Assembly: GCF_022815645.1 (NCBI RefSeq) | Contig: NZ_JALGRO010000011.1 | Span: 1-64,000 of the forward strand | Length of the DNA stretch: 64,000 bases | Reading direction: 5' to 3' | Source: Curtobacterium sp. VKM Ac-2922 | GTDB taxonomy: Bacteria; Actinomycetota; Actinomycetes; Actinomycetales; Microbacteriaceae | Part shown: positions 1 through 64,000 of the stretch, piece by piece | Layout: the number at the start of each line of letters is the position of its first letter | How positions within the stretch are numbered: the stretch's first letter is position 1 | Made by a program: the position numbers and the translations under genes | The notes under the pieces: model-generated | Database searches by the model: none | Told to the model about the DNA's origin: nothing | Seen by the model: only the letters and a program-made list of their open reading frames with translations

Positions 1-77
1 TGAGCCCGGTCAACTACCGAGCCCACGCCCTCGCGGCCTAACCTGACTTCACAGTCCAACCTTCGGGGACCAGTTCA
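1..77 (+). mobile_element. Right end of an IS3-family insertion sequence
   Basis: Bases 3-41 read as the last twelve codons of a plus-strand protein ending SPVNYRAHALAA followed by TAA. An SPVxY stretch at the extreme C-terminus is typical of IS3-family OrfB transposases. The stop is followed by a candidate terminal repeat at about 46-77. Read from its outer tip on the minus strand it starts TGAACTGGTCCCCGAAGG and continues GTTGGAC, the tip style common in actinobacterial IS3 elements. The rest of the element lies outside the window, so its completeness cannot be judged. The tip abuts the right half of a palindromic terminator element (78-104), so the element appears to have inserted near the centre of that hairpin. 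Confidence 0.6.
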
Positions 78-104
78 GGGCTGGCACCGGGCCTCCAGTC
101 CGTC
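78..104. repeat. Right half of the palindromic terminator element, cut by the IS
   Basis: The sequence from about 79 reads GGCTGGCACCGGGCCTCC followed by AGTCCGTC. Apart from one or two bases it matches the right arm of the complete hairpins at 8373-8416 and 51570-51617. The left arm is missing because the IS3-type tip ends at 77. It lies immediately downstream of the MarR gene, where such hairpins usually sit in this genome. Confidence 0.55.
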
Positions 105-651
105 AGCTGGTCGCGTCGACCGTCTCGCGCACCGTGTACTCGTCGGCTGGCTCCGGCACCGCCTCGGCGAGCGCTCCGACCACCTGGCCGAGCGCGTGCG
201 CGACCGCCTGGTTGTCGCCGTCGGACAGCCCGTCGAAGACCTCGACCACGATCTGGTGGAAGTGGGCGTAGGACGCCTCGATCGTGGCGGCGGCCTGCTC
301 CGTCGGCTCGAGCACCTGCGCCCGGCGGTCGGACGGGTGCGCCGTCCGCACGACGTCTCCGCGCTCGACCAGGGCGTCCACCAGCTTGGTGACCGAGGCG
401 TTCGACACCGCGAGCATCACCGCCAGGTCCTTGGGCCCCATCGCCCGCTCGTCGCGGTGGGCCTGCAGCAGGTACCGGACGGCCAGGAACTCGTTCTTCG
501 ACATACCGCTCTCGGTGCGGGCGTGCTCGATCTGCTGCTCCTCGGCGTGCTGCAGGCGGAGCAGGGCGTCGACGGCGCGCTGGGCTGCTGCGGACCGCGG
601 CTGACGGCCGTACAGGTGGTGGTGCTCGCGGCGGACGACGGTCAACGGCAT
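103..651 (-). CDS. MarR-family transcriptional regulator
   Basis: This 182-residue protein has the MarR winged-helix core: helices around residues 50-75 (KNEFLAVRYLLQAH), a recognition region PKDLAVMLAVSNASVTKLVD, and a wing with the family signature SDRRAQVLEPT. MarR proteins are dimeric cytoplasmic DNA-binding regulators that often sense small phenolic or oxidant ligands. The ligand cannot be told here. An AGGAG site lies about ten bases before the ATG. A 60-residue gene lies 18 bases upstream on the same strand, so the two are probably co-transcribed from the region at 877-1033, which holds three copies of a GAACGGTTC palindrome likely to be its operator. Confidence 0.9.
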   Translation of the reverse strand: MPLTVVRREHHHLYGRQPRSAAAQRAVDALLRLQHAEEQQIEHARTESGMSKNEFLAVRYLLQAHRDERAMGPKDLAVMLAVSNASVTKLVDALVERGDVVRTAHPSDRRAQVLEPTEQAAATIEASYAHFHQIVVEVFDGLSDGDNQAVAHALGQVVGALAEAVPEPADEYTVRETVDATS

Positions 652-669
652 GGGGTCAGGAGCTCCTGG

Positions 670-852
670 TCAGGAACGGGGGACCGAGAAGAAGTCGGCG
701 TACGAGGGCTCGGTGCGCCGGGACAGCAGCGACGGGTCCTCGATCCGAGCCGAGACCCAGGCGTCGATGACGTCCGGGGCGGTCAGGCCGACGCGGGGGT
801 GGGAACCGGCGATCCGCGTGTTCCGCTGGACTCCGAGGTACGTGCTGCGCAT
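670..852 (-). CDS. Small conserved-looking hypothetical protein upstream of marR
   Basis: A 60-residue frame starting MRSTYLGVQRNTRIAG and ending YADFFSVPRS. I do not recognise a family. The chosen ATG at 852 is preceded by an AAGGTGG site about eight bases away. An in-frame ATG at 876 would add eight residues but has no ribosome site. Regular composition, a ribosome site and tight spacing (18 bases) to the MarR gene favour a real gene in a two-gene operon. Confidence 0.55.
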   Translation of the reverse strand: MRSTYLGVQRNTRIAGSHPRVGLTAPDVIDAWVSARIEDPSLLSRRTEPSYADFFSVPRS

Positions 853-918
853 GCGTGCTTCCACCTTCCTGGCCATCTCGATGCGTCCGTGTCGGACGCC
901 GAGAGTGTTTCAGAACGT

Positions 919-976
919 GAACGGTTCGTGCAATGAACGGTTCGTCTTCTGTACGTTTCGCGCACCGAACCGTTCG
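919..976. promoter_or_regulatory. Triple GAACGGTTC palindromes, probable MarR operator
   Basis: The 157-base divergent gap between the marR operon and the SDR gene holds GAACGGTTCG at 919-928, the same again at 935-944, and its complement CGAACCGTTCG at 966-976. The 9-mer GAAC-G-GTTC is itself palindromic. The first two copies are 16 bases apart, and a 12-base direct repeat TGAACGGTTCGT covers each. MarR regulators commonly bind short palindromes in their own divergent promoters; assignment to this MarR is an inference from position. Confidence 0.55.
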
Positions 977-1033
977 AGGCCGCCGCCGCGGAGCGGGCCG
1001 GACGTGCGGGGTGGCCGGGGATAGCGTCGAGTC

Positions 1034-1714
1034 ATGGACCTCCAACTCACAGACCGTGTCGCGCTCGTCGTCGGAGGGAAGGGCTACATCGGCGCCGCCG
1101 TCGCCGACCGACTCCGTGCAGAAGGGGCCGCGGTCGTCGTGGCCTCTCGAAGTGCCGGCGACGACGGCGTCGCGATCGACACGGCGTCGCAGGAGTCCGT
1201 CGACGCGGGCGTCCGAGCGGTCCTCGAGCAGCACGGCCGGATCGACGTGCTGGTCGTCACCGCAGCCCCGAGCGCGGGAACGCTCGACCCGGCCCGCAAG
1301 TCCGACCCCGACCAGGTCGCCGGCGCGGTCGACGGCAAGGCGCTCGGGTTCCTGCGGGTCGCGAACGCCGTGCTGCCCGGACAGCGCGACGCCGGCTTCG
1401 GTCGGGTCGTCGTGATCAGCGGACAGAACGCCTACATCTCGGGCAACATCACCGCGTCACTCCGCAATGCGGCCACGAACATCATCGCGAAGAACCTGGC
1501 CGACGAGTCCGCCGGGTCGGGCGTCACCGTGAACGTGGTGAACCCGGGTACCGTGACCGACGAGCCGTCGGGCAGCGTGCAGCGCGGCGCCGGCGGCGAG
1601 TCGAGCCCGCAGCAGATCGCCGACCTGGTCGCGTTCCTGTCGTCGCCACTGTCGGTCGTGTCCGGCGAGTCGATCTCGATCGCGCACCGGATGCTCGGGT
1701 CCGTGTCGGTCTGA
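1034..1714 (+). CDS. SDR-fold protein with a degenerate catalytic site
   Basis: This 226-residue protein has the short-chain dehydrogenase fold: an N-terminal nucleotide loop GGKGYIGAAV at about residues 14-23, a D-A/T-x-S strand (AIDTAS), and the late NVVNPGTV strand. The catalytic YxxxK is not present. Where YSASK is expected, after the VVVISG serine strand, the sequence reads ITASLRNAATN, so both Tyr and Lys are replaced. It may bind a nucleotide or act as a regulatory or non-canonical enzyme. It is followed 3 bases later by a Nudix hydrolase, suggesting one transcript, and is divergent from marR. Confidence 0.8.
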   Translation: MDLQLTDRVALVVGGKGYIGAAVADRLRAEGAAVVVASRSAGDDGVAIDTASQESVDAGVRAVLEQHGRIDVLVVTAAPSAGTLDPARKSDPDQVAGAVDGKALGFLRVANAVLPGQRDAGFGRVVVISGQNAYISGNITASLRNAATNIIAKNLADESAGSGVTVNVVNPGTVTDEPSGSVQRGAGGESSPQQIADLVAFLSSPLSVVSGESISIAHRMLGSVSV

Positions 1715-1717
1715 CCC

Positions 1718-2155
1718 GTGCCGCCCGAGGTCGCGAAGGTCGTCTGCTACGTCGTGCACGCGGAACACCTCCTCGTGTTCACGCACGACGGGCTGCCGAT
1801 GACGGTGACGGGAGTGCAGGTCCCTGCCGGCACCATCGAGCGCGACGAGTCCCCGGAGCACGCAGCGGAGCGTGAGCTGTTCGAGGAGACCGGACACCGG
1901 GGTTCCGTGCTCCGTCCGCTCGGCGTCGAGCGCTACGACCTCCGTCCGGCGCGCGACGAGATCGCGGTGCGGCACTTCTTCCTGATGTCGATGGCCGACG
2001 TGGACCTCGACGAGCGGTGGCAGGCCGGTGAGGCCTCGCGGTCGGACGGTGGGCCCGCGGTCTCGTGGACGTGCTGGTGGCTGCCACTCCGCGACGCGCA
2101 TGTGCTCGCCGCCGGCCTGGGTGCGCGGCTCGGGACCGCTACCGACGGGTCATGA
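1718..2155 (+). CDS. Nudix hydrolase
   Basis: This 145-residue protein contains a complete Nudix box, GTIERDESPEHAAERELFEE followed by TG (residues about 37-58), matching Gx5Ex7REUxEExGU. The box chelates the metal that hydrolyses nucleoside-diphosphate-linked substrates. The exact substrate cannot be inferred. The start is a GTG 3 bases after the SDR stop, and the pair is probably co-transcribed. The last bases overlap the convergent kinase gene by 6. Confidence 0.9.
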   Translation: MPPEVAKVVCYVVHAEHLLVFTHDGLPMTVTGVQVPAGTIERDESPEHAAERELFEETGHRGSVLRPLGVERYDLRPARDEIAVRHFFLMSMADVDLDERWQAGEASRSDGGPAVSWTCWWLPLRDAHVLAAGLGARLGTATDGS

Positions 2156-2662
2156 CCGGATCGCGGCGGCGAGGTCGGCCGAGGTCGCCGGGTCGTCACT
2201 GCGTTCAGCGTCGACCACCAGGGCGCCCTCGTCCGTCGGCGGCTCGAAGGTCGCCGCGTGCTCGGCCAACACGGCGTCGGTGACGTCCGCCCGGAGCCCT
2301 GACCGACGGTTCGACCGGACCCGGACCCGCTGCAGCTCCGGGTCGATCTGCACCCAGACGAGGACGAAGGGCACGCCAGCTTGGTCCGCATCGGCTCGCC
2401 ACGCGTCCCGCACGAATCGCGGAGACCCGGTGTCGTCGACGATGACGTGCTTTCCGTCCGCGAGCATGCGGGCCACCCGTTCGTGGGCGATGCGGTTCGT
2501 CGTCGCCCACTCCTCGAGCGGGATGCCCTGGCCGCCGTCCAGGCCGCGCTCGTCGTTGATGCGGTCGAGGCTCGTGATCTGGGCACCGAGCTCCTCGGCG
2601 AGGCGCGCTGCGAGGGTGCTCTTGCCGGAGAAGGACAGTCCGCAGGTCAGCACAAGTGCCAT
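2150..2662 (-). CDS. P-loop (AAA_33-type) kinase
   Basis: A 170-residue protein starting MALVLTCGLSFSGKSTLA, with the Walker A loop GLSFSGKS at residues 8-15, a lid region and a late VVDAERS strand. This is the architecture of small P-loop kinases of the AAA_33/zeta-toxin-like type, which phosphorylate small molecules or nucleic-acid ends. Neither substrate nor partner is visible. The upstream sequence has no clear ribosome site; the start was chosen because it places the P-loop at the N-terminus and sits just downstream of two operator-like palindromes (2689-2733). Confidence 0.75.
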   Translation of the reverse strand: MALVLTCGLSFSGKSTLAARLAEELGAQITSLDRINDERGLDGGQGIPLEEWATTNRIAHERVARMLADGKHVIVDDTGSPRFVRDAWRADADQAGVPFVLVWVQIDPELQRVRVRSNRRSGLRADVTDAVLAEHAATFEPPTDEGALVVDAERSDDPATSADLAAAIRS

Positions 2663-2688
2663 TGCTGGACTGTACAACTCGTCGAGGT

Positions 2689-2733
2689 CGATAAACTTAT
2701 CAATCGACACGTGCACCTGCGGTAAATTTATCG
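2689..2733. promoter_or_regulatory. Paired GATAA-NN-TTATC operators
   Basis: An AT-rich patch in GC-rich DNA holds GATAAACTTATC at 2690-2701, a perfect 5-bp palindrome, and GGTAAATTTATC at 2721-2732 with one mismatch. Their centres are about 31 bases apart, close to three helical turns. The sites lie 27 bases upstream of the P-loop kinase start and between two minus-strand genes. Which regulator binds is not known. Confidence 0.5.
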
Positions 2734-2789
2734 CGGTGGCAGATCTCCACCCTCCGACTCGCAGCGTCCGACCCCGGCAACGCCGTGGG

Positions 2790-3527
2790 TCAGGGCCGCG
2801 TGTAGTCGAACTGCAGGCGCATCCGGTCCCCGCGGAACACGATCGTCGAGTACTCGAACCGGGTACCGGCCCGGTCGGAGATGACGTCGGTGAGCTGCAG
2901 CGCCGGGTCCCCGCGGCGCAGGTCGAGCAGGGTGGCGTCGGACTCGGCGACGGCGACGGCCTCGAGCGTCTCGGCAACGTCGTGCATCGCCAGGCCGAAG
3001 GCGTCCTCGAGGACCACGCAGAGCTGCTCACCGACGACGTCGAGCCCGGCGAGGGTCGGGGCCATCGCCGCCGGCACGAACGAGCGGTGCACGCTCAGGG
3101 GCTTGCCGTCGACCGATCGCAGTCGCACGATCGCGAACACGTCGTCGTCGGCGCCGAGGCCCAGGCGGTCCCGCACGCGGGCAGGGGCGGGGCCGCGGTC
3201 GAGCGCGACGAGCTCGGTGGTGATGTCGTACCCGAGCACCTCGAGCTGCTCGCGGATGCCGCGGTAGGCGGGTGACACCGCGCTGATCTTGTCCGGCGCG
3301 ACGAACGTGCCCTTGCCCGGGACGCGGGTCAGCAGGCCGTCGGCGGCGAGCTTGTTGAGCACGCCGCGCACCGTCATGCGGCTCAGCCCGTAGTGCCGGT
3401 TGAGCTCGTTCTCGGACGGGATCCGCTGACTCGGCAGCCACTCACCGCTGGCGATCTTGGCCGTGAAGATGTCCTCGAGCTGCTGGTAGATGGGCACGAC
3501 GGAGTCGCGTTCCACTGCGTCGATCAC
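2790..3527 (-). CDS. GntR-family (HutC/UTRA type) transcriptional regulator
   Basis: This 245-residue protein has an N-terminal winged helix (residues about 10-75: PIYQQLEDIFTAKIASGEW, then SRMTVRGVLNKLAADGLL and the wing RVPGKGTFV) and a C-terminal UTRA ligand-binding domain (FAIVRLRSVDGKPLSVHRSF; FEYSTIVFRGDRMRLQFDYTR). HutC/UTRA regulators bind sugar phosphates, amino acids or related effectors. The GTG start has a GAGG site about 7 bases upstream. It is divergent from the aldolase-dhaLK operon, and a CTGTCTAGACAG palindrome with the GT-N-TA-N-AC core of this subfamily sits over that operon's promoter. It is most likely the operon's repressor. Confidence 0.93.
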   Translation of the reverse strand: MIDAVERDSVVPIYQQLEDIFTAKIASGEWLPSQRIPSENELNRHYGLSRMTVRGVLNKLAADGLLTRVPGKGTFVAPDKISAVSPAYRGIREQLEVLGYDITTELVALDRGPAPARVRDRLGLGADDDVFAIVRLRSVDGKPLSVHRSFVPAAMAPTLAGLDVVGEQLCVVLEDAFGLAMHDVAETLEAVAVAESDATLLDLRRGDPALQLTDVISDRAGTRFEYSTIVFRGDRMRLQFDYTRP

Positions 3528-3577
3528 GGACCACCTCGCTGCTCGGCCGACTCACATCGGATGATCGGTCAGTTTAC

Positions 3578-3606
3578 TTGTCGAGCCCTGTCTAGACAGG
3601 TACAGT
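3578..3606 (+). promoter_or_regulatory. Promoter of the aldolase-dhaLK operon with embedded GntR operator
   Basis: TTGTCG (3578-3583) and TACAGT (3601-3606) are separated by 17 bases and each match sigma-70 boxes at four of six positions. The spacer contains the perfect 14-bp palindrome CCTGTCTAGACAGG (3587-3600), whose GTCTAGAC core fits the HutC-subfamily consensus. A regulator bound here would cover the promoter, so ligand-induced derepression is the likely mode. The gntR gene itself is divergent. Confidence 0.65.
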
Positions 3607-3659
3607 CCGAGCACGTCGTCGATGCGGACGACCATCCCACGACGGAGTGAGGAGTGCCG

Positions 3660-4523
3660 ATGGACGTGTCCACCAGGGCGATGACCAGGACGGCCCGCGA
3701 CGACGGGTACGCGGTCCCGGCCGTGAACGTCTTCGACGAGCTGAGCATGCGCGCGGTGATCGCCGCAGCCACACGGACACAGGCACCACTCATCGTGCAG
3801 ATCTCCGTGAAGACCGTCCGGAGCTCGGGGACCGCGTTCACCACGGACCTGTTCCGAGCCCTCACCCGCGACGTCACCGTGCCGGTCGCCCTGCACCTGG
3901 ACCACTGCCCGGACCGCGCCGTGCTCGACGACGTGATCGCCGCCGGCTGGTCCAGCGTCCTGTTCGACGCGTCCGATCGCGACCTGGACGACGCGGTGCG
4001 TGAGACCGGCGAGGTGACCGCGGCAGCGCACGCCGCGGGCGTCGACGTGGAGTCCGAGATCGAGAACATCCTGGGCGTCGAGGACGGGGTCGGCAGCGAC
4101 GCGTCCCGGCACGCGTACTCGGTCGAGCAACTGGCCGACGTCGCCGCACGGACCGACGCCGACCTGGTCGCCCCGCAGCTCGGCACGAGCCACGGCCTGT
4201 ACAAGGCGGACCCCGTGCTGCTGCCCGAGCGCGCGGCCGGACTCGCGGCGCTGACCGACCGGCCGATCGTCCTGCACGGGGGCACCGGCCTGAGCGCAGC
4301 GGACTTCCGGTCGTTCATCGACGCCGGGGTGTCGAAGATCAACATCTCCACCGCGGTCAAGCACGCCTACATGCGGGCCTCGCTCGCACACCTCGAACAG
4401 GCCCGCGCATCCGACAGCTGGGACCCGCCCAAGCTCGTCACCGCGATCGAGTCCGCCGTCACCGACGTCATCGCCGAACACGTGACGTGGTTCGGCGCGG
4501 ACGGCAGGGCCGGGCGCCGATGA
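3660..4523 (+). CDS. Class II ketose-phosphate aldolase
   Basis: This protein of 287 residues is a zinc-dependent class II aldolase of the FbaA/GatY/KbaY family. The catalytic Asp and first zinc His are in LHLDHCPD (D81, H82), with Glu133 in ESEIENILG and zinc ligands H178 (GTSHGLYK) and H206 (VLHGGTGL). The phosphate-binding stretch KINIST follows. The family cleaves ketose 1-phosphates or 1,6-bisphosphates to DHAP and an aldehyde. The ATG at 3660 has GAGGAG five bases upstream; a GTG two codons earlier is an alternative. Its partners (DhaK, DhaL, HAD, formaldehyde dehydrogenase) suggest a phosphorylated short ketose rather than glycolytic fructose bisphosphate. Confidence 0.88.
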   Translation: MDVSTRAMTRTARDDGYAVPAVNVFDELSMRAVIAAATRTQAPLIVQISVKTVRSSGTAFTTDLFRALTRDVTVPVALHLDHCPDRAVLDDVIAAGWSSVLFDASDRDLDDAVRETGEVTAAAHAAGVDVESEIENILGVEDGVGSDASRHAYSVEQLADVAARTDADLVAPQLGTSHGLYKADPVLLPERAAGLAALTDRPIVLHGGTGLSAADFRSFIDAGVSKINISTAVKHAYMRASLAHLEQARASDSWDPPKLVTAIESAVTDVIAEHVTWFGADGRAGRR

Positions 4524-5308
4524 CGCACGCGCTGGTGTTCGACTGCGACGGCGTGCTCGCCGACACCGAACGCGACGGCCACCTGCCGGCCTTCAACGAG
4601 ACCTTCGAGCACTTCGGCCTGCCGGTCCGGTGGAGCGAGGACGACTACGCGAGCGTCCTGCGGATCGGCGGCGGCAAGGAACGCCTGGCGTCGTTGCTCA
4701 CACCGGACTTCGTGGGCCGAGCGGGCCTCCCGTCCGACCCCCAGGACCAGCGGGCCGCCGTCGCCGAGTGGCACGCCGAGAAGACGCGCCGGTACACGGC
4801 CCGGGTCCGGGCGGGCGCGCTGCCGGCTCGACCCGGCATCGCACGCATCGTGCACGCAGCGCACGACGCCGGATGGCGACTGGCGATCGCCTCGACGTCG
4901 GCCGAGGCGTCGGTGCGAGCGGTGCTCGAGCACGTCGTCGGCCAGGACGCGGCCGCGTGGTTCGCGGTGTTCGCCGGTGACGTGGTGCCGCGCAAGAAAC
5001 CGGCGCCGGACGTCTACGAGCTGGCGATCCGCGAGCTCGGCGTGCCCGCGGACGAGACGGTCGTGGTCGAGGACAGCGCCAACGGCCTGCGCGCCGCCGT
5101 CGCCGCCGGGTTGTGCACCGTCGTCACCGTCAGCAGCTACACCGCCGACGAGGACTTCACCGGCGCCGCCCTGGTCGTCGACAGCCTGGGCGACCTGCCC
5201 GACACCCCGGACCGGGTGCTGCAGGACCCGCACCACGTCGAGCCGGCCGGTCAGGTCACGCTCGACACCCTCACCGAACTGCTGCGACTGACCGGAGGAC
5301 GACCGTGA
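4520..5308 (+). CDS. HAD-superfamily sugar-phosphate phosphatase/phosphoglucomutase-like protein
   Basis: This 262-residue protein begins MTHALVFDCDGVLADTE, the HAD motif I with nucleophilic Asp and acid/base Asp. It continues with a helical cap containing RIGGGKERL, motif II (AIASTS), motif III lysine in PRKKPAPDVY, and motif IV VVEDSANG. This is the CbbY/beta-phosphoglucomutase subgroup. The start overlaps the aldolase stop (ATGA). Possible jobs are removing dead-end phosphates or dephosphorylating an intermediate of the operon's pathway; the substrate is unknown. Confidence 0.88.
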   Translation: MTHALVFDCDGVLADTERDGHLPAFNETFEHFGLPVRWSEDDYASVLRIGGGKERLASLLTPDFVGRAGLPSDPQDQRAAVAEWHAEKTRRYTARVRAGALPARPGIARIVHAAHDAGWRLAIASTSAEASVRAVLEHVVGQDAAAWFAVFAGDVVPRKKPAPDVYELAIRELGVPADETVVVEDSANGLRAAVAAGLCTVVTVSSYTADEDFTGAALVVDSLGDLPDTPDRVLQDPHHVEPAGQVTLDTLTELLRLTGGRP

Positions 5309-5934
5309 CCACCGAAGCCACCACCCGACTGGCGACCGTCGTGCAGCGCATCGCGCAGACCTGCGTCGACAACGAGACGTACTTCTCGGACCTGGACGCC
5401 GTCGCCGGGGACGGTGACTTCGGGTACTCGCTGGCCCGCGGGTTCGAGATCGTGCTCGCCGAGTTCGACGGGTACGACCAGGAGGACCCCGGCGCGTTCC
5501 TGCAACGGGTCGCGATGACGATGAGCAGCCGGATCGGCGGCACGTCCGGTCCGATCTGGGGCACGGCCTTCCTGCGGGCGGCCGGGGTCGTCAAGGGCAA
5601 GCAGGACCTGGGCATCGAGGACGTCGTCGCGATGCTCCGAGCGGCGGTCGAGGGGATCAAGAAGCGCGGTGGTGCCGACCTCGGGGACAAGACCCTGCTC
5701 GATGCGATCGTGCCGATGACGGACGCGATCGAGGCTGACGCCGGCGGGGACTCGGACGGTGCTGCGATCGCCCGCCACGCCGCCGAGGTCGCACGGAGCG
5801 CGGCGGACGCGACCTCGGCGCTGCAGGCCCGGCGTGGCCGCGCGTCGTACACCGGCGAGCGCAGCATCGGGTCGCCGGACCCGGGCGCCGTCGCCGTCGC
5901 GGTGCTGGCCGAACGCATCGCCGAGACCTGGTGA
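5305..5934 (+). CDS. dhaL: DhaL-type (Dak2) nucleotide-binding subunit of a ketose kinase
   Basis: This 209-residue Dak2-domain protein carries the Mg-ADP/ATP site DAVAGDGDFG (D31, D36, D38) and GGTSGPIWGTAFL, then GDKTLLDAIVP. With DhaK it forms a kinase for dihydroxyacetone or a similar short ketose. The residue after GDGD is Phe rather than the usual Thr or His. No DhaM/EIIA phosphocarrier is encoded nearby, so the phosphoryl donor (ATP or a remote PTS protein) is open. The GTG start overlaps the HAD stop (GTGA). Confidence 0.88.
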   Translation: MTTEATTRLATVVQRIAQTCVDNETYFSDLDAVAGDGDFGYSLARGFEIVLAEFDGYDQEDPGAFLQRVAMTMSSRIGGTSGPIWGTAFLRAAGVVKGKQDLGIEDVVAMLRAAVEGIKKRGGADLGDKTLLDAIVPMTDAIEADAGGDSDGAAIARHAAEVARSAADATSALQARRGRASYTGERSIGSPDPGAVAVAVLAERIAETW

Positions 5935-6034
5935 GACCCGACCGGACCCAGCCCGACCCGACCGGACCCAGCCCGACCCGACCCGAGACATCCCGACCCG
6001 AACCAGCCGGTCCGACCCAGCCCGACCCGAGACC
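5935..6034. repeat. GACCCG-rich tandem repeat between dhaL and dhaK
   Basis: Right after the dhaL stop the sequence GACCCGACCGGACCCAGCCC (20 bases) is repeated in tandem, followed by decaying copies built from CCCGA and CCGACC units out to about 6034. It is strictly strand-biased (C-rich on plus) and non-coding. The dhaK ribosome site follows at about 6051, so it forms an intercistronic spacer of about 135 bases in an otherwise overlapping operon. Confidence 0.7.
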
Positions 6035-6070
6035 CCCCGCGTTCCATCACGAAGGAGTGAGGCACCCGCA

Positions 6071-7066
6071 ATGAAGAAGTTCGTCAACGACCCGAAGCAG
6101 TTCGTCCCCGACATGCTCAAGGGGCTCGCACTCGCGAACCCCGACACCCTGACCTACGACCCCGAGTACAACCTCGTGGTCCGGGCCGACGCCCCGAACG
6201 ACGACAAGGTCTCGATCGTGCAGGGGTCCGGCTCGGGGCACGAACCCGCGCACGTCATGGTCGTGGGCAAGGGCATGCTCGACGCCGCCTGCCCCGGTGA
6301 CGTGTTCGCCGCACCGCCGACGGACTACGTGATCGCGGCCGCCCGCCGGGTGAACAGCCCCAGGGGCGTGCTGCTGCTCGTGAACAACTACACGGGCGAC
6401 AAGATGGCGTTCGAGATGGCCGAGGAGTTCGCCGAGGCCGAGGGCATCAAGGTCAAGACGCTGTTCATCGACGACGACGTCGCGGTCAAGGACTCCACGT
6501 ACACGATCGGCCGCCGCGGTGTCGCGGGGAACTTCTTCGTCATCAAGGCCGTCGGTGCCGCGGCCGAGGCGGGAGCGGACCTGGACGAGGTGGTGCGGGT
6601 CGGCGAGAAGGTGAACGCGGTGACGCGCACGATGGGCGTCGCGCTGACGGCCTGCACGCCCCCGGCCAAGGGCTCCCCGCTGTTCGAGCTCGGCGACGAC
6701 GAGATCGAGGTCGGTGTCGGCATCCACGGCGAACCCGGGCGGGCACGGCAGAAGATCGTGCCGGCGGACGAGATCGTGGACATCCTGCTCGACCCGATCG
6801 TGTCCGACCTGCCCTTCTCGAGCGGGGACCGGGTCGCGCTCATGGTGAACGGGCTCGGCGGCACCCCGATCAGCGAGCTGTACCTGCTGTACGGGATCGC
6901 GCACGAGAAGCTCGTCGCGCAGGGCATCACCCCGGTGCGCAGCTACGTCGGCGAGTACTGCACGTCGCTCGACATGGCCGGGGCGTCGATCACGCTGGTC
7001 AAGCTCGACGACGAGGTCGAGGAACTGCTCGCCGCCCCCGCCGAGATCCCGATCCGCACGTTCTGA
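6071..7066 (+). CDS. dhaK: DhaK-type substrate-binding subunit of a ketose kinase
   Basis: This 331-residue protein matches DhaK. It has the early GSGSGHEPAHVMVVGKGMLDAA loop (residues about 51-73), NNYTGDKMAFEMA, and the covalent substrate His in VGVGIHGEPG (H219, equivalent to the hemiaminal His of E. coli DhaK). The subunit holds the ketose while DhaL supplies the phosphoryl group. GAAGGAG and GTGAGG lie upstream of the ATG. Its distance from dhaL is set by the tandem repeat at 5935-6034. Dihydroxyacetone or erythrulose are plausible substrates. Confidence 0.9.
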   Translation: MKKFVNDPKQFVPDMLKGLALANPDTLTYDPEYNLVVRADAPNDDKVSIVQGSGSGHEPAHVMVVGKGMLDAACPGDVFAAPPTDYVIAAARRVNSPRGVLLLVNNYTGDKMAFEMAEEFAEAEGIKVKTLFIDDDVAVKDSTYTIGRRGVAGNFFVIKAVGAAAEAGADLDEVVRVGEKVNAVTRTMGVALTACTPPAKGSPLFELGDDEIEVGVGIHGEPGRARQKIVPADEIVDILLDPIVSDLPFSSGDRVALMVNGLGGTPISELYLLYGIAHEKLVAQGITPVRSYVGEYCTSLDMAGASITLVKLDDEVEELLAAPAEIPIRTF

Positions 7067-7122
7067 CCACCAGACCACGGCGTCGGATCCGGCGCCGCCG
7101 CACTGTGACCAAGGAGGATCAC

Positions 7123-8343
7123 ATGGCAACGAACCACGCAGTCGCGTACAAGGGACCGGGGCAGGTCGAGGTCATCGACGTCGACTACCCGACCTTCGAA
7201 CTGCACGACGGGCCGGGCGTCAACCCCGCCAACGTCGGGCGCAAAGTGAACCACGGCGCGATCCTGCGCACGGTCGCGACCAACATCTGCGGCAGCGACC
7301 AGCACATGGTCCGCGGCCGCACGACGGCTCCCACCGACCTGGTGCTCGGCCACGAGATCACCGGCGAGGTCGTCGAGGTCGGCCCGGACGTCGAGTTCAT
7401 CAAGGTCGGTGACCTGGTGTCCGTGCCGTTCAACATCGCCTGCGGCCGCTGCCGGAACTGCAAGGAGCGCAAGACCGGCATCTGTCTCAACGTCAACCCG
7501 GACCGCCCGGGCAGCGCGTACGGCTACGTCGACATGGGCGGCTGGGTCGGTGGACAGGCCGAGTACGTGCTGGTGCCCTACGCCGACTGGAACCTGCTGA
7601 AGTTCCCGGACAAGGACCAGGCGATGGAGAAGATCCTGGACCTGGCGATGCTGTCCGACATCTTCCCCACCGGGTTCCACGGCGCGGTCACCGCGGGTGT
7701 CGAGGTCGGCTCGACCGTCTACGTCGCGGGCGCCGGTCCGGTCGGACTCGCCGCGGCGACGGGCGCGCTGTTGCTCGGTGCGAGCGTCGTCATCGTCGGC
7801 GACATGAACGCCGACCGCCTGGCCCAGGCCCGCAGCTTCGGCTGCGAGACCGTGGACCTGACGAAGGGCGACCCGGCCGACCAGATCGACCAGATCCTGG
7901 GCGAACCGCTGGTGGACTGCGGCATCGACGCCGTCGGGTTCGAGGCGAAGGGCCACGGGTCCGGATCGGGTTCCGAGGCGCCGGCGACGGTCCTCAACTC
8001 GCTGATGGACGTCACGGCGGCCGGCGGAGCGCTCGGGATCCCCGGGCTCTACGTCACGGGTGACCCGGGCGGGGTCGACGACGCCGCCAAGAAGGGCTCG
8101 CTGTCCCTGAGCCTGGGCACCGGCTGGGCGAAGTCGCTGTCGTTCACGACGGGCCAGTGCCCGGTCATGAAGTACAACCGGCAGCTGATGATGGCGATCC
8201 TGCACGACCGGACCAGCATCGCGGCGAACGTCAACGCCAAGGCGATCGGCCTGGAGGACGCACCGCGCGGCTACGCCGAGTTCGACAAGGGTGCGGCGAC
8301 GAAGTACGTCCTGAACCCGAACGGCCTGATCAAGGCGGCCTGA
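7123..8343 (+). CDS. fdhA: Glutathione-independent formaldehyde dehydrogenase-like zinc enzyme
   Basis: This 406-residue medium-chain dehydrogenase closely follows the Pseudomonas putida formaldehyde dehydrogenase pattern. It has catalytic zinc Cys56 (NICGSDQHMVRGR) and H77/E78 (GHEI), structural-zinc cysteines C107, C110, C113 and C121 (CGRCRNCKERKTGIC), the Rossmann loop GAGPVGLA, and the family-specific stretches EAPATVLNSLM and GIPGLYVTGDPG. That family oxidises or dismutates formaldehyde and small aldehydes without glutathione. A strong AAGGAGGA site sits four bases before the ATG. As the last gene of the kinase-aldolase operon it suggests that the pathway releases formaldehyde or another small aldehyde. 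Confidence 0.88.
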   Translation: MATNHAVAYKGPGQVEVIDVDYPTFELHDGPGVNPANVGRKVNHGAILRTVATNICGSDQHMVRGRTTAPTDLVLGHEITGEVVEVGPDVEFIKVGDLVSVPFNIACGRCRNCKERKTGICLNVNPDRPGSAYGYVDMGGWVGGQAEYVLVPYADWNLLKFPDKDQAMEKILDLAMLSDIFPTGFHGAVTAGVEVGSTVYVAGAGPVGLAAATGALLLGASVVIVGDMNADRLAQARSFGCETVDLTKGDPADQIDQILGEPLVDCGIDAVGFEAKGHGSGSGSEAPATVLNSLMDVTAAGGALGIPGLYVTGDPGGVDDAAKKGSLSLSLGTGWAKSLSFTTGQCPVMKYNRQLMMAILHDRTSIAANVNAKAIGLEDAPRGYAEFDKGAATKYVLNPNGLIKAA

Positions 8344-8372
8344 TCACGGCGGCCTGAGGGCCGGCACCCCAC

Positions 8373-8416
8373 CGGACGGGAGGCTCGGTGCCAGCTGGCA
8401 CCGGGCCTCCCGTCCG
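8373..8416. terminator. Palindromic hairpin terminator (AGCT-loop element)
   Basis: A 20-bp stem (8373-8392 with 8397-8416, one G-T wobble) encloses the loop AGCT. The left arm starts CGGACGGGAGG and the right arm ends CCTCCCGTCCG. It lies 30 bases after the fdhA stop and closes the operon. There is no T-run, so it acts either as a U-independent hairpin or as an RNA-stability element. Near-identical copies occur at 51570-51617 and 52603-52648. Confidence 0.75.
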
Positions 8417-8507
8417 CACGTGGTCCAGCCGGATCTCGCCCGGACGACCCAGCGCGTTCACCCGCTGGAGCGATGTCCGGACCGTCGCGAGCACCGAGGC
8501 TGGGTCC

Positions 8508-8696
8508 ATGCCCACCTCGACCACCCGCACCACCGCCGCCACCCTCGTCGTCATCGCCGTCGTCATCGGGGTGGCCTGCTGGGCGATCGGTGGCGCACAC
8601 GCCCCGGACAGCAGCGACCGCAGCAGCACCGTCTCCCGGACCGTCGGCAGCTCCGGCGTCACCGTGACCAGCGGCACCGACAGCACAGCGGGATGA
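8508..8696 (+). CDS. Small single-span membrane protein
   Basis: A 62-residue frame starting MPTSTTRTTAATLVVIAVV with one hydrophobic segment (residues about 10-29) and a Ser/Thr-rich extracytoplasmic tail. It ends 43 bases before the histidine kinase gene and lies on the same strand. It could be a small accessory or sensor peptide of the two-component system, or simply a short exported protein. No family is recognised, and no strong ribosome site is visible. Confidence 0.45.
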   Translation: MPTSTTRTTAATLVVIAVVIGVACWAIGGAHAPDSSDRSSTVSRTVGSSGVTVTSGTDSTAG

Positions 8697-8739
8697 GCGC
8701 CACTCACCACCGTGTCGGGCGCCGTGCGATGATCGAGCC

Positions 8740-9993
8740 GTGAGGGACGGGCGCGGGTTCATCAGGCCGCTCCCCCTGCGGTCGATCGTGGTCGACCTGG
8801 GCTGGGCACTGGTCGCCGCCGTGGTCTTCCTGGCCCCGATCGACCTCGAACTCGAACACGCGAGCCTGCTGGCCGTGGTCGCCGCGACGCTCGCGATCGC
8901 CGTCCGTCGTCTGTCCCCGTCCGGCGCGATGCTCGTCGCGGTCGCCCTCGGTGTGGTCCAGGTGCTCGGTGGTGAACGCCCGTCACTCGTCGACCTCGCC
9001 CTGTTCGTGGTGGTCGGCAGCGTCGCGATCGTCGGGACGCGGACCGAGGTCGTGCTGGCCGGTGTGCTGTCGGTCGTCGCCGGCGCCACCGCGTCGATGT
9101 ACCTCGCCCACACGGGGTACCGGTTCGCGGTGCTGTTGAACGGCCCCCGCGACCAGGCCGCGATCGTGCTGGCCGCCCCGGCGTTGGCGCTGGTGTCCGT
9201 GTGGGCGACCGGCCTGGCGACGCGGGCGGTCCGGTCGCAGGTCCTCGAGTCGGTCCGCCGCGCCGATGCCGAAGCAGCGGCCAGCCGGGCCGAAGAGCTG
9301 GCCAGCCGCGCCGAGGCCGTGGCGACCCGCGCCGTCGACGAAGCCGAGTCCGAGCGCATCCGCGCCGACATCGCCCGCGACGTGCACGACGTGGTCGGCC
9401 ACTCGCTGGCGGTCATCATCGCGCAGGCGGACTCGGTGCCGTTCCTCGACGACGAGGCCCGCATCCGCGAGGTCAGCGCGACGATCGCCAGCACCGCCCG
9501 CAGCTCGCTGGTCGAGGTCCGTCAGGTGCTCGGGCACATCGACGGCTCGGACATCGGCACCGATCCGGCGTCGCTCGAGGCGATCGTGCAGGGCATCCGC
9601 GAAGCCGGAGTCGACGTCGAGCACACCGTCCGCGGTGACGCCGGTTCGCTGGGCCACGAGACCGGCACGGCAGCCCGTCGGGTGCTGCAGGAGATGCTGA
9701 CGAACGCGCTGCGGCACGGCGCTCCCGGTGGCAGCGTCGCGGTGCGCGAGACGTGGCGGTCGGCAGACCTGGTGCTCGAGGTGGAGAACGCGGTGCCCGT
9801 CGTCGAGCAGCCCGTCGGCGAGGGGCTCGACATCGACCCACGCCCGTCCACCGCGGGGTCCGGCCGCGGCCTGACGGGCATGCAGTCCCGCCTGGCCGCC
9901 CTCGGCGGGTCGTTCGACGCCGCCGTCCTCGACGCCGTGTTCAGTGCACGCGCCCGCATCCCGTTCGACGTCCATGGGGGGACCAACCGATGA
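8740..9993 (+). CDS. Sensor histidine kinase (NarL/DesK-type, HisKA_3)
   Basis: This 417-residue membrane kinase has about five transmembrane segments in residues 10-160, an Ala/Glu-rich coiled coil (about 170-205), a HisKA_3 phosphoacceptor box RDVHDVVGHSLAVI, and a C-terminal ATPase with the N-box EMLTNALRHG and G-box GRGLTGMQSRLAALGG. It autophosphorylates and transfers phosphate to the response regulator whose start overlaps its stop (ATGA). The signal is unknown; little of the sensor lies outside the membrane, as in kinases that sense envelope stress or lipid state. GTG start. Confidence 0.9.
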   Translation: MRDGRGFIRPLPLRSIVVDLGWALVAAVVFLAPIDLELEHASLLAVVAATLAIAVRRLSPSGAMLVAVALGVVQVLGGERPSLVDLALFVVVGSVAIVGTRTEVVLAGVLSVVAGATASMYLAHTGYRFAVLLNGPRDQAAIVLAAPALALVSVWATGLATRAVRSQVLESVRRADAEAAASRAEELASRAEAVATRAVDEAESERIRADIARDVHDVVGHSLAVIIAQADSVPFLDDEARIREVSATIASTARSSLVEVRQVLGHIDGSDIGTDPASLEAIVQGIREAGVDVEHTVRGDAGSLGHETGTAARRVLQEMLTNALRHGAPGGSVAVRETWRSADLVLEVENAVPVVEQPVGEGLDIDPRPSTAGSGRGLTGMQSRLAALGGSFDAAVLDAVFSARARIPFDVHGGTNR

Positions 9994-10661
9994 CCGATCC
10001 GATCCGCATCCTGCTCACCGACGACCAGGCCCTGTTCCGCGCGGGCCTGCGCGTCGTCCTCGACGCCCAGCCCGACATGGTCGTCGTCGGCGAGGCCTCC
10101 GACGGCGCCGAGGCGCTCGCACTCGTCCCGGATCTCCGGCCGGACGTCCTCCTGCTCGACATGCGCATGGCGGGCATGGACGGCGTCGAGACCGTCCGCC
10201 GGCTGTTCTCCGGTGCGGTCGAGGGCCCGCTGCCCCGCGTCGTCGTCCTGACGACGTTCGGCCTGGACCCGGCGGCCGCCACGGCGATCCGGCTGGGCGC
10301 GAGCGGGTTCCTGCTCAAGGACACCACGCCGCCGTTCCTGTTCGCAGCGGTCCGGGCGGTGCACGAGGGCAGCTCGGTGATCGCGCCGAACGACCTGTCG
10401 CAGCTGTTCGGCGCCGACGTCGAACGTGCACCGGCCCCGCAGCCGTCCGAGTTCCAGACGCTGACCGACCGCGAGCGCATCGTGTTCGGGTGGGCGTCGC
10501 GCGGGCTGTCGAACGCGGAGATCGCGGCGCGGGAGTTCGTCACCGAGTCCACGGTCAAGACGCAGATCTCGAGCATCCTCGGCAAGCTGGCGCTGCGCGA
10601 CCGGGTGCAGCTGGTCGTCTACGCGCACGACCACGGCCTGGCCGGCGCCCGCGACGCCTAG
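9990..10661 (+). CDS. LuxR/NarL-family response regulator
   Basis: This 223-residue regulator has a receiver domain with acidic pair D11-D12, phosphoacceptor D57 (LLLDMRM), a TTF switch residue region and K in FLLKD, followed by a LuxR helix-turn-helix (LTDRERIVFGWASRGLSNAEIA, then TESTVKTQISSILGKLALRDRVQ). It is the cognate partner of the overlapping histidine kinase. Targets are not evident; the genes on either side belong to catabolic operons with their own regulators. Confidence 0.92.
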   Translation: MTDPIRILLTDDQALFRAGLRVVLDAQPDMVVVGEASDGAEALALVPDLRPDVLLLDMRMAGMDGVETVRRLFSGAVEGPLPRVVVLTTFGLDPAAATAIRLGASGFLLKDTTPPFLFAAVRAVHEGSSVIAPNDLSQLFGADVERAPAPQPSEFQTLTDRERIVFGWASRGLSNAEIAAREFVTESTVKTQISSILGKLALRDRVQLVVYAHDHGLAGARDA

Positions 10662-11101
10662 TCCGCGGCAGGCGCCTGGTCGGCAGTAGGCGCTGCCCCG
10701 GCAGCCGGGCCCTGGAACCCGATCAGCCAGGTGACCCCGAAGCGGTCACGCACCTGCCCGTCGTGGTCCCCCCACGGCCGGAGCGTCAGCGGGTCGAGCA
10801 CCGTGCCGCCCTCGGCGAGCGCGTCGAACCACCGCGCCGAGGTCGCCGCGTCCGCCGCTCCGAGCAGCGCGAACAGCACGCCGTCGACGACCGTCGGGTG
10901 CTCGCCGTCAGCGGTGTCGGCCGCGAAGACGTCGACCGGTCCGCGCAGCTCGCCGTGGGCGATCGCGTCGCCCGGCCCGTCCTGACGACCGAACTCGGCG
11001 AAGGTGTGCCGCTCGACCGTGCCGCCGAACACCTGCTGCCAGGTGTCGAGGGCGTCGGCGGCGGTTCCGGAGAAGTGGAAGTACGGCACGGGTGCGCTCA
11101 T
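10658..11101 (-). CDS. VOC-superfamily (PhnB/glyoxalase-like) protein
   Basis: This 147-residue protein begins MSAPVPYFHFSGTAADALDTW and contains VFGGTVERHTFAEF, DVFAADT and WGDHDGQVRDRFGVTWLIGF, the pattern of PhnB-like vicinal-oxygen-chelate proteins. Metal-binding residues are only partly recognisable, so catalysis is uncertain. It follows the triosephosphate-isomerase paralogue by 21 bases on the same strand and may be the last gene of that operon. Its stop overlaps the response-regulator stop on the opposite strand by four bases. Confidence 0.85.
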   Translation of the reverse strand: MSAPVPYFHFSGTAADALDTWQQVFGGTVERHTFAEFGRQDGPGDAIAHGELRGPVDVFAADTADGEHPTVVDGVLFALLGAADAATSARWFDALAEGGTVLDPLTLRPWGDHDGQVRDRFGVTWLIGFQGPAAGAAPTADQAPAAD

Positions 11102-11122
11102 GCAGGAACCGTACTGCTGCGC

Positions 11123-11899
11123 TCAGCCGAGGGCCAGGACCTCGTCGAGCACCTGTTCGACGGCGGCGGGGTCGTGGGCGAACCGGCCGAGGAACAGTCC
11201 GCCGATGCGTCCGTGGCCACGCGTCAGCAGACCGGGTCCGGCGCTGCCCCCGTACAGGACGGTGCTGCCCGCCAGCTCGGGCCGCGTCGCCAGGTGCGCC
11301 GCCAGACGGTCGAGCACCGTGACGACGTGCGCGTCCGGCGCGGGCTCGGCCGCACCGATCGCCCACACCGGCTCGTAGGCCACCGTGAGTGGTCCGGTCA
11401 CGCCGGCGGCGTCGGACTCGGACAGCGCGCGGTCGAGCTGCGCGGTCACGTCCGACACGGCGTCGTCCGTCGCTGCGTCGTCCGCACGGGAGGGCCGGGT
11501 CGTCTCACCGACGCAGACCAGCGGCCGCAGGTGGTTGCGGAACGCCGCGTGCACCTTGGCGGCGACGACCGCGTCCGTCTCGTGGAACAGCGCGCGGCGC
11601 TCGGCGTGCCCGATCTCGACCAGGTCGACCCCGATCTCGTGCAGCTCGGCGCCGGAGACCTCACCGGTGAAGGGACCGTCGTCGGCCCACCCGAGGTCCT
11701 GCGCGGCCAGCTGCACCCCCGACCCTGCGAGCAGGTCGCGCACGGGCACGAGCGCCGGGAACGTCGGCGCCACGAACAGCGTCGCCGCGCCGGACAGCAC
11801 GGCCGGGTGCCGACGGGCGATGTCCGCGACGGCACCCGCCCACGCCAGGGTCCGGGCGTGCGAGAAGTAGGTCTTCAGCGAGATCCCGATCGTGGTCAC
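11123..11899 (-). CDS. Triosephosphate-isomerase paralogue, probable tetrulose-phosphate isomerase
   Basis: This 258-residue TIM-fold protein keeps the catalytic Lys (ISLKTYF), the electrophilic His (VEIGHAERR, where glycolytic enzymes have GHSERR) and the catalytic Glu in AYEPVWAIG, then GGSAGP. The usual N-terminal GNWKMN is changed. TpiA paralogues next to Dak kinases are known as L-erythrulose-1-phosphate/tetrulose-4-phosphate isomerases (LerI of Mycolicibacterium, EryH of Brucella). The start GTG overlaps the Dak stop, so coupled expression with the kinase is likely. A housekeeping role is less likely given the context and divergence. Confidence 0.8.
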   Translation of the reverse strand: MTTIGISLKTYFSHARTLAWAGAVADIARRHPAVLSGAATLFVAPTFPALVPVRDLLAGSGVQLAAQDLGWADDGPFTGEVSGAELHEIGVDLVEIGHAERRALFHETDAVVAAKVHAAFRNHLRPLVCVGETTRPSRADDAATDDAVSDVTAQLDRALSESDAAGVTGPLTVAYEPVWAIGAAEPAPDAHVVTVLDRLAAHLATRPELAGSTVLYGGSAGPGLLTRGHGRIGGLFLGRFAHDPAAVEQVLDEVLALG

Positions 11900-13602
11900 G
11901 GCGCCACCGCGGCGACGATCAGCGCGAAGGACACGGCTCCCGGGTCCGCGGTGCCGACGGCCTGCTCGGCGTGGGTCCGCGCGCGGCCCTTGCGCGGGAG
12001 CATCGCGGCGGTCGCGTCGGCGGCCGAGCGCGCCGCATCGGACGCCGCGCGCCAGGCCTGTGCAACGGGTGCTCCGCCGTCGAGCTGCTGACGCAGGACC
12101 GTGTCGAACGGCACGAGCGCGTCGACCATCGTCTTGTCACCGGGGACCGCGCCGAAGGCCAGCACCGCTTCGGTGGCGGCGTGCACCGCGTCCGCGACGC
12201 GCGCACCCGTCGGACGCTCGTCGTCGCCGAGGACGCGACCCAGGGCCTCCAGTCCGGCTCCCCAGATCGCGCCGGAGGTGCCACCGGCCCGGTCGGACCA
12301 GGCGTCCGCGGCGATCCGCAGCACGCTCCCCGCACCGGCACCGGCCTCGACCGCATCGGCGGCTGCGGTGTCGGCCGCGTGCGCACCGCGCTGCATGCCG
12401 ATGCCGTGGTCCCCGTCCCCGGCAACCGCATCCAGCCGGCCGAGGTCGTCGGCGTGCTCGTCGACGACGGCTCGGGCGGCGGCGAGGGCGCGCGCGACGG
12501 ATGCGCCGACCTGGCGGGAGTCGTCGGACGCGGGGCCGATGGTGACGGCCTGCAGGTCGGCTTCGGCCTCGGCCGCGGCGACCGGCTGCTGGGGCAGCGC
12601 ACCGCCCTTGCGGAACGCAGGGGTGTCGGCCGGCGCTGCCCACAGGGCCTCGAGTTCGTCGTCCAGCCAGAAGAGCGTGAGCGACACCCCGGCCATGTCG
12701 AAGCTCGTGACCAGCTCGCCGACCTCGGGTTCGACCAGCACGGTGCCGGCGTCGACGAGCAGCCGCTGCGCCGAGCGGTAGACGACGAAGAGCTCCTCGT
12801 ACTTGACGCTGCCCAGCCCGTTCAGGATCGGCACCACCCGTGCGCCGTCGACCACGACACCGTCGGGGAGCTCGTCGAGCAGCCGCGACACCAGCAGCTG
12901 GGCCAGTCCGTCGGCAGTCGGCACGTCGGTCTCGTCGATCCCGCGTTCGCCGTGGATGCCCATGCCGACCGCCATCCGACCGGCCGGGACCGTGAACAGC
13001 GGGTCTGCTGCGCCGGGCAGCGAACACCCGGAGAACGCGACGCCGAACGAGCGGGTCCGGTCGTTCGCCCGCTCGGCGACGCCCGTGACGGCGTCCAGGT
13101 CACGCCCTTGCTCGGCTGCGGCACCCGCGACCTTGAACACGCAGAGGTCCCCGGCGATGCCGCGACGCTCGTGCGGCCGGTCGGCCGGGGCAGAGACGAC
13201 GTCGTCCGTCACGCGGACGGTCCGGACCGGGATCCCGTCCTGCTCGAGCGTGCGCGCCGCGGCGTCGAAGTTCAGCACGTCACCGGCGTAGTTGCCGTAG
13301 CTGAGCAGCACGCCGCCGCCGTGCTCGGACGCGCGGGCCACCCCGGCGACCTGCTGGGCGCTCGGGCTGGCGAACAGGTTGCCGAGCGCGGCCCCCGCGG
13401 CCAGCCCCGGGCCGACCAGCCCGCCGAACGCCGGGTAGTGGCCGGAGCCACCGCCGATGACGACGGCGACGGTGCCGTCCGGGCTCGTGGTCGACCGGGC
13501 GACGCCACCGTGCACCCGACGCACCCAGCGGTCGTTCGCGGCGACGAAGCCCTCGGTCGCCTGGTCGGCGAAGTCCGCGGGGTCGTTGAACAGTCGGGTC
13601 AT
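11896..13602 (-). CDS. Fused DhaK-DhaL (Dak1-Dak2) ketose kinase
   Basis: This 568-residue ATP-dependent kinase has a DhaK half (residues about 1-335) with GGGSGHYPAFGGLVG and covalent H217 in VGMGIHGERG, a linker, and a DhaL half with RLDAVAGDGDHGIGM and GGTSGAIWGAGLEALG. Fused enzymes use ATP directly and phosphorylate dihydroxyacetone, erythrulose or related ketoses. The pairing with a TpiA paralogue is the LerK/LerI arrangement, which favours a tetrulose. The start overlaps the MFS stop by ATGA. Confidence 0.9.
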   Translation of the reverse strand: MTRLFNDPADFADQATEGFVAANDRWVRRVHGGVARSTTSPDGTVAVVIGGGSGHYPAFGGLVGPGLAAGAALGNLFASPSAQQVAGVARASEHGGGVLLSYGNYAGDVLNFDAAARTLEQDGIPVRTVRVTDDVVSAPADRPHERRGIAGDLCVFKVAGAAAEQGRDLDAVTGVAERANDRTRSFGVAFSGCSLPGAADPLFTVPAGRMAVGMGIHGERGIDETDVPTADGLAQLLVSRLLDELPDGVVVDGARVVPILNGLGSVKYEELFVVYRSAQRLLVDAGTVLVEPEVGELVTSFDMAGVSLTLFWLDDELEALWAAPADTPAFRKGGALPQQPVAAAEAEADLQAVTIGPASDDSRQVGASVARALAAARAVVDEHADDLGRLDAVAGDGDHGIGMQRGAHAADTAAADAVEAGAGAGSVLRIAADAWSDRAGGTSGAIWGAGLEALGRVLGDDERPTGARVADAVHAATEAVLAFGAVPGDKTMVDALVPFDTVLRQQLDGGAPVAQAWRAASDAARSAADATAAMLPRKGRARTHAEQAVGTADPGAVSFALIVAAVAP

Positions 13603-14981
13603 CGTGTCGTCTCCTTCGTCGCCACGTGCGCGGTGTCGAGCAACTCGTCGGCCCGGGCCCCGCGGAAGTACTTGGTGCAGAAGATCATCACCGCGGCCAC
13701 GAAGGCGAGCACCCCCAGGGACACGATGCCGAACGCACCACTGTCGGTCGGGACCACCTCGTTGATGGCCGTGCGCATGATCGGGGCGACGAACCCGCCC
13801 AGGTTGCCGAGCGAGTTGATCAGGCCGATGCCCGCGGCGGCCGCGGCCCCGGTCAGGAACGCCGTCGGGTACGCCCAGGTGATCGGGCCGACCGCCAGGA
13901 AGCTCGCCACGGCCAGCGTGATGAACAGGATGCCGAGCACGGGTTGCCCGTTCGCACCGGCCCACGCCGAGCCCAGGATCGACAGCCCCGTCGTGACGTA
14001 GAACATCGCGCCCCAGCGTCGACGCCGACCGACCGTGTCGGCGCGCGAGCCGATCAGGTAACAGGCGACGAGTCCGACCAGCCACGGGATCGCGGTGACC
14101 AGGCCGACCTGCCAGCCGACGTCCTGCCCGAGCAGCGACGACACCTGCTGCGGCAAGTAGAAGGTCGTGCCGTACACGGCGACCTGCAGGCAGAAGTAGA
14201 TGATCGTGAAGTACCAGACGCGGCCGCTGGCCATCGCCTTCCAGATGCCGGTCGGGCCGTCCTGGCTGCGGGCGGTGTCCTCGCGGGCCATCGCCGCCGT
14301 CAGCGACGCCTTCTCCCCCGGCTCGAGCCACTTCGCCTGCTGCGGACTGTTCGTCAGGAACACCACCGCGGCGACACCCGCGAGCACCGCCAGCACCCCC
14401 TCGCCCGCGAACATGACCTGCCACCCGTGGAACGGCGTGGCCTGGTCGCCGACGCTGATCAGCCCGCCGGAGAGCGGGGCGCCGATCATCTGCGAGAACG
14501 GCTGCGCCAGGTAGAAGATCGCGAACATCCGCACGCGGACCTTGTTCGGGAACCACTCGGACAGGTACATGATGACGCCGGGGAACAGTCCCGCCTCGGT
14601 CACGCCCAGGATGAACCGCAGCACGATGAACATCGTGTCGTTCGTCGTGAAGGCGAACAGCGCGGCGACGATGCCCCACGTGATCGCGATGCGGGCGAGC
14701 CAGAACCGGGCACCGAACCGCTTGAGCAGCAGGTTCGACGGGATCTCGAAGATGGCGTAGCCGATGAAGAAGATGCCGGCGCCGAGCGCGAACGCCGCGT
14801 CCGAGATGCCGCGGTCGACCCGCAGCGCCTCTTCGGCGAAGCCGACGTTGGTGCGGTCGAGGAAGGCGACGAAGTACAGGATGACGAGCATCGGCATCAG
14901 GTGCTTGGTCGCCTTGCCGATGGCGGACCGCAGGCCGGGGTCGTTGGTCGATCCGAGCGCGGGGGCAGGGGGCAGTGACAC
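13599..14981 (-). CDS. MFS transporter, anion:cation symporter (ACS) type
   Basis: This 460-residue protein has twelve predicted membrane segments. ACS-family marks are LYFVAFLDRTNVGFA in helix 1, YAIFEIPSNLLLKRFGARFWLARI, GVTEAGLFPGVIMYLSEWFP, and a long central loop. Members import tartrate, hexuronates, galactarate and other organic acids by proton symport. This points to a sugar acid rather than a neutral sugar as the operon's substrate. The GTG start has AAAGGAG eight bases upstream. An 87-base gap separates it from the SDR gene upstream. Confidence 0.9.
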   Translation of the reverse strand: MSLPPAPALGSTNDPGLRSAIGKATKHLMPMLVILYFVAFLDRTNVGFAEEALRVDRGISDAAFALGAGIFFIGYAIFEIPSNLLLKRFGARFWLARIAITWGIVAALFAFTTNDTMFIVLRFILGVTEAGLFPGVIMYLSEWFPNKVRVRMFAIFYLAQPFSQMIGAPLSGGLISVGDQATPFHGWQVMFAGEGVLAVLAGVAAVVFLTNSPQQAKWLEPGEKASLTAAMAREDTARSQDGPTGIWKAMASGRVWYFTIIYFCLQVAVYGTTFYLPQQVSSLLGQDVGWQVGLVTAIPWLVGLVACYLIGSRADTVGRRRRWGAMFYVTTGLSILGSAWAGANGQPVLGILFITLAVASFLAVGPITWAYPTAFLTGAAAAAGIGLINSLGNLGGFVAPIMRTAINEVVPTDSGAFGIVSLGVLAFVAAVMIFCTKYFRGARADELLDTAHVATKETTR

Positions 14982-15068
14982 GGGGTTCGCTCCTTTGCGA
15001 GCACGGTGCGGGACTGGAGGCGCGGATCGCGCCGGTCACGACCGGTCACGTTCCGCGGGCGGCCGGGC

Positions 15069-15833
15069 CTAGTGCATGTACAGGCCGCCGTCGACGTTCA
15101 GGGTCTGGCCGGTGACGAACCCGGCGTCCTCGCTGATCAGGTACGCCACCGCCGCGGCGATGTCCCTCGGGGTGCCGATGCGGGGCAGGACCCCGTCGGC
15201 GGCCATCGCGGTCTTGCGTTCCTCGGTCAGGGTGCCGCCCATGATGTCGGTGTCGATCGGGCCGGGGGCGATCGCGTTGACCGTCACGCCGCGCGGCCCG
15301 AGCTCGCGGGCGAGTCCCCGGGTGAGCCCGATGACGCCGGCCTTGGCGACCGAGTAGGGCGTCTTGCTGAAGGTGCCGCCGCCGCGCTGAGCGGAGACCG
15401 AGGACAGGGTGACGATGCGCCCGTACCCGTTCGCCACCATCGACTCCGCCGCTCGCAGGCTGGCGAAGTGCACACCGTCCAGGTTGATCGACAGCACGCG
15501 GTGCCACTCCCCCGGCGGCAGGTCCAGGTAGGCGTGCGCCGACGAGACGCCCGCCAGGTTCACCAGGGCGACGAGCGGCGTGAGCTCGGCCTCGATCGTG
15601 TCGAACGCTGCGCGGACCGCTGCTTCGTCGGAGACGTCCGCGCCGACGCCGACGGCACGGACGCCGTGCTGCTCGTGGACCTCGGCAGCGACGGCGCGTG
15701 ACGCGTCGTCGTCCAGGTCGATGATCCCGACGTCCCACCCCGCCTCGGCCAGGTGGTGTGCGGTGGCGCGGCCGATGCCGCGCGGCGATGCCGCCCCGGT
15801 GAGGACGACCGTCCTGCTGCTGGTGGTGCTCAT
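15069..15833 (-). CDS. SDR-family oxidoreductase
   Basis: This 254-residue classical short-chain dehydrogenase has TGAASPRGIGRATAHH (NAD-binding), NLAG, the catalytic Ser of TLSSVSAQRG, YSVAK (Tyr/Lys), and a PGPIDTD loop. The Asp ending the second strand (GIIDLDDD) favours NAD over NADP. It probably oxidises or reduces a polyol or sugar-acid hydroxyl in the pathway. GAGGGAG precedes the ATG, and it follows the hydroxyacyl-type dehydrogenase by 11 bases. Confidence 0.9.
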   Translation of the reverse strand: MSTTSSRTVVLTGAASPRGIGRATAHHLAEAGWDVGIIDLDDDASRAVAAEVHEQHGVRAVGVGADVSDEAAVRAAFDTIEAELTPLVALVNLAGVSSAHAYLDLPPGEWHRVLSINLDGVHFASLRAAESMVANGYGRIVTLSSVSAQRGGGTFSKTPYSVAKAGVIGLTRGLARELGPRGVTVNAIAPGPIDTDIMGGTLTEERKTAMAADGVLPRIGTPRDIAAAVAYLISEDAGFVTGQTLNVDGGLYMH

Positions 15834-15844
15834 GGTGCGCTCCC

Positions 15845-16798
15845 TCAGTGGATCGGTGCCGGGCCGAGGTCGTCCAGCAGCTGCTGCATGGCGACGTAGG
15901 CACGGTTGCGGTAGGCGACCAGCTCGGGGGTGCGGTCGGCCGGCACGTCCAGGTAGCCCGAGCCGGACTTGGTGCCGAGTTCGCCGGCATCGACGTGCTG
16001 CTGCAGCGTCGGTGGTGTGGCGAAGCGCTCGGGCCAGCGGGTCTGCAGCGACTCGAAGCAGAACGCGTAGACGTCGAGCCCGGCCATGTCCGCGATGGCG
16101 AACGGGCCGAAGAACGGCAGGCGGAACCCGAACGTGGTGCGGACGATGGTGTCGATGTCGTCCGGGGTCGCGATGCCCTCGTCGGCGATCTTCGATGCCT
16201 CGTCGAACAGTGCGTACTGCAGGCGGTTCAGCACGAACCCGGTGGAGTCCTTCACCCTGGCGGACTGCTTGCCGGTGGCGGCCACCACGGCCTCGCCGAC
16301 CTCGACCGCGTGGTCGTTCGTCGTCGGGTGCGGGATCAGCTCGACGCCCGGGATGAAGGGCGCCGGGTTCGAGAAGTGCACCCCGAGGAAGCGTTCCGGG
16401 TTCGTGACGGCCTCGGCGAGCGACGCGATCAGGATCGTCGACGTGTTCGACCCGATCACGGCGTCCGGGCGGGCGGCAGCGCTGATGCGGCGGAGGGTCT
16501 CGTGCTTGATCGCGAGCTTCTCGGGCACCGCTTCCTCGATGAAGTCCGCGGTCGCGACGGCGTCCTCGATCGTCTCCGCGGCACTGAGGTGCTCGCGCAC
16601 CCGCTCCACGGCATCATCGGGGAACAGGCCGTCGGCGACGAACTGGGCGGTCTCGCCGAGCAGTCGGTCGAGGTTGGCGCGGGCGATGTCGCCCGAGACG
16701 TCGGCGATCCGGACGGTGTGCCCGGCCAGGGCCAGGACCTGGGCGATGCCGCCGCCCATGTAGCCGGATCCGACGACGGCGATGTCGAGGGTGCTCAT
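15845..16798 (-). CDS. 3-hydroxyacyl-CoA dehydrogenase-family NAD dehydrogenase (beta-hydroxy acid type)
   Basis: This 317-residue protein has an N-terminal Rossmann domain (AVVGSGYMGGGIAQVLALAGH), the ASNTS-like motif GSNTSTI, the catalytic HFSNPAPFIPGVELIP loop, and a C-terminal helical domain with DSTGFVLNRLQYALFDEA. The family includes L-3-hydroxybutyryl-CoA dehydrogenase and CoA-independent relatives such as L-gulonate 3-dehydrogenase. In a sugar-acid operon the latter is the better model: oxidation at C3 to a beta-keto acid that can be decarboxylated. Its ATG overlaps the TIM-barrel stop. Confidence 0.88.
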   Translation of the reverse strand: MSTLDIAVVGSGYMGGGIAQVLALAGHTVRIADVSGDIARANLDRLLGETAQFVADGLFPDDAVERVREHLSAAETIEDAVATADFIEEAVPEKLAIKHETLRRISAAARPDAVIGSNTSTILIASLAEAVTNPERFLGVHFSNPAPFIPGVELIPHPTTNDHAVEVGEAVVAATGKQSARVKDSTGFVLNRLQYALFDEASKIADEGIATPDDIDTIVRTTFGFRLPFFGPFAIADMAGLDVYAFCFESLQTRWPERFATPPTLQQHVDAGELGTKSGSGYLDVPADRTPELVAYRNRAYVAMQQLLDDLGPAPIH

Positions 16799-17793
16799 CG
16801 AGTTGCTCCTTCGGTGGTGGCGCTGAAGTCCGCGGTCGCCAGGACGCCCCGGATGTACTGCTGGTTCGTGGCGCAGACACCCAGGCTGTCCCCGCCGTAC
16901 TGCTCGGTCATGACGATGCCGCGGAACCCGTCCGCCACCGCGTCACGCAGGACCTGGCGGTAGTTGATGAGCCCGGTCTCCATCGTGCTCGGGACGCTCG
17001 TCGCCCAGCTGCCGTCGGCCGACTCGTCGCGCGTGTAGTTCTTGACGTGCAGGTAGTTGGCGTACGGCATGGTCTTCGCGAACAGCTCGCGCCACTGCTC
17101 GACCGGGCGGTGCAGCCGGATCAGGTTGGCGACGTCGGCGTTCAGCCCGACGGTGTCGAGTCCGATCTCGTCGACCAGGCGGACCGCACTGTCGGCGGTG
17201 CCCAGGTACGTGTCCTCGTACAGTTCGAGCGCCATCGGCAGCCCGACGGACGCGGCGTGCTCGCCGAGTTCGCGCAGTCGGGACACCGCTGCCGCCCACA
17301 TCTCGGGGTCGTCCGGATCCTTCGGGCCCTGCGCCGTCCAGAACCACAGCGCGCGCTTCTGGGCGTCGTTGAAGGGCTGGTGCAGACCGGTCGAGAACAC
17401 CTGCATGCCCCACTCGGCGGCCGCGTCGATCGTGCGGTGCGCGTACGCCAGGTTCTCGGCCTCGTGTCCGGGCTGGATGACGCTGCGGCGCTGCAGGTGC
17501 ACGGACGGGATCCCGATGCCGTGCGACCGGGCGACGGCGAACAGCTCGTCGCGGCGCGAGGGCTCGAGGTCGGCGGGGCGGATGTGGCTGTCGGCGAGTT
17601 CGGCCAGCGAGAACCCCGCGGCGGCGATCTGGCCGAAGACGTCGTCCCACACCGCCGGGTCCGCGTCGTGCATGGCCACGCCGTCGCGGCCGACGGCGGG
17701 GAAACCGTGCAGGCAGGCGGCGATCGGCCACGTGTCGGCGGTCCAGGTCGTCGTGTCCCAGTCCTGCTGGACCCAGTCCTGCGGTGTGCTCAC
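16795..17793 (-). CDS. Xylose-isomerase-like TIM-barrel protein
   Basis: This 332-residue AP-endonuclease-2/xylose-isomerase-like barrel shows metal-ligand candidates in order: E190 (MALELYED), D220 (GLNADVANL), H249 (YLHVKNY) and a Glu near 299 (MTEQYGGD). The fold covers isomerases, epimerases, dehydratases and decarboxylases, including the oxo-isoapionate decarboxylase of branched-sugar-acid breakdown. As the first gene of the operon, next to a beta-hydroxy acid dehydrogenase, it could isomerise or decarboxylate the keto acid to a tetrulose or pentulose. The exact reaction is not proven. Confidence 0.8.
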   Translation of the reverse strand: MSTPQDWVQQDWDTTTWTADTWPIAACLHGFPAVGRDGVAMHDADPAVWDDVFGQIAAAGFSLAELADSHIRPADLEPSRRDELFAVARSHGIGIPSVHLQRRSVIQPGHEAENLAYAHRTIDAAAEWGMQVFSTGLHQPFNDAQKRALWFWTAQGPKDPDDPEMWAAAVSRLRELGEHAASVGLPMALELYEDTYLGTADSAVRLVDEIGLDTVGLNADVANLIRLHRPVEQWRELFAKTMPYANYLHVKNYTRDESADGSWATSVPSTMETGLINYRQVLRDAVADGFRGIVMTEQYGGDSLGVCATNQQYIRGVLATADFSATTEGATR

Positions 17794-17838
17794 GGAGTGC
17801 TCCCTTGCGACTACGGTGTGCGGTTCGTCTCTGAACCT

Positions 17839-17879
17839 CTTTCCTGTAGGAAAGATACTCCGACCACGGCAGATCGCAA
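17839..17879 (-). promoter_or_regulatory. Promoter and operator of the sugar-acid/tetrulose operon
   Basis: On the minus strand TTGCGA (17874-17879) and TATCTT (17852-17857) are 16 bases apart, each four of six to consensus. Overlapping the -10 box is the palindrome CTTTCC-TGTA-GGAAAG (17839-17854, plus-strand reading). This places a repressor site on the promoter about 45 bases before the TIM-barrel start. The FadR-type regulator encoded upstream is the natural candidate. Confidence 0.55.
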
Positions 17880-17949
17880 CAGGTCGTACCGAAGTGGGAC
17901 CAAACCCCTCTGACGGGGGGCTCCGAAGAAGACCGGGCTCGGAGGATCA

Positions 17950-18205
17950 GGACGCCCGTGCCGCTGACCCGAACCTCGGCACGGGCGTCCGTCCCCGCAT
18001 CAGGACGACGACTCCCCGGCAGGCCGCTGACCCGAACCTCGGCACGGGCGTCCGTCCCCGTATCAGGACGACGACTCCCCGGCAGGCCGCTGACCCGAAC
18101 TTCGGCACGGGCGTCCGTCCCCGTCACAGAGGATCAGGACGTCGCGCCCCCAAGGGCCGCTGACCCGAACCTCGGCACGGGCGTCCGTCCCCGTATCAGG
18201 ACGAC
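17950..18205. repeat. 63-bp tandem repeat array (four copies)
   Basis: Units beginning CCGCTGACCCGAAC start at 17961, 18024, 18087 and 18157, giving spacings of 63, 63 and 70 bases. Each carries CGGCACGGGCGTCC, and the first copy pairs perfectly with GGACGCCCGTGCCG at 17950-17963 to form a 14-bp stem. The period of 63 keeps a frame open but I see no start or ribosome site, so I regard it as non-coding. It fills the gap between the FadR-type gene and the operon promoter and may terminate the former. Confidence 0.8.
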
Positions 18206-18210
18206 GCGCG

Positions 18211-18927
18211 TCAGGACGTGTGGGACGCGTCCGCGCGAGACCGCTCACGCACGGCGTCGATGTGCGCCCGCATCGCCGCGACCGCCGCAGCTGGATCGAC
18301 CGCCAGCGCGTCGATGATCGCCTGGTGCTCGTGCACGGCACGGTCGGTGTCGTCGTCCCCGCCCTCGACCATCTGCCGCATCCGGTGCACCCGGGTGGTG
18401 ATGGCCTCGGACATCTCCTGCAGGAACGGGTTGCGCGTCGCGTCGAACAGCACCTGGTGGAACTGCCAGTCGCTGCGGAAGAACCGGGCCATCGTCTCCT
18501 CGGACGCGGCCCCCGCGCCCACCCGCGCGATGTCGGCGGCGACCTCGGCCTGTTCGGCGAGCGCAGCCTCCAGTCGGGCGCGGAGCGCCACCACGTCACC
18601 GCGAGCCGCCAGGTCGACCGCACCGGTCTCGACGATCAGGCGCGCGTCGAACAGTGCCTCGAGCTGCTCACCGGCGAGCGGCGGCGCCACCCGGTAGCCC
18701 TTGTTCGCCTCGCGCACGACCAGACCGGTCCGTTCGAGCTGCACGAGCGCTTCGCGCACCGGGGTGGGCGAGACGCCCAGGGTGCGCGCCAGACCGTCGA
18801 TCGACAGGCGCATGCCCGGTTCGACGTCGTGGCCCATCAGCACGTCGAGCACCCGGTCGTAGACCCGGTCGCGCAGCCCGCGCTGCGTGATCCGTTCCGC
18901 TCCGAAGCCGGGCACCGTGGTCGTCAC
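18211..18927 (-). CDS. GntR-family (FadR/FCD type) transcriptional regulator
   Basis: This 238-residue protein has a winged helix (RGLRDRVYDRVLDVLMGHD, then TLGVSPTPVREALVQLERTGLV) and an all-helical FCD ligand domain with a metal-type site (SDWQFHQVLF; VHEHQAIIDAL). FCD regulators bind sugar acids and organic acids, which fits control of the operon immediately downstream. The GTG start at 18927 has AGGA upstream; the frame is open further up but without a better start. It lies 37 bases after the S9 peptidase stop and may be read from that operon too. Confidence 0.9.
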   Translation of the reverse strand: MTTTVPGFGAERITQRGLRDRVYDRVLDVLMGHDVEPGMRLSIDGLARTLGVSPTPVREALVQLERTGLVVREANKGYRVAPPLAGEQLEALFDARLIVETGAVDLAARGDVVALRARLEAALAEQAEVAADIARVGAGAASEETMARFFRSDWQFHQVLFDATRNPFLQEMSEAITTRVHRMRQMVEGGDDDTDRAVHEHQAIIDALAVDPAAAVAAMRAHIDAVRERSRADASHTS

Positions 18928-18964
18928 ACCGTCGATCCTAGAGAGTCGGGGTGCGCGGCCGGAG

Positions 18965-20830
18965 TCACGCCAGACGCGCCGACAGGAAGTCCACCATGCT
19001 GCGCACCAGCAGCGCACGCGAGGACGCCCGTCGGTACTCGTGGCCCTCCCCCGCCAGCTCGACGTACTCGACGTCGTGCGCGCGGTCACGGAGCGCCGTG
19101 ACGAGCTGCTCGGCCTCGCCGACGGGCACGTTCGTGTCGAGCTCGCCGTGCACGACCAGCATCGGCGCCGTGATGTCGTCGACCGCCCGCATCGGCGACA
19201 GCGACGCCAGCAGCGCCGCGTCGTCCACCGGATGGCCGTACTTGGTCGCCGCGGCTGCTGCGATCCACGGCTCGGTGTCGCGGTAGAAGGTCGCGAAGTC
19301 GCTCATCCCGCACACCGCCACGCCCGCTGCGAAGACGTCGGGCGTGAACGCGAGCGACGCGGTGGTGGCGTACCCGCCGTAACTGCGGCCCTCCACCGCC
19401 ACGCGCGACTGGTCGGCGTGCCCGTTCGACACGAGCCAGCGTGCGCAGTCGACGACGTCGGCCAGGGCGTTCCACCGCAGGGCCAGGTCGTCCGCGTGCA
19501 CGAACGCGGTACCCGACCCGGACGATCCGCGGATGTTCGGGGCGAACACGGTGATGCCCGCCGCGGCGAGCGCCTGGTGCTGCGGCGAGAAGGTCGGCCG
19601 CTCCTGCGACTCCGGGCCGCCGTGCAGGTGCACCATCGCTGCACGACGGACGGGAGGCCCGGTGTCGGTGGCAGGCTCGGCCTGCGTCGACGGGGTGGTG
19701 CCGTCGACCGCCGGGTACAGCCAGCCGGTCAGCTCGAGGCCGTCACGGGCGGTGAAGCGTTCGAGGCTGGGGTCGACGAGAGCGACGTCGGGCAGCGTCG
19801 GCACGTCGGTGACCCTGGCCCACGTCAGGGCGTTCGTGTCCAGGCGCCAGAGTTCGCGCGGGCGGGTCGGGCCCTCGACGGCCAGGATCACACTCCGGCC
19901 GTCGCGGCTGAGCACCGGGTCGGTGACGACGGCTCCGGGCAGGTCCGGCACGGGTGTGCGCGAGGCGTCGTGCGTGTTGATCAGCTCGAGCTCGCTGCGC
20001 CCGGCGACGTTCCAGCCGAGCAGCAGCGTGCGGCCCGCGTCGTCGGCGTCCAGGAACTCCAGCTCGGCGTCGTCACGCGCGACGATCGGTCGGGGCCGTC
20101 CACGCCAGCCGTGCGGGCCGACCGGCTGCGCGACGAGCTGGCGGCGGGGTGCCCCGGCCTCGGTCGCGACGTAGGCGACGAGGGGGCTGGTCTCGCTGGC
20201 GGGCGACGGCCGCAGGAACGCGATCTCGGCCGAACCGGATGCCGGGTCGGTCAGCAGCGGGTGGCTCTCGTCGGTCAGCCGGTCGACCGCGACGACGAAC
20301 TCCTGCCCGCGCTGCCCGTCGCCGATCACGACCAGGCGTTCCTCGACCGACAGGTCGAGCACGTGGATCAGCTCGCCCACCGCCAGGTCGTCGCGGTCGC
20401 CGGACACCGGGTCGACCAGGTACGCGCGGGTGGGCTGCTCGGGCTCGGTGGACGGCAGCGTGATCACGACACGGTGTCCGCTGCGGCTCCACGGCCCGAG
20501 TTCGGCGTGCTGGTACCGGGAGCCCGCGATCTGTGCGGCGTCGGTGCCGTCGGGGCGAACCACCCAGACCTGCTGCTTCACACCGCCGTCGGTCGCGATG
20601 GCCACCGCGAGCCACTCACCGTCGGACGACCACGAGACGCGGATGACCGGGTCCTCGGACAGCCGGATCCGCATCGGCTCGGACGGGGTGCCGTCGACGA
20701 CGACGTCCTGCACGAACACCTCGGGGACCCCGTGCCGGTCGCTGACGAACGCGACGCGCCGGGCGTTCCGGGTCATCGTCGGTCCCCACGACCCCCATGC
20801 TGCGGTGAGCGCGTCGCCCAGGTGCGTCAC
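18965..20830 (-). CDS. S9 prolyl-oligopeptidase/acyl-aminoacyl peptidase-like protein
   Basis: This 621-residue protein has an N-terminal beta-propeller (repeats such as RRVAFVSDRHGVPEVFVQD and WSSDGEWLAVAI) and a C-terminal alpha/beta hydrolase with nucleophile Ser in EGRSYGGYA, Asp in HGELDTNVPVGEAEQ and His in AGEGHEYRR. S9 enzymes cleave short peptides and act on blocked or amidated ends. The GTG start overlaps the amidotransferase stop. It has no signal peptide, so it is cytoplasmic. Within the linker, codons for TDTGPPVRRA coincide with half of the genome's palindromic element (19643-19665). Its operon suggests turnover or maturation of the peptide made by its neighbours. Confidence 0.9.
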   Translation of the reverse strand: MTHLGDALTAAWGSWGPTMTRNARRVAFVSDRHGVPEVFVQDVVVDGTPSEPMRIRLSEDPVIRVSWSSDGEWLAVAIATDGGVKQQVWVVRPDGTDAAQIAGSRYQHAELGPWSRSGHRVVITLPSTEPEQPTRAYLVDPVSGDRDDLAVGELIHVLDLSVEERLVVIGDGQRGQEFVVAVDRLTDESHPLLTDPASGSAEIAFLRPSPASETSPLVAYVATEAGAPRRQLVAQPVGPHGWRGRPRPIVARDDAELEFLDADDAGRTLLLGWNVAGRSELELINTHDASRTPVPDLPGAVVTDPVLSRDGRSVILAVEGPTRPRELWRLDTNALTWARVTDVPTLPDVALVDPSLERFTARDGLELTGWLYPAVDGTTPSTQAEPATDTGPPVRRAAMVHLHGGPESQERPTFSPQHQALAAAGITVFAPNIRGSSGSGTAFVHADDLALRWNALADVVDCARWLVSNGHADQSRVAVEGRSYGGYATTASLAFTPDVFAAGVAVCGMSDFATFYRDTEPWIAAAAATKYGHPVDDAALLASLSPMRAVDDITAPMLVVHGELDTNVPVGEAEQLVTALRDRAHDVEYVELAGEGHEYRRASSRALLVRSMVDFLSARLA

Positions 20831-22623
20831 CGGACGCCCTGTCGCTGCAGCCACATCTCGATCAGCCCGAGCTGCCACAGCGCGTTCGCGCCGATCTCGG
20901 TCCGGGTGGCGTTCGGGTCGGCGAGCATCCGTTCGACCGTACCGGGATCGAACAGGCCGCGCTCGCGGGCCTCGGGGGCGTGCAGCGCCTGGCGCACACG
21001 CTCCAGGTACGGCCCCTCGAGCTGTCGGATCGCGGGCACCGGGAACGACCCCTTGGACCGGTCGACGATCGCATCGGGGACGATCCCGCGCGATGCCCGC
21101 TTCATGACGCCCTTGCCGCCGTCGGCCAGCTTGAGCTCGGGCGGGATCGCGCCGGCGAGCTCGACGAACTCGTGGTCGAGGAACGGCACGCGCGCTTCGA
21201 GCCCCCACGCCATCGTCATCGTGTCGACGCGCTTGACCGGGTCGTCGACGAGCATGATCGTCGTGTCGCTGCGGAGTGCGGCGTCCACGCTCGTCTCGGC
21301 ACCGGGGCGGGCGAACTCCGCGTCGACGAACGCCGACGGGGTGTCGTCGTCGCTCCGCCACCGCGGACCCAGCAGTCCCTGCAGCGCCGGCCACCGGCGG
21401 TCCATGAACACCGACCGGTACGCCTCGGCCGCCTGGTCGCGGGGCACGTCGGCGAGCGGCGGGTACCAGCTGTACCCGGCCAGGACCTCGTCGGCGCCCT
21501 GTCCGGACTGCACCACCTTGACGTGCTGCGAGACCTCTTGCGACAGCAGGTAGAAGGCGACGCAGTCGTGGCTGACCATCGGTTCGCTCATCGCGGCGAC
21601 CGCACCGTCGATGCCGTCGAGCAGCCGCGACGACGGGATGTGGATGCGGTGGTGGTCCGTGCCGAACTGCCGCGCGACCAGGTCGGAGTACGCGAACTCG
21701 TCGCCGGACTCGCCTCCGGCCGCCTCGAAGCCGATGCTGAACGTCGCGAGGTCCTGCTGACCGGCCTCGGCGAGCAGCGCCACCACGAGCGACGAGTCGA
21801 TGCCGCCGGACAGCAGCACCCCGACGGGGACGTCGGCGACCATGCGGCGCTCGACCGCGGTGCGCAGCGACCCGATGAACGCCTGCTGCCAGTCCTGGTC
21901 GGTCCAGTCCGACCGGGCCGGGTCGCGCTCGAACCGGGGCTCCCAGTACACGGTGTCGTGCGTGGAGCCGTCGGGCTCGACCACGCGGACGGTCGCGGGT
22001 GGGAGCTTGCCGACGCCGGACAGGATCGTTCGGGGTGCCGGGACGATCGAGTGGAAGGACATGTACGACGCGAAGGCGACGGGGTCGATGGACGTGTCGA
22101 CGGACCCGCGGTCGCCGTTCCCCGCCAGGATCGCGGGCAGGGAGCTCGCGAAGCGCAGGCCCCCGGGCACCGCCGCGACGTAGAGCGGCTTGATGCCGAG
22201 GCGGTCGCGCGCCAGCACCAGGCGGCCGCTCGCGTGCTCCCAGATCGCGATCGCGAACATCCCCACCAGGTGGTCGACGAACGCCGTGCCCCACTCGGCG
22301 TACGCCGCGACGATCACCTCGGTGTCCGAGGTGGAGTCGAACGTGTGGCCCTTGCCGTGCAGCTCGTCGCGCAGCTGCCGGTAGTTGTAGACCATGCCGT
22401 TGTAGGCGATCGTCAACCCGAGCCGTGACACCACCATCGGTTGTGCGCCGGCGGTCGACAGGTCCACGATCGACAACCGCCGGTGCCCCAGGGCGACCGG
22501 GCCGCGCGCCCACAGTCCGTCGCCGTCCGGCCCGCGGTGCGTCAGGCACCCGGTCATCCGGGCCACGGCCGCGACGTCCGGGGTGGTGCCGTCGAAGCGG
22601 ATCTCGCCGGCCAGTCCGCACAT
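20827..22623 (-). CDS. Asparagine-synthase-type glutamine amidotransferase
   Basis: This 598-residue protein starts MCGLAGEIRF, with Cys2 as glutaminase nucleophile, followed by HRGPDGDG, RLSIVDL and NGMVYNYRQLR. The synthetase half has the ATP pyrophosphatase loop VLLSGGIDSSLVVALL and the SGQGADEVLAGY element. It amidates a carboxylate with ammonia from glutamine. Relatives make asparagine or amidate peptides, as in N-acetylglutaminylglutamine amide synthesis. It overlaps the ligase by one base (TGATG) and the peptidase by four, so the substrate is more likely the ligase product than free aspartate. Confidence 0.9.
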   Translation of the reverse strand: MCGLAGEIRFDGTTPDVAAVARMTGCLTHRGPDGDGLWARGPVALGHRRLSIVDLSTAGAQPMVVSRLGLTIAYNGMVYNYRQLRDELHGKGHTFDSTSDTEVIVAAYAEWGTAFVDHLVGMFAIAIWEHASGRLVLARDRLGIKPLYVAAVPGGLRFASSLPAILAGNGDRGSVDTSIDPVAFASYMSFHSIVPAPRTILSGVGKLPPATVRVVEPDGSTHDTVYWEPRFERDPARSDWTDQDWQQAFIGSLRTAVERRMVADVPVGVLLSGGIDSSLVVALLAEAGQQDLATFSIGFEAAGGESGDEFAYSDLVARQFGTDHHRIHIPSSRLLDGIDGAVAAMSEPMVSHDCVAFYLLSQEVSQHVKVVQSGQGADEVLAGYSWYPPLADVPRDQAAEAYRSVFMDRRWPALQGLLGPRWRSDDDTPSAFVDAEFARPGAETSVDAALRSDTTIMLVDDPVKRVDTMTMAWGLEARVPFLDHEFVELAGAIPPELKLADGGKGVMKRASRGIVPDAIVDRSKGSFPVPAIRQLEGPYLERVRQALHAPEARERGLFDPGTVERMLADPNATRTEIGANALWQLGLIEMWLQRQGVR

Positions 22624-25172
22624 CAGCGTTCTCCTTCGGGTCCGACGATCCAGGTGTCCTTGGCGCCGCCGCCGCGCGAGGAGTTGACGACCATGCTGCC
22701 CTCGGGCGCGACCCGTGTCAGCGCGACGTCGGCCAGGTGGACGTCGTCCGGCCCGGTCCCCGTGACGTAGACGAACGCGCGCAGGTCGACGTGCCGCGGA
22801 TCGAGTCCGGCCGGCCCGATGGTCGGGTGCGAGGACAGCTGCACCACTTCCTGTCCGACCCATGCCGACGGGTCCGCGGCGATCCGTCGGCGGCGTTCGG
22901 CGACCTCGGGAGCGCTGGCGCTCGGGCCGATCAGGACGTCACGCCCGCCCTCGCCGTCGACGGGCTTGGTCACGAGTTCGCCGACGCGGTCGAGCACCGA
23001 CAGCCGCTCGCCCTCGAGCTCGGGTCGGTAGGTCGGAACGGACTCGAGCAGCGGCTTCTGCTCGAGGTAGTACCAGATCAGGTCGGGGACGTTGACGTAC
23101 ATCGCCTTGTCGTCCAACAGGGCGTTGCCGGGGGCGTTCGCCAGGTACACGCCGCCAGCCTGGGCGACGTCGAGGACCCGCGGCCCCAGGTCCGGCAGGC
23201 GGTCGTTCGTCAGGGCGCGGACGTCACGGTCGATCCGCAGGTAGAGCGCGTCGAGGACCTGACCGCTCGGCGCGTGCACCACGTGGCCGTCGACGACGTC
23301 GAGGTCCGACTCGGTCACCAGGTGCATGCCGGCACCGTCCGCCAGCCGCCGGTGCTCGTACCAGGCACCCGCGCCGGGACCGTCGGTCAACAGCGCCAGC
23401 ACCGGGTCGGAGGCTCCGGTCACCGCCGTCGCGTTCGTCCGGAGCGTCGTGCGGAGCCGCTCCGGCACCGTGGCCGGGTCACGCAGACGGGGTGGCCGTG
23501 GGGCTTCGGGCACCACGGCGTCCATCAGCTCGCGCAGCGCCAGCCCGTAGGCGACGCCGGACGGCGACCGCACGTTGTCCTCGAGCACCCGCCAGCCGCC
23601 GAACTCGTTGCGGACCAGGTCGAAGCCGATCACGGGCGCCCGAACGGCGGTGGCGGGGAGCCGCGCGGCGTCGGGGTCCCAGCCGTTCGCCCCGACGAAG
23701 TCGTCGTCGTCCATGGCGCCGTCGGTCACGATGCGCCGCGGCCCGTAGGCGTCGCGCAGGAACAGCTCGATCGCACGAGCCCGCTGCACCAGTCCGGCCT
23801 CGAGCTGCGCCCACTCGTAGGCACTGACGGTGCGCGGCACCAGGTCGCAGCCGAACGCCTGGACGCCGCCGTCCACCACGAACCCGACCTCGTGCTCGCG
23901 GGTCCAGACGTCGCGTGCGGCGCAGTGCTCGATCGTGGTGTCGACGTCCCACCGGCCGAAGTACGCCGCCAGGTCGCGGAACGCCGGTCGGGGGCGTGCC
24001 CCGGGCCCGACGGCCTCGTCGCCCGCACGCACCCGGTACGACGGGATCGCGGCGACGTGGTGCTCGTCGCGGCCGGACGGGGTGCCCGCGGTGTCCTCGA
24101 CCACCTGCGCCACGACGTCGTCGAGCTCGCCGCGTTCGGCGTACGCCGTGCGCTGCCGGTCGGTGGAGTTGCCCCGGGCCAGGGTGTCCTCGAGCAGGGC
24201 CGTCACGGTGCCCCAGTCGCCGAGTTCTTCGAGCTGCGGCCGCAGCCGTGACACGAGCTGCCGTACGGCGACCTCGGCCGGCAGCCGCTCCGGGTGCTGC
24301 CCGAGTCCGAGCAGGTCGCCGCTCAGGCCACTGCGGGCGGCCTGCCACATCGCCGCACGGTGCAGCGGCTCGCTGCGTGGGTGCCACTCGGCGCCGGACT
24401 CGACGGCCACCTCGGCCCGACGGACGGCGGCGCGGAACAGTCCGGCGATCAGCACGGCGTCGTCGACCACCGGCGTGGCATCGCAGACCCGCAGCTCGAG
24501 CGTCGGAGCGTGCGAGGACGGTCGCACGTCGAAGTACGCCATCTTCTTGTCGGCGATGACCCCGGACGCGATCAGGTCGTCGAGCACCTTGTCGTACTCG
24601 GCCGCGTTGTCGACCCGACCGAAGCTGCCGGCGGACGGCCAGCGCTGCCAGATGATGCTCCGGAACGACGCGTACCCGGTGTCCTGCCCGTTCCAGAACG
24701 GACTCGACGCGCTCAACGCGAGCAGTGCCGGCAGCGTCGGTGCCACGCGCTGGGCGATCTGCACCGCCAGGTCGCGGTCGCTCACCCCGACGTGCACCTG
24801 CAGCCCGCAGATGAGCTGTTCGTCGACGAGCATCCGGTACTGCTCCTGCATCCGACCGAAGCGCCCACCGCTCGTGAGCTCGAAGTCGGCGTACTCGGAC
24901 CGTGGCGCGGTGCCGGCGGCCGCGATCGTGACGCCCGACGGCGCGATCGCTGCCGCGAGCTCACGCCGCAGGTCGACGATCACCCGGCGCAGGTCGTCCA
25001 GGGTCGTCACCACCGGGGTGTTCGTCTCGATGGTGGTCCGCTGCAGTTCGGCGCCGAAGCGGTCGGCGGGCAGCTTGGGCAGAAGGCGCGGGGCCTTCGC
25101 GGAAAGTCGGCCGGACTCGAGGTCGATGAGGTGCAGCTCTTCCTCGGCGCCGAGCGTCAGCTCTGCACTCAT
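22623..25172 (-). CDS. GCS2 carboxylate-amine ligase fused to a circularly permuted ATP-grasp ligase
   Basis: This 849-residue two-enzyme protein begins with a YbdK/GCS2-type glutamate-cysteine-ligase-like domain (residues 1 to about 370: GAEEELHL, CGLQVHVGVSD near 122, YFDVRPSSHAPTLELRVCD near 213). It continues with a circularly permuted ATP-grasp domain (from about 395: DNVRSPSGVAYGLALREL, GNALLDDKAMYVNVPDLIWYY, SSRGGGAKDTWIVGP). Both families form amide bonds from carboxylates using ATP. A fusion suggests two successive ligations building a short peptide or peptide-like compound. It heads the operon with the amidotransferase and S9 peptidase. Product unknown. Confidence 0.88.
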   Translation of the reverse strand: MSAELTLGAEEELHLIDLESGRLSAKAPRLLPKLPADRFGAELQRTTIETNTPVVTTLDDLRRVIVDLRRELAAAIAPSGVTIAAAGTAPRSEYADFELTSGGRFGRMQEQYRMLVDEQLICGLQVHVGVSDRDLAVQIAQRVAPTLPALLALSASSPFWNGQDTGYASFRSIIWQRWPSAGSFGRVDNAAEYDKVLDDLIASGVIADKKMAYFDVRPSSHAPTLELRVCDATPVVDDAVLIAGLFRAAVRRAEVAVESGAEWHPRSEPLHRAAMWQAARSGLSGDLLGLGQHPERLPAEVAVRQLVSRLRPQLEELGDWGTVTALLEDTLARGNSTDRQRTAYAERGELDDVVAQVVEDTAGTPSGRDEHHVAAIPSYRVRAGDEAVGPGARPRPAFRDLAAYFGRWDVDTTIEHCAARDVWTREHEVGFVVDGGVQAFGCDLVPRTVSAYEWAQLEAGLVQRARAIELFLRDAYGPRRIVTDGAMDDDDFVGANGWDPDAARLPATAVRAPVIGFDLVRNEFGGWRVLEDNVRSPSGVAYGLALRELMDAVVPEAPRPPRLRDPATVPERLRTTLRTNATAVTGASDPVLALLTDGPGAGAWYEHRRLADGAGMHLVTESDLDVVDGHVVHAPSGQVLDALYLRIDRDVRALTNDRLPDLGPRVLDVAQAGGVYLANAPGNALLDDKAMYVNVPDLIWYYLEQKPLLESVPTYRPELEGERLSVLDRVGELVTKPVDGEGGRDVLIGPSASAPEVAERRRRIAADPSAWVGQEVVQLSSHPTIGPAGLDPRHVDLRAFVYVTGTGPDDVHLADVALTRVAPEGSMVVNSSRGGGAKDTWIVGPEGER

Positions 25173-25336
25173 GTCTGGAACCTACCGAAGGGACGCCCGG
25201 GTGCGCCCGCGTCGGACGAGATCGTCTCGCGCCCGTAACAATCTGGTGGTGCGTGGCCCCGGAGTCCGTCGCTGTGGGCGGTCGCGGGGTACAGGCGCGC
25301 TGGGAGCGAGCGCGCGCGGCACCGTAGGAATGAGGG

Positions 25337-26683
25337 ATGACGGCGACCGCGTTCTGCTTGCACGCCCTCGGGTCCAGCTCCGAGGAGTTCGCCACGATGC
25401 GGACCCGCCTGGCGGGGACCCTCGACCTGATCGGCATCGACCTGCCGGGGTTCGGTCGTTCGTCCGCCGCGACGGGCACCAGCGTCGAGGAGATGGTCGA
25501 ACGCGTCGAGCGTGCCGTCGGCCGCAGTGGCGCGACCGAGTGGGTGCTGATCGGCCACTCGATGGGCGGGAAGGTCGCCTCGGTCGTCGCGTCGCGGACG
25601 ATCGACGGCTCGAACGGGCTGTTCGGGCTGCGCGCCGTCGTGCTGCTCGCCGCGTCGCCGCTGTCGCCCGAGCCGATGGACGACGAACGCCGCAAGACGA
25701 TGCTCGACTGGGCGGCGGACGGTGAGATCGGGGCCGATGAAGCCGACACGTTCGTCACCGCGAACACCGACGGCCCCCTGCCGCCGGAGCCGTCCGCGAT
25801 GGCCGTGCACGACGTGCAGCGCGCCGACCCGCGGGCCTGGACCGACTGGCTCGTCCGTGGCAGCCGCGAGGACTGGTCGGCCGAGTTCCCGCCGAACCCC
25901 GTGCCCGCACTGGTGCTGGCCGGCGCGTCGGACGGTGACCTCGGACCCGAGGCGCAGCGCACCCTGAACCTGCCGCACTGGCCGAACGGCGAGTTCGACG
26001 TCGTGCCGGGCGCCGCGCACCTGCTGCCGTGGGAGCGCCCGGACCAGGTCGCCGAGCGCATCCGTGCCTTCTGGGAGCGCCGGGTCGCACCGAGCCCGGT
26101 CGTGCCGCCCACGACCGTGCGCGTGATCGCGTCGCCCCGTGTCAGCGCCCGGACCCGCGGGATCCTGGCCGTCCGCGCGCTGGCGGACGACCCCGGCGCC
26201 GAGCCCCGGGTGCTCTCCGCACAGCAGCTGACGACCCTGCGTGCGGTCGCCCGGGTCGTGGTGCCGCAGGACGGCCTGCAGGTCGACCTCGCCCTGCGCG
26301 TCGACGCCCAGCTCGCCGCCGGCGCGGGTGACGGCTGGCGACCGGACGGGCTGCCCGTCGACGTCGAGGCGTACCGCGCCGGACTCGATGCGCTCGCACC
26401 CGAGGCCGACCGGGGTGACGTCCACCTGACGGCCGTGCTCGATGCGGTCACCCGGGGCGAGCACGAACCCGCCGCCGGATCCCTCGACGCGGCGCAGCTG
26501 CAGGCCTGGGCCGAGGACGCCAGCGTCGACCTGGTCAAGCAGTGGGTCGCACACCCCGCCACGATGGCGGAGATCGACTACGACGGCTTCGCCAACGGTG
26601 GCGACGGCGTCCGCAAGCAGGGCTTCCTGCTCCTCGGAGCGGGCCAGCGCGAAGCATGGGAACCGGCGGGAGCCACACGATGA
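25337..26683 (+). CDS. Alpha/beta hydrolase fused to a gluconate 2-dehydrogenase subunit 3-like domain
   Basis: This 448-residue protein joins two domains. Residues 1 to about 255 are an alpha/beta hydrolase with an LHALGSSSEEF oxyanion region, nucleophile Ser in LIGHSMGGKVAS and late His in PGAAHLLPW. Residues about 290-448 resemble the gluconate 2-dehydrogenase subunit 3 family (LSAQQLTTLRAVARVVVPQDG; AHPATMAEIDYDGFANGG). No Tat or Sec signal is present, unlike exported subunit 3 proteins. It overlaps the GMC oxidoreductase by ATGA, so the subunit-3 part probably partners that enzyme while the hydrolase may open a lactone or ester. Confidence 0.82.
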   Translation: MTATAFCLHALGSSSEEFATMRTRLAGTLDLIGIDLPGFGRSSAATGTSVEEMVERVERAVGRSGATEWVLIGHSMGGKVASVVASRTIDGSNGLFGLRAVVLLAASPLSPEPMDDERRKTMLDWAADGEIGADEADTFVTANTDGPLPPEPSAMAVHDVQRADPRAWTDWLVRGSREDWSAEFPPNPVPALVLAGASDGDLGPEAQRTLNLPHWPNGEFDVVPGAAHLLPWERPDQVAERIRAFWERRVAPSPVVPPTTVRVIASPRVSARTRGILAVRALADDPGAEPRVLSAQQLTTLRAVARVVVPQDGLQVDLALRVDAQLAAGAGDGWRPDGLPVDVEAYRAGLDALAPEADRGDVHLTAVLDAVTRGEHEPAAGSLDAAQLQAWAEDASVDLVKQWVAHPATMAEIDYDGFANGGDGVRKQGFLLLGAGQREAWEPAGATR

Positions 26684-28269
26684 AGCTGAACGACCAGCGC
26701 CGCTACGACCAGGACGAGATCGTCGACGTGGTCGTCGTCGGCACCGGAGCGGGTGGTGCGCCGCTGCTGGCGACCCTGGCCCGACGTGGCCTGCGGGTCG
26801 TGGCACTCGAGGCCGGCCCGAACACCGAGCCGGGCGACCACACCCCCGACGAGGTCGAGGCCCCCGGCGACATCAACTGGATGGACGAGCGGATCAGCGG
26901 CGGCAGCGCTCCGACCGCCTTCGGTCCGAACAACAGCGGCACCGGTGTCGGCGGTTCGACCCTGCACTGGGGTGCGTTCACGCCCCGCCCGAACGCGCAC
27001 GACATCCGGCTGCGGACCGACTCCGGACAGGGCGAGGACTGGCCGATCGACCACGACGAACTCGTGCGCTGGATCGAGCAGGCCGAGCACGACGTGGGTG
27101 TCGCCGGGCCCGCGCACTACCCGTGGGACCCCGCGCGCCGCTACCGGATGGGTCCGCCCGCCCGGAACGCCTCGTCGGACATGATGATGCGCGGCACCGC
27201 TGCCCTCGGCATCACCGCGACGGACGCCCCGGTCGGCCTGACCACCGAGGACCGCATGCAGGAGCACCACGGCCTGCGCCAGGCCTGTGTCGCGTGCGGC
27301 TCCTGCCACCAGGGCTGCCGGAACGGCGCCAAGGTGTCGATGGACACGACGTACCTGCCCGCCGCCGTCGCCTTCGGTGCCGAGATCCGGGCCGAGGCCG
27401 TCGTGCACGGCATCGAGCTCGACGGCGCCGGTCGTGTCGAGGCCGTCGTCTACCGGCAGGGCGGCCGCGACCACCGCCAGCGGTGCCGAGCCCTCGTGCT
27501 GGCCGCCGGCGGGATCGAGACCCCGCGACTCCTGCTGCACACCGGCCTTGCCAACAGCAGCGGCCAGGTCGGGCGGAACTTCACGGCCCACGGCGCCACC
27601 CAGGTCTGGGCGACGTTCGACGAGTCCATGCGCTCGTACCGCGGGTACCCGTCGTCGATCATCACCGAGGACTTCATCCGGCCCGAGGGCGTGGACTTCG
27701 CGGGCGGCTACCTGATCCAGAGCCTCGGCGCGCAGCCGCTCACGCTGGCCACGTCGCTCGTCCGGGGTGGCGAGCTCCGCGGCGCCGCACTGGTCAAGGC
27801 CGTGCGGGACTACCCCCGCATGGCCGGCGTCGGCATCAACGCCGAGTGCCTGCCGTACGACGACAACCGACTGGTGCTGACCGACGAGCTCGACGCGAAC
27901 GGCATGCCCGTCGCCCGGGTCACCTTCAGCCCCGGCGACAACGAGGCGGCGATCGCCGAGCACGCGATCGCCACGATGACCGCGATCGTCGAGGCCGCCG
28001 GCGGCACCGACGTCCGTGTGCTCGACCGCACCGCGCACACCGTGGGCACCGCGCGCATGGGCACCGACCCCGGACGCTCGGTGGTCGATGCCGCGGGCCG
28101 GTCGTGGGACGTCCCGAACATGTGGATCGTCGACAACTCGGTCTTCCCGAGCTCGCTCATCGCCAACCCGGCGCTGACCATCATGGCGCTGTCGCTCCGC
28201 ACCGCCGAGCGGCTGCTGGCCGACGACGCACCTGCGGACCGCGCGCAGGCGGCGCACACCGCCGCCTGA
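26680..28269 (+). CDS. GMC-family FAD oxidoreductase (gluconate-dehydrogenase large-subunit type)
   Basis: This 529-residue flavoprotein has the FAD loop VVGTGAGGAPLLATLARRG (residues about 18-36), the GGSTLHWG element, a Cys cluster CVACGSCHQGC, and the C-terminal GMC signature with DNSVFPSSLIANPALTIMAL. The Cys cluster and fused partner domain fit gluconate/fructose-type dehydrogenases that oxidise sugars or sugar acids and pass electrons to a cytochrome. No cytochrome c subunit gene is present here. It shares an ATGA overlap with the upstream fusion gene. A hairpin follows 19 bases after the stop. Confidence 0.88.
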   Translation: MKLNDQRRYDQDEIVDVVVVGTGAGGAPLLATLARRGLRVVALEAGPNTEPGDHTPDEVEAPGDINWMDERISGGSAPTAFGPNNSGTGVGGSTLHWGAFTPRPNAHDIRLRTDSGQGEDWPIDHDELVRWIEQAEHDVGVAGPAHYPWDPARRYRMGPPARNASSDMMMRGTAALGITATDAPVGLTTEDRMQEHHGLRQACVACGSCHQGCRNGAKVSMDTTYLPAAVAFGAEIRAEAVVHGIELDGAGRVEAVVYRQGGRDHRQRCRALVLAAGGIETPRLLLHTGLANSSGQVGRNFTAHGATQVWATFDESMRSYRGYPSSIITEDFIRPEGVDFAGGYLIQSLGAQPLTLATSLVRGGELRGAALVKAVRDYPRMAGVGINAECLPYDDNRLVLTDELDANGMPVARVTFSPGDNEAAIAEHAIATMTAIVEAAGGTDVRVLDRTAHTVGTARMGTDPGRSVVDAAGRSWDVPNMWIVDNSVFPSSLIANPALTIMALSLRTAERLLADDAPADRAQAAHTAA

Positions 28270-28287
28270 CGCGATGCATCGCTGACG

Positions 28288-28319
28288 GGAGGCGCGGTGC
28301 CCGCTGACACCGCGCCTCC
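28288..28319. terminator. Hairpin terminator after the GMC gene
   Basis: GGAGGCGCGGTG (28288-28299) pairs perfectly with CACCGCGCCTCC (28308-28319) around an 8-base loop. Flanking CTGAC and GTCTG resemble the arms of the palindromic element seen at 8373-8416, so this is a diverged copy with a GCGC core. Confidence 0.7.
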
Positions 28320-28349
28320 AGTCTGCGATCCGTCACCGCTGGTGCGTCG

Positions 28350-28393
28350 TTGGTCGCCTGGTGCAAGGAACCTTCCTCGCACCAGGCGGCCAA
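28350..28393. terminator. 15-bp inverted repeat with nested AAGG-CCTT loop
   Basis: TTGGTCGCCTGGTGC (28350-28364) pairs with GCACCAGGCGGCCAA (28379-28393), with one wobble. The 14-base loop contains AAGGAACCTT, which can fold again. It sits midway between the convergent GMC and permease genes. Confidence 0.65.
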
Positions 28394-28430
28394 CCCCGTA
28401 CACGACTCCGCGGACCTCGCACGGTGCGCA

Positions 28431-28466
28431 GGTGAGCACGGTGCGCACGTGAGCACCGTGCTCACC
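28431..28466. terminator. Perfect 14-bp inverted repeat before the permease stop
   Basis: GGTGAGCACGGTGC (28431-28444) pairs perfectly with GCACCGTGCTCACC (28453-28466) around an 8-base loop. It is 23 bases from the 3' end of the minus-strand permease gene and probably terminates the polyamine transporter operon. Confidence 0.65.
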
Positions 28467-28488
28467 ACCGGACCATGCGAGCGGGACC

Positions 28489-29358
28489 TCACCCGCGCGT
28501 GCGCGCCAACCGCCGGTTGAGCGCCCCGTTGAGCAGCGCGACGAGCAGCCCGACCGCGAACACCAGCGTCCCGAAGCACAGCACCTGCGGGGGCATCCCG
28601 GCCTTGGCGGCGCCGTACACGAACAGCGGGAACGTCACCGCGGGACCGGCGACGAACGACGTGATCACGTAGTCGTCGATCGACATCGCCAGCGCGAGCA
28701 GCCCCGCGGCCAGCATGCCCGGCGCGAGCAACGGCAGCGTCACGAGCCGGAACGCCTGGAACGGTGTCGCACCGAGGTCGCCGGCCGCCTCTTCGAGCGC
28801 GCGCGAGGTCCCGGCGATCCGCGCCCGCAGCACGACGACCACGTACGCCACGTCGAACGCGACGTGTGTCAGCAGCACCGTCAGGAACCCGGTGCCGAGC
28901 CCGATCGACAGGAAGAACGACAGGGACGCGGATCCGACGACGATCGACGGTGCGGCGATGTCGGCGAACACGACCGAGTTCACCACGCCGCGCCCCGGGA
29001 ACCGGTACCGCTCGAGCGCCAGGGCGAGCGGCAGGCCGATCGCGACGGACACGATCGCGGCCAGGAACGCGACGACGACCGAGGTGACGAAGGCCTGGCC
29101 GAGCCCGGACACGTTCACCAGGTTGGCGTACCAGTACGTCGTGAAGCCGTTCCAGGCGAACGACAGCCGGTTCGTGGGGGCGTCGTTGAACGAGTACACG
29201 ACCATGTACACGATCGGCACCAGGGTGATCGCGATGACGACCCAGTACACGATCGCCAACCACGGCCCGCGGCGGTTCACGCCGTTGCGGTGCACGACCG
29301 GCGCGGAGACCGGCGATGCCGACCCTGCGGACGAACGGGGCGGTGCGACGGTGGTCAT
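28489..29358 (-). CDS. potC: ABC transporter permease, PotC-type
   Basis: This 289-residue membrane protein has six predicted helices and the EAA loop EEAAGDLGATPFQAFRLVTLPLLAPG used to contact the ATPase. With the upstream permease, binding protein and ATPase it forms a spermidine/putrescine-class importer. Its ATG overlaps the upstream permease stop (ATGA). The surrounding polyamine-degrading enzymes support putrescine as cargo, though the exact ligand is not proven. Confidence 0.9.
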   Translation of the reverse strand: MTTVAPPRSSAGSASPVSAPVVHRNGVNRRGPWLAIVYWVVIAITLVPIVYMVVYSFNDAPTNRLSFAWNGFTTYWYANLVNVSGLGQAFVTSVVVAFLAAIVSVAIGLPLALALERYRFPGRGVVNSVVFADIAAPSIVVGSASLSFFLSIGLGTGFLTVLLTHVAFDVAYVVVVLRARIAGTSRALEEAAGDLGATPFQAFRLVTLPLLAPGMLAAGLLALAMSIDDYVITSFVAGPAVTFPLFVYGAAKAGMPPQVLCFGTLVFAVGLLVALLNGALNRRLARTRG

Positions 29359-30278
29359 ACGAGGTCCTCGAGGTCGTCGGTGCCGGAGACGCGGGCGTAG
29401 ATGAACAGGATGATGCCGAGCACGACCATCAGCACGGTCGACAGCGCCGCGGCGACGTTGTACTGCTGGTTGCCGGAGTAGGCGTCCTGGATCGCCTGCC
29501 CGATCGTGTACGTGTTCGTCCCGCCCAGCAGCGCCGAGTTGACGGGGTCGCCCACGCAGTCGATGAACACCAGGAGCACCCCGGCGAAGATGCCCGAGCG
29601 GGACAGCGGCAGCGTCGTGTGCCAGAACGCGCGGGCCTTGCCGGCGTACAGGTCGTTCGCCGCTTCACCCAGTCGTGGGTCGATGCGCTCGAGCGCGGCG
29701 TAGATCGGCAGCACCATGAACGCCAGGTCGTTGTAGGCGTCCCCGAAGATGACCGCCCCGCCGGTACCCAGGATGTGGAAGTCCTTGCCCGCCAGCCCGA
29801 TGCCCTGCAGCACGGTGACGACGGGCCCCTGCGACGCCAGCACGAACGCCCACATGTCGGTGCGGATGACGAACGACACCAGGAAGCTGATGAACACGAG
29901 CATGAGCAGCGGGTTCTTCCACCGCGGCGACACCCGGAACGCGACGAAGTACGCCACCGGGTACCCGACGATGATCGTCACGACCGTGGCTGCCAGGCCG
30001 TACCAGAGCGACCGCAGCAGGAACGTCAGGTACGGCACCTGCGGGTCGACGAACAGCGACGAGTAGATGCCGAAGTTCCACGTGAACGTGTAGCCGTCGT
30101 CCGGGTTGCCCGACATCAGCGAGACGATCAGCCCGGACACCAGCGGGATCACGAAGAACACGCAGAGGTACGCGGTCCCGACCAGCGCGAGCAGGAACGG
30201 CGTGCTGCGACGACGCCCTCGGCGCACCGGCGCGGTGCCGGCGGGCCCGAGCCCCGGGGCCACCCCGACGGCGCTCAC
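29355..30278 (-). CDS. potB: ABC transporter permease, PotB-type
   Basis: This 307-residue membrane protein has the PotB pattern: an N-terminal helix (PFLLALVGTAYLCVFFVIPL), NFGIYSSLF, RTDMWAFVLASQG, and the EAA loop GEAANDLYAGKARAFWHTTLPLS. The GTG start at 30278 was chosen because it overlaps the binding-protein stop (GTGA); the frame is open further upstream only as antisense of that gene. It makes the transmembrane channel with the next permease. Confidence 0.9.
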   Translation of the reverse strand: MSAVGVAPGLGPAGTAPVRRGRRRSTPFLLALVGTAYLCVFFVIPLVSGLIVSLMSGNPDDGYTFTWNFGIYSSLFVDPQVPYLTFLLRSLWYGLAATVVTIIVGYPVAYFVAFRVSPRWKNPLLMLVFISFLVSFVIRTDMWAFVLASQGPVVTVLQGIGLAGKDFHILGTGGAVIFGDAYNDLAFMVLPIYAALERIDPRLGEAANDLYAGKARAFWHTTLPLSRSGIFAGVLLVFIDCVGDPVNSALLGGTNTYTIGQAIQDAYSGNQQYNVAAALSTVLMVVLGIILFIYARVSGTDDLEDLV

Positions 30279-31483
30279 GACTGCACCACCGCGTTGAAGA
30301 TGCCGTTCCACTGCGAGTACTCGTCGTAGTTGGCGAACACGCGGAACTCGTGCGACTTCGCCAGCACCGACGCATCGGGGAACACCAGCGGGCTGTCCGC
30401 CACGGTGGCGTCCTTGAGTTCGTCGCGCACGTAGTCCTCGGCTGCGGGCACCGGGCACACGTAGTTGACGTAGTCCTCGACGATGCCGGCGATCCGGGGC
30501 GTGTAGTAGTAGTCCATCCAGGTCAGCGCCGACAGCGGGTTGGCGGCCTGCTTGGGGATCAGCATGTTGTCGTGCCAGGTCATCTGGCCCTCGTCCGGCG
30601 TGATGAACTCCAGGTGCGGGAACCCGGACTGCTGCGCCTGGAACACGTCACCCGACCACGCCTGCGTGATCCACGTGTCGCCGTTCTCCAACCGGTTGAT
30701 GTAGCTCTGGTCGTAGAACCCTGCGACGCTCGGCCGCAGCGTCCGCAGCCAGTCCTGGGCCTTCCGCCAGTCCGCCGGCGTCGAGGTCTCCGGCGCGATG
30801 CCGAGCGCCAGCAGCGCCAGCGACCCGAGCTCGGTGTTGTCGCTCATCAGCCCGATGCGCCCGCGGAACGCCGGATCGAGCAGGTCCTGGAACGAGGTGA
30901 TCTTCCGCCCGGTGTACTTCGGGTTGTACGCCAGGCCCGTGAACCCGGTCTGCCACACGACGGAGTGCTTGTTGCCCGGATCGTAGTTCGGGTCCTTCAC
31001 CGCGTCCGACGCGTACTTGGCGAAGTTCGGCATGCGCGACCGGTCGAGCTGGCACACGAAGCCGTTCTTGATCATCTCGGTGAGCTCGTACCCGTTCGTC
31101 ATGACGACCAGGTCGTAGCCCGTCGATCCCTGGGCCCGCAGGATCGGGGAGACGGTGGCGTAGAACGTCGCGTTGTCCTGGATCACCGCCTGGTAGTCCA
31201 CCGCGATGCCCGTCTCCTGCTCGAACAGCCGCAGGGACTCGGACTTGCCGTGGTCGGAGTCGATGTACAGCGGCCAGTTCGCGAAGTTCAGGTCCTTGGT
31301 CTGCTTCGCGTTCCGCCAGAAGGCGCTCCAGTCGACGGGGTCGCCCTGCGATCCGGCCGAGCCCTTGATGCTGCACCCGGTCAGCACGGCGGCGAGCGCC
31401 GCGGCACCGCCACCGGCCAGCAGACCCCGGCGACTGACGCGGGCGGACGTCAGTCCGCGCAGCAGGTCGGGTCCGGCGCTCAT
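30275..31483 (-). CDS. potD: Polyamine-type extracellular substrate-binding lipoprotein
   Basis: This 402-residue protein carries a twin-arginine lipoprotein signal: SRRGLLAGG, a hydrophobic stretch and lipobox LTGC (residues about 17-38). The mature part has NFANWPLYID, YDLVVMTNGYELTEMI, WITQAWSGDVFQAQ and the C-terminal YDEYSQWNGIFN region typical of PotD/SpuD proteins. It captures substrate outside the membrane and delivers it to the two permeases. Its ATG overlaps the ATPase stop. Confidence 0.9.
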   Translation of the reverse strand: MSAGPDLLRGLTSARVSRRGLLAGGGAAALAAVLTGCSIKGSAGSQGDPVDWSAFWRNAKQTKDLNFANWPLYIDSDHGKSESLRLFEQETGIAVDYQAVIQDNATFYATVSPILRAQGSTGYDLVVMTNGYELTEMIKNGFVCQLDRSRMPNFAKYASDAVKDPNYDPGNKHSVVWQTGFTGLAYNPKYTGRKITSFQDLLDPAFRGRIGLMSDNTELGSLALLALGIAPETSTPADWRKAQDWLRTLRPSVAGFYDQSYINRLENGDTWITQAWSGDVFQAQQSGFPHLEFITPDEGQMTWHDNMLIPKQAANPLSALTWMDYYYTPRIAGIVEDYVNYVCPVPAAEDYVRDELKDATVADSPLVFPDASVLAKSHEFRVFANYDEYSQWNGIFNAVVQS

Positions 31484-32670
31484 GCGACCGCACCTGCGGT
31501 GGCGGGCTGGCCGGTCTGGAGGCCCGGTGCGGGCTGGGTGGTGACGGTCGCGTCGGACGTGTGCGGGGCCTCCAGGCCGAAGCCGTGGTCGACACCCCAG
31601 GTGAGCCAGACCTCGGTGCCGGTGGCGACCCGCGGGCCGCCCTTCGAGTTCTGGGCGAACACCGACACCCGGCCGGCGCCGGGGACGTCGACCAGGTACT
31701 GCGTGCTGACGCCGGAGAACGAGACGTCGACGACGCGTCCGGGGCCGAGGATGTTGCGGCCGGGTTCGCGCGCGGGTTCGGCGGTGCGGATCTTGAGCTT
31801 CTCGGGGCGGACCCCGACGACCATGCGGCCCGTGGTCGCGACCGCACGGTCGGTCGGCACTGCCAACGTGCCGGCCGCGGTGCGCACGACCAGCAGCGGG
31901 CCGTCGGTGCCCTGCACGTCGCCCTCGAGCAGGTTCGACTGCCCCAGGAAGTTCGCGACGAACGCGGTGCGTGGCAGTTCGTAGAGGTCCTCCGGGCTGC
32001 CCATCTGCTCGATCCGACCACCGTTCATGACGGCGACCGTGTCGGCCATCGTCATCGCCTCTTCCTGGTCGTGGGTGACGTGCAGGAACGTCAGTCCGAC
32101 CTCGGCCTGGATGGTCTTGAGCTCGAGCTGCATCTGGTGCCGGAGCTTCAGGTCGAGGGCGCCGAGCGGTTCGTCGAGCAGCAGCAGTGCCGGTCGGTTG
32201 ACGATCGCGCGGGCCAGGGCGACGCGCTGCTGCATGCCGCCGGACAGCTGCGCGGGCCGCTTCGACGCCGATGCCTCGAGCTCGACCAGCCGCAGCGCCT
32301 CCTTCGCCTTGGTCATCGGGTCCGGGATGCGCCGACGCTTCAGGCCGAACGCGACGTTGTCGAGCACGCTCATGTGCGGGAACAGCGCGTAGTTCTGGAA
32401 CACCGTGTTGACCGGCCGCTGGTAGGGCTTGGTCTCGGTGACGTCCTTGCCGCCCAGCAGGATGCTGCCGCTCGTCGGTTCCTCGAGCCCGGCGACCAGT
32501 CGGAGCGTGGTGGTCTTGCCGCAGCCGGACGGACCGAGCAGGGCGAAGAACGACCCCGCCGGGACCGTCAGGTCGAGGGTGTCGACCGCGGTGTGCCCGG
32601 GGAACGACTTGGTGATCTGCTCGAGCCGGAGATCGGCTCCCGATTCGGCGAACGTACCGGTCACTGCCAT
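31480..32670 (-). CDS. potA: ABC transporter ATPase, PotA-type
   Basis: This 396-residue ATPase has Walker A GPSGCGKTTTLRLVAGLE (residues about 44-61), Q-loop FQNYALFP, signature LSGGMQQRVALARA, Walker B LLLLDEPLGALD and H-loop HVTHDQEEAM, then a TOBE-type C-terminal domain. It powers the PotBCD importer. AGGAGG precedes the ATG by five bases. It follows the aldehyde dehydrogenase gene by 29 bases, so the operon joins uptake with the first aldehyde-oxidising step. Confidence 0.93.
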   Translation of the reverse strand: MAVTGTFAESGADLRLEQITKSFPGHTAVDTLDLTVPAGSFFALLGPSGCGKTTTLRLVAGLEEPTSGSILLGGKDVTETKPYQRPVNTVFQNYALFPHMSVLDNVAFGLKRRRIPDPMTKAKEALRLVELEASASKRPAQLSGGMQQRVALARAIVNRPALLLLDEPLGALDLKLRHQMQLELKTIQAEVGLTFLHVTHDQEEAMTMADTVAVMNGGRIEQMGSPEDLYELPRTAFVANFLGQSNLLEGDVQGTDGPLLVVRTAAGTLAVPTDRAVATTGRMVVGVRPEKLKIRTAEPAREPGRNILGPGRVVDVSFSGVSTQYLVDVPGAGRVSVFAQNSKGGPRVATGTEVWLTWGVDHGFGLEAPHTSDATVTTQPAPGLQTGQPATAGAVA

Positions 32671-32699
32671 GGTGCCTCCTGCTGCAGGTGGGATCGGGC

Positions 32700-34148
32700 T
32701 CAGCCGATGTGGGACATGACGTGCTTGATGCGGGTGTAGTCGTCGAACCCGTACTGGGACAGGTCCTTGCCGTACCCGGAGTGCCCGAAGCCCCCGTGCG
32801 GCATCTCGGCGACGATCGGGATGTGCGTGTTGATCCAGACGCAGCCGAAGTCCAGGTCGCGGGCGAAGCGCATCGCCCGGGCGTGGTCGGTCGTCCAGAC
32901 GGAGCTCGCCAGTCCGTACGCAACACCGTTCGCTGCACGCAGGGCGTCGTCCTCGGTGTGGAAGCGCTGCACGGTCTGCACCGGCCCGAACACCTCCTGC
33001 TGCACGATCCGGTCGTCCTGGTGCAGGCCGGACACGATCGTCGCCTGGTGGTGGAAGCCGCGGTCGCCGATCCGGTGCCCGCCGAGCTCGATCGTGGCGT
33101 GGTCGGGGAGCGTCTCGATGAACGAGCGCACCTGCGCCAGCTGTCCGGCGTTGTTGACCGGACCGAAGAACGGGGCGTCGACGTCCGGGCCGCACTGCGC
33201 GTTCACCCGGGCCTCGGCGACCAGGGCGGCGACGAACTCGTCGTGGATGCCCTCCTGCACGAGCAGCCGGGTCGCCGCCGTGCAGTCCTGACCGGCGTTG
33301 AAGAACCCGGCGGCGACGATGCCAGCGACCGCGGCCGCGATGTCGGCGTCGTCGAACACGATCACGGGGGCCTTGCCGCCGAGTTCCAGGTGGGTGCGCT
33401 TGAGGTCGTTCGCGGCGGCCCGTGCGACCTCCATGCCCGCGCGGACGGACCCGGTGATCGACACGAGCTGCGGCGTCGGGTGATCGATCATCGCGGCGCC
33501 GGTGCTGCGGTCCCCCACCACGACGTTGAGCACGCCCGGCGGCAGGAACTCGGCGGCGACCTCGGCGAGCAGCAGCGTCGACAGGGGTGTCGTGTCACTC
33601 GGCTTCAGCACGGTGGTGTTGCCCGCGGCGATGGCCGGCGCGATCTTCCACACCGCCATGTTGAGCGGGTAGTTCCACGGGGTGACCTGCGCGACGACGC
33701 CGATCGGTTCGCGGCGGACGAAGGACGTGTGGTCGGCCAGGTACTCGCCGGCGCTCCGGCCCTCGAGATTGCGGGCGGCCCCGGCGAAGAACCGGAGCTG
33801 GTCGACCGACAGCAGGATCTCGTCCTGCACCAGGGTGGCGCGTGGCTTGCCGGTGTCCAGGGACTCCAGGTCGGCGAACTCCTCGGCCCGGTCCTGCATC
33901 GCGTCGGCGATCCGGAACAGCGCGAGCTGCCGTTCGCCCGGGGTCGTCCGGCGCCACTGCACCGATGCGGCCGCCGCCGACGTGAACGCATCGTCCACGT
34001 CGGCAGCGGTGGACACCGGGGAGACGCCGTAGACCTGCTCGTCGGTCGGGTCGACCAGGTCCATGACGGCGTTCCCACGGGGCTCGACGAACGCGCCCCC
34101 GACGAAGTTCCGCACAGGGTGGGTGACGGTGCTCGTGGTGTCCGGCAT
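32700..34148 (-). CDS. Aldehyde dehydrogenase, probable gamma-aminobutyraldehyde dehydrogenase
   Basis: This 482-residue NAD-dependent aldehyde dehydrogenase has the QVTPWNYPLNMAVWKIAPA region, catalytic Glu in LELGGKAPVIVF and Cys in GFFNAGQDCTAATR. It resembles PatD/betaine-aldehyde dehydrogenases. It heads the polyamine transporter operon, divergent from an Lrp regulator and an aminotransferase that would generate 4-aminobutanal from putrescine, so oxidation of aminobutyraldehyde to GABA is the likely role. The ATG at 34148 was chosen over an upstream frame extension that runs through the operator region. Confidence 0.88.
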   Translation of the reverse strand: MPDTTSTVTHPVRNFVGGAFVEPRGNAVMDLVDPTDEQVYGVSPVSTAADVDDAFTSAAAASVQWRRTTPGERQLALFRIADAMQDRAEEFADLESLDTGKPRATLVQDEILLSVDQLRFFAGAARNLEGRSAGEYLADHTSFVRREPIGVVAQVTPWNYPLNMAVWKIAPAIAAGNTTVLKPSDTTPLSTLLLAEVAAEFLPPGVLNVVVGDRSTGAAMIDHPTPQLVSITGSVRAGMEVARAAANDLKRTHLELGGKAPVIVFDDADIAAAVAGIVAAGFFNAGQDCTAATRLLVQEGIHDEFVAALVAEARVNAQCGPDVDAPFFGPVNNAGQLAQVRSFIETLPDHATIELGGHRIGDRGFHHQATIVSGLHQDDRIVQQEVFGPVQTVQRFHTEDDALRAANGVAYGLASSVWTTDHARAMRFARDLDFGCVWINTHIPIVAEMPHGGFGHSGYGKDLSQYGFDDYTRIKHVMSHIG

Positions 34149-34187
34149 GGCGGTGATCCTGACACGGAAAACGGCGGTTCGGAAGAC

Positions 34188-34228
34188 TTGTAACAACGGA
34201 AATCGTCGCGAAACACGTTGTTCACAAC
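34188..34228. promoter_or_regulatory. Paired TTGT-ACAA palindromes between aldehyde dehydrogenase and lrp genes
   Basis: TTGT-A-ACAA lies at 34188-34196 and GTTGT-TC-ACAAC at 34217-34228, with centres about 30 bases apart, close to three helical turns. They sit in the AT-richer middle of the divergent gap. Lrp/AsnC proteins bind phased palindromes of this sort, so these are probable sites for the adjacent regulator controlling both arms of the polyamine locus. Confidence 0.55.
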
Positions 34229-34273
34229 GAAATCCCTTGCACAGTGTCCGATCCCACTGTCATGCTGTCCGGC

Positions 34274-34744
34274 ATGGCGGCAGCACCACGACGTCCGGGT
34301 CCGATCGACGACATCTCCAAGCGCATCATCGAACAGCTCCAGGCCGACGGCCGCCGTCCGTACGGCGAGATCGGCAAGGCGGTCGGTCTCAGCGAGGCGG
34401 CGGTGCGGCAGCGCGTACAGAAGCTGACCGAGACCGGCGTCATGCAGATCGTCGCGGTCACCGACCCGATGCAGCTCGGCTTCCACCGGCAGGCGATGAT
34501 CGGCATCCGCGTCAACGGCGACACCCGCTCGGTCGCCGACGCACTCGAACAACTGGCGGCCGTCGACTACCTCGTGATGACCGCCGGCAGCTTCGACCTG
34601 ATGGTCGAGGTCGTCTGCGAGGACGACGACGACCTGATCGAACTGCTCAACGGCACGATCCGGGCCATCCCGGGCGTGACCGGCACCGAGACCTTCGTCT
34701 ACCTGCAACTCCGCAAACAGCTCTACGACTGGGGAACGCGATGA
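34274..34744 (+). CDS. Lrp/AsnC-family transcriptional regulator
   Basis: This protein of about 156 residues has an N-terminal helix-turn-helix (DDISKRIIEQLQADGRRPYGEIGKAVGLSEAAVRQRVQKL) and a RAM ligand domain (YLVMTAGSFDLMVEVVCEDDDDLIELL). It should sense an amino acid or amine and control the divergent polyamine genes. Starts at 34244 (GTG), 34262 (ATG) and 34274 (ATG) are in frame; none has a good ribosome site and translation may be leaderless. I chose the one giving the usual short N-terminus. Its stop overlaps the aminotransferase start. Confidence 0.9.
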   Translation: MAAAPRRPGPIDDISKRIIEQLQADGRRPYGEIGKAVGLSEAAVRQRVQKLTETGVMQIVAVTDPMQLGFHRQAMIGIRVNGDTRSVADALEQLAAVDYLVMTAGSFDLMVEVVCEDDDDLIELLNGTIRAIPGVTGTETFVYLQLRKQLYDWGTR

Positions 34745-36171
34745 CCATCACCGACCGACCGACCCGCCTGGGCTCGTACGACCCGTTCGCCCCGGTCGAC
34801 GACGCCGCCCTGCAGCAGAAGTCCCGCGACCACCTGTGGATGCACTTCGCCCGCCACGGTGCCAACCAGGCCGGCGCCGACGTGCCGATCATGGTGCGCG
34901 GCGAGGGGCACCACGTCTACGACAGCCACGGCAAGGGCTACATCGACGGCCTGTCCGGGCTGTTCGTCGTCGCCGCCGGGCACGGACGCAAGCGCCTGGC
35001 CGAGATGGCGGCGAAGCAGGCCGAGACGCTGTCGTTCTTCCCGATCTGGTCGTACGCGCACCCCGCGGCGATCGAGCTCGCCGACCGGCTGGCCGACCAC
35101 GCCCCCGGTGACCTGAACAAGGTGTTCTTCTCGACCGGCGGCGGCGAGGCCGTCGAGACCGCGTTCAAGCTCGCCAAGCACTACTGGAAGCTCCGCGGCA
35201 AGCCGATGAAGCACAAGGTGGTCTCCCGCGCGGTGGCGTACCACGGCACCCCGCAGGGAGCCCTCGCGATCACGGGCATCCCCGCGATGAAGCAGATGTT
35301 CGAGCCCCTCACCCCCGGTGGCCTGCGTGTGCCGAACACGAACTACTACCGCGCCGACGAGATGGGCTTCGCGGGTCAGTCGGAAGAGGAGTTCGGCGTC
35401 TGGGCGGCCGAGCGCATCCGCGAGATGATCGAGTTCGAGGGGCCCGACACCGTCGCCGCGGTGTTCCTCGAGCCGGTGCAGAACTCCGGCGGCTGCTTCA
35501 CCCCGCCGCCCGGGTACTTCCAGCGCGTGCGCGAGATCTGCGACGAGTACGACGTGCTGCTGGTCTCCGACGAGGTCATCTGCGCGTTCGGCCGGATCGG
35601 CACGATGTTCGCGTGCGACACGTACGGGTTCGTGCCGGACATGATCACGTGCGCCAAGGCGATGACCTCGGGGTACTCCCCGATCGGCGCGACCATCATC
35701 AGCGACAGGCTGTTCGAGCCGTTCTCGAAGGGCGACACGACCTTCTACCACGGGTACACGTTCGGCGGGCACCCGGTGTCGGCCGCGGTCGCCATGGAGA
35801 ACCTCGACATCTTCGAGGAAGAGGGTCTGCTGGCCAACGTCCAGCAGAACGCCCCGCTGTTCAAGGCGGAGCTCGACACGCTGCGCGACCTGCCGATCGT
35901 CGGTGACGTGCGCGGTGCGGGGTACTTCTACGGCATCGAGCTCGTCAAGGACAAGGCCACCAAGACGACCTTCGACGCCGACGAGTCCGAGCGGCTGCTG
36001 CGCGGGTTCCTGTCGAAGGCGCTGTTCGACGCCGGACTGTACTGCCGCGCGGACGACCGGGGCGACCCCGTCGTGCAGCTCGCGCCGCCGCTCACCATCG
36101 GGCAACCCGAGTTCCGCGAGATCACCTCGATCCTGCGGAGCGTGCTGTCCGAGGCCGCGTCGAAGATCTGA
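34741..36171 (+). CDS. Class III PLP aminotransferase, putrescine/polyamine:pyruvate type
   Basis: This 476-residue fold-type I aminotransferase has GLSGLFVVAAGHGRKRLAE, the cofactor-phosphate region STGGGEAVETAFKLAKHYW, EPVQNSGGC, DEVICAFGRIG and the Schiff-base Lys in DMITCAKAMTSGYSPIG. It matches polyamine:pyruvate transaminases (SpuC-like), which convert putrescine to 4-aminobutanal and pyruvate to alanine. ATGA overlap with the Lrp gene ties it to the same control. Other omega-amines remain possible. Confidence 0.88.
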   Translation: MTITDRPTRLGSYDPFAPVDDAALQQKSRDHLWMHFARHGANQAGADVPIMVRGEGHHVYDSHGKGYIDGLSGLFVVAAGHGRKRLAEMAAKQAETLSFFPIWSYAHPAAIELADRLADHAPGDLNKVFFSTGGGEAVETAFKLAKHYWKLRGKPMKHKVVSRAVAYHGTPQGALAITGIPAMKQMFEPLTPGGLRVPNTNYYRADEMGFAGQSEEEFGVWAAERIREMIEFEGPDTVAAVFLEPVQNSGGCFTPPPGYFQRVREICDEYDVLLVSDEVICAFGRIGTMFACDTYGFVPDMITCAKAMTSGYSPIGATIISDRLFEPFSKGDTTFYHGYTFGGHPVSAAVAMENLDIFEEEGLLANVQQNAPLFKAELDTLRDLPIVGDVRGAGYFYGIELVKDKATKTTFDADESERLLRGFLSKALFDAGLYCRADDRGDPVVQLAPPLTIGQPEFREITSILRSVLSEAASKI

Positions 36172-36173
36172 CC

Positions 36174-37538
36174 GTGACGGGCTACCGGGGCGTCTCGTTC
36201 TGGCTGGACCAGCTCGTGGCCACCGGCCGCGACGACCTGACGCCCCGGCCGCCCCTCGACGGCGACCGCACGGCCGACGTCTGCGTCATCGGCGCTGGAC
36301 TCACCGGTCTCTGGACCGCGTGGTACCTGCTGCAGGGTGATCCGAGCCTCCAGATCGTCGTCGTGGAACGCGAGATCGCCGGGTTCGGCGCGTCCGGCCG
36401 GAACGGTGGCTGGTGCTCGGCCCTGTTCCCACGGTCGGCCGCGTCGATCGCCGAGCACGACGGCCTGCAGGCCGCGCTCGCGATGCGCCGGGCGATGCGC
36501 GACACCGTCGACGAGGTCGGGCGCGCAGCGGCCGAGGCCGGCATCGACTGCGACTACGTCAAGGGCGGCACCGTGCTGTATGCGCGCTCCGCGGTGCAGG
36601 ACCGCGCGGCCCGCGACGAGGTCACCTCGTCTGGCGCGTTCGGTGACGACATGGTGCACCGGTCGGCAGCCGATGGTGACGCCGCCGGCACCGTCGGTGT
36701 GGCGTGGACCCCGGACTGCGCGCGGGTGCAGCCCGCCGCGTTGGTGCGCGGACTGGCCGCCGCCCTGGAGGCCCGTGGTGTCGTGATCGCGGAGCACACG
36801 CCCGCCACGTCGTGGGCCCGAGGGCGCGTGGTCACCACCCGTGGCACGGTCACCGTCGGCGCGGTCGTCGTCGCGGTCGAGGGCTACGGCGCGCAGCTGC
36901 CGCAGACGCGCCGCCGGATCATGCCGCTGTACTCGCTCATGATCGCGACCGCACCGCTGCCCGCCGCCGTGTGGGACCGGATCGGGCTCGAGCACGGACA
37001 GACGTTCTCGGACTACCGGCACCTGCTGGTCTACGGGCAGCGCACCGCCGACGACCGCCTGGCGTTCGGCGGACGCGGTGCCCGGTACCACTGGGGGTCG
37101 GCGATCCGCCCCGGGTACGACCGGGTGCCGCGGGTGTTCTCGCACCTGCGATCCGCCTTGGTCGACCTGTTCCCGGCGGTGGCCGACGCACCCGTCACCC
37201 ACACCTGGGGCGGACCGCTCGGGGTGCCGCGCGACTGGTGCGCCTCGGTGACGTGGGACGGCGCCGTGGGCACGGCCGGCGGCTACGTCGGCGACGGACT
37301 CTCGACGACGAACCTGGCGGGGCGGACCCTCGCCGACCTGGTGCGCGGGGTCCGCTCGGACCTGACCGCGCTGCCGTGGGTCGGGCACCACTCTCCCGAC
37401 TGGGAGCGCGAGCCGCTGCGGTTCCTCGGGGCGAACGCCGGACTGGTCGCGACCGACCTTGCCGACCGCGAAGAAGCACTGACCGGGCGGGCGAGCATCG
37501 CCGCGCGGCTGATGGCGCCGCTGACGGGCGGCCACTGA
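36174..37538 (+). CDS. DAO-family FAD oxidoreductase (PuuB-like)
   Basis: This 454-residue flavoprotein has the FAD loop DVCVIGAGLTGLWTAWYL (residues about 40-57), ASGRNGGWCSALFPR, and late TWGGPLGVPRDW and GYVGDGLSTTNLAGRTLAD. This is the D-amino-acid-oxidase/gamma-glutamylputrescine-oxidase fold. It oxidises a secondary or primary amine with FAD. No gamma-glutamylputrescine synthetase is encoded in the window, so free or acylated amines may be used. GTG start two bases after the aminotransferase stop. Confidence 0.85.
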   Translation: MTGYRGVSFWLDQLVATGRDDLTPRPPLDGDRTADVCVIGAGLTGLWTAWYLLQGDPSLQIVVVEREIAGFGASGRNGGWCSALFPRSAASIAEHDGLQAALAMRRAMRDTVDEVGRAAAEAGIDCDYVKGGTVLYARSAVQDRAARDEVTSSGAFGDDMVHRSAADGDAAGTVGVAWTPDCARVQPAALVRGLAAALEARGVVIAEHTPATSWARGRVVTTRGTVTVGAVVVAVEGYGAQLPQTRRRIMPLYSLMIATAPLPAAVWDRIGLEHGQTFSDYRHLLVYGQRTADDRLAFGGRGARYHWGSAIRPGYDRVPRVFSHLRSALVDLFPAVADAPVTHTWGGPLGVPRDWCASVTWDGAVGTAGGYVGDGLSTTNLAGRTLADLVRGVRSDLTALPWVGHHSPDWEREPLRFLGANAGLVATDLADREEALTGRASIAARLMAPLTGGH

Positions 37539-37567
37539 TGGAGGACCACTGATGGGACGGTTCCGTG

Positions 37568-38887
37568 ATGGGTGCTGACGTGATCGTCGTCGGAGCGGGT
37601 GTCGCCGGGCTGGCCTGTGCGCGGGCGTTGGTGCTGGCCGGCCACGACGTCGTCGTGCTCGAGGCACGCGACCGCATCGGCGGGCGCACCTGGACCGACT
37701 CGGCCCTGGGCGTGCCGGTCGACCTCGGGGCGTCGTGGATCCACGGCATCGACGGCAACCCCCTGTGGCAGCTGGCGTCGGCGTTCGGCATCGACACCGT
37801 CGAGTTCACGGTGGGCAGCTTCCAGTTCGACGGGCGACCGATCGCGTGGCACGACCCCTCGGGCGCTCGTGTCGCCGACCCCGCGGGCTTCGTGGCCGAC
37901 CTGCACACCGTGGACGAACTGCTCGACGATGCGGTGGCTGCAGCGCCGACCGGGACCTCGTACGCTGCCGCCGTCGAAGCCGTGGTGGCGTCCCTCGGGT
38001 GGTCCGGTGACCGTGCACTGCGGGTCAAGGAGTACCTGGCGCACCGCTCCGAGGACCTGTGTGGCGCACCCGTCACCGACCTCGACGCCCACGGGCTCGA
38101 GGAAGAGCACGTGCCCGGTGACGAGGTGGTGTTCCCCGGTGGCTACGGCCAGTACGCCCGCGCGCTGGCCGACGGGCTGGACGTGCGGACCGGTGTCGTC
38201 GTGACCGAGGTGGCGCAGAACGACGAGCGCGTCCGCGTGACGACCGCCGACGGTGCGGTGTTCAGCGCAGCCTCGACCGTCATGACGGTGCCGCTTGGAG
38301 TGCTGCAGGCGGACGACATCGTCTTCGACCCGCCGCTGCCCGACCCCGTCGCCGGTGCGATGCAGCGGCTCGGGTTCGGCGTCTACGACAAGGTGTTCCT
38401 GCGCTTCCCGACGCGGTTCTGGGGCTCGGACTGGGTGATCCGGCAGCAGGGGCCCGCCGGGGTCGACTGGCACTCCTGGTACGACATGTCCCGGGTGACC
38501 GGGGAGCCCGTGCTTGCGGCGCTGGTCGGTGGTGCTGGTGCCCGCCGGCTCGAGCAGCTGACCGACGACGCGATCGTCGCGGAGGGGCTGGCCGCGCTGC
38601 GACGGATGTTCGGTGACGCGGTGCCGTCGCCCGATGCCGTGCGGATCACCCGGTGGGCGGCGGACCCGTTCGCGCGGGGGTCGTACTCGTACCTGCACGT
38701 GGGGGCATCGACCGAGGACCACGACCTGCTCGGCTCCCCCGTCGGCCGGGTGCAGCTGGCGGGCGAGGCGACCTGGGGTGCGGACCCGGCCACCGTGCAC
38801 GGTGCGCTGCGGTCGGGGCTGCGGGCGGCCTCCCGGACCGTCGGTCGACCGATCACCGCGCTCGAGCTGACACGTCCACTCGTGTGA
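37568..38887 (+). CDS. Flavin monoamine/polyamine oxidase
   Basis: This 439-residue flavin amine oxidase begins with the Rossmann motif VIVVGAGVAGLACARALVLAG, followed by EARDRIGGRTWTD, GASWIHGIDGNPLW, the middle VPLGVLQADDIVFDPPLP and the C-terminal GSYSYLHVGAS and LAGEATWGADPATVHGALRSG. It resembles polyamine (spermidine/N-acetylpolyamine) oxidases. ATG at 37568 preferred; a GTG one codon earlier is possible. Last gene of the rightward polyamine operon. Confidence 0.88.
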   Translation: MGADVIVVGAGVAGLACARALVLAGHDVVVLEARDRIGGRTWTDSALGVPVDLGASWIHGIDGNPLWQLASAFGIDTVEFTVGSFQFDGRPIAWHDPSGARVADPAGFVADLHTVDELLDDAVAAAPTGTSYAAAVEAVVASLGWSGDRALRVKEYLAHRSEDLCGAPVTDLDAHGLEEEHVPGDEVVFPGGYGQYARALADGLDVRTGVVVTEVAQNDERVRVTTADGAVFSAASTVMTVPLGVLQADDIVFDPPLPDPVAGAMQRLGFGVYDKVFLRFPTRFWGSDWVIRQQGPAGVDWHSWYDMSRVTGEPVLAALVGGAGARRLEQLTDDAIVAEGLAALRRMFGDAVPSPDAVRITRWAADPFARGSYSYLHVGASTEDHDLLGSPVGRVQLAGEATWGADPATVHGALRSGLRAASRTVGRPITALELTRPLV

Positions 38888-38937
38888 CGACAGCCGACCC
38901 TGCGCTCTACGGAGTGATGAAGCGGAATTCTGCCTGC

Positions 38938-39471
38938 TCATGAGGGTGGGTCACTCGTCTGGTGACGAGATCTGGGTGAAGCATGCCGACCGGGCGACGA
39001 TGACCGCAGAAGAGCGCCGGGATCGGTATTGAGCTGCGGGAAGCGATCAACGACCGCTCGAAGCGCCTTCTGCGTTTGACGAGAAGTCGACACGGTGCTG
39101 GGAAATTCTCGTTCCACCCCGTCCTTGATGGTGAACACGAACATTCGCAAGAACAGATGAAAAGGATCAAGGCCTCCTGCTGTGAAGCGATTCATCAGTC
39201 CTGAATAGCCACGAACATCCATTCGCTCAACCGACTCCACGGGCAACAGTACGGTCCGGAACCATCCGCGTATCTTCATCGAATGTGCCCCCACGAAGAG
39301 TCCGACTGTCGCCGCCCTGATGAGCCACGCGATCAGAATTCCAAAAATGACCACCTGTTCCCTTCTCAGGCCATCAAGTGCAACACTGATCCCTGTCGCT
39401 CCGCCGAGAAGCAGTGTGTACGCCGAAGCCACAGTGAGAGGGCCGGAACGCGTACCTGGAACCCGCTTCAT
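38938..39471 (-). CDS. Membrane protein, bacterial PH-like paralogue 1
   Basis: A 177-residue protein with two N-terminal membrane segments (LTVASAYTLLLGGATGISVAL; VVIFGILIAWLIRAATVGLF) followed by a beta-type domain containing KIRGWFRTVLLPVESVERMDVRGYSGLMNR and a low-complexity tail. It aligns by eye with the proteins at 40961 and 41456 (R-A-T/S-x-G-x-F ... W-F/Y-R ... V ... Y-S-G-L-x-N-R). AAAGGTGA lies six bases upstream of the ATG. It follows, by 17 bases, a start-less frame at 39489-39761. Possibly an immunity protein; function unknown. Confidence 0.6.
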   Translation of the reverse strand: MKRVPGTRSGPLTVASAYTLLLGGATGISVALDGLRREQVVIFGILIAWLIRAATVGLFVGAHSMKIRGWFRTVLLPVESVERMDVRGYSGLMNRFTAGGLDPFHLFLRMFVFTIKDGVEREFPSTVSTSRQTQKALRAVVDRFPQLNTDPGALLRSSSPGRHASPRSRHQTSDPPS

Positions 39472-39488
39472 GCGTTCACCTTTCGAGA

Positions 39489-39761
39489 TCATCGGCGTGC
39501 CCGCCATCTCTTGACCCAGCGGCGGTCCCCTCCCCAAGCTGAAAATCCGTTTCCAACGGCGTTACCCGTGGCGTTCGCTCCGAAGCGAACTCTGCGATAT
39601 GACCGAGACATGCAGCGTCGAGACACGGAACGCCCTGCTCGGAAACTGTACCTGACGTGTGCGCGAATGACGCCCTGGCCCAGTCGTGCCAGGCCCTTCG
39701 CCGCGTATCCACCGCCGATCGCACCGACTGCTGAGACAGCCGCCTTTCCCCACCGAGCTGA
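39489..39761 (-). pseudogene. Start-less frame, possible toxin C-terminal fragment
   Basis: Immediately after the stop of the 40166-39762 gene the same frame stays open for 90 codons. It reads a Gly/Ala-rich helix (GKAAVSAVGAIGGGYAAKG), a basic segment (RSVSRRCMSRSYRRVRF) and GANATGNAVGNGFSAWGG before a TGA at 39489-39491. It has no start codon or ribosome site. The composition resembles the linker region of polymorphic toxins. It ends 17 bases before the membrane-protein gene. Could also be chance. Confidence 0.3.
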
Positions 39762-40166
39762 TCAGGCGATGTTCAGGTAGGCGAGTACCCGCCGAAGTCG
39801 GCGGTAGTACGCCGCTTCGCAGATCTCCGTCGCCAGTTCGGATGCGTCGAGCCGCCAACGCGGCTCGATGGTCCGCACGAACTCGGGAAGCACGTTGCGG
39901 AGGTCCTCGAACGAGGTAGCGCGCTGCAACGGTTCCAGCTTCTCACGAGGGATTTCGCGCTCGAAGAAGTCGCTCTCTTTTGGATCAGGAGCGAAGTTCG
40001 GCAACTCATCGGTCACCTCCCCTTCAATCTCAGTCAGGTCGTCCATCAACGCGCCGACTGCTGATCGTCGAGCAACGAGCAAGCTTCTTCGCGCTGCTCT
40101 CGAGAGTATCGAGAGCGGAGCATCAATCGATTCGACACAGACTGTCCCATCCTGATCGATCCACAT
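39762..40166 (-). CDS. Hypothetical acidic protein of the island
   Basis: A 134-residue soluble protein starting MWIDQDGTVCVESIDAP and ending AYYRRLRRVLAYLNIA, with an acidic middle (DDLTEIEGEVTDELPNFAPDPKE). The start was chosen because GGAGG lies eight bases upstream, and a perfect TATAAT sits at 40209-40214. I recognise no family; size, charge and position are compatible with an immunity protein. Confidence 0.6.
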   Translation of the reverse strand: MWIDQDGTVCVESIDAPLSILSRAARRSLLVARRSAVGALMDDLTEIEGEVTDELPNFAPDPKESDFFEREIPREKLEPLQRATSFEDLRNVLPEFVRTIEPRWRLDASELATEICEAAYYRRLRRVLAYLNIA

Positions 40167-40208
40167 CGCCATCACCTCCGGATGTTGAACAGCGCGTCAG
40201 CGCTGCAC

Positions 40209-40214
40209 ATTATA
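40209..40214 (-). promoter_or_regulatory. TATAAT -10 box for the acidic hypothetical gene
   Basis: A perfect TATAAT on the minus strand, rare in this GC-rich window, lies 43 bases upstream of the chosen ATG and leaves a leader of about 36 bases containing the GGAGG site. No good -35 box is apparent. Confidence 0.5.
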
Positions 40215-40311
40215 GAGAGTTCCCAGATCCATCGACGCCACTTGATTGTGGTGCGGATCCCACATGACCGCGGCACGAACACTTGACAGGGGCATCTTGT
40301 GCTCGGCACGT

Positions 40312-40689
40312 TCAGCACAGCGACGGGCAAGGCAGCGAAGCCGCCACAAGAAATACTGTCGCCACAATGCCGATGAATCCGATCATCGCTGCAGCGGCCG
40401 GCACCCAGAAAGCGAGCAAATGAGATCGGAGCATCAGTGCCGCCGCAATACCCGAAGCGATCACCAGGAATATCTGCCCCGCAATCAGCCAAACGGGCAC
40501 GCTCTGGTTAACCTCGCCAACCATGCCGCGCCAGTGTTCGCGCAACAGAGCTAGGGGGATCAGCATCAGGATGCCGAGGATCTCGATGACGCCACTCACG
40601 AGCAGGTCTACAGGGTGCACCGCGCGCTTCCGAGGAACAGCACCCCAAAGCGGCACCGAGGAAGGATCAACGCTCGAGTTCTCGTTCAT
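40312..40689 (-). CDS. Small membrane protein of the island
   Basis: A 125-residue protein with about three membrane segments (LLVSGVIEILGILMLIPLALL; VWLIAGQIFLVIASGIAAALML; WVPAAAAMIGFIGIVATVFLV). GAGGAGG lies upstream of the ATG. It begins 18 bases after the stop of a start-less frame (40708-40960). No family recognised; an immunity role against a membrane- or cytoplasm-acting toxin is possible but unproven. Confidence 0.6.
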   Translation of the reverse strand: MNENSSVDPSSVPLWGAVPRKRAVHPVDLLVSGVIEILGILMLIPLALLREHWRGMVGEVNQSVPVWLIAGQIFLVIASGIAAALMLRSHLLAFWVPAAAAMIGFIGIVATVFLVAASLPCPSLC

Positions 40690-40707
40690 TCGCCGTTTCC
40701 TCCTCGA

Positions 40708-40960
40708 TCACACGAGGCCAGAACACGGAATAGGTAGCCGAGAATACTCAGATCCTGTCTTCCATGCCTGGGGACCCACGCAGTTGTTGAGATCAGTGCC
40801 GAACAGATTGCGACCTGCAATCAGAGGCGCACCCGGTTCGCGGTGACCATCCGTAAGCTGATCGTACCCCGAGTAGCGTTGCAAAATCCATCTATTCCAC
40901 CTTGTACGGCTACCGCACGCCCCCAGTAGGGGATGTACCGATGCTCCGTAAGGGAGGCTA
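40708..40960 (-). pseudogene. Start-less frame, possible toxin C-terminal fragment
   Basis: An open minus-strand frame without its own start reads YSGYDQLTDGHREPGAPLIA, then GRNLFGTDLNNCVGPQAWKTG, and stops at 40708-40710, 18 bases before the membrane-protein gene. A neighbouring frame continues protein-like as FWPRVIEEETANE, so a frameshift near 40735 may have split a longer domain. No known toxin family is recognised. Confidence 0.3.
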
Positions 40961-41425
40961 TCAACGATGCTTTGCGGAATCAGATCGACTTCTTGCGGGT
41001 AATCCGGCCCACACGGCTATCTCATTGGCAATGCTTTCTGCCGTACTGCGAGAGCTGATCGTACTCGGGTACTCTTTCTTCTTCCGCGAAGCCGTTTCCA
41101 CGCTGAGCATCCGACAGAACAACCAGACAGGGTCGATCCCACTCTCTGCATTACGATTCAAGAGTCCGCTGTATGGCACGAGTGAAACTGACCTCACGTT
41201 GGACTTACATATGAGGTGCTTTCGATACCAAGACACGACCTCGAAGCCGTTCTCCGCCAAGAAAACACCCATCGTCGATGCGCGAAGCAAGAGAGCAATA
41301 CCCGGCAGAAAAAGTAGACCATTGTAGGTCGTGAATCCGGTTCCCAATGACGCCAGTAGCACGATGAGCGGAATCGGTATACCATCGCTGCCGCCGATAC
41401 GAGTGCACCTCTTCGACTGCCCCAT
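40961..41425 (-). CDS. Membrane protein, PH-like paralogue 2, probably frameshifted near its N-terminus
   Basis: A 154-residue frame with a hydrophobic stretch (IPIPLIVLLASLGTGF; LLFLPGIALLLRASTMGVF) and the paralogous domain WYRKHLICKSNVRSVSLVPY followed by SGLLNRN. The ATG at 41425 has no ribosome site. In the next frame MKRRVWGSRRGALVSAAAMV starts at 41439 and resembles the N-terminus of paralogue 1 (MKRVPGTRSGPLTVASA), so a one-base indel near 41380 probably separates the two parts. It follows paralogue 3 closely. Likely a decaying gene. Confidence 0.55.
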   Translation of the reverse strand: MGQSKRCTRIGGSDGIPIPLIVLLASLGTGFTTYNGLLFLPGIALLLRASTMGVFLAENGFEVVSWYRKHLICKSNVRSVSLVPYSGLLNRNAESGIDPVWLFCRMLSVETASRKKKEYPSTISSRSTAESIANEIAVWAGLPARSRSDSAKHR

Positions 41426-41455
41426 ACACGTCTTTTCATCGCCTTCTCGCTCGCC

Positions 41456-42001
41456 TCAAGATCTTGGCTGCTTGTCACGACGATTTTTCGTATTCGAATT
41501 CAGAGGATTGCGACGCACTCCATCGCTCTCGGATGAAGACGCTGCTGCAATTTCTGCTCGAACCCTGAGCATGTCACGTCGAACCCCCCGAGACGGCCCC
41601 AGCGTCCAGAGCACTCCGCCATCATCTTCGTCGCCATCGGGTCCTGTCCAGATGGAGATCACGCTGAAGTAGCCCCTCGAGTACCCGTAGTTCAACGCAC
41701 CTTGATATGCAACGCGATCCACTTTCAGATCAGAGCCGAGTGGGAACACGCGAGTCCAAAACCATCCCCGCACGATGAGATTTCCCGACGTGCGATCGAC
41801 CCAGAACCCCAGAAATGGTATTCGGAGAAGAACGAGGACTGAAACAACAGCCGAACAGAAGAACCCGACGCGGGGTAGCGAGTCGTACGACGAGTTCCAC
41901 GCAATGACGACGGAGACAACGAGAATGAAGACACCCACAGCGGCACAGACTGTGCGGTACCCGATGCTCACCGGGATACGTTCGACGCGTACGGCGGTCA
42001 T
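41456..42001 (-). CDS. Membrane protein, PH-like paralogue 3
   Basis: A 181-residue protein starting MTAVRVERIPVSIGYRTVCA with two membrane segments and a beta-type domain (NLIVRGWFWTRVFPLGSDLK, VDRVAYQGALNYGYSRGYFS) related to the proteins at 38938 and 40961. AAGGAG lies six bases before the ATG. The frame is also open for about 85 codons upstream without a start (42002-42262). Function unknown; part of the island's paralogous array. Confidence 0.65.
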   Translation of the reverse strand: MTAVRVERIPVSIGYRTVCAAVGVFILVVSVVIAWNSSYDSLPRVGFFCSAVVSVLVLLRIPFLGFWVDRTSGNLIVRGWFWTRVFPLGSDLKVDRVAYQGALNYGYSRGYFSVISIWTGPDGDEDDGGVLWTLGPSRGVRRDMLRVRAEIAAASSSESDGVRRNPLNSNTKNRRDKQPRS

Positions 42002-42262
42002 GCCCATCTCCTTCGACAGCGAGTGCTGTAGCGACGGTACTGATGTCTCGCCCAACTGGGAGACACTGATCCGATCGTTGTCCCCACGGCTTGCCCCCGC
42101 CAGTACGCGCGCCGCGAGAGCCTGCGAGACGCGCTCGCTCGAACCGGGCTGGCCGTTGAACGCCGAGGTGGACGTCTCGGCTGCCGCGCTGGCCCGTCCG
42201 TTCGCCTGACCCTCGCGCTGAAGGTCCTGGTGGCAGCCACTCCACCCCCGGACTGGGCTCCA
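42002..42262 (-). other. Open frame without start upstream of PH-like paralogue 3
   Basis: In frame with paralogue 3 the sequence reads REGQANGRASAAETSTSAFN and ALAARVLAGASRGDNDRISV with high third-position GC, which suggests former coding, but no start codon is found. It could be a truncated upstream protein fused in frame or an N-terminal extension started outside the usual codons. There is no other gene between 42002 and 42294. Confidence 0.25.
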
Positions 42263-42294
42263 CGGCGAGCCCCGCGACCTCGTACGCTGCCGTC

Positions 42295-42582
42295 GTGACG
42301 ACTCCGCAACCCGTGCCCCGCTTCGGCTCGACCCGCGGCGAGTTCGCGATGCTGGTGGTGCTGACCGTCGTCGGGTCGTTCCTGTTGCCAGGCGGCGGGG
42401 TGCTCGTCGCGTTCCTGGCTCTGCTGACCGGCGTCCGCGAACATCCTCGGCGTCGCCGCACGCTGTTCATCGTCGCCCTCGGCATCCTCGTGCTGCAGGC
42501 AGCGTTCGTCGCCGTGGCGATCCTCGGCCCGACCGAGGCGTGCACGAGCTTCGACGGCGGCCCGACGACCTGCACGACCTGA
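42295..42582 (+). CDS. Small membrane protein
   Basis: A 95-residue protein with two membrane segments (FAMLVVLTVVGSFLLPGGGVLVAFLALL; TLFIVALGILVLQAAFVAVAIL) separated by a basic loop REHPRRRR. GTG start. Its stop overlaps the kinase start by one base (TGATG), so it is the first gene of a three-gene run with the kinase and the lipoprotein. No function assigned. Confidence 0.7.
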   Translation: MTTPQPVPRFGSTRGEFAMLVVLTVVGSFLLPGGGVLVAFLALLTGVREHPRRRRTLFIVALGILVLQAAFVAVAILGPTEACTSFDGGPTTCTT

Positions 42583-43133
42583 TGTCCGACGCGTTCACCG
42601 CTGCACCGCCCTTCGCCGTGTTCCTGAACGGGTCGTACGGCGTCGGCAAGACCTCGGTGCTCGACCACGTCGGCAACCTGCTGGCTGACGCCGACCGGCC
42701 GTTCAGCCTGATGGACGTGGACTGGTTCCACCGGTCGTGGCCCGTCGCCGGGCACGACCCCGACAACACGGCGATCGAGGCGCAGAACATCGCCGCCGTG
42801 TGGGCGAACTACCGCACCGCCGGACCGCGCCAGCTCGTGATGAGCGGCGTGCTCGTGGAGCCCGCCGACGTGCGCCGCTCCGCGGACGCCGTCCAGATGC
42901 CGATCCGTTCCGTCCGGCTCGTGGCAAGTCCGCAGACCCTGGAGGCCCGGCTCGGCCGCCGGTACGACGGCGCACGACAGCAGGAACTCCGGTGGCACCT
43001 GGAGCGTGCCGCCGACCTGCAGGAACGACAGGCCGTCGCGGATCTCGACGAGCTGGTCCTGCCGACCGACGAGCACTCCCCGGCCCAGGTCGCGCAGCGA
43101 GTCGTCGAACACTTCGGCCTGGTGACAGCATGA
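42582..43133 (+). CDS. P-loop kinase-like ATPase
   Basis: This 183-residue protein has Walker A GSYGVGKTS (residues about 14-22), a DVDWF strand and a C-terminal helical lid with RYDGARQQELRWHLERAADL. It belongs to the AAA_17/AAA_33-like small-molecule kinase group. Start ATG overlaps the previous stop (TGATG) and its stop overlaps the next start (ATGA). Substrate unknown. Confidence 0.8.
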   Translation: MSDAFTAAPPFAVFLNGSYGVGKTSVLDHVGNLLADADRPFSLMDVDWFHRSWPVAGHDPDNTAIEAQNIAAVWANYRTAGPRQLVMSGVLVEPADVRRSADAVQMPIRSVRLVASPQTLEARLGRRYDGARQQELRWHLERAADLQERQAVADLDELVLPTDEHSPAQVAQRVVEHFGLVTA

Positions 43134-43786
43134 TCCGATCGCGTCGGAGCCTGATCGTGCCCGTTGCGCTGCTGGTGGTCCTCGGAACCGCCTCATGCAC
43201 GGCACCGCACCACGCAACGAGGGCTTCCCCGGTTCCTGCCGTGATGTCCGAGACGCGGTTCTGGAGTCTGCTCGACCAGGCTCGCGGCGGTGCCGACCCG
43301 ACCGGCCGGTCCGCGTCGCCCGCGCACCTGCGGTCCGTGCTCACGCGCCTGTCGACCGAGGACGTCGAGTCGTTCGACCTGCGGTACGGGCGCGAACTGG
43401 GAGCACTGGACCGCTGGTCGATCTGGGACGCCGGCTTCGCGGTGGCCGACGGGATGTCGGACGACGGCTTCGAGTACTTCCGCTCCTGGCTGATCGGCAA
43501 GGGCGAGGTCGTCACGCGACAGGCCTCGACAGACCCGGACGGCCTGGTCCGGTACCTCGCCGCCGCCGACGCGTCGAAGGACGACTTCGACAACGAGGAT
43601 CTGGAGTACGTCGCCGACGACGTCCTCGAGCATCGACTCGGCGATGACCGAGCGGACGACTTCGACGACCGCGCCATGCTCCCGGGTGAGGACGATCCGT
43701 CGGGCAGGCACCTGCCGGAGTCGGCGATCGACGCGCACTACCCGCAGCTCGCCGCATGGGCCGAGGCGCACACCGCGGCGCAGTGA
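43130..43786 (+). CDS. DUF4240-domain lipoprotein
   Basis: This 218-residue protein starts with a lipoprotein signal (RRSLIVPVALLVVLGTASC, lipobox TASC) followed by a DUF4240 domain: RFWSLLDQAR, LTRLSTEDVESFDLRYGREL, then WDAGFAVADGMSDDGFEYFR and SWLIGKGEV. DUF4240 proteins are common and mostly cytoplasmic with no known function; the exported form here is noteworthy. It is translationally coupled to the kinase gene. Confidence 0.85.
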   Translation: MIRSRRSLIVPVALLVVLGTASCTAPHHATRASPVPAVMSETRFWSLLDQARGGADPTGRSASPAHLRSVLTRLSTEDVESFDLRYGRELGALDRWSIWDAGFAVADGMSDDGFEYFRSWLIGKGEVVTRQASTDPDGLVRYLAAADASKDDFDNEDLEYVADDVLEHRLGDDRADDFDDRAMLPGEDDPSGRHLPESAIDAHYPQLAAWAEAHTAAQ

Positions 43787-43829
43787 CGGTTCCCCGCGCC
43801 CACGGACGCGGACCTCGTAGCCTGGGGTG

Positions 43830-44330
43830 ATGGACGCCACGGAATGGGAACGTCGGGTCGTTGACCTGTGGGCCGACGACACGGTCGACGACGAACAGCG
43901 GATCACCCGGATGCGTGACCTGGCGAGCGAGGCGCCGCATCCGGCACTCGGCGCGTTCGAGCTCGGCGGTGCCTGCGACTCCGGTGGTCACGAGGCCGAA
44001 GCAGACGTGCACTACGCCGCTGCGACCGCCCAGGGCCTGGACACCGCGGACCCCGTCCGTGCCGCACAGATGGTCGTGCAGCACGCGTCGACCCTGCGCA
44101 ACCTGGGCCGGGTCGACGAGGCGATCGCCATGCTCGATGCCGCACCCGAACACCCCGCCACGGGAGCTGCGCCGCGGGTCTTCCTGGCGCTCGCCTTGCA
44201 CAGCGCGGGGCGCTCGGACGAGGCCCTGCGCGTCGCGATCGAAGCGATCGAACCGACGCTCCCCCGCTACCACCGTTCGGTCCGCGCCTACGCGGCCGCA
44301 CTCACGGAGCCCGCAGACCCCGGTCGATGA
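43830..44330 (+). CDS. Tetratricopeptide-repeat protein
   Basis: A 166-residue helical protein with two or three TPR-like units (AQMVVQHASTLRNLGRVDEA; VFLALALHSAGRSDEALRVA) preceded by an acidic N-terminus. Members with this pattern are predicted protein-interaction modules. ATG at 43830 chosen; a GTG one codon earlier is in frame. The 3' end overlaps the convergent TetR gene by 29 bases. Confidence 0.75.
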   Translation: MDATEWERRVVDLWADDTVDDEQRITRMRDLASEAPHPALGAFELGGACDSGGHEAEADVHYAAATAQGLDTADPVRAAQMVVQHASTLRNLGRVDEAIAMLDAAPEHPATGAAPRVFLALALHSAGRSDEALRVAIEAIEPTLPRYHRSVRAYAAALTEPADPGR

Positions 44331-44865
44331 GGTCGACAATCCACGCGAAGCTCGCGTCGACGTCCGTGTGCATCTGGAAGCCGTTGGACGCTTCGAGCGT
44401 CGTGAAGCCGTGGAGCACGCTGCGGATCGTGCGGATCGCGTGGATCTGTTGCTCCGGATCCAGGTCGTAGCCCCGCACGACGGCCGCGAACGACTCGAGC
44501 GTCGCGTCCATCGCGACGGCGAGCGGGTCGTCACTGCCGGTCGGGGTGGCACCGATGGTCGCGGCGTAGCGGCCGGGGTGCTGGCGGACGTACTCGCGGA
44601 CCGCCTGCGCCGCAGCGACCAGGGCGTCGCGTCCGGCGCGGCCCTGTGTCGCGTGGCGGATGGCGTCCCCGAGCTCTTCGGCACCCAGCACGGCGATCCG
44701 GTGTGTCAGGTCCGCAAGACCCTGCACGTGTTTGTACAGCGACGGTGGCTTGACGCCCAGGCGCTCGGCCACGGCGTTCATGCTGAGCTGCGCGAGCCCG
44801 GACTCGTCCGCGATCTCCGCTGCCGCCGTGGCGACGGTCGTGGGGACCAGCCCAGCCCTAGGCAC
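44302..44865 (-). CDS. TetR-family transcriptional regulator
   Basis: This 187-residue protein has a TetR helix-turn-helix (VATAAAEIADESGLAQLSMN, AVAERLGVKPPSLYKHVQGL) and a WHG-type C-terminal domain (IRTIRSVLHGFTTLEASNGF). The GTG start overlaps the end of the alpha/beta hydrolase gene, so the regulator is coupled to it. Repeated TAGCCAAA boxes upstream of the hydrolase (45747-45776) are candidate operators for autoregulation. Confidence 0.87.
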   Translation of the reverse strand: MPRAGLVPTTVATAAAEIADESGLAQLSMNAVAERLGVKPPSLYKHVQGLADLTHRIAVLGAEELGDAIRHATQGRAGRDALVAAAQAVREYVRQHPGRYAATIGATPTGSDDPLAVAMDATLESFAAVVRGYDLDPEQQIHAIRTIRSVLHGFTTLEASNGFQMHTDVDASFAWIVDLIDRGLRAP

Positions 44866-45709
44866 CGGCGGCCTCGGTGTGGAAGGCGGTGCGCAGGAAC
44901 GGTGTGACGTGGGCGAGCACGGCGTCCGGCGTCTCGGTGTGCGGGTAGTGCCCGGCACCGTCGATCACGACGACCTGCCCCAGGCCGTCGCGCAGGTCGG
45001 CCACGATCCGCTCGCCCTCGGCGCGGGGATCGGCCCAGTCCGGGTCGGCACTGCCCTCGATCACCAGGACCGGACACCGGACCGCGGCGAGCTGGGCACC
45101 GGCGTCCGCGGGCGTGGTCTTCGCCATCGCCCGCAGCACTGCCATCCGTTCCGGCTGCTGCAGCGATGTCTCGATGCGCGCGCCTTCGGTCGCCCAGTCC
45201 GCGGGCTTGGCCTGGACCGCGATGTCGAGGTACCGCATCCACGCGGCCAGACTGCCGCTCATGTACACCCGCATCAGCTGCATCATCCCGCGACGGACCC
45301 GCGCGTGGCGAACCAGCCCGAGCAGGTCGAGCGACTGCTTCCGGGTGAAGGGCGCGATCTCGACGACACCGACCACGACGTCCGGCGCGGTCGCTGCGGC
45401 GATGGTCGCAGCGCCACCGCTGATCGACTGCCCGACGATCACGGCCGGGCCGCCCAGGTGCCGGACCACCGCGACCAGGTCGCCGGCGATGTCCGTGCGC
45501 CCGAAGCCCGACCATCCGGTCGCGCTCGAGTCGCCGCAGCCGCGCAGGTCGACGTTGGCGACGCGGTACCCGGCGGCGACCAGCTGGGGCACGACGAACC
45601 GGTAGGAATGCCGGCTGTCGCCCATGCCGTGCGCCAGGACGACGAGCGGGCCCGATCCGGTGACCTCGACCGCGATGGTCCCCTGGCCGATGGTGAGGTG
45701 TTCGAGCAT
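44858..45709 (-). CDS. Alpha/beta-fold hydrolase
   Basis: This 283-residue hydrolase has an HGMGDSRHSYRFV oxyanion loop, nucleophile Ser in IVGQSISGGAATIAA, Asp in IEGSADPDWADP and His in DGAGHYPHTE. AGGAGG precedes the ATG by five bases. The substrate is unknown; esters or epoxides are typical. It forms an operon with the TetR gene that probably controls it. Confidence 0.88.
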   Translation of the reverse strand: MLEHLTIGQGTIAVEVTGSGPLVVLAHGMGDSRHSYRFVVPQLVAAGYRVANVDLRGCGDSSATGWSGFGRTDIAGDLVAVVRHLGGPAVIVGQSISGGAATIAAATAPDVVVGVVEIAPFTRKQSLDLLGLVRHARVRRGMMQLMRVYMSGSLAAWMRYLDIAVQAKPADWATEGARIETSLQQPERMAVLRAMAKTTPADAGAQLAAVRCPVLVIEGSADPDWADPRAEGERIVADLRDGLGQVVVIDGAGHYPHTETPDAVLAHVTPFLRTAFHTEAAGA

Positions 45710-45746
45710 GACTGCCTCCTGGCGGTGATGACGTCGGCTAATTGCC

Positions 45747-45776
45747 GTAGCCAAAAGCTACTACCAATAGCCAAAG
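45747..45776. promoter_or_regulatory. TAGCCAAA boxes upstream of the hydrolase-TetR operon
   Basis: GTAGC-CAAAA-GCTAC (45747-45761) is a perfect 5-bp palindrome, and TAGCCAAA recurs at 45748-45755 and 45769-45776, 21 bases apart. The sites lie 38-67 bases upstream of the hydrolase ATG and close to the divergent kinase gene. The coupled TetR protein is the likely ligand-responsive binder. Confidence 0.5.
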
Positions 45777-45812
45777 ATGTCCAGGGGCGTGTCAGATCGG
45801 TAGCGTGACGGC

Positions 45813-46685
45813 ATGCAGTGGGGCGACACGGGGCTCGACGACCGGCAGCTGGACTTCGTCCGACGCGCGGTCCCGGGCGCCAGGGTGGTGTCGAACGACT
45901 CGTGGGGACTGCTCGACACGGTCGTCCTGCACGTCGTGGGTGACCACCACGACGTCACCGTGAAGGCGTCCGGGCCGACGAACACGCACTTCCCGCGCGA
46001 GCTCCTGGCCCACCGTGCGTGGACGGCACCACTGGTCGCCTCTGGGGACACCGGCGCCCTGCTCGCCGCCGACGAGGCTGTGCGCGTGCTGGTGCTCGAC
46101 CGCGTGCCCGGCCACCTGGCACTCGGTACCGCGGACGAACACGCACCGGACGTGCACCGGCAGTCGGGGGCGCTGCTCCGTCGCCTGCACGACCAGCACG
46201 CCGTTCGCGACGACGGGTACCTGCGAGCCGAGACGGCCAAGACCCTGGCCACCCTCGACACACCGCACCGGATCGAACCCCCGATCGCCGACCGTGTCCG
46301 CGGGCTGCTCGCACGGTTCGAACCCACGCCGGTCACCCTCGTCCCGACGCACGGCGACTGGCAGCCGCGCAACTGGATCGTCGACGACGGGCGACTGCGG
46401 ATGATCGACTTCGGCCGGTTCTCCCTGCGCCCGCGGTCCTCGGACCTGACCCGACTGGCCGTCCTGCACTGGCAGGTCGACCCGGCGCTCGAACAGGCCT
46501 TCTTCGAGGGCTACGGCCAGGACCCGCGCGAGCCCGACGCCTGGCGGTGGCTGCAACTGCGCGAGGCCGTCGGCACGGCGGTGTGGGCGTTCGCGGTCGG
46601 CGACGAGCGGTTCGAGGCGCAGGGACACCGCATGCTGGCGGACGCCCTCGCAGCCTTCGACCGACCATCCCCTTGTGATCGTTGA
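45813..46685 (+). CDS. Aminoglycoside-phosphotransferase-family kinase
   Basis: This 290-residue protein has the Brenner motif HGDWQPRNWIV and the metal-binding MIDFGRFS of the APH/choline-kinase fold. The N-terminal lobe carries DVTVKASGPTNT as the ATP lysine region. The family phosphorylates antibiotics, homoserine, choline or other small alcohols; genomic members are often of unknown substrate. No evidence points to resistance. Weak ribosome site; possibly leaderless. Confidence 0.85.
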   Translation: MQWGDTGLDDRQLDFVRRAVPGARVVSNDSWGLLDTVVLHVVGDHHDVTVKASGPTNTHFPRELLAHRAWTAPLVASGDTGALLAADEAVRVLVLDRVPGHLALGTADEHAPDVHRQSGALLRRLHDQHAVRDDGYLRAETAKTLATLDTPHRIEPPIADRVRGLLARFEPTPVTLVPTHGDWQPRNWIVDDGRLRMIDFGRFSLRPRSSDLTRLAVLHWQVDPALEQAFFEGYGQDPREPDAWRWLQLREAVGTAVWAFAVGDERFEAQGHRMLADALAAFDRPSPCDR

Positions 46686-46697
46686 TCGTATGGTCAA
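46682..46697. promoter_or_regulatory. Imperfect TTGA-TCAA palindrome before the agmatine genes
   Basis: TTGATCGTATGGTCAA lies 10 bases upstream of the aguB ATG and matches its complement at 12 of 16 positions. It overlaps the end of the kinase gene. Its form resembles GntR/FadR-type operators; the regulator is not identifiable. Confidence 0.4.
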
Positions 46698-46707
46698 CAA
46701 TGGCGGC

Positions 46708-47775
46708 ATGGACGTCGTCATCGCTTCCCCGCTCCGGTCGCCCCTGCACCAGGACACGGAACGACCCCGCCGAACCGCGCGGGTGGCCCTCGTGCAGACG
46801 CGGTGGCACGAGGACCCTGTCGAACACCGCCGGGTGCTGGCAGACGGCATCGCCACCGCGGCGGCGAACGGCGCCAGCGCGGTGTTCCTGCCCGAGCTGA
46901 CCCTGCTGCGCTACCCCGGCGACACCGCGGCGACCGGCGTCCCACGGGACCGAGCCGAGTCGCTTGACGACGGACCGACGATCACCTTCGCGCGTGAGCA
47001 GGCCGTGCACCACGGCGTCGCGGTGCACGCCTCGCTGTTCGAACGGCCCGCCGACGACGACCACCCCGAGGACCCACGCGGCTACAACACGGCCGTGCTG
47101 GTCGCGCCCGACGGCACCCTGGTGGGACGGACCCGCAAGACCCACATCCCGATCAGCGCCGGGTACCACGAGGACACCTGGTTCCGGCCGGGCTCCGACG
47201 CCGACCCCTTCCCGGTGTACGAGCTGCCGGGCACCGACGCCGTCCGCATCGGGTTGCCCACGTGCTGGGACGAGTGGTTCCCCGAGGTCGCCCGATCGTA
47301 CGAGCTCGCCGGGTCCGAGGTGCTCGTCCACCCGACCGCGATCGGCTCCGAACCGAGCTTCCCCGACTTCGACACCGCCGGGATCTGGCAGCAGGTCATC
47401 GTCGCCAACGGCATCACCGCCGGGCAGTTCATGGTCGTCCCGAACCGCTGGGGTGACGAGGGTGCCATCACCTTCTACGGGTCCTCGTTCATCTCCGACC
47501 CCTTCGGCCGCGTGCTCGTCCAGGCGCCGCGCGACGCCGACGTGGTGCTGGTCGCCGACCTCGATCTGCCGGCCCGCACCGAGTGGCTCCGACTGTTCCC
47601 CTTCGCGCTGACCCGGCGACCCGACCTGTACGACGCGCTGACGGCCCCGGTCGACCACGAGCGCGACGACCACGGCGCGCTCGAGGCGATCCGGGCCTCC
47701 CTGGCGATGCCGGCCCACGCACCGGCCGGCGCCGCGGAGACCGGACCGACACCGACGGACGGCGGCCGATCATGA
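46708..47775 (+). CDS. aguB: Nitrilase-superfamily N-carbamoylputrescine amidase
   Basis: This 355-residue carbon-nitrogen hydrolase has the Glu-Lys-Cys triad: Glu in FLPELTLLRYPG, Lys in GRTRKTHIP, and Cys in PTCWDEWFPEVAR. The CWDxWFPE form is characteristic of N-carbamoylputrescine amidases. It converts N-carbamoylputrescine to putrescine, CO2 and ammonia. ATG at 46708 was chosen because upstream starts lie within the palindrome. The next gene, agmatine deiminase, overlaps by ATGA and makes its substrate. Confidence 0.9.
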   Translation: MDVVIASPLRSPLHQDTERPRRTARVALVQTRWHEDPVEHRRVLADGIATAAANGASAVFLPELTLLRYPGDTAATGVPRDRAESLDDGPTITFAREQAVHHGVAVHASLFERPADDDHPEDPRGYNTAVLVAPDGTLVGRTRKTHIPISAGYHEDTWFRPGSDADPFPVYELPGTDAVRIGLPTCWDEWFPEVARSYELAGSEVLVHPTAIGSEPSFPDFDTAGIWQQVIVANGITAGQFMVVPNRWGDEGAITFYGSSFISDPFGRVLVQAPRDADVVLVADLDLPARTEWLRLFPFALTRRPDLYDALTAPVDHERDDHGALEAIRASLAMPAHAPAGAAETGPTPTDGGRS

Positions 47776-48782
47776 GCTGGCGGATGCCGGCCGAGACGGC
47801 GCCGCAGGAACGCACCTGGATGGCGTTCCCCCGACCGGGCGTGACGCTCGGCGACGACGCGGCGAGCGCCGAGGCCGCACAGGTGGCGTGGGCGACGACG
47901 GCGAACACCATCAGCGAGCACCAGCCCGTCACGGTCGTGGTGGACCCGGTCGCACGGGCCGACGCCGACCGGCTGTTGTCCAGCGGGGTGACCGTGCTCG
48001 AAGCCCCCCTCGACGACGCCTGGATGCGGGACATCGGACCGACGTTCGTCGTGGACGACGCGACCGGCCGACACGGTGCCGTCGACTGGGTGTTCAACGG
48101 CTGGGGCGCGAACGCCTGGGCGACGTGGACCCGCGACGCCGAGGTCGCGCGCTTCGTCGCCGACGCAGCGGGCGTGGAGCGGATCCCGTCGCTGCTGGTC
48201 AACGAGGGCGGCGCGGTGCACACCGACGGCTCCGGCACCGTGCTGGTGACCGAGACGGTGCAGCTCGACCCACGACGGAACCCGCACGCTGACCGGACAC
48301 GGGTCGAGGACGAGCTCGGACGGACCATCGGTGCCACGGACGTCGTCTGGCTGCCGCGCGGACTGACGCGGGACGACGGCGCGCTCGGCACCCGCGGTCA
48401 CGTCGACATGGTGGCGACCTTCGCGTCGCCCGACGTGGTCCTGCTGCACGCGCAACCGGATCCGGGCCACCCGGACCACCTGGTGATGCCGCAGGTCCGA
48501 CGGGCGTTGGAACAGCAGACGGGCGCCACGATCGTCGAGCTGCCCGCACCCGCGACCCTGGCGGACGACGGCGGCCCCGTCGACTGGAACTACGTCAACC
48601 ACGTCGTGGTGAACGGCGCCGTCATCGCCTGCGGGTTCGGCGAGCCGCGGGCGGACGACCGCGCGCGGGGCATCCTGGCCGACGTCTACCCGGGGCGGCA
48701 GGTGCACACGGTCGATGCACGCGAGGTCTTCGCGCGCGGCGGCGGGCTGCACTGCATCACGCAGCAGCAACCCGTCCGCTGA
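47772..48782 (+). CDS. aguA: Agmatine deiminase
   Basis: This 336-residue guanidine-modifying enzyme begins MSWRMPAETAPQERTWMAFP, typical of the family, with DDAWMRDIGPTFV, the substrate carboxylate region NEGGAVHTDG, HVDMVATF and the catalytic Cys in GGGLHCITQQQP. It hydrolyses agmatine to N-carbamoylputrescine and ammonia. Together with aguB it makes putrescine, which feeds the catabolic genes elsewhere in the window. Confidence 0.95.
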   Translation: MSWRMPAETAPQERTWMAFPRPGVTLGDDAASAEAAQVAWATTANTISEHQPVTVVVDPVARADADRLLSSGVTVLEAPLDDAWMRDIGPTFVVDDATGRHGAVDWVFNGWGANAWATWTRDAEVARFVADAAGVERIPSLLVNEGGAVHTDGSGTVLVTETVQLDPRRNPHADRTRVEDELGRTIGATDVVWLPRGLTRDDGALGTRGHVDMVATFASPDVVLLHAQPDPGHPDHLVMPQVRRALEQQTGATIVELPAPATLADDGGPVDWNYVNHVVVNGAVIACGFGEPRADDRARGILADVYPGRQVHTVDAREVFARGGGLHCITQQQPVR

Positions 48783-48840
48783 TCAGGCCCGGGCGCCAGA
48801 CCGGTCGCGGCCTGCGCGCTGATCAGGCCCGGGGCGCCAG
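48778..48840. repeat. 40-bp direct duplication at convergent gene ends
   Basis: GCTGATCAGGCCC followed by G-rich GGCGCCAG occurs at 48778 and again at 48818. The first copy includes the aguA stop (TGA at 48780) and the second includes the stop of the convergent esterase (complement of 48823-48825). A small tandem duplication has evidently copied the junction between the two gene ends. Confidence 0.6.
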
Positions 48841-49938
48841 GCCGATCAGCGGCTGCAACCACGACAGTCCGGCGGCGAGCGCCGGTCTGGCCATGGACCA
48901 GCTGTGCGATGCCTTCGGCAGGATCCACGTGGTGACGTGCATCCCCGCCACCCGCGCACGCTGCGACTGCACCGGGGTCACCTGGCCGTAGGCGTGGTCG
49001 TCACGACCCGCGGCGAAGAACGCGTTCGTCGACCGGTACGGCGCATGCGCGGCGAGCAGCGCCGCCGGCTGTGCTCGTCGGTACGCGGCGGCGTTGCCGG
49101 AGAACCCCTCGGCGATCGTCTTCGCCACGGGTCCGATGGACGGGCCGTCCTCGCCGGCGACGTCGATCAGGTTCCCGAAGCGCCCCGGGTCCCCGGCACC
49201 GAGCTGGATCGCGCACGTGCCACCCTGCGAGAACCCGCCGATCGTCCACGCCGCGGCACCGGTCTGCACGCGCAGGTGCGTGGTGATCCACGCGGGGACG
49301 TCGTCCTCCAGGTACGTCGCGCTGTTGCCGAGCGGTCCGTCCACGCACATCGGGTTGGCCGACTGCGGGCCGAGCTGATCGGGCACGACGACGATGGGGG
49401 TCAGCCCACGGTTGAGCGTCGCGAGCGCGTCCATCGTCTCCTCGATGTGACCGCCGGTCTGCAGGTCCTCGGGGCCGGCACCCCGGGACTGCCCGGACAG
49501 CAGCACGGCGACGGGCAGGGGCGGCGGGTCCGCGGTGAGCGCCGCCGGCGGCAGGTACACCAGCGCGTCGCGAGCGGTGAAGTGCGACCGGGTCGCCGGG
49601 ATCGCGATGCGCAGCAGGCGACCCGCCGTCGGCATGTCGGCGGGCGGCCCCCAGGTGGTCGCCAGGTCGACGGTCGCCGGGGCGGTCGTCGACCCCGGTG
49701 CCTCGGCCGCGGGGATGCCGGCACTGGCCGACGGCGTCGGGGCGGTGGTCGACGGACGCGCGGAAGCGGTGCGCGTGGCGGTCGACGACGGGGACCCCGT
49801 CCCGAGTGCGCTGCTGCCGGGCGTTGCGGCGGCGGATCGGCCCCACCAGGTCGCCGCGACGCCGATGTTGACCGCGGTCAGGGCCGTCAGGACGACGACG
49901 GCGACAACGACCGCCTTGGAGCGAGATGTGTGCTGCAT
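48823..49938 (-). CDS. Secreted esterase (alpha/beta hydrolase)
   Basis: This 371-residue protein has an N-terminal membrane anchor or signal (KAVVVAVVVLTALTAVNIGVAA), a Ser/Thr/Ala-rich linker (residues about 45-90), and an esterase-D/mycolyltransferase-like domain with nucleophile Ser in IGGFSQGGTCAIQL and a late SHSW His. It probably acts outside the membrane on esters of wall polymers or plant-derived compounds; the substrate is unknown. Confidence 0.85.
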   Translation of the reverse strand: MQHTSRSKAVVVAVVVLTALTAVNIGVAATWWGRSAAATPGSSALGTGSPSSTATRTASARPSTTAPTPSASAGIPAAEAPGSTTAPATVDLATTWGPPADMPTAGRLLRIAIPATRSHFTARDALVYLPPAALTADPPPLPVAVLLSGQSRGAGPEDLQTGGHIEETMDALATLNRGLTPIVVVPDQLGPQSANPMCVDGPLGNSATYLEDDVPAWITTHLRVQTGAAAWTIGGFSQGGTCAIQLGAGDPGRFGNLIDVAGEDGPSIGPVAKTIAEGFSGNAAAYRRAQPAALLAAHAPYRSTNAFFAAGRDDHAYGQVTPVQSQRARVAGMHVTTWILPKASHSWSMARPALAAGLSWLQPLIGLAPRA

Positions 49939-50183
49939 GGGAAGGCCGAGCGTAGGGAGCGGCGCCGGGAACACCCCCTCTGGCAAGCACCTCCGGCTGA
50001 GGGTCCGTCATGCCCGGTCCCAGCGCGCATCGGGCCAGTTGACAGCAAGCACCGCGACCGCGCCGGCGATCGCCACCGCGTCCATGTCCACGTTCGTCGC
50101 TGTACTCGGCGGCGAGGCCACGCCGAACGCGCCCGTCGGTAGGGTTCGGGCACGACCGTCGACCACTGAGCAGACGAGGCACC

Positions 50184-51554
50184 ATGAGCGACACCATCTA
50201 CGCCGTCACCGACCCGACCAGCGGCGAGGTGCTGCGCACCTTCCCCACGATCACCGACGAGGCCCTGCGCGACGCGATCACCGTCGCAGACCGTGCGCAC
50301 GCCGCGGACACCAGCACCGTCGCCGACCGCGCTGCGCTGCTGCACCGCGTCGCCGAGCTGTACCGCGAACGGCGCGAGGACCTCGCCGCGACGATCGTGC
50401 GCGAGATGGCGAAGCCGATCGACCAGGCCCTGGGCGAGGTCGACTTCTGCGCCGACATCTACGACTACTACGCCGACCACGCCGAGGAGTTCCTCGCCGA
50501 CCAGCCCATCACCCTGGCGGCCGGGGCCGAGGGCAGCGCCTTCATCCGGAAGTCCTCGGTCGGCGTGCTGCTCGGGATCATGCCGTGGAACTTCCCGGCG
50601 TACCAGATCGCCCGGTTCGCCGGCCCCAACCTGCTCATCGGCAACACGGTCCTGCTGAAGCACGCCCCGCAGTGCCCCGAGTCGGCCCTGGCCGTCGAGC
50701 AGGTCTTCACCGACGCCGGCTTCCCGACCGGCGCCTACACGAACGTCTTCGCGTCGAACGACCAGGTCGCCGACGTCATCGCCGACCGCCGCGTGCACGG
50801 CGTCTCCCTCACTGGTTCCGCCCGCGCGGGTGCCGCCGTCGCCGAGATCGCCGGCCGGAACCTGACCAAGGTGGTGCTGGAACTCGGCGGCTCGGACCCG
50901 TTCATCCTGCTGTCGACGGACGACCTCGACGCCGTCGTCGAGTCCGCGGTCATGACCCGGCTCGAGGGCAACGGTCAGGTCTGCAACGCCGCCAAGCGCT
51001 TCCTGGTGGCCGACCACCTGTACGACGACTTCCTGGCGAAGTTCACCACCGCCATGGCCGCGGTCGCCCCGACCGACCCCACCACCCCGGGGGCGGAACT
51101 CGGCCCGCTGTCGTCGCCCGCCGCCGCCGACCGGCTGCAGCAGCAGCTCGACGCCGCGACCGCCCAGGGCGCCACGGTCGTGACCGGCGGCGAGCGCACC
51201 GGCAACGCCTTCACCCCGACCGTCCTGACGGGCGTCACCCCCGACAACGACGCGTACCGCGAGGAGTTCTTCGGCCCCGTCGCCGCCGTGTACCGCGTCA
51301 CGGACGAGGACGACGCGGTGCGACTGGCCAACGACACGCCCTACGGCCTCGGTTCGTACCTGTTCACGACCGACGCCGACCAAGCACTCCGCGTCGCCGA
51401 CCGCATCGAGGCGGGCATGGTCTACGTCAACATCGTCGGCGCGGACAGCCCGGAACTGCCGTTCGGCGGTGTCAAGGCGAGCGGTTTCGGTCGCGAGCTC
51501 GGCCCCCTGGGGGCCGACGAGTTCGTCAACAAGAAGCTCGTCCGCATCGGCTGA
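50184..51554 (+). CDS. NAD-dependent aldehyde dehydrogenase (succinate-semialdehyde type)
   Basis: This 456-residue aldehyde dehydrogenase has GIMPWNFPAYQIARFAGPN, the catalytic Glu in LELGGSDPFILL, and Cys in GNGQVCNAAKRFLV, with the PFGGVKASGFGREL C-terminus. The short length and QVCNAAKR context match the SSADH/Sad subgroup. It may serve GABA or another aldehyde branch; it stands alone. A GAGG site is five bases before the ATG. The 245 bases upstream hold no gene and only a weak promoter. Confidence 0.9.
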   Translation: MSDTIYAVTDPTSGEVLRTFPTITDEALRDAITVADRAHAADTSTVADRAALLHRVAELYRERREDLAATIVREMAKPIDQALGEVDFCADIYDYYADHAEEFLADQPITLAAGAEGSAFIRKSSVGVLLGIMPWNFPAYQIARFAGPNLLIGNTVLLKHAPQCPESALAVEQVFTDAGFPTGAYTNVFASNDQVADVIADRRVHGVSLTGSARAGAAVAEIAGRNLTKVVLELGGSDPFILLSTDDLDAVVESAVMTRLEGNGQVCNAAKRFLVADHLYDDFLAKFTTAMAAVAPTDPTTPGAELGPLSSPAAADRLQQQLDAATAQGATVVTGGERTGNAFTPTVLTGVTPDNDAYREEFFGPVAAVYRVTDEDDAVRLANDTPYGLGSYLFTTDADQALRVADRIEAGMVYVNIVGADSPELPFGGVKASGFGRELGPLGADEFVNKKLVRIG

Positions 51555-51569
51555 CGGACCGCAACCCAC

Positions 51570-51617
51570 GACGGACGGGAGGCCCGGTGCCAGCTGGCAC
51601 CGGGCCTCCTGTCCGTC
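51570..51617. terminator. Palindromic hairpin terminator (AGCT-loop element)
   Basis: A 22-bp stem (51570-51591 with 51596-51617, one G-T wobble) encloses AGCT. It sits between the convergent aldehyde dehydrogenase and XRE genes, so it can terminate both. The core GGCCCGGTGCC-AGCT-GGCACCGGGCC is the same as in the copies at 8373-8416 and 52603-52648. Confidence 0.75.
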
Positions 51618-51628
51618 TCGTGGAGCCG

Positions 51629-51934
51629 TCAGGTCACCTGGATACGCGAGTCTCCGGTCACGTACTCGAGGACCAGGGCGCCTCCGACCGCCTCGAGGTA
51701 ACTGCGGAGCGTTCCGACCTTGGCGTTGTCCAGATCACCGTGTTCGATCTTCGAGACCTGTCGCTGGCCGACGCCGATCCGGTCTGCGAGTTGCGCCTGC
51801 GTGAGTCCCGCGAGTTCTCGGAGTTCACGGAGGTGATGTGCGCGCACCTCGGCGAGCATCTGGTCCTTGTGTGCCTCGACGCGTGCACGATCGACCGGGT
51901 GCTCGGCGAGGAAGTCCTTGAGTGACTTGGCCAT
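51629..51934 (-). CDS. XRE-family antitoxin
   Basis: This 101-residue protein has a helical N-terminus (FLAEHPVDRARVEAHKDQML) and a classic XRE helix-turn-helix (LRELAGLTQAQLADRIGVGQ, RQVSKIEHGDL). This layout is that of antitoxins paired with Gp49/HigB-type RelE toxins, which lie just upstream. Here the upstream toxin frame is broken (51935-52178), so the antitoxin is an orphan. It may still repress its promoter. Confidence 0.85.
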   Translation of the reverse strand: MAKSLKDFLAEHPVDRARVEAHKDQMLAEVRAHHLRELRELAGLTQAQLADRIGVGQRQVSKIEHGDLDNAKVGTLRSYLEAVGGALVLEYVTGDSRIQVT

Positions 51935-52178
51935 CGTGATCGACTTCCCTTCGGGTTCTTGTTCTTCTTGCCCTTCGACGGAGCGACCGACCGGCGCCGT
52001 GCCAGCGCTTCGAGGTGTCCGTCGAAGAGGTCGTCGGCACGGGGGATGTTCCTGTCGTACCACCCGTCCAGTCGCCGGTCTTGTCGTCAGCGACCAACAG
52101 GATCGCCCGCCGTTCCGTGTCGAAGGCGAGACCCTGTGGGGTCTGAGCTGCAATCACCGCTGCCAGGACGATCCACAC
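51935..52178 (-). pseudogene. Decayed Gp49/HigB-type toxin gene
   Basis: Upstream of the antitoxin one frame encodes LAFDTERRAILLVADDKTGD followed by W, the core of Gp49/HigB toxins (usually FAFDPxRxAxLLVxGDKxGxW). The expected continuation WYDRNIPRADDLFDGHLEAL lies in a different frame just downstream. A one-base deletion after GACTGGACGGG would explain this. The N-terminal half of the domain, with its LRPG-type region, is also out of frame or missing. The toxin is therefore very probably inactive. Confidence 0.65.
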
Positions 52179-52216
52179 GCCGCGCGACCGGGCGACACTG
52201 CTGCCAGACTGGCCCG

Positions 52217-52603
52217 GTGTCCGGGTTCCATCACGTCGAAGTCTGGGTCGCGGACCTTCCGATCGCGCTGACCGAGTGGGGCTGGCTGCTGGAGCACGTC
52301 GGCTTCGACCAGAGCGCGTCCTGGCCCGAGGGCGCGAGCTGGACTGCCGGTGGGTCGTACCTGACGGTGACCACCTCGCCGAACCTCACCGGCAGCACGC
52401 ACGATCGGCGAGCACCCGGTGTGAACCACATCGCCTTCGCTGTTGGCTCGCCGACGGCCGTCAACGACGTCATGGCCGCGGCGCCAGCACACGGATGGCA
52501 ACCGCTCTACCAGGACCGATACCCGCGAGCCGGCGGCCCGGACCACTACGCCGGGTGGCTGGAGAACTCCGCCGGTTTCAAGGCGGAGATCGTCGCCGGT
52601 TGA
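52217..52603 (+). CDS. VOC-superfamily (glyoxalase-like) protein
   Basis: This 128-residue protein starts SGFHHVEVWVADLPIALTEW with metal-ligand His, and has PGVNHIAFAVGS and a late Glu in FKAEIVAG. This is the paired beta-alpha-beta-beta-beta fold of glyoxalase/dioxygenase-like proteins, sometimes antibiotic-binding. GTG start. A hairpin element follows the stop directly and separates it from the convergent putrescine oxidase gene. Confidence 0.85.
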   Translation: MSGFHHVEVWVADLPIALTEWGWLLEHVGFDQSASWPEGASWTAGGSYLTVTTSPNLTGSTHDRRAPGVNHIAFAVGSPTAVNDVMAAAPAHGWQPLYQDRYPRAGGPDHYAGWLENSAGFKAEIVAG

Positions 52604-52648
52604 CGGACACCAGGCCCGGTGCCAGCTGGCATCGGGCCTGGTGTCCGT
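52603..52648. terminator. Palindromic hairpin terminator (AGCT-loop element)
   Basis: A 21-bp stem (52603-52623 with 52628-52648, one G-T wobble) encloses AGCT. It begins at the last base of the VOC stop and ends 13 bases before the 3' end of the convergent oxidase gene. Compensating changes (ACACCAGG with CCTGGTGT, where other copies have ACGGGAGG with CCTCCCGT) show that pairing is conserved. Confidence 0.75.
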
Positions 52649-52661
52649 GGCGTGGTCGCGA

Positions 52662-54029
52662 CTACAGCGCGGCGTGCTGCGGCAGCGCCGCTTCGATCTC
52701 GGCGGCGACCTGCCGGCCGATGCGGACCGCACCGTCGACGTGCTGGTACCCGGCGCCGGCCAGGTCACTCGACGCGAACCGGATCGGACCGACGGCAGCG
52801 CGCTGGTCGGCGCCGTACCGGGCGAGCCCACCCAGGTCGAAGCTCGCGGCGTAGGCACCCCGGGTCCACTCCTCGGTCCCCCAGTCGCTCTCGTGGTAGA
52901 CGACGGGGTCGGCCGCCTGAGGACCGTAGTAGTCCACGAGCGATGCCAGGATGCGGGCCCTGCGCTCTTCCGCCGGCAACGCGAACACCGCGTCGGCGTG
53001 CTCGTCGGACACGAAGCCGACGATGGCGCCCTGTGCCGAGCCGTGCGTCGTGTTGTCGTAGGCCTCGTGGACGAGCTCGTACGGGCTGAACGCGGTGCCG
53101 GACAGCCCGGCCTCGCGCCAGAACGGCCGGTCGTACACGGCCTGCACCTTGATGACGAAGCCCATCGACAGGTGCTGGTGCAGCTGGTGCTGGCGGCGGG
53201 GCAGCGGCGGCTCGAACGTGATCCGGGTGTACAGGGGCGGCGGGACCGCGACCAGGGCCTGCTTCGCGTGCACCTCGATGCCTCCGTCGGCGAGCGCCAC
53301 CACGCCGTCCTCGGTCCAGCGGAGCGTCCGCACGGGCGCGTTCAGGTGCACGGCGTCGCCGAGCTGCTCGGCGAGCCGTTCGGAGACCTGCTGCAGCCCG
53401 CCCACGACGCGCTTGTCGAGGATGAAGTCGGCGTCGACCAGGTTCGCGAAGCTGCCGGCCGACGCGGCCATCAGCAGCGCCTGCAGCGCCGAGAAGGCAT
53501 GGGCGGGCTTGGTGAGCATCGCGCCGGCGATGAACAGCTCGACGTTGTCGGTCGCGACCCGGTCGTCGCTCAGGCCGTGCAGCCACGCGCGGAAGCTCGT
53601 CTCGTCGAGCTGCCTGGCGTCGGGGGCGTTCCACGGCTCGGCGGGGTCGACCGTGGCGACGTACCCGTCGATGACGGACACCAGCCGCTCGATTTCGTCC
53701 GCCGTGGCCTGCGGCAGCGGGAAGACGTCGCCGGTGTACTCGGTGCGGGTGCCGTCCGCGTCGACGTACACGCTGGACCCCTCGCGGTACCGGTCGTACG
53801 TGTCCAGCCCGAGTTCGTCGAGGGTCTCCAGCAGGGCGGTCTGGTCCGGGGAGACCCACTGACCGCCGATCTCGAGCGCGACGCCGTGGATGTCGTCGGT
53901 CCACGTGCGGCCGCCGACCCGGTCGCGGGCCTCGAGCACGGTGACGGTCCGGCCCTCGGCCCGCAGGCGGGTCGCGGCGATCAGCCCGGTGACCCCGGCT
54001 CCGATGATGACGACGTCGCTCTCGGTCAT
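52662..54029 (-). CDS. puo: Putrescine oxidase (FAD)
   Basis: This 455-residue flavin amine oxidase follows actinobacterial putrescine oxidases very closely: VVIIGAGVTGLIAATRLRAE, EARDRVGGRTWTDDIHGVAL, GGQWVSPDQTALLETLDELG, LFIAGAMLTKPAHAFSALQA, then DADFILDKRVVGGLQQVSER, SDWGTEEWTRGAYAASFDLG and GYQHVDGAVRIG. It oxidises putrescine to 4-aminobutanal with oxygen. It overlaps the dehydrogenase gene that would take the aldehyde. A hairpin closes the operon. Confidence 0.93.
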   Translation of the reverse strand: MTESDVVIIGAGVTGLIAATRLRAEGRTVTVLEARDRVGGRTWTDDIHGVALEIGGQWVSPDQTALLETLDELGLDTYDRYREGSSVYVDADGTRTEYTGDVFPLPQATADEIERLVSVIDGYVATVDPAEPWNAPDARQLDETSFRAWLHGLSDDRVATDNVELFIAGAMLTKPAHAFSALQALLMAASAGSFANLVDADFILDKRVVGGLQQVSERLAEQLGDAVHLNAPVRTLRWTEDGVVALADGGIEVHAKQALVAVPPPLYTRITFEPPLPRRQHQLHQHLSMGFVIKVQAVYDRPFWREAGLSGTAFSPYELVHEAYDNTTHGSAQGAIVGFVSDEHADAVFALPAEERRARILASLVDYYGPQAADPVVYHESDWGTEEWTRGAYAASFDLGGLARYGADQRAAVGPIRFASSDLAGAGYQHVDGAVRIGRQVAAEIEAALPQHAAL

Positions 54030-55534
54030 CGCTGTGCTCCCTGTCCGCTCGTGGTGGTGCGCTGCCGGAACGGGTCCGGCGTCAGCGTGTACATCGTCTC
54101 GAGGTACTCGGCGATGCCCTCGGCAGCGCCCTCACGCCCGACGCCGGACTGCTTGACCCCGCCGAACGGTGCCGAGGCGTTCGACACGACCCCGGTGTTG
54201 AGGCCGAGCATGCCGGTCTCGAGCCGCTCCATCAGACGCTGCCCACGGGCCAGGTCCTCGGTGAAGGCGTACGCCACGAGACCGTACTCGGTGTCGTTGG
54301 CCGCGCGGACGGCTTCGTCGTCGGTGGCGAAGGTGCTGATCGCGAGCACCGGGCCGAAGATCTCGCCACGCAGGATCTCGCTGCCCGGCTGCACGTCGGT
54401 CAGGACCGTGGGCTCGAAGAACGTGCCCGGGCCGTCGACGGCGTGCCCGCCGGTCCGCACCACGGCACCACGGGACACGGCGTCCGCGACCAGGCGCTCG
54501 GCCTTGGCCACGGCGCGGTCGTCGATGAGGGGGCCGATCGCGACCCCGTCCTCGGTGCCACGGCCGACGCGCATCGCCTGCACGCGCTCGGTGACGCGGC
54601 GCGCGAACTCCTCGGCGACGTCCTGGTGCACGATGAACCGGTTGGCGGCGGTGCAGGCCTGTCCGGTGTTCCGGAACTTCGCGGCGAGCGCACCGGTCAC
54701 GGCCTCGTCCAGGTCGGCGTCCGCGAACACCAGGAACGGGGCGTTGCCGCCGAGTTCCATGCTGGTGCGCAGGACGTTCGCCGAGGCCTGCGCGAGCAGG
54801 GTCCGACCGACGGGCGTCGAGCCGGTGAACGACAGCTTCCGCAGCCGCGGGTCGCCGATGACGGGTTCGGACACCGCCGCGGCGGAAGCGGTCGGCACGA
54901 CGTTGACCACCCCGTCGGGCACGCCGACCTCGCGCAGCAGGTCGACGAACAGCAGCGTGGTCAGCGGCGTGAGCTCGGCGGGCTTGACGACCACCGTGCA
55001 GCCGGCGGCCAGCGCGGGGGCGATCTTCCGCGTCGCCATCGCGAGCGGGAAGTTCCACGGCGTGATCAGGTACGCGGGACCGACGGGCTTGTGCGAGACG
55101 ATCGCGCGACCGGTGCCCTCGGGGTTCGTGCTGTACGAGCCGCCGATCCGGACTGCCTGTTCGGAGAACCAGCGCAGGAACTCGCCGCCGTAGGTGACCT
55201 CGCCGTTCGCCTCGGCCAGGGGCTTGCCCATCTCCAGGGTCATCAGCAGCGCGAAGTCGTCACGGCGCTCCTGCAGCAGGTCGAACGCGGCACGCAGCAG
55301 CTCCCCGCGCTTCCGGGGCGCGGTCGCAGCCCAGTCGGCGCGGGCTCGGTCGGCGGCGTCCAGCGCGCGGATCCCGTCGGCAGCGGTCGCACTCGCCACG
55401 TCGGCCAGCACCGCGCCGGTCGACGGGTCGTGCACGGCGAAGGTGGCTCCGTCCGACGACGGCTGCCACGAGCCGTCGATGAACAGCCCGGTGGGGACGC
55501 GGGACAGCAGGTCGTGTTCGGTGGTGGCGCTCAT
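54026..55534 (-). CDS. gabD: Succinate-semialdehyde dehydrogenase
   Basis: This 502-residue aldehyde dehydrogenase has YLITPWNFPLAMATRKIAPA, catalytic Glu in MELGGNAPFLVF and Cys in FRNTGQACTAANRFI, plus FGGVKQSGVGREGAAEGIAE and YLE, the pattern of GabD. It oxidises succinate semialdehyde to succinate; aminobutanal oxidation is a possible second activity. It lies between gabT and puo with ATGA overlaps on both sides. Confidence 0.92.
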   Translation of the reverse strand: MSATTEHDLLSRVPTGLFIDGSWQPSSDGATFAVHDPSTGAVLADVASATAADGIRALDAADRARADWAATAPRKRGELLRAAFDLLQERRDDFALLMTLEMGKPLAEANGEVTYGGEFLRWFSEQAVRIGGSYSTNPEGTGRAIVSHKPVGPAYLITPWNFPLAMATRKIAPALAAGCTVVVKPAELTPLTTLLFVDLLREVGVPDGVVNVVPTASAAAVSEPVIGDPRLRKLSFTGSTPVGRTLLAQASANVLRTSMELGGNAPFLVFADADLDEAVTGALAAKFRNTGQACTAANRFIVHQDVAEEFARRVTERVQAMRVGRGTEDGVAIGPLIDDRAVAKAERLVADAVSRGAVVRTGGHAVDGPGTFFEPTVLTDVQPGSEILRGEIFGPVLAISTFATDDEAVRAANDTEYGLVAYAFTEDLARGQRLMERLETGMLGLNTGVVSNASAPFGGVKQSGVGREGAAEGIAEYLETMYTLTPDPFRQRTTTSGQGAQR

Positions 55535-56889
55535 GCCTGGGCCAGTCCTTCCAGCACGACGCCCAGGCCCTCGGCCAGCAGTGCGTCGTCGATCGCGAGC
55601 GGCGGCAGGAAGCGCAGCACGTTGCCGTACGTGCCCGCGGTCAGGGCGATCACCCCGTGTTCGAAGGCGTACCGCACGACCCGTCCGGTGAGTCCCGGAT
55701 CGGGATCGCCGGTCGCCGGGTCGACGAGCTCCATCGCGATCATCGCCCCGCGACCCCGGACGTCGCCGATGCGCGGGTCGTCCGCCTGGGCCCGACGGAG
55801 GGTGTCGACGACGATGGCCTCGATCTCCTGCGCGCGCTCGACCAGGCCGTCGTGCTCGAACGCGTCGATCGCTGCCAGGGCGGCCGCGCACGCGATCGGG
55901 TTGCCGCCGTAGGTCCCGCCGATGCCGCCGACCTGCGGGGAGTCCATGATGTCGGCGCGGCCGGTCACGGCGGACAGGGGCAGGCCGCCCGCGATGCCCT
56001 TCGCGGTGGTCACCATGTCCGGCACGACGCCCTCGTGGTCGCTGGCGAACATCGCGCCGGTGCGGGCGAACCCGGTCTGCACCTCGTCCGCGATGAACAC
56101 CACGTCGTTCGCCCGGGCCCATGCGGCGAGCGCCGACAGGAAGCCCGGGGCGGGCACGACGAAGCCGCCCTCGCCCTGGATCGGCTCGATCAGCACCGCC
56201 GCGGTGTTCTCGGCCCCGACCTGCTTCTCGATCTGGCTGATCACCCGCCTCGCCGCCTCGGCGCCGGACAGGCCGTCGCGGTACGGGTACGACATCGGCA
56301 CGCGGTAGACCTCGGGGGCGAACGGGCCGAAGCCGCTCTTGTAGGGCTGGTTCTTGGCGGTGAGCGCCAGCGTCAGGTTCGTCCGACCGTGGTACGCGTG
56401 GTCGAACACCACGACCGCCTGTCGCCCGGTGTGGCTGCGGGCGATCTTCACCGCGTTCTCGACGGCTTCGGCGCCGGAGTTGAACAGCGCTGTCCGCTTG
56501 TCGTGGTCGCCCGGGGTCAGGCGGTTGAGGGCCTCGGCGACCTCGACGTACCCGTCGTAGGCGGCGATGGTGAAGCACGTGTGCGTGAACGCTGCTGCCT
56601 GCGCGGTGACCGCGGCGACGACACCGGGGTGGGCGTTGCCGACCGAGGTCACGGCGATCCCCGAACCGAGGTCGATGAGCGAGTTGCCGTCCGCGTCGAC
56701 CACGACGCCGCCGCCAGCGGCCACGACGGCGATCGGCACAGCGACACCCACCCCCGTCGGTACGGCCGCGGCCTTGCGTGCCAGCAGTTCCGTGGACCGC
56801 GGGCCGGGGACCGCCGTGACGAGACGGCGTTCCTGCGCCAGACCCGGTCCGCCGGTGGTCGTGGTGGGGTGCACTGCTGTGGAGGACAT
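55531..56889 (-). CDS. gabT: 4-aminobutyrate aminotransferase
   Basis: This 452-residue class III aminotransferase has GSGIAVTSVGNAHPGVVAAV, FNSGAEAVENAVKIARSHTG, EPIQGEGGFVVPAPGFL, DEVQTGFARTG and the Schiff-base Lys in MVTTAKGIAGGLPLSAV, all as in GabT. It moves the amino group of GABA to 2-oxoglutarate, giving succinate semialdehyde for GabD. ATG at 56889 heads the gabT-gabD-puo operon, divergent from the PucR regulator 92 bases away. Confidence 0.95.
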   Translation of the reverse strand: MSSTAVHPTTTTGGPGLAQERRLVTAVPGPRSTELLARKAAAVPTGVGVAVPIAVVAAGGGVVVDADGNSLIDLGSGIAVTSVGNAHPGVVAAVTAQAAAFTHTCFTIAAYDGYVEVAEALNRLTPGDHDKRTALFNSGAEAVENAVKIARSHTGRQAVVVFDHAYHGRTNLTLALTAKNQPYKSGFGPFAPEVYRVPMSYPYRDGLSGAEAARRVISQIEKQVGAENTAAVLIEPIQGEGGFVVPAPGFLSALAAWARANDVVFIADEVQTGFARTGAMFASDHEGVVPDMVTTAKGIAGGLPLSAVTGRADIMDSPQVGGIGGTYGGNPIACAAALAAIDAFEHDGLVERAQEIEAIVVDTLRRAQADDPRIGDVRGRGAMIAMELVDPATGDPDPGLTGRVVRYAFEHGVIALTAGTYGNVLRFLPPLAIDDALLAEGLGVVLEGLAQA

Positions 56890-56933
56890 GCGGCGATCGT
56901 AGGAGCCCACGCACCGACCGCCCACCGTCCACC

Positions 56934-56975
56934 GTGTACACCACCTGCAGTACCGATCGCCACGGCGGATACAGT
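56934..56975. promoter_or_regulatory. gabT-pucR control region
   Basis: GTGTACAC, a perfect palindrome, lies at 56934-56941 midway between the divergent genes. TACAGT at 56970-56975 is a -10 box whose expected start point coincides with the pucR ATG at 56982, which suggests a leaderless mRNA. The PucR protein probably acts here on gabT. Confidence 0.4.
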
Positions 56976-56981
56976 GACGCC

Positions 56982-58505
56982 ATGCCCGCCACCCTGCGTT
57001 CCCTGCTCGCCCGGCGCGACCTCGGGCTCCGCCTGCTGACCGGCACGAGCCAGGACGACACCATCGCCTGGCTGCACAGCTCCGACCTGCCCGACCCCAC
57101 GCCGTTCCTGACCGCGGGCCAGGCACTGCTGACCACGGGCACCCAGTTCGGTGCCGACGCCGAGGTCCCCCGGACGGTCGCCGACGACTACGTCCGCCGC
57201 CTGACCGACCACGGTGTCGTGGCGCTCGGCTTCGGTACCGAGGTCGTCCGCGCCGGCACCCCGGACGCCCTGGTCGGAGCGTGCCGCGCCCACGGCCTGC
57301 CGCTGTTCGAGGTGCCGTACGCCACCTCGTTCATCCAGGTCGCGCAGGCGAACGCGGAGACCGCCGCCAAGGACGCGAACGCGCGCGACGCCTGGGCACT
57401 CGCCGCGCAGCGCGCCATCTCGTTCGCGGCGATGCGCCCCGACGGCCTGGGTGCCACGCTCGCCGAGCTGTCCCGGCAGCTCGACTGCTGGGTGGGCCTG
57501 CTGGACGTCTCCGGGCGGCTCGACCGGGCGTTCCCGCCCGACGGCATCACCGCCGACCAGGTCGACCAGCTGCGGACGGAGAGTGCCCGACTCCTGCGCG
57601 GCGGGCACCGGGCGAGCCTGCCGGTACGAACCACCTCAGGAGGTTTCACACTGCAGACCCTGGGCTCCGGAGGGCACCTGGACGGGATCCTCGCCATCGC
57701 CACCGGCACGCTCGACCACGCCGGCCGCGAGGTCGTGACCGCGGTCATCGCCCTGGCCGGCCTGGCCCTGCAGCAGAACCGGGAGCTCGGACGCGCCCGG
57801 GGCCTGCTGCGCACCGGGCTGCTGACGATGCTGTCGTCCGGCAACCCCGACGTGGTGGCGACCACGTCGCGCGAGCTCTGGGGTCCCCTGCCCGCCGAAC
57901 CCGTCCGGGTGGCCGCCGTCCACGTCGAGGACGGCGACCGCGATGCCGTGGTCGACCTCCTCGAGCTCTGGGTGCAGGACCGCCCCGGTCACCTGTTCTT
58001 CGCCGTCGACGACGACCTGTTCCTGTGCGTCGGCGCGGACGATGCCGGACTCGACACCGTCCGGGCACTGACCGAGCGATGGGACCTGCACGCCGGGCTG
58101 TCGGACGACACGTCCTACGGCTCCTTCGGCCGCGCCCGCGCCCAGTCCGTCCTGGCCCTCGGACGCTCCCGCGAGGGTCGTCCCGGCCTGGTGGCGTTCG
58201 CCGAGCTGGCACGCGACGGCGTCCTGGCGCACCTCGCACACACCGATGCCGCGGACGTCGCAGCGGCCTTCCTCGCGCCCCTGACCGACCACGACGCCGC
58301 CGCTGGTTCGGACCTGACCCGGACCGTCCGCACCTGGCTCGAGCAGGACTGCGAGTACGACCGGACCGCGCAGGTCCTGGGCATCCACCGGCACACCGCA
58401 CGCGCCCGGGTCGAACACGCCGGCAGGCTGCTCCACCGCGACCTCGGCCGGTTCGCCACCCGCGCCGACGTGTGGGCCGCGTTCGTCGCCCTGCCCACCG
58501 GCTGA
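56982..58505 (+). CDS. PucR-family transcriptional regulator
   Basis: This 507-residue protein has an N-terminal PucR domain (residues about 15-125; LTAGQALLTTG, LGFGTEVV), a central GAF/GGDEF-like region, and a C-terminal HTH_30 (TRTVRTWLEQDCEYDRTAQV, LGIHRHTARARVEHAGRLL). PucR-type activators such as GabR of Corynebacteriales-related bacteria control nitrogen-compound catabolism including gabTD. The divergent position supports that role. No ribosome site is evident. Confidence 0.92.
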   Translation: MPATLRSLLARRDLGLRLLTGTSQDDTIAWLHSSDLPDPTPFLTAGQALLTTGTQFGADAEVPRTVADDYVRRLTDHGVVALGFGTEVVRAGTPDALVGACRAHGLPLFEVPYATSFIQVAQANAETAAKDANARDAWALAAQRAISFAAMRPDGLGATLAELSRQLDCWVGLLDVSGRLDRAFPPDGITADQVDQLRTESARLLRGGHRASLPVRTTSGGFTLQTLGSGGHLDGILAIATGTLDHAGREVVTAVIALAGLALQQNRELGRARGLLRTGLLTMLSSGNPDVVATTSRELWGPLPAEPVRVAAVHVEDGDRDAVVDLLELWVQDRPGHLFFAVDDDLFLCVGADDAGLDTVRALTERWDLHAGLSDDTSYGSFGRARAQSVLALGRSREGRPGLVAFAELARDGVLAHLAHTDAADVAAAFLAPLTDHDAAAGSDLTRTVRTWLEQDCEYDRTAQVLGIHRHTARARVEHAGRLLHRDLGRFATRADVWAAFVALPTG

Positions 58506-58528
58506 GCGCCCCTGCCTAGGCTGTCCCC

Positions 58529-59149
58529 GTGCCCACCCCGCCCCGCCGTCGCCTGTCGCCCGAGGAACGGTCCGCGCAGATCGACGCCGCCGCCGTGGCC
58601 CTCGCCCGCGCCGACGGGCTCGCGGGACTCACGCTGCGCACCGTCGCCGCATCGGTCGGCGTCGCACCGTCACTCGTGGCCCACTACCGCCCGGCCATCA
58701 AGGCCCTGGTCGCCGACACGTTCCGCACCGTCGCCACCGACGAGGTCGCCGAGGTCCGCCAGGTCGTCATCGCCGAACACGACCCGGTCGACCGGCTCCG
58801 AGCACTGCTCGCCGCCGTCAACGACCCCCGACGCGACGACGTCGGGACGATCTGGGCCGACGCCTGGAGCATCGGCCGCTCGAACCCGCAGCTCGCCGAC
58901 GCCGCCCGCGCCGTGATGGGCGCGTGGCAGGAGCTCGCCAGCCAGGTCGTCGCGGACGGCGTCGCTGCCGGGTCGATGCACACCGACGACCCCGACCGTG
59001 TCGCGTTCCTGCTCTTCGCCCTGGTGGACGCCGCGAACGGCTACGCCCTGGTCGGCCACCGGTCGCGCGCGGAGCGCGACGACCTGGTCGTCCGCACCGT
59101 CGCCGGAGCCGTCGGTCTTCCGGCGGAGCGGCTGACGTCCGACGGGTGA
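58529..59149 (+). CDS. TetR-family transcriptional regulator
   Basis: This 206-residue protein has a TetR helix-turn-helix (LARADGLAGLTLRTVAASVG, then VAPSLVAHYRPAIKALVADT) and a BetI/RutR-like C-terminal region (EVRQVVIAEHDPVDRLRALL). BetI/RutR-like regulators respond to nitrogen compounds. It follows pucR by 23 bases on the same strand. GTG start directly downstream of a TAGGCT -10-like box, so leaderless translation is possible. Confidence 0.88.
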   Translation: MPTPPRRRLSPEERSAQIDAAAVALARADGLAGLTLRTVAASVGVAPSLVAHYRPAIKALVADTFRTVATDEVAEVRQVVIAEHDPVDRLRALLAAVNDPRRDDVGTIWADAWSIGRSNPQLADAARAVMGAWQELASQVVADGVAAGSMHTDDPDRVAFLLFALVDAANGYALVGHRSRAERDDLVVRTVAGAVGLPAERLTSDG

Positions 59150-59156
59150 CCAGCAG

Positions 59157-59202
59157 GCGGACTGGAGGCGCGGATCACCGCCGCCACGGGCCTCCCGTCC
59201 GC
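59157..59202. terminator. Hairpin between TetR and MazF gene ends
   Basis: GCGGACTGGAGGC (59157-59169) pairs with GCCTCCCGTCCGC (59190-59202) with one mismatch around a 20-base loop. The outer arms match the AGCT-loop element family; the centre has diverged. It lies between convergent genes. Confidence 0.65.
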
Positions 59203-59204
59203 GG

Positions 59205-59549
59205 TCAGACACCGAGGACGAGTCGGACCCCCGCCTCGACCTGTCCGAGCAGGTAGGCGGGGAGCATGCCGACCGGGTGCGGGTCGAGGAACTCCCGACT
59301 CACGGGTCCGACCTGTGTGACGTTCGCCACCGAGTCACGGTCGAGACCGGACGAGCCCGGGGGCACCAGCACGTTGCCGGGGAACTGCTCGAGCGCGGTG
59401 TTCGAGGTGAGCGGAACCGTCAGGACCGTCTGGATCGATGACGCCGTCAGCCAGTCGGCCTGCAGGACCACGCACGGACGCACCTTCGCGGGCTCCGAGC
59501 CGCGAGGAGAACCGAAGTCGGCCCACACCACGTCGCCCCGTTCGATCAC
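59205..59549 (-). CDS. mazF: MazF/PemK-type mRNA interferase toxin
   Basis: This 114-residue protein starts MIERGDVVWADFGSPRGSEP and AKVRPCVVLQADW, with VPLTSNTA and VANVTQVGPVSREFL, the MazF/PemK fold and its conserved RP and T residues. It cleaves mRNA at short sequences when its antitoxin is degraded. The GTG start overlaps the antitoxin stop (GTGA), giving the normal antitoxin-first order. Confidence 0.92.
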   Translation of the reverse strand: MIERGDVVWADFGSPRGSEPAKVRPCVVLQADWLTASSIQTVLTVPLTSNTALEQFPGNVLVPPGSSGLDRDSVANVTQVGPVSREFLDPHPVGMLPAYLLGQVEAGVRLVLGV

Positions 59550-59785
59550 CAGGTCGTCCCTTCGGACCGGAGCCGCTCGTTCTGCCGCACGAACAGGTCG
59601 TCGTCATCTCGGGCCTTCGCGAGCGCAGCGTCCGCGAGTGCCGTGAGCTCGGACGTCCCCTCGAGCTGGTCCGCGAACCGTGCGGCCGCGGTCCGGTAGA
59701 ACTCTGAGCGGTTCATGCCGTGGGCACGCGCCACGCGTTCGAATCGTTCGAAGTCGGCGTCCGGAACCGAGATGGCCTTCTTCAT
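59546..59785 (-). CDS. Ribbon-helix-helix antitoxin partner of MazF
   Basis: A 79-residue protein starting MKKAISVPDADFERFERVAR and HGMNRSEFYRTAAARFADQL, a ribbon-helix-helix (MazE/CopG-like) DNA-binding N-terminus with an acidic toxin-binding tail. ATAACCGGTAT, a near-palindrome at 59794-59804, lies just upstream and is a plausible autoregulatory operator. Together with MazF it forms an intact type II module. Confidence 0.88.
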   Translation of the reverse strand: MKKAISVPDADFERFERVARAHGMNRSEFYRTAAARFADQLEGTSELTALADAALAKARDDDDLFVRQNERLRSEGTTW

Positions 59786-59804
59786 GCGCTGAGTATAACC
59801 GGTA

Positions 59805-60788
59805 TCACTGCACCGGGAAGGCCGGGACGTCGAGCTCGCCGTGCTCGACGAGCCAGCGGACCGCCGACTCCACGGTTTCGCCGGCCGTGTACCGCGGTTC
59901 GTAGCCGAGCAGCCGTCGTGCCTTGTCGATGCTGAACACCTGACTGCGCGACAGGTGGTCCCAGCTCGCGCCGGCGGCGTCCTGGTCGCACGTCTCGCGG
60001 AACCGGTCCCACGAGACGGACTCCAGCCGGGCCTCCTGGCCGAACCACGACGCGGCGAGCGCCGCGTACCCACGGACGTTCAGGGCGTCCGGTGCGACCA
60101 CCGTGAAGTCCTGGCCGGCAGCGGCGTCGCGGTGCTCGACGGCCAGCGCGAAGGCCTGCGCGACGTCGTCGGCGTGCACGTGCGCCATCGTCTCCGTCCC
60201 GATGCCGGGGATCGCGAGCGTCTCGCCGGCGGCCAGCGTGTGCCACACGGACGGGTCGAGGTTGCCGACCGGTCCGATCGGCGCCCAGCCCGGGCCGCTG
60301 ATGTGACCGGGGTGCAACGACGTCGTGACGACACCACCATCGGTGGTTTCCTGCTTGAGCATCCGGGCGATGCGGTCCTTCTCGACGCCGTAGGTGCCGA
60401 CCGGCGGCGTGGCGTTCTCCTCGGTGATCGGCAGCACCTGGCTCGGGCCCGCGCGCCAGATCGAGCCGCAGTGCAGCAGGTGGACGTCCGATCCGCGCAG
60501 CCGGTCGACCAGTGCCGTGGCCGACTCGAGCGTGAAACAGACCAGGTCGACGACGACGTCCGGCCGCAGGTCGGCGACACGGTCGGGGAACGTGCCGTCG
60601 CGGTCCTCCTGCTCGCGGTCCGCGACGACCTGCTCGACCCGCTCCCACTCCGGCGCGTCCGCGTACGCACGCCGCGATCCGCGGCTGACGTTCACGACGT
60701 CGTGTCCGGCGCGGACGAGCCGCGGGACCAGGAACGTGCCGATGTGTCCGGTTCCGCCGATGACCACGACGCGCTTGCTGTTGCTCAT
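59805..60788 (-). CDS. NAD-dependent epimerase/dehydratase-family protein
   Basis: This 327-residue extended SDR starts MSNSKRVVVIGGTGHIGTFL with VNVSRGSRRAY, LLHCGSIWRAGPSQVL, the YGVEK (Tyr-Lys) pair and GHISGPGWAPIGP. Such proteins reduce or epimerise nucleotide sugars or isoflavone-like substrates. ATG at 60788 chosen; a GTG three codons upstream is possible. A strong hairpin stands 30 bases upstream, so it has its own promoter region. Confidence 0.85.
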   Translation of the reverse strand: MSNSKRVVVIGGTGHIGTFLVPRLVRAGHDVVNVSRGSRRAYADAPEWERVEQVVADREQEDRDGTFPDRVADLRPDVVVDLVCFTLESATALVDRLRGSDVHLLHCGSIWRAGPSQVLPITEENATPPVGTYGVEKDRIARMLKQETTDGGVVTTSLHPGHISGPGWAPIGPVGNLDPSVWHTLAAGETLAIPGIGTETMAHVHADDVAQAFALAVEHRDAAAGQDFTVVAPDALNVRGYAALAASWFGQEARLESVSWDRFRETCDQDAAGASWDHLSRSQVFSIDKARRLLGYEPRYTAGETVESAVRWLVEHGELDVPAFPVQ

Positions 60789-60817
60789 GCGGCCCACCGT
60801 AGGCGCGAGGAACGACG

Positions 60818-60844
60818 AAGGCCCCCGGGATTCCCGGGGGCCTT
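60818..60844. terminator. Intrinsic-type terminator after tRNA-Leu
   Basis: AAGGCCCCCGGGA (60818-60830) and TCCCGGGGGCCTT (60832-60844) form a perfect 13-bp stem around a minimal turn, 30 bases after the 3' end of the minus-strand tRNA gene. It should stop tRNA transcription before the epimerase gene. Confidence 0.8.
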
Positions 60845-60874
60845 GTCGTTGCTTGCCTGACTTCCGTCAGGCTC

Positions 60875-60961
60875 TGGTGCGCGAGGGGGGACTTGAACCC
60901 CCACGCCGTTTCCAGCACACGGACCTGAACCGTGCGCGTCTACCAATTCCGCCACTCGCGC
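60875..60961 (-). tRNA. tRNA-Leu (CAG), CCA end encoded
   Basis: The minus strand forms an 87-base class II tRNA. The acceptor stem is GCGCGAG/CTCGCGC, the D-arm region is TGGCGGAATTGGTAGACGCG, and the anticodon stem CACGG/CCGTG carries the loop TTCAGGT (anticodon CAG). A long variable arm follows, then the T-arm GGGGG-TTCAAGT-CCCCC, discriminator A and an encoded CCA (60875-60877). Confidence 0.95.
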
Positions 60962-61047
60962 CAGCCACAGAACACTACCACGCACAGACTGCCCCAGCTG
61001 ACGCCGACTACCATGCAGAGGTCATCGACCCGAGACGTGGGAGACCC

Positions 61048-61728
61048 ATGGGACTGCTGGACAGCTTCGAGCGGGGGCTGGAGCGCGCCGTCAACGGCAC
61101 GTTCGCCAAGACCTTCCGCTCCGGTGTGCAGCCGGTGGAGATCTCGAGCGCGCTCCGACGCGAGCTCGACACCAAGGCCGCGGTGGTCTCGCGCGACCGC
61201 ATCCTGGTGCCGAACGAGTTCACCGTGCGCCTGGCGCCGCCGGACTGCACGCGCATGAACGACGTCGGCCGGCCGCTCATCGACGAGCTCACCCAGATGG
61301 TGCAGCAACACGCCGTCGCCCAGAACTACTCGTTCTCCGGTCCGGTCACCATCCGCCTGCAGCAGGACGGCACGCTCTCCACCGGGATCCTGCAGATCGA
61401 CTCCACCACGGTGCAGCGCGACGTCGCCTGGGTCGCCGTCCTCGACATCGGTTCGCAGCGGCACCGACTGCACCGCGGGCGCACCGTCATCGGTCGCGGG
61501 ACCGACGCGGACATCACCGTCGCGGACACCGGGACCAGCCGCAAGCACGTCGAGGTCCTGTGGGACGGCAAGCACGCGCAGGCCAACGACCTCGGGTCCA
61601 CGAACGGCTCGAAACTGAACGGCGAACGCTTCGACCAGGCGATCGTCGAGCCGGACTCCACCATCGAGATCGGTCGTACCCGTATGGTGTTCCGGGTGAT
61701 CCCGGAGAACGACGGAGGTGCGCGATGA
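61048..61728 (+). CDS. fhaA: FHA-domain protein FhaA
   Basis: This 226-residue protein has the FhaA N-terminal domain (residues 1 to about 115: MGLLDSFERGLERAVNGTFA, ISSALRREL) and a C-terminal FHA domain (about 140-215) with GRGTDADI, SRKHVEV and the STNGSKLNG phosphothreonine site. FhaA links Ser/Thr kinase signalling to peptidoglycan synthesis. GGGAG precedes the ATG by five bases. It is first in the operon with fhaB, pstP and rodA. It is shorter than mycobacterial FhaA, lacking the long disordered linker. Confidence 0.95.
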   Translation: MGLLDSFERGLERAVNGTFAKTFRSGVQPVEISSALRRELDTKAAVVSRDRILVPNEFTVRLAPPDCTRMNDVGRPLIDELTQMVQQHAVAQNYSFSGPVTIRLQQDGTLSTGILQIDSTTVQRDVAWVAVLDIGSQRHRLHRGRTVIGRGTDADITVADTGTSRKHVEVLWDGKHAQANDLGSTNGSKLNGERFDQAIVEPDSTIEIGRTRMVFRVIPENDGGAR

Positions 61729-62273
61729 CCACAGGGCTGACACTGCTCGTGCTGCGCTTCGCGTTCCTCGCGGTGCTGTGGCTCTTCGTCTTCGTGATCG
61801 TCTTCGCTCTGCGCAGCGACCTGTTCGGCCAGCGCGTGCGGACGATCCCCACCGATCCCAAGGGCGCGCCCGCGGGACCGACGACCCCGACGATCCCCGC
61901 TGCTGCCCCTGCAGGCGGTGCGGGCGCGTTCACGGAGCTCATCGAGCAGGGCCGCTCCAGCCCGCAGCAGACCGCCACCGACGTCGCCACCCGCCTGGTC
62001 ATCACCGAGGGTGCCCGCGAGGGCATGGAGATGCCGCTCGGCCGCGGACCGATCACGATCGGGCGCTCCAGCGAGAGCAACGTCGTGATCCGCGACGACT
62101 ACACGTCCACGCACCACGCACGGCTCGAACTGCAGTCGTCCGGCTGGGTGGTCATCGACCTCGAGTCGACGAACGGCACGTTCATCGACGGGCAGAAGGT
62201 GACGGCCCCCGTGACCGTCGCGGAGCGGACGCCGATCACGATCGGGACGACGACGTTCGAGCTGCGGCGGTAG
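61725..62273 (+). CDS. fhaB: FHA-domain membrane protein FhaB
   Basis: This 182-residue protein has one N-terminal membrane helix (LLVLRFAFLAVLWLFVFVIVFAL), a Pro/Ala/Thr-rich linker and an FHA domain (about 100-180) with GRSSESNVVI, STHHARLEL and ESTNGTFIDG. FhaB-type (FipA) proteins recruit division proteins in response to PknA/PknB. ATGA overlap with fhaA. Confidence 0.95.
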   Translation: MTTGLTLLVLRFAFLAVLWLFVFVIVFALRSDLFGQRVRTIPTDPKGAPAGPTTPTIPAAAPAGGAGAFTELIEQGRSSPQQTATDVATRLVITEGAREGMEMPLGRGPITIGRSSESNVVIRDDYTSTHHARLELQSSGWVVIDLESTNGTFIDGQKVTAPVTVAERTPITIGTTTFELRR

Positions 62274-62279
62274 GCCCGG

Positions 62280-63632
62280 ATGACGGCTCGCACGCTGAGC
62301 GCCGCTGTGTCCCACGTGGGGCGCATCCGCGCGAACAACCAGGACTCCGGGTACGCCGGCGCACACCTCTTCGCCGTGGCCGACGGCATGGGCGGACACG
62401 CCGGGGGTGACGTCGCCTCGGCGATCGCGATCCGCCGCATCCGCGAGGTCGACCGCGAGTTCCCGTCCGCGCACGACGCCGAGTTCGCCCTGCAGTCGGC
62501 CCTGATCGCGGCGAACCAGCTGATCACCGAGACGGTGTTCGAGCACCAGGAACTCACCGGGATGGGCACGACCGTCAGCGCGATGATCCGCGTCGGCGAC
62601 CAGATCGCGATCGCCCACATCGGCGACTCGCGCATCTACCGGTTCCGCGACGGCGAACTGCAGCAGATCACCTCCGACCACACCTTCGTCCAGCGCCTGG
62701 TCGACAGCGGCCGCATCACCCCAGAAGAAGCGGCGGTCCACCCGCGCCGATCCGTCCTGATGCGCGTGCTCGGCGACGTCGACGCGGCGCCCGAGGTCGA
62801 CACCGCGATCATGGACATCCGCCCGGGCGACCGGTGGCTGCTCTGCTCCGACGGGCTGTCGTCGTACCTGGCCGAGGAGCGCATCCGACATGCGATGGCG
62901 TCGAACATGGACGCCAACCAGGTGACCCAGCGCCTGGTCAAGGAGACCCTCGACCACGGGGCGCCGGACAACGTCACGGTGGTGGCGATGGACGTCACCG
63001 ACGCCGTCTCCGCCGAGGACGACGACGATGCCGCCACCACGGTCGGGTCTGCCGCCGCTCCGCTCACCTTCGAGGCATCGACCGGCCGGAAGCCGATCCG
63101 CCTCCCCACGATCCTGCTGCACCCGCTCAAGGTCACCACCGCCCCCGAGGACTCGCACTTCGAACCGGAGAGCGACCAGTACTTCGCCGAGCTCATCGCC
63201 GAGGACCGCCGTCGCCGGGTCCGCCGTCGCATCACGTGGACGATCGCGCTCGTGCTCGCCGTCGCCGCCCTGGTCGGTGCCGTGTTCCTGGGCTGGCGCA
63301 TCGTGCAGGACCACTACTACGTGGGCTCGGACCGCGGCCAGGTCGCGATCTACAAGGGCGTGCAACAGCAGATCGGCCCGGTCGCACTGTCCGACGTGTA
63401 CGAGGACTCCGGCATCGAGGTCTCCGACCTGCCCGAGTACACCAGGGAGAACGTCCGCTCGACGATCAACGCGCAGTCGCTCGACGACGCGCGGGACATC
63501 GTGGACCGCCTGCGCACCGCGGCCCGCACCGGACAGGACCAGAGCGGCACCGGTGGCTCCGGCGGCTCGTCGTCCTCACCGACCCCCAGCCCGTCACCGT
63601 CGCCGTCCTCGACGTCGGGGGCTGCGAAGTGA
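62280..63632 (+). CDS. pstP: PP2C-family Ser/Thr phosphatase PstP
   Basis: This 450-residue protein has a cytoplasmic PP2C domain (residues 1 to about 240: RANNQDSGY, VADGMGGHAGGD, GMGTTVSAM, GDSRIYRF, SDGLSSYL, DNVTVVAMD with metal-binding Asp residues), a linker, one membrane helix near 325 (ITWTIALVLAVAALVGAVFL) and an extracytoplasmic tail ending in Ser/Pro/Thr repeats. It dephosphorylates PknA/PknB and their substrates. Six bases separate it from fhaB, and its stop overlaps rodA. Confidence 0.95.
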   Translation: MTARTLSAAVSHVGRIRANNQDSGYAGAHLFAVADGMGGHAGGDVASAIAIRRIREVDREFPSAHDAEFALQSALIAANQLITETVFEHQELTGMGTTVSAMIRVGDQIAIAHIGDSRIYRFRDGELQQITSDHTFVQRLVDSGRITPEEAAVHPRRSVLMRVLGDVDAAPEVDTAIMDIRPGDRWLLCSDGLSSYLAEERIRHAMASNMDANQVTQRLVKETLDHGAPDNVTVVAMDVTDAVSAEDDDDAATTVGSAAAPLTFEASTGRKPIRLPTILLHPLKVTTAPEDSHFEPESDQYFAELIAEDRRRRVRRRITWTIALVLAVAALVGAVFLGWRIVQDHYYVGSDRGQVAIYKGVQQQIGPVALSDVYEDSGIEVSDLPEYTRENVRSTINAQSLDDARDIVDRLRTAARTGQDQSGTGGSGGSSSSPTPSPSPSPSSTSGAAK

Positions 63633-64000
63633 CCACCACGACCTCCCCGTCGCTGACACAGGCGATCACGATCAAGCTGCGCGAGCCGGCGCGCGCGCGC
63701 AACCTCGAGCTCGTGCTGCTCGTCATCGCATGCGGCATCTGCGCCGGTGCCCTGGTGCTCGTCGAGCTGGGCACCAAGGGCCGACTGTTCGACACGTCCG
63801 TGCTCTGGGCGGGCTCGGCGATCCTCGGCCTGGCGCTCGTGATGCACGTGGTGCTGCGGATCGTCGCGAAGAACGCCGACCCGTTCATCCTGCCGGTGGC
63901 ACTGGTGCTCAACGGCATCGGGATCGCCGAGATCTACCGCATCGACGTCCACAACGCCCTGACCGGGTGGAACGCGATCGGCGTCAAGCAGATCGTCTGG
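63629..64000 (+). CDS. rodA: RodA/FtsW-family SEDS glycosyltransferase, N-terminal part
   Basis: The frame starts at a GTG overlapping the pstP stop and runs to the window edge (124 codons). It has at least three membrane helices (LELVLLVIACGICAGALVLV; SVLWAGSAILGLALVMHVVL; FILPVALVLNGIGIAEIYRI) and the LNGIGIAEIYR motif of actinobacterial RodA. SEDS proteins polymerise peptidoglycan with a partner penicillin-binding protein. The rest of the gene, and probably pbpA, pknA and pknB, lie beyond the window. Confidence 0.9.
   Translation, partial: MTTTTSPSLTQAITIKLREPARARNLELVLLVIACGICAGALVLVELGTKGRLFDTSVLWAGSAILGLALVMHVVLRIVAKNADPFILPVALVLNGIGIAEIYRIDVHNALTGWNAIGVKQIVW

Follow-up and report, generated by a model that had tools for sequence, protein, structure and literature searches.

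A probable actinobacterial peptide-amide operon that pairs an amidotransferase of the N-acetylglutaminylglutamine amide type with a fused GCS2 and circularly permuted ATP-grasp ligase

Curtobacterium sp. VKM Ac-2922 contains a conserved three-gene operon, and the best reading of it is a ligase replacement, found in many actinobacteria, in a pathway of the N-acetylglutaminylglutamine amide (NAGGN) type. The operon lies in the window, the whole stretch of 64,000 nucleotides analysed here (contig NZ_JALGRO010000011.1, positions 1 to 64,000). In the known NAGGN pathway the ligase Ngg, with an N-terminal GNAT and a C-terminal ATP-grasp domain, makes acetyl-Gln-Gln, AsnO uses glutamine and ATP to amidate the C-terminal carboxylate of this peptide, and the pool is presumably adjusted by a peptidase. 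At the window locus a fusion of a GCS2 ligase and a circularly permuted (CP) ATP-grasp ligase would take the place of Ngg, with the NAGGN-type amidotransferase retained, and the sequence comparisons favour, with moderate confidence, such a swapped-ligase pathway to a peptide amide, the product being probably related to NAGGN but other than it.

The operon is a minus-strand trio, 25172-18965 (-), in the order ligase, amidotransferase and S9 peptidase. The first gene (22623..25172, -) encodes a fused double ligase of 849 aa, which contains a GCS2 domain (YbdK / gamma-glutamyl-cysteine ligase-like; residues 7-283, 24324..25154, -; PF04107, 5.9e-52) and a CP-ATP-grasp domain of type 2 (residues 446-822, 22707..23837, -; PF14403, CP_ATPgrasp_2, 3.4e-96). 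The closest named relatives of this ligase belong to Curtobacterium spp., with identities of up to 90%; the leaf isolate Frondihabitans sp. Leaf304 also has the fusion. The second gene (20827..22623, -) encodes a NAGGN-type (AsnO-like) glutamine-dependent peptide amidotransferase of 598 aa (TIGR03104) with the Pfam domains GATase_6/7 and Asn_synthase, and the third (18965..20830, -; GTG start) an S9 prolyl-oligopeptidase-family peptidase of 621 aa (PF00326, 3.6e-45), on which no signal sequence is evident by eye. The ligase and amidotransferase genes meet at TGATG, a 1-base overlap, and the amidotransferase and peptidase genes at GTGA, a 4-base overlap; coordinates, junctions and Pfam domains thus bear out the overlapping three-gene architecture described in an earlier note on this DNA. 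A sigma-70 promoter scan of positions 25100-25400 found nothing. A gene for a GntR/FCD regulator (18211-18927, -) lies about 37 bases beyond the stop codon of the peptidase gene. Membership of this gene (start near 18927) in the operon is judged unlikely, because C. aurantiacum (L037) keeps GntR-, TIM-barrel- and dehydrogenase-like genes, named there by eye from their sequence starts, together even though the amidotransferase and S9 genes are gone from the locus; it probably belongs to the cluster of TIM-barrel and dehydrogenase-like genes. GntR-like genes, also recognised by eye, are near five other loci without Ngg and three with it, which is a weak lead. Four 63-base direct repeats, with 70-98% identity to the first, are located between the TIM-barrel and GntR genes (17960-18218).

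Both ligase domains show the motif residues of their families. The GCS2 domain scores 351.5 bits against NF010041 of NCBIfam (cut-off 332), where it is named glutamate--cysteine ligase, and matches 1r8g (YbdK) in the PDB; its residues G8, E10, E11, E12, H127, R217, E226 and R228 are kept in 31 linked GCS2 proteins with at most one exception each. The CP-ATP-grasp domain matches 3n6x (1.7e-76), an entry named putative glutathionylspermidine synthase, and E531, D532, N533, K736, P737, G740, G742, G743, D796, L797, R798, N830, S831, S832, G834-G836, K838 and D839 are kept in 21 linked copies, again with at most one exception each. Degenerate ligases, a case that the earlier note had allowed for, were rejected, since both domains have their motif residues and relatives conserve them. 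Both domains are in a single open frame in 67 of the 70 loci that have the two upstream of the amidotransferase; of the other three loci, L042 is broken and two belong to family f18. To our knowledge, characterised GCS2 enzymes act on the gamma-carboxylate of glutamate, and we know of no settled natural substrate for the YbdK-type enzymes, the best solved relatives of this domain; GCS2 specificity is not readable from sequence.

Ngg (TIGR03103) was not found in the window's genome, where the best score is 27 bits against a cut-off of 569. A phylum sample of 296 genomes contains 31 with a TIGR03104 match and a class sample of 316 genomes contains 93, the union being 115 different genomes. With Ngg counted as present at E <= 1e-60, 62 of these 115 have an Ngg match, each within 0.9 kb of the amidotransferase by coordinates; two of the 62 (G189 and G279) have cut or split copies below the Ngg cut-off. 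One genome (G349) shows Ngg without a TIGR03104 match. The 53 genomes with no Ngg match show a different arrangement: a GCS2 gene is located upstream of the amidotransferase, on the same strand and within 3.6 kb, in 46 of them, GCS2 and/or CP-ATP-grasp is upstream in 48, and S9 is downstream in 39, while in five more the contig ends within 1.1 kb. No full ligase is beside the amidotransferase in five of the 53 genomes: G409, G443, G460 and G577 have S9, G460 also has a CP-ATP-grasp fragment, and G567 has neither ligase nor S9. Around Ngg loci, neither GCS2, CP-ATP-grasp nor S9 was found in the 21 surroundings examined (of 62), some of them cut by contig ends and the 1.5-kb loci left out; the contrast in GCS2 (46/53 vs 0/21) gives p 8e-13 in Fisher's test, with relatedness ignored. 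These counts leave out the second amidotransferase copy of G466 (L202) and an Ngg locus with no amidotransferase match (L203).

Linkage of GCS2 or CP-ATP-grasp with the amidotransferase is present in eleven families of the phylum (f1, f4, f5, f6, f18, f39, f42, f81, f88, f89 and f107). Family f5 is probably Streptomycetaceae, as it groups in the tree with Streptomyces fungicidicus and Embleya, and f89 is probably Frankia, from the gene layout given in excerpts of PMC5563000. Among 42 loci of named ligase relatives, the amidotransferase is downstream in 38 (one cut by a contig end), and 36 of the 38 also contain S9. The survey of conserved neighbourhoods that had been proposed as a check of the operon finds it recurring across actinobacteria. 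Three loci of family f18 (L114, L115 and L118) show a DUF1028 protein downstream in place of S9, confirmed by Pfam for L118 and by similarity for the others, and a hydrolase role for it is possible. Three amidotransferase copies of the NAGGN type (L212, L202 and L160) have no known ligase directly upstream on their own strand.

The amidotransferases of the two arrangements have key synthetase motifs in common. At 179 positions the same residue is conserved to more than 95% in both the 28 Ngg-linked and the 58 GCS2/CP-linked proteins, and M.EPM.SHD.V.F.LLS, VVQSGQGADE, KRVD.MTM and KG.FPVP are common to both groups. The groups are told apart by 14 positions (113, 261, 282, 385, 405, 514, 517, 532, 533, 574, 576, 578, 579 and 581), of which five fall in 574-581 and position 385 belongs to a conserved GY.W stretch. 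The window copy has KGSFPVP, and the other copies shown have KGYFPVP. The shared positions suggest that the C-terminal part of the acceptor is of one kind in both groups and that its N-terminal part differs; the acceptor may nevertheless differ, because of the 14 separating positions and the KGSFPVP of the window copy.

In the tree, one clade contains 58 amidotransferases, all but one from the class, with the Ngg-linked ones around it (SH-aLRT 98). This clade includes 53 GCS2-linked proteins, one linked to CP-ATP-grasp alone and four with neither full ligase; in a second tree, 18 rows of the GCS2/CP clade have a support of 98/98. The amidotransferases of f18 and f42 fall outside the 58-member clade, and their GCS2 proteins belong to other subfamilies, with 25-33% identity to the main type. 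A single split is present in 0% of 200 bootstrap trees and the careful tree favours more than one change; when all GCS2/CP-linked amidotransferases are held to one clade, p-AU is 0.115, so that a single origin is not rejected. By these trees the ligase module was possibly exchanged more than once.

The substrates, order of bonds, product and osmotic role of the pathway would be as follows. The carboxylate that GCS2 would phosphorylate is most likely the glutamate gamma-carboxylate, and the enzyme would then couple it to the amine of a first residue. The CP-ATP-grasp domain would then phosphorylate the carboxylate of this first residue and add a second one, most likely glutamine, in the manner of GshA plus GshB. 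In the third step AsnO would adenylate the C-terminal carboxylate and convert it to a carboxamide with ammonia from glutamine, and in the fourth the S9 peptidase would degrade or recycle the resulting N-blocked compound. The pathway would thus yield a small peptide amide without net charge, at best guess a gamma-glutamyl one, acting as a compatible solute; a gamma-glutamyl peptide is proposed because the GCS2/ATP-grasp pair repeats the logic of glutathione synthesis and its motif residues are intact. Some amino-acyl and acylamino-acid-releasing peptidases act on N-blocked peptides. The best PDB match of the S9 protein is 5l8s, an amino-acyl peptidase, and the matches that come next include acylamino-acid-releasing enzymes such as 1ve6. 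The S9 residues S483, D565 and H597, which we take from family knowledge to be the catalytic triad, are each kept in at least 26 of 27 copies. Excerpts of PMC2588565 and PMC6376114 describe GCS2 enzymes as coupling a carboxylate, usually the gamma-carboxylate of glutamate, to an amine after phosphorylation, and ATP-grasp enzymes as likewise going via an acyl phosphate.

A peptide-amide pathway built from two ligase domains, an amidotransferase and a peptidase had been proposed in the earlier note, and this proposal is supported; its second part, that two peptide bonds are made, does not hold as a general rule, because no CP-ATP-grasp match adjoins the GCS2, amidotransferase and S9 genes of Streptomyces fungicidicus (L205, CNQ36_RS33395 to RS33385) and of Embleya (L206). 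More tentatively, and with less than even odds, nearly half of the sampled actinobacterial NAGGN-type loci might make not NAGGN but members of an undescribed class of gamma-glutamyl peptide amides, an amidated solute resembling glutathione of the form gamma-Glu-X-Gln-NH2, or gamma-Glu-Gln-NH2 where there is only GCS2; the ligase module would then have been replaced ahead of a single conserved capping enzyme.

The product could instead be NAGGN itself, if the swapped ligase made Gln-Gln or acetyl-Gln-Gln and another enzyme provided the acetylation. This is unlikely, although the amidotransferase motifs common to both groups would fit it and acetyltransferase genes are present beside the operon in two lineages. 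An FR47-type GNAT of 304 aa is found in 14 of 40 searchable named loci (L017 and L043, which are too short, are left out of the count): it comes after S9 in 13 loci of the Curtobacterium type and directly after the fusion in the 14th. An unrelated GNAT of 141 aa is near the operon in 18 of the 26 f89 loci without Ngg, on the same strand in 17. Acetylated products, NAGGN included, are therefore possible for some lineages. Against NAGGN as the general product, the two GNATs differ from each other, which makes neither of them a constant component of the system; the FR47-type GNAT has no match in the window's genome at E <= 0.001, in a search run without a positive control; and characterised GCS2 enzymes, as far as our knowledge of the family goes, use the glutamate gamma-carboxylate.

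A redox thiol, cofactor or signal in place of a bulk solute is just as improbable. It would agree with the glutathione-synthesis logic of GCS2 plus ATP-grasp and with the name that NCBIfam gives to the first domain, but the amidotransferase comes from an osmolyte family and no thiol-related partner was recognised among the recurring neighbours of 36 loci without Ngg and 15 with it, whose flanking reading frames were called with a home-made gene caller and grouped in clusters of 4 or more loci. Among the recurring neighbours of the same loci, no osmotic gene was recognised either.

That the GCS2-CP fusion works independently of the amidotransferase and only shares an operon with it is still less credible, given how the two are distributed in the window's family. 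Of the 199 genomes sampled there, 19 contain the fusion (full in 18, partial in one) and 20 the amidotransferase; the two are adjacent in the window's order in 17, so that the operon association is more than chance; for co-occurrence, Fisher's p is 1.1e-19, with relatedness ignored. The 17 of 19 fusions that directly precede the amidotransferase, and the recurrence of the linkage in eleven families of the phylum, argue against independent functions. The other side is given by intact fusions that lack the amidotransferase: two of the 19 in the family sample (G681 and G733), as well as the named loci L022, L034 and L037. Three of the 20 amidotransferase genomes in turn lack the fusion (G592, G630 and G707), and fusion and amidotransferase can thus part. 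Two of the three genomes with the named loci have no amidotransferase at all, one of these two being a MAG, by a search in which two control genomes returned their known copy. The third case, C. aurantiacum (L037), has an amidotransferase copy of 56% identity on a different contig, where no ligase adjoins it; at the L037 locus (10001-13535) the amidotransferase and S9 genes are absent and the fusion is followed directly by a GNAT gene. In five genomes of the family sample (G606, G630, G667, G727 and G777) a close GCS2 match (59-67%) lacks the CP-ATP-grasp half, and in three of the five a single TGA falls within the match. These matches likewise speak for a fusion with its own role, as four of the five genomes, all but G630, are without TIGR03104.

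A plain asparagine synthetase with incidental neighbours was rejected as barely conceivable: although the amidotransferase is the sole full-length match of its kind in the genome (the other is a 23-bit piece) and exceeds the cut-off of the generic asparagine synthase model TIGR01536 with 430 bits, it reaches 902 bits (1.3e-271, cut-off 570.1), twice as much, against TIGR03104, the model for N-acetylglutaminylglutamine amidotransferase, SGEGSDE of E. coli AsnB is SGQGADE in the window copy and the members shown, and the genome contains GatB over its cut-off with no AsnRS over cut-off (best match 215 bits vs 343). The 215-bit match is probably AspRS. In the GatB route asparaginyl-tRNA is made by transamidation, which makes asparagine synthetase dispensable for translation, and with GatB present and no AsnRS over cut-off asparagine for translation can be made on tRNA. 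These scores answer the doubt, raised with the first description of the operon, that the enzyme was simply the cell's asparagine synthetase. The Cys2 (MCG) and the SGGIDSS loop reported in the same description are intact in the sequence; both are features common to the whole superfamily.

A replaced ligase in a NAGGN-type pathway thus remains the favoured reading. A literature search found no paper on a ligase-swapped variant, and the survey of Iyer et al. 2009 may already list the neighbourhood. The annotation "N-acetylglutaminylglutamine amidotransferase" is given even beside GCS2, as in Streptomyces fungicidicus, and 53 of the 115 actinobacterial genomes with the amidotransferase have no match to the NAGGN ligase. 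If the swap is real, many actinobacteria would produce a peptide amide not yet described, and a concrete pathway would be available for GCS2 and CP-ATP-grasp, two families with few known natural substrates.

Among known systems, operons of ATP-grasp, alpha-E, transglutaminase and Anbu genes, reportedly covered by Iyer in 2009, share with the window operon an ATP-grasp ligase of the circularly permuted kind. The immediate neighbours scanned at the window locus (AsnO, S9, GntR, TIM barrel, dehydrogenase-like protein and alpha/beta hydrolase) include no alpha-E, transglutaminase or Anbu gene, and the partners of the window ligase are instead GCS2, AsnO and S9. Such operons are described in excerpts of PMC6376114. 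Asparagine synthetase B resembles the window amidotransferase in its glutaminase domain with Cys2 and its synthetase domain with SGGxDSS, and differs from it in the half score, in the GEG motif and in the stretch that aligns with the aspartate site. Glutathione is made by GshA and GshB, or by the fused GshF. The window ligase resembles this type of synthesis in that a carboxylate-amine ligase with the glutamine-synthetase fold comes first and an ATP-grasp ligase second, in one protein as in GshF, with the motif residues of the GCS-type domain intact and conserved; it differs in that the first domain is of the GCS2 family, the second is CP_ATPgrasp type 2, not GshB-type, and the ligase is coupled to an amidotransferase.

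The closest system is the NAGGN pathway of P. aeruginosa and S. meliloti. Passages of PMC8070244 give PA3459-PA3461 of P. aeruginosa as an amidotransferase, a GNAT-family ligase and a glutamyl aminopeptidase, and report that deletion slows growth in 0.5 M NaCl. The S. meliloti locus shows asnO and ngg adjacent, with no peptidase annotated beside them. According to excerpts of PMC8146288, NAGGN was isolated from an actinobacterium, Micromonospora provocatoris, and both asnO and ngg are reported for its genome. In Casuarina Frankia, as given in PMC5563000, AsnO is more than 60% identical to others, and the supposed Ngg, placed after a peptidase, is less than 15% identical. A ligase swap would explain the low value, and the Frankia "Ngg" may be a small GNAT. 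The window operon shares with the NAGGN pathway the TIGR03104 amidotransferase family, the same synthetase-site motifs, a two-domain ligase adjoining the amidotransferase and, as in P. aeruginosa, a peptidase in the set. The view that the operon matches no known pathway needs to be qualified, its amidotransferase being of the NAGGN type at 902 bits. The differences are in the other two genes: GCS2 and CP-ATP-grasp, in this order, are present instead of Ngg (TIGR03103), with its GNAT and then ATP-grasp domains; the ligase gene is upstream of the amidotransferase at the window locus and downstream in the NAGGN pathway; and the peptidase is S9 at the window locus and M42 (TIGR03106) in the NAGGN set, as at the Ngg locus L107, which contains an M42 protein over the TIGR03106 cut-off.
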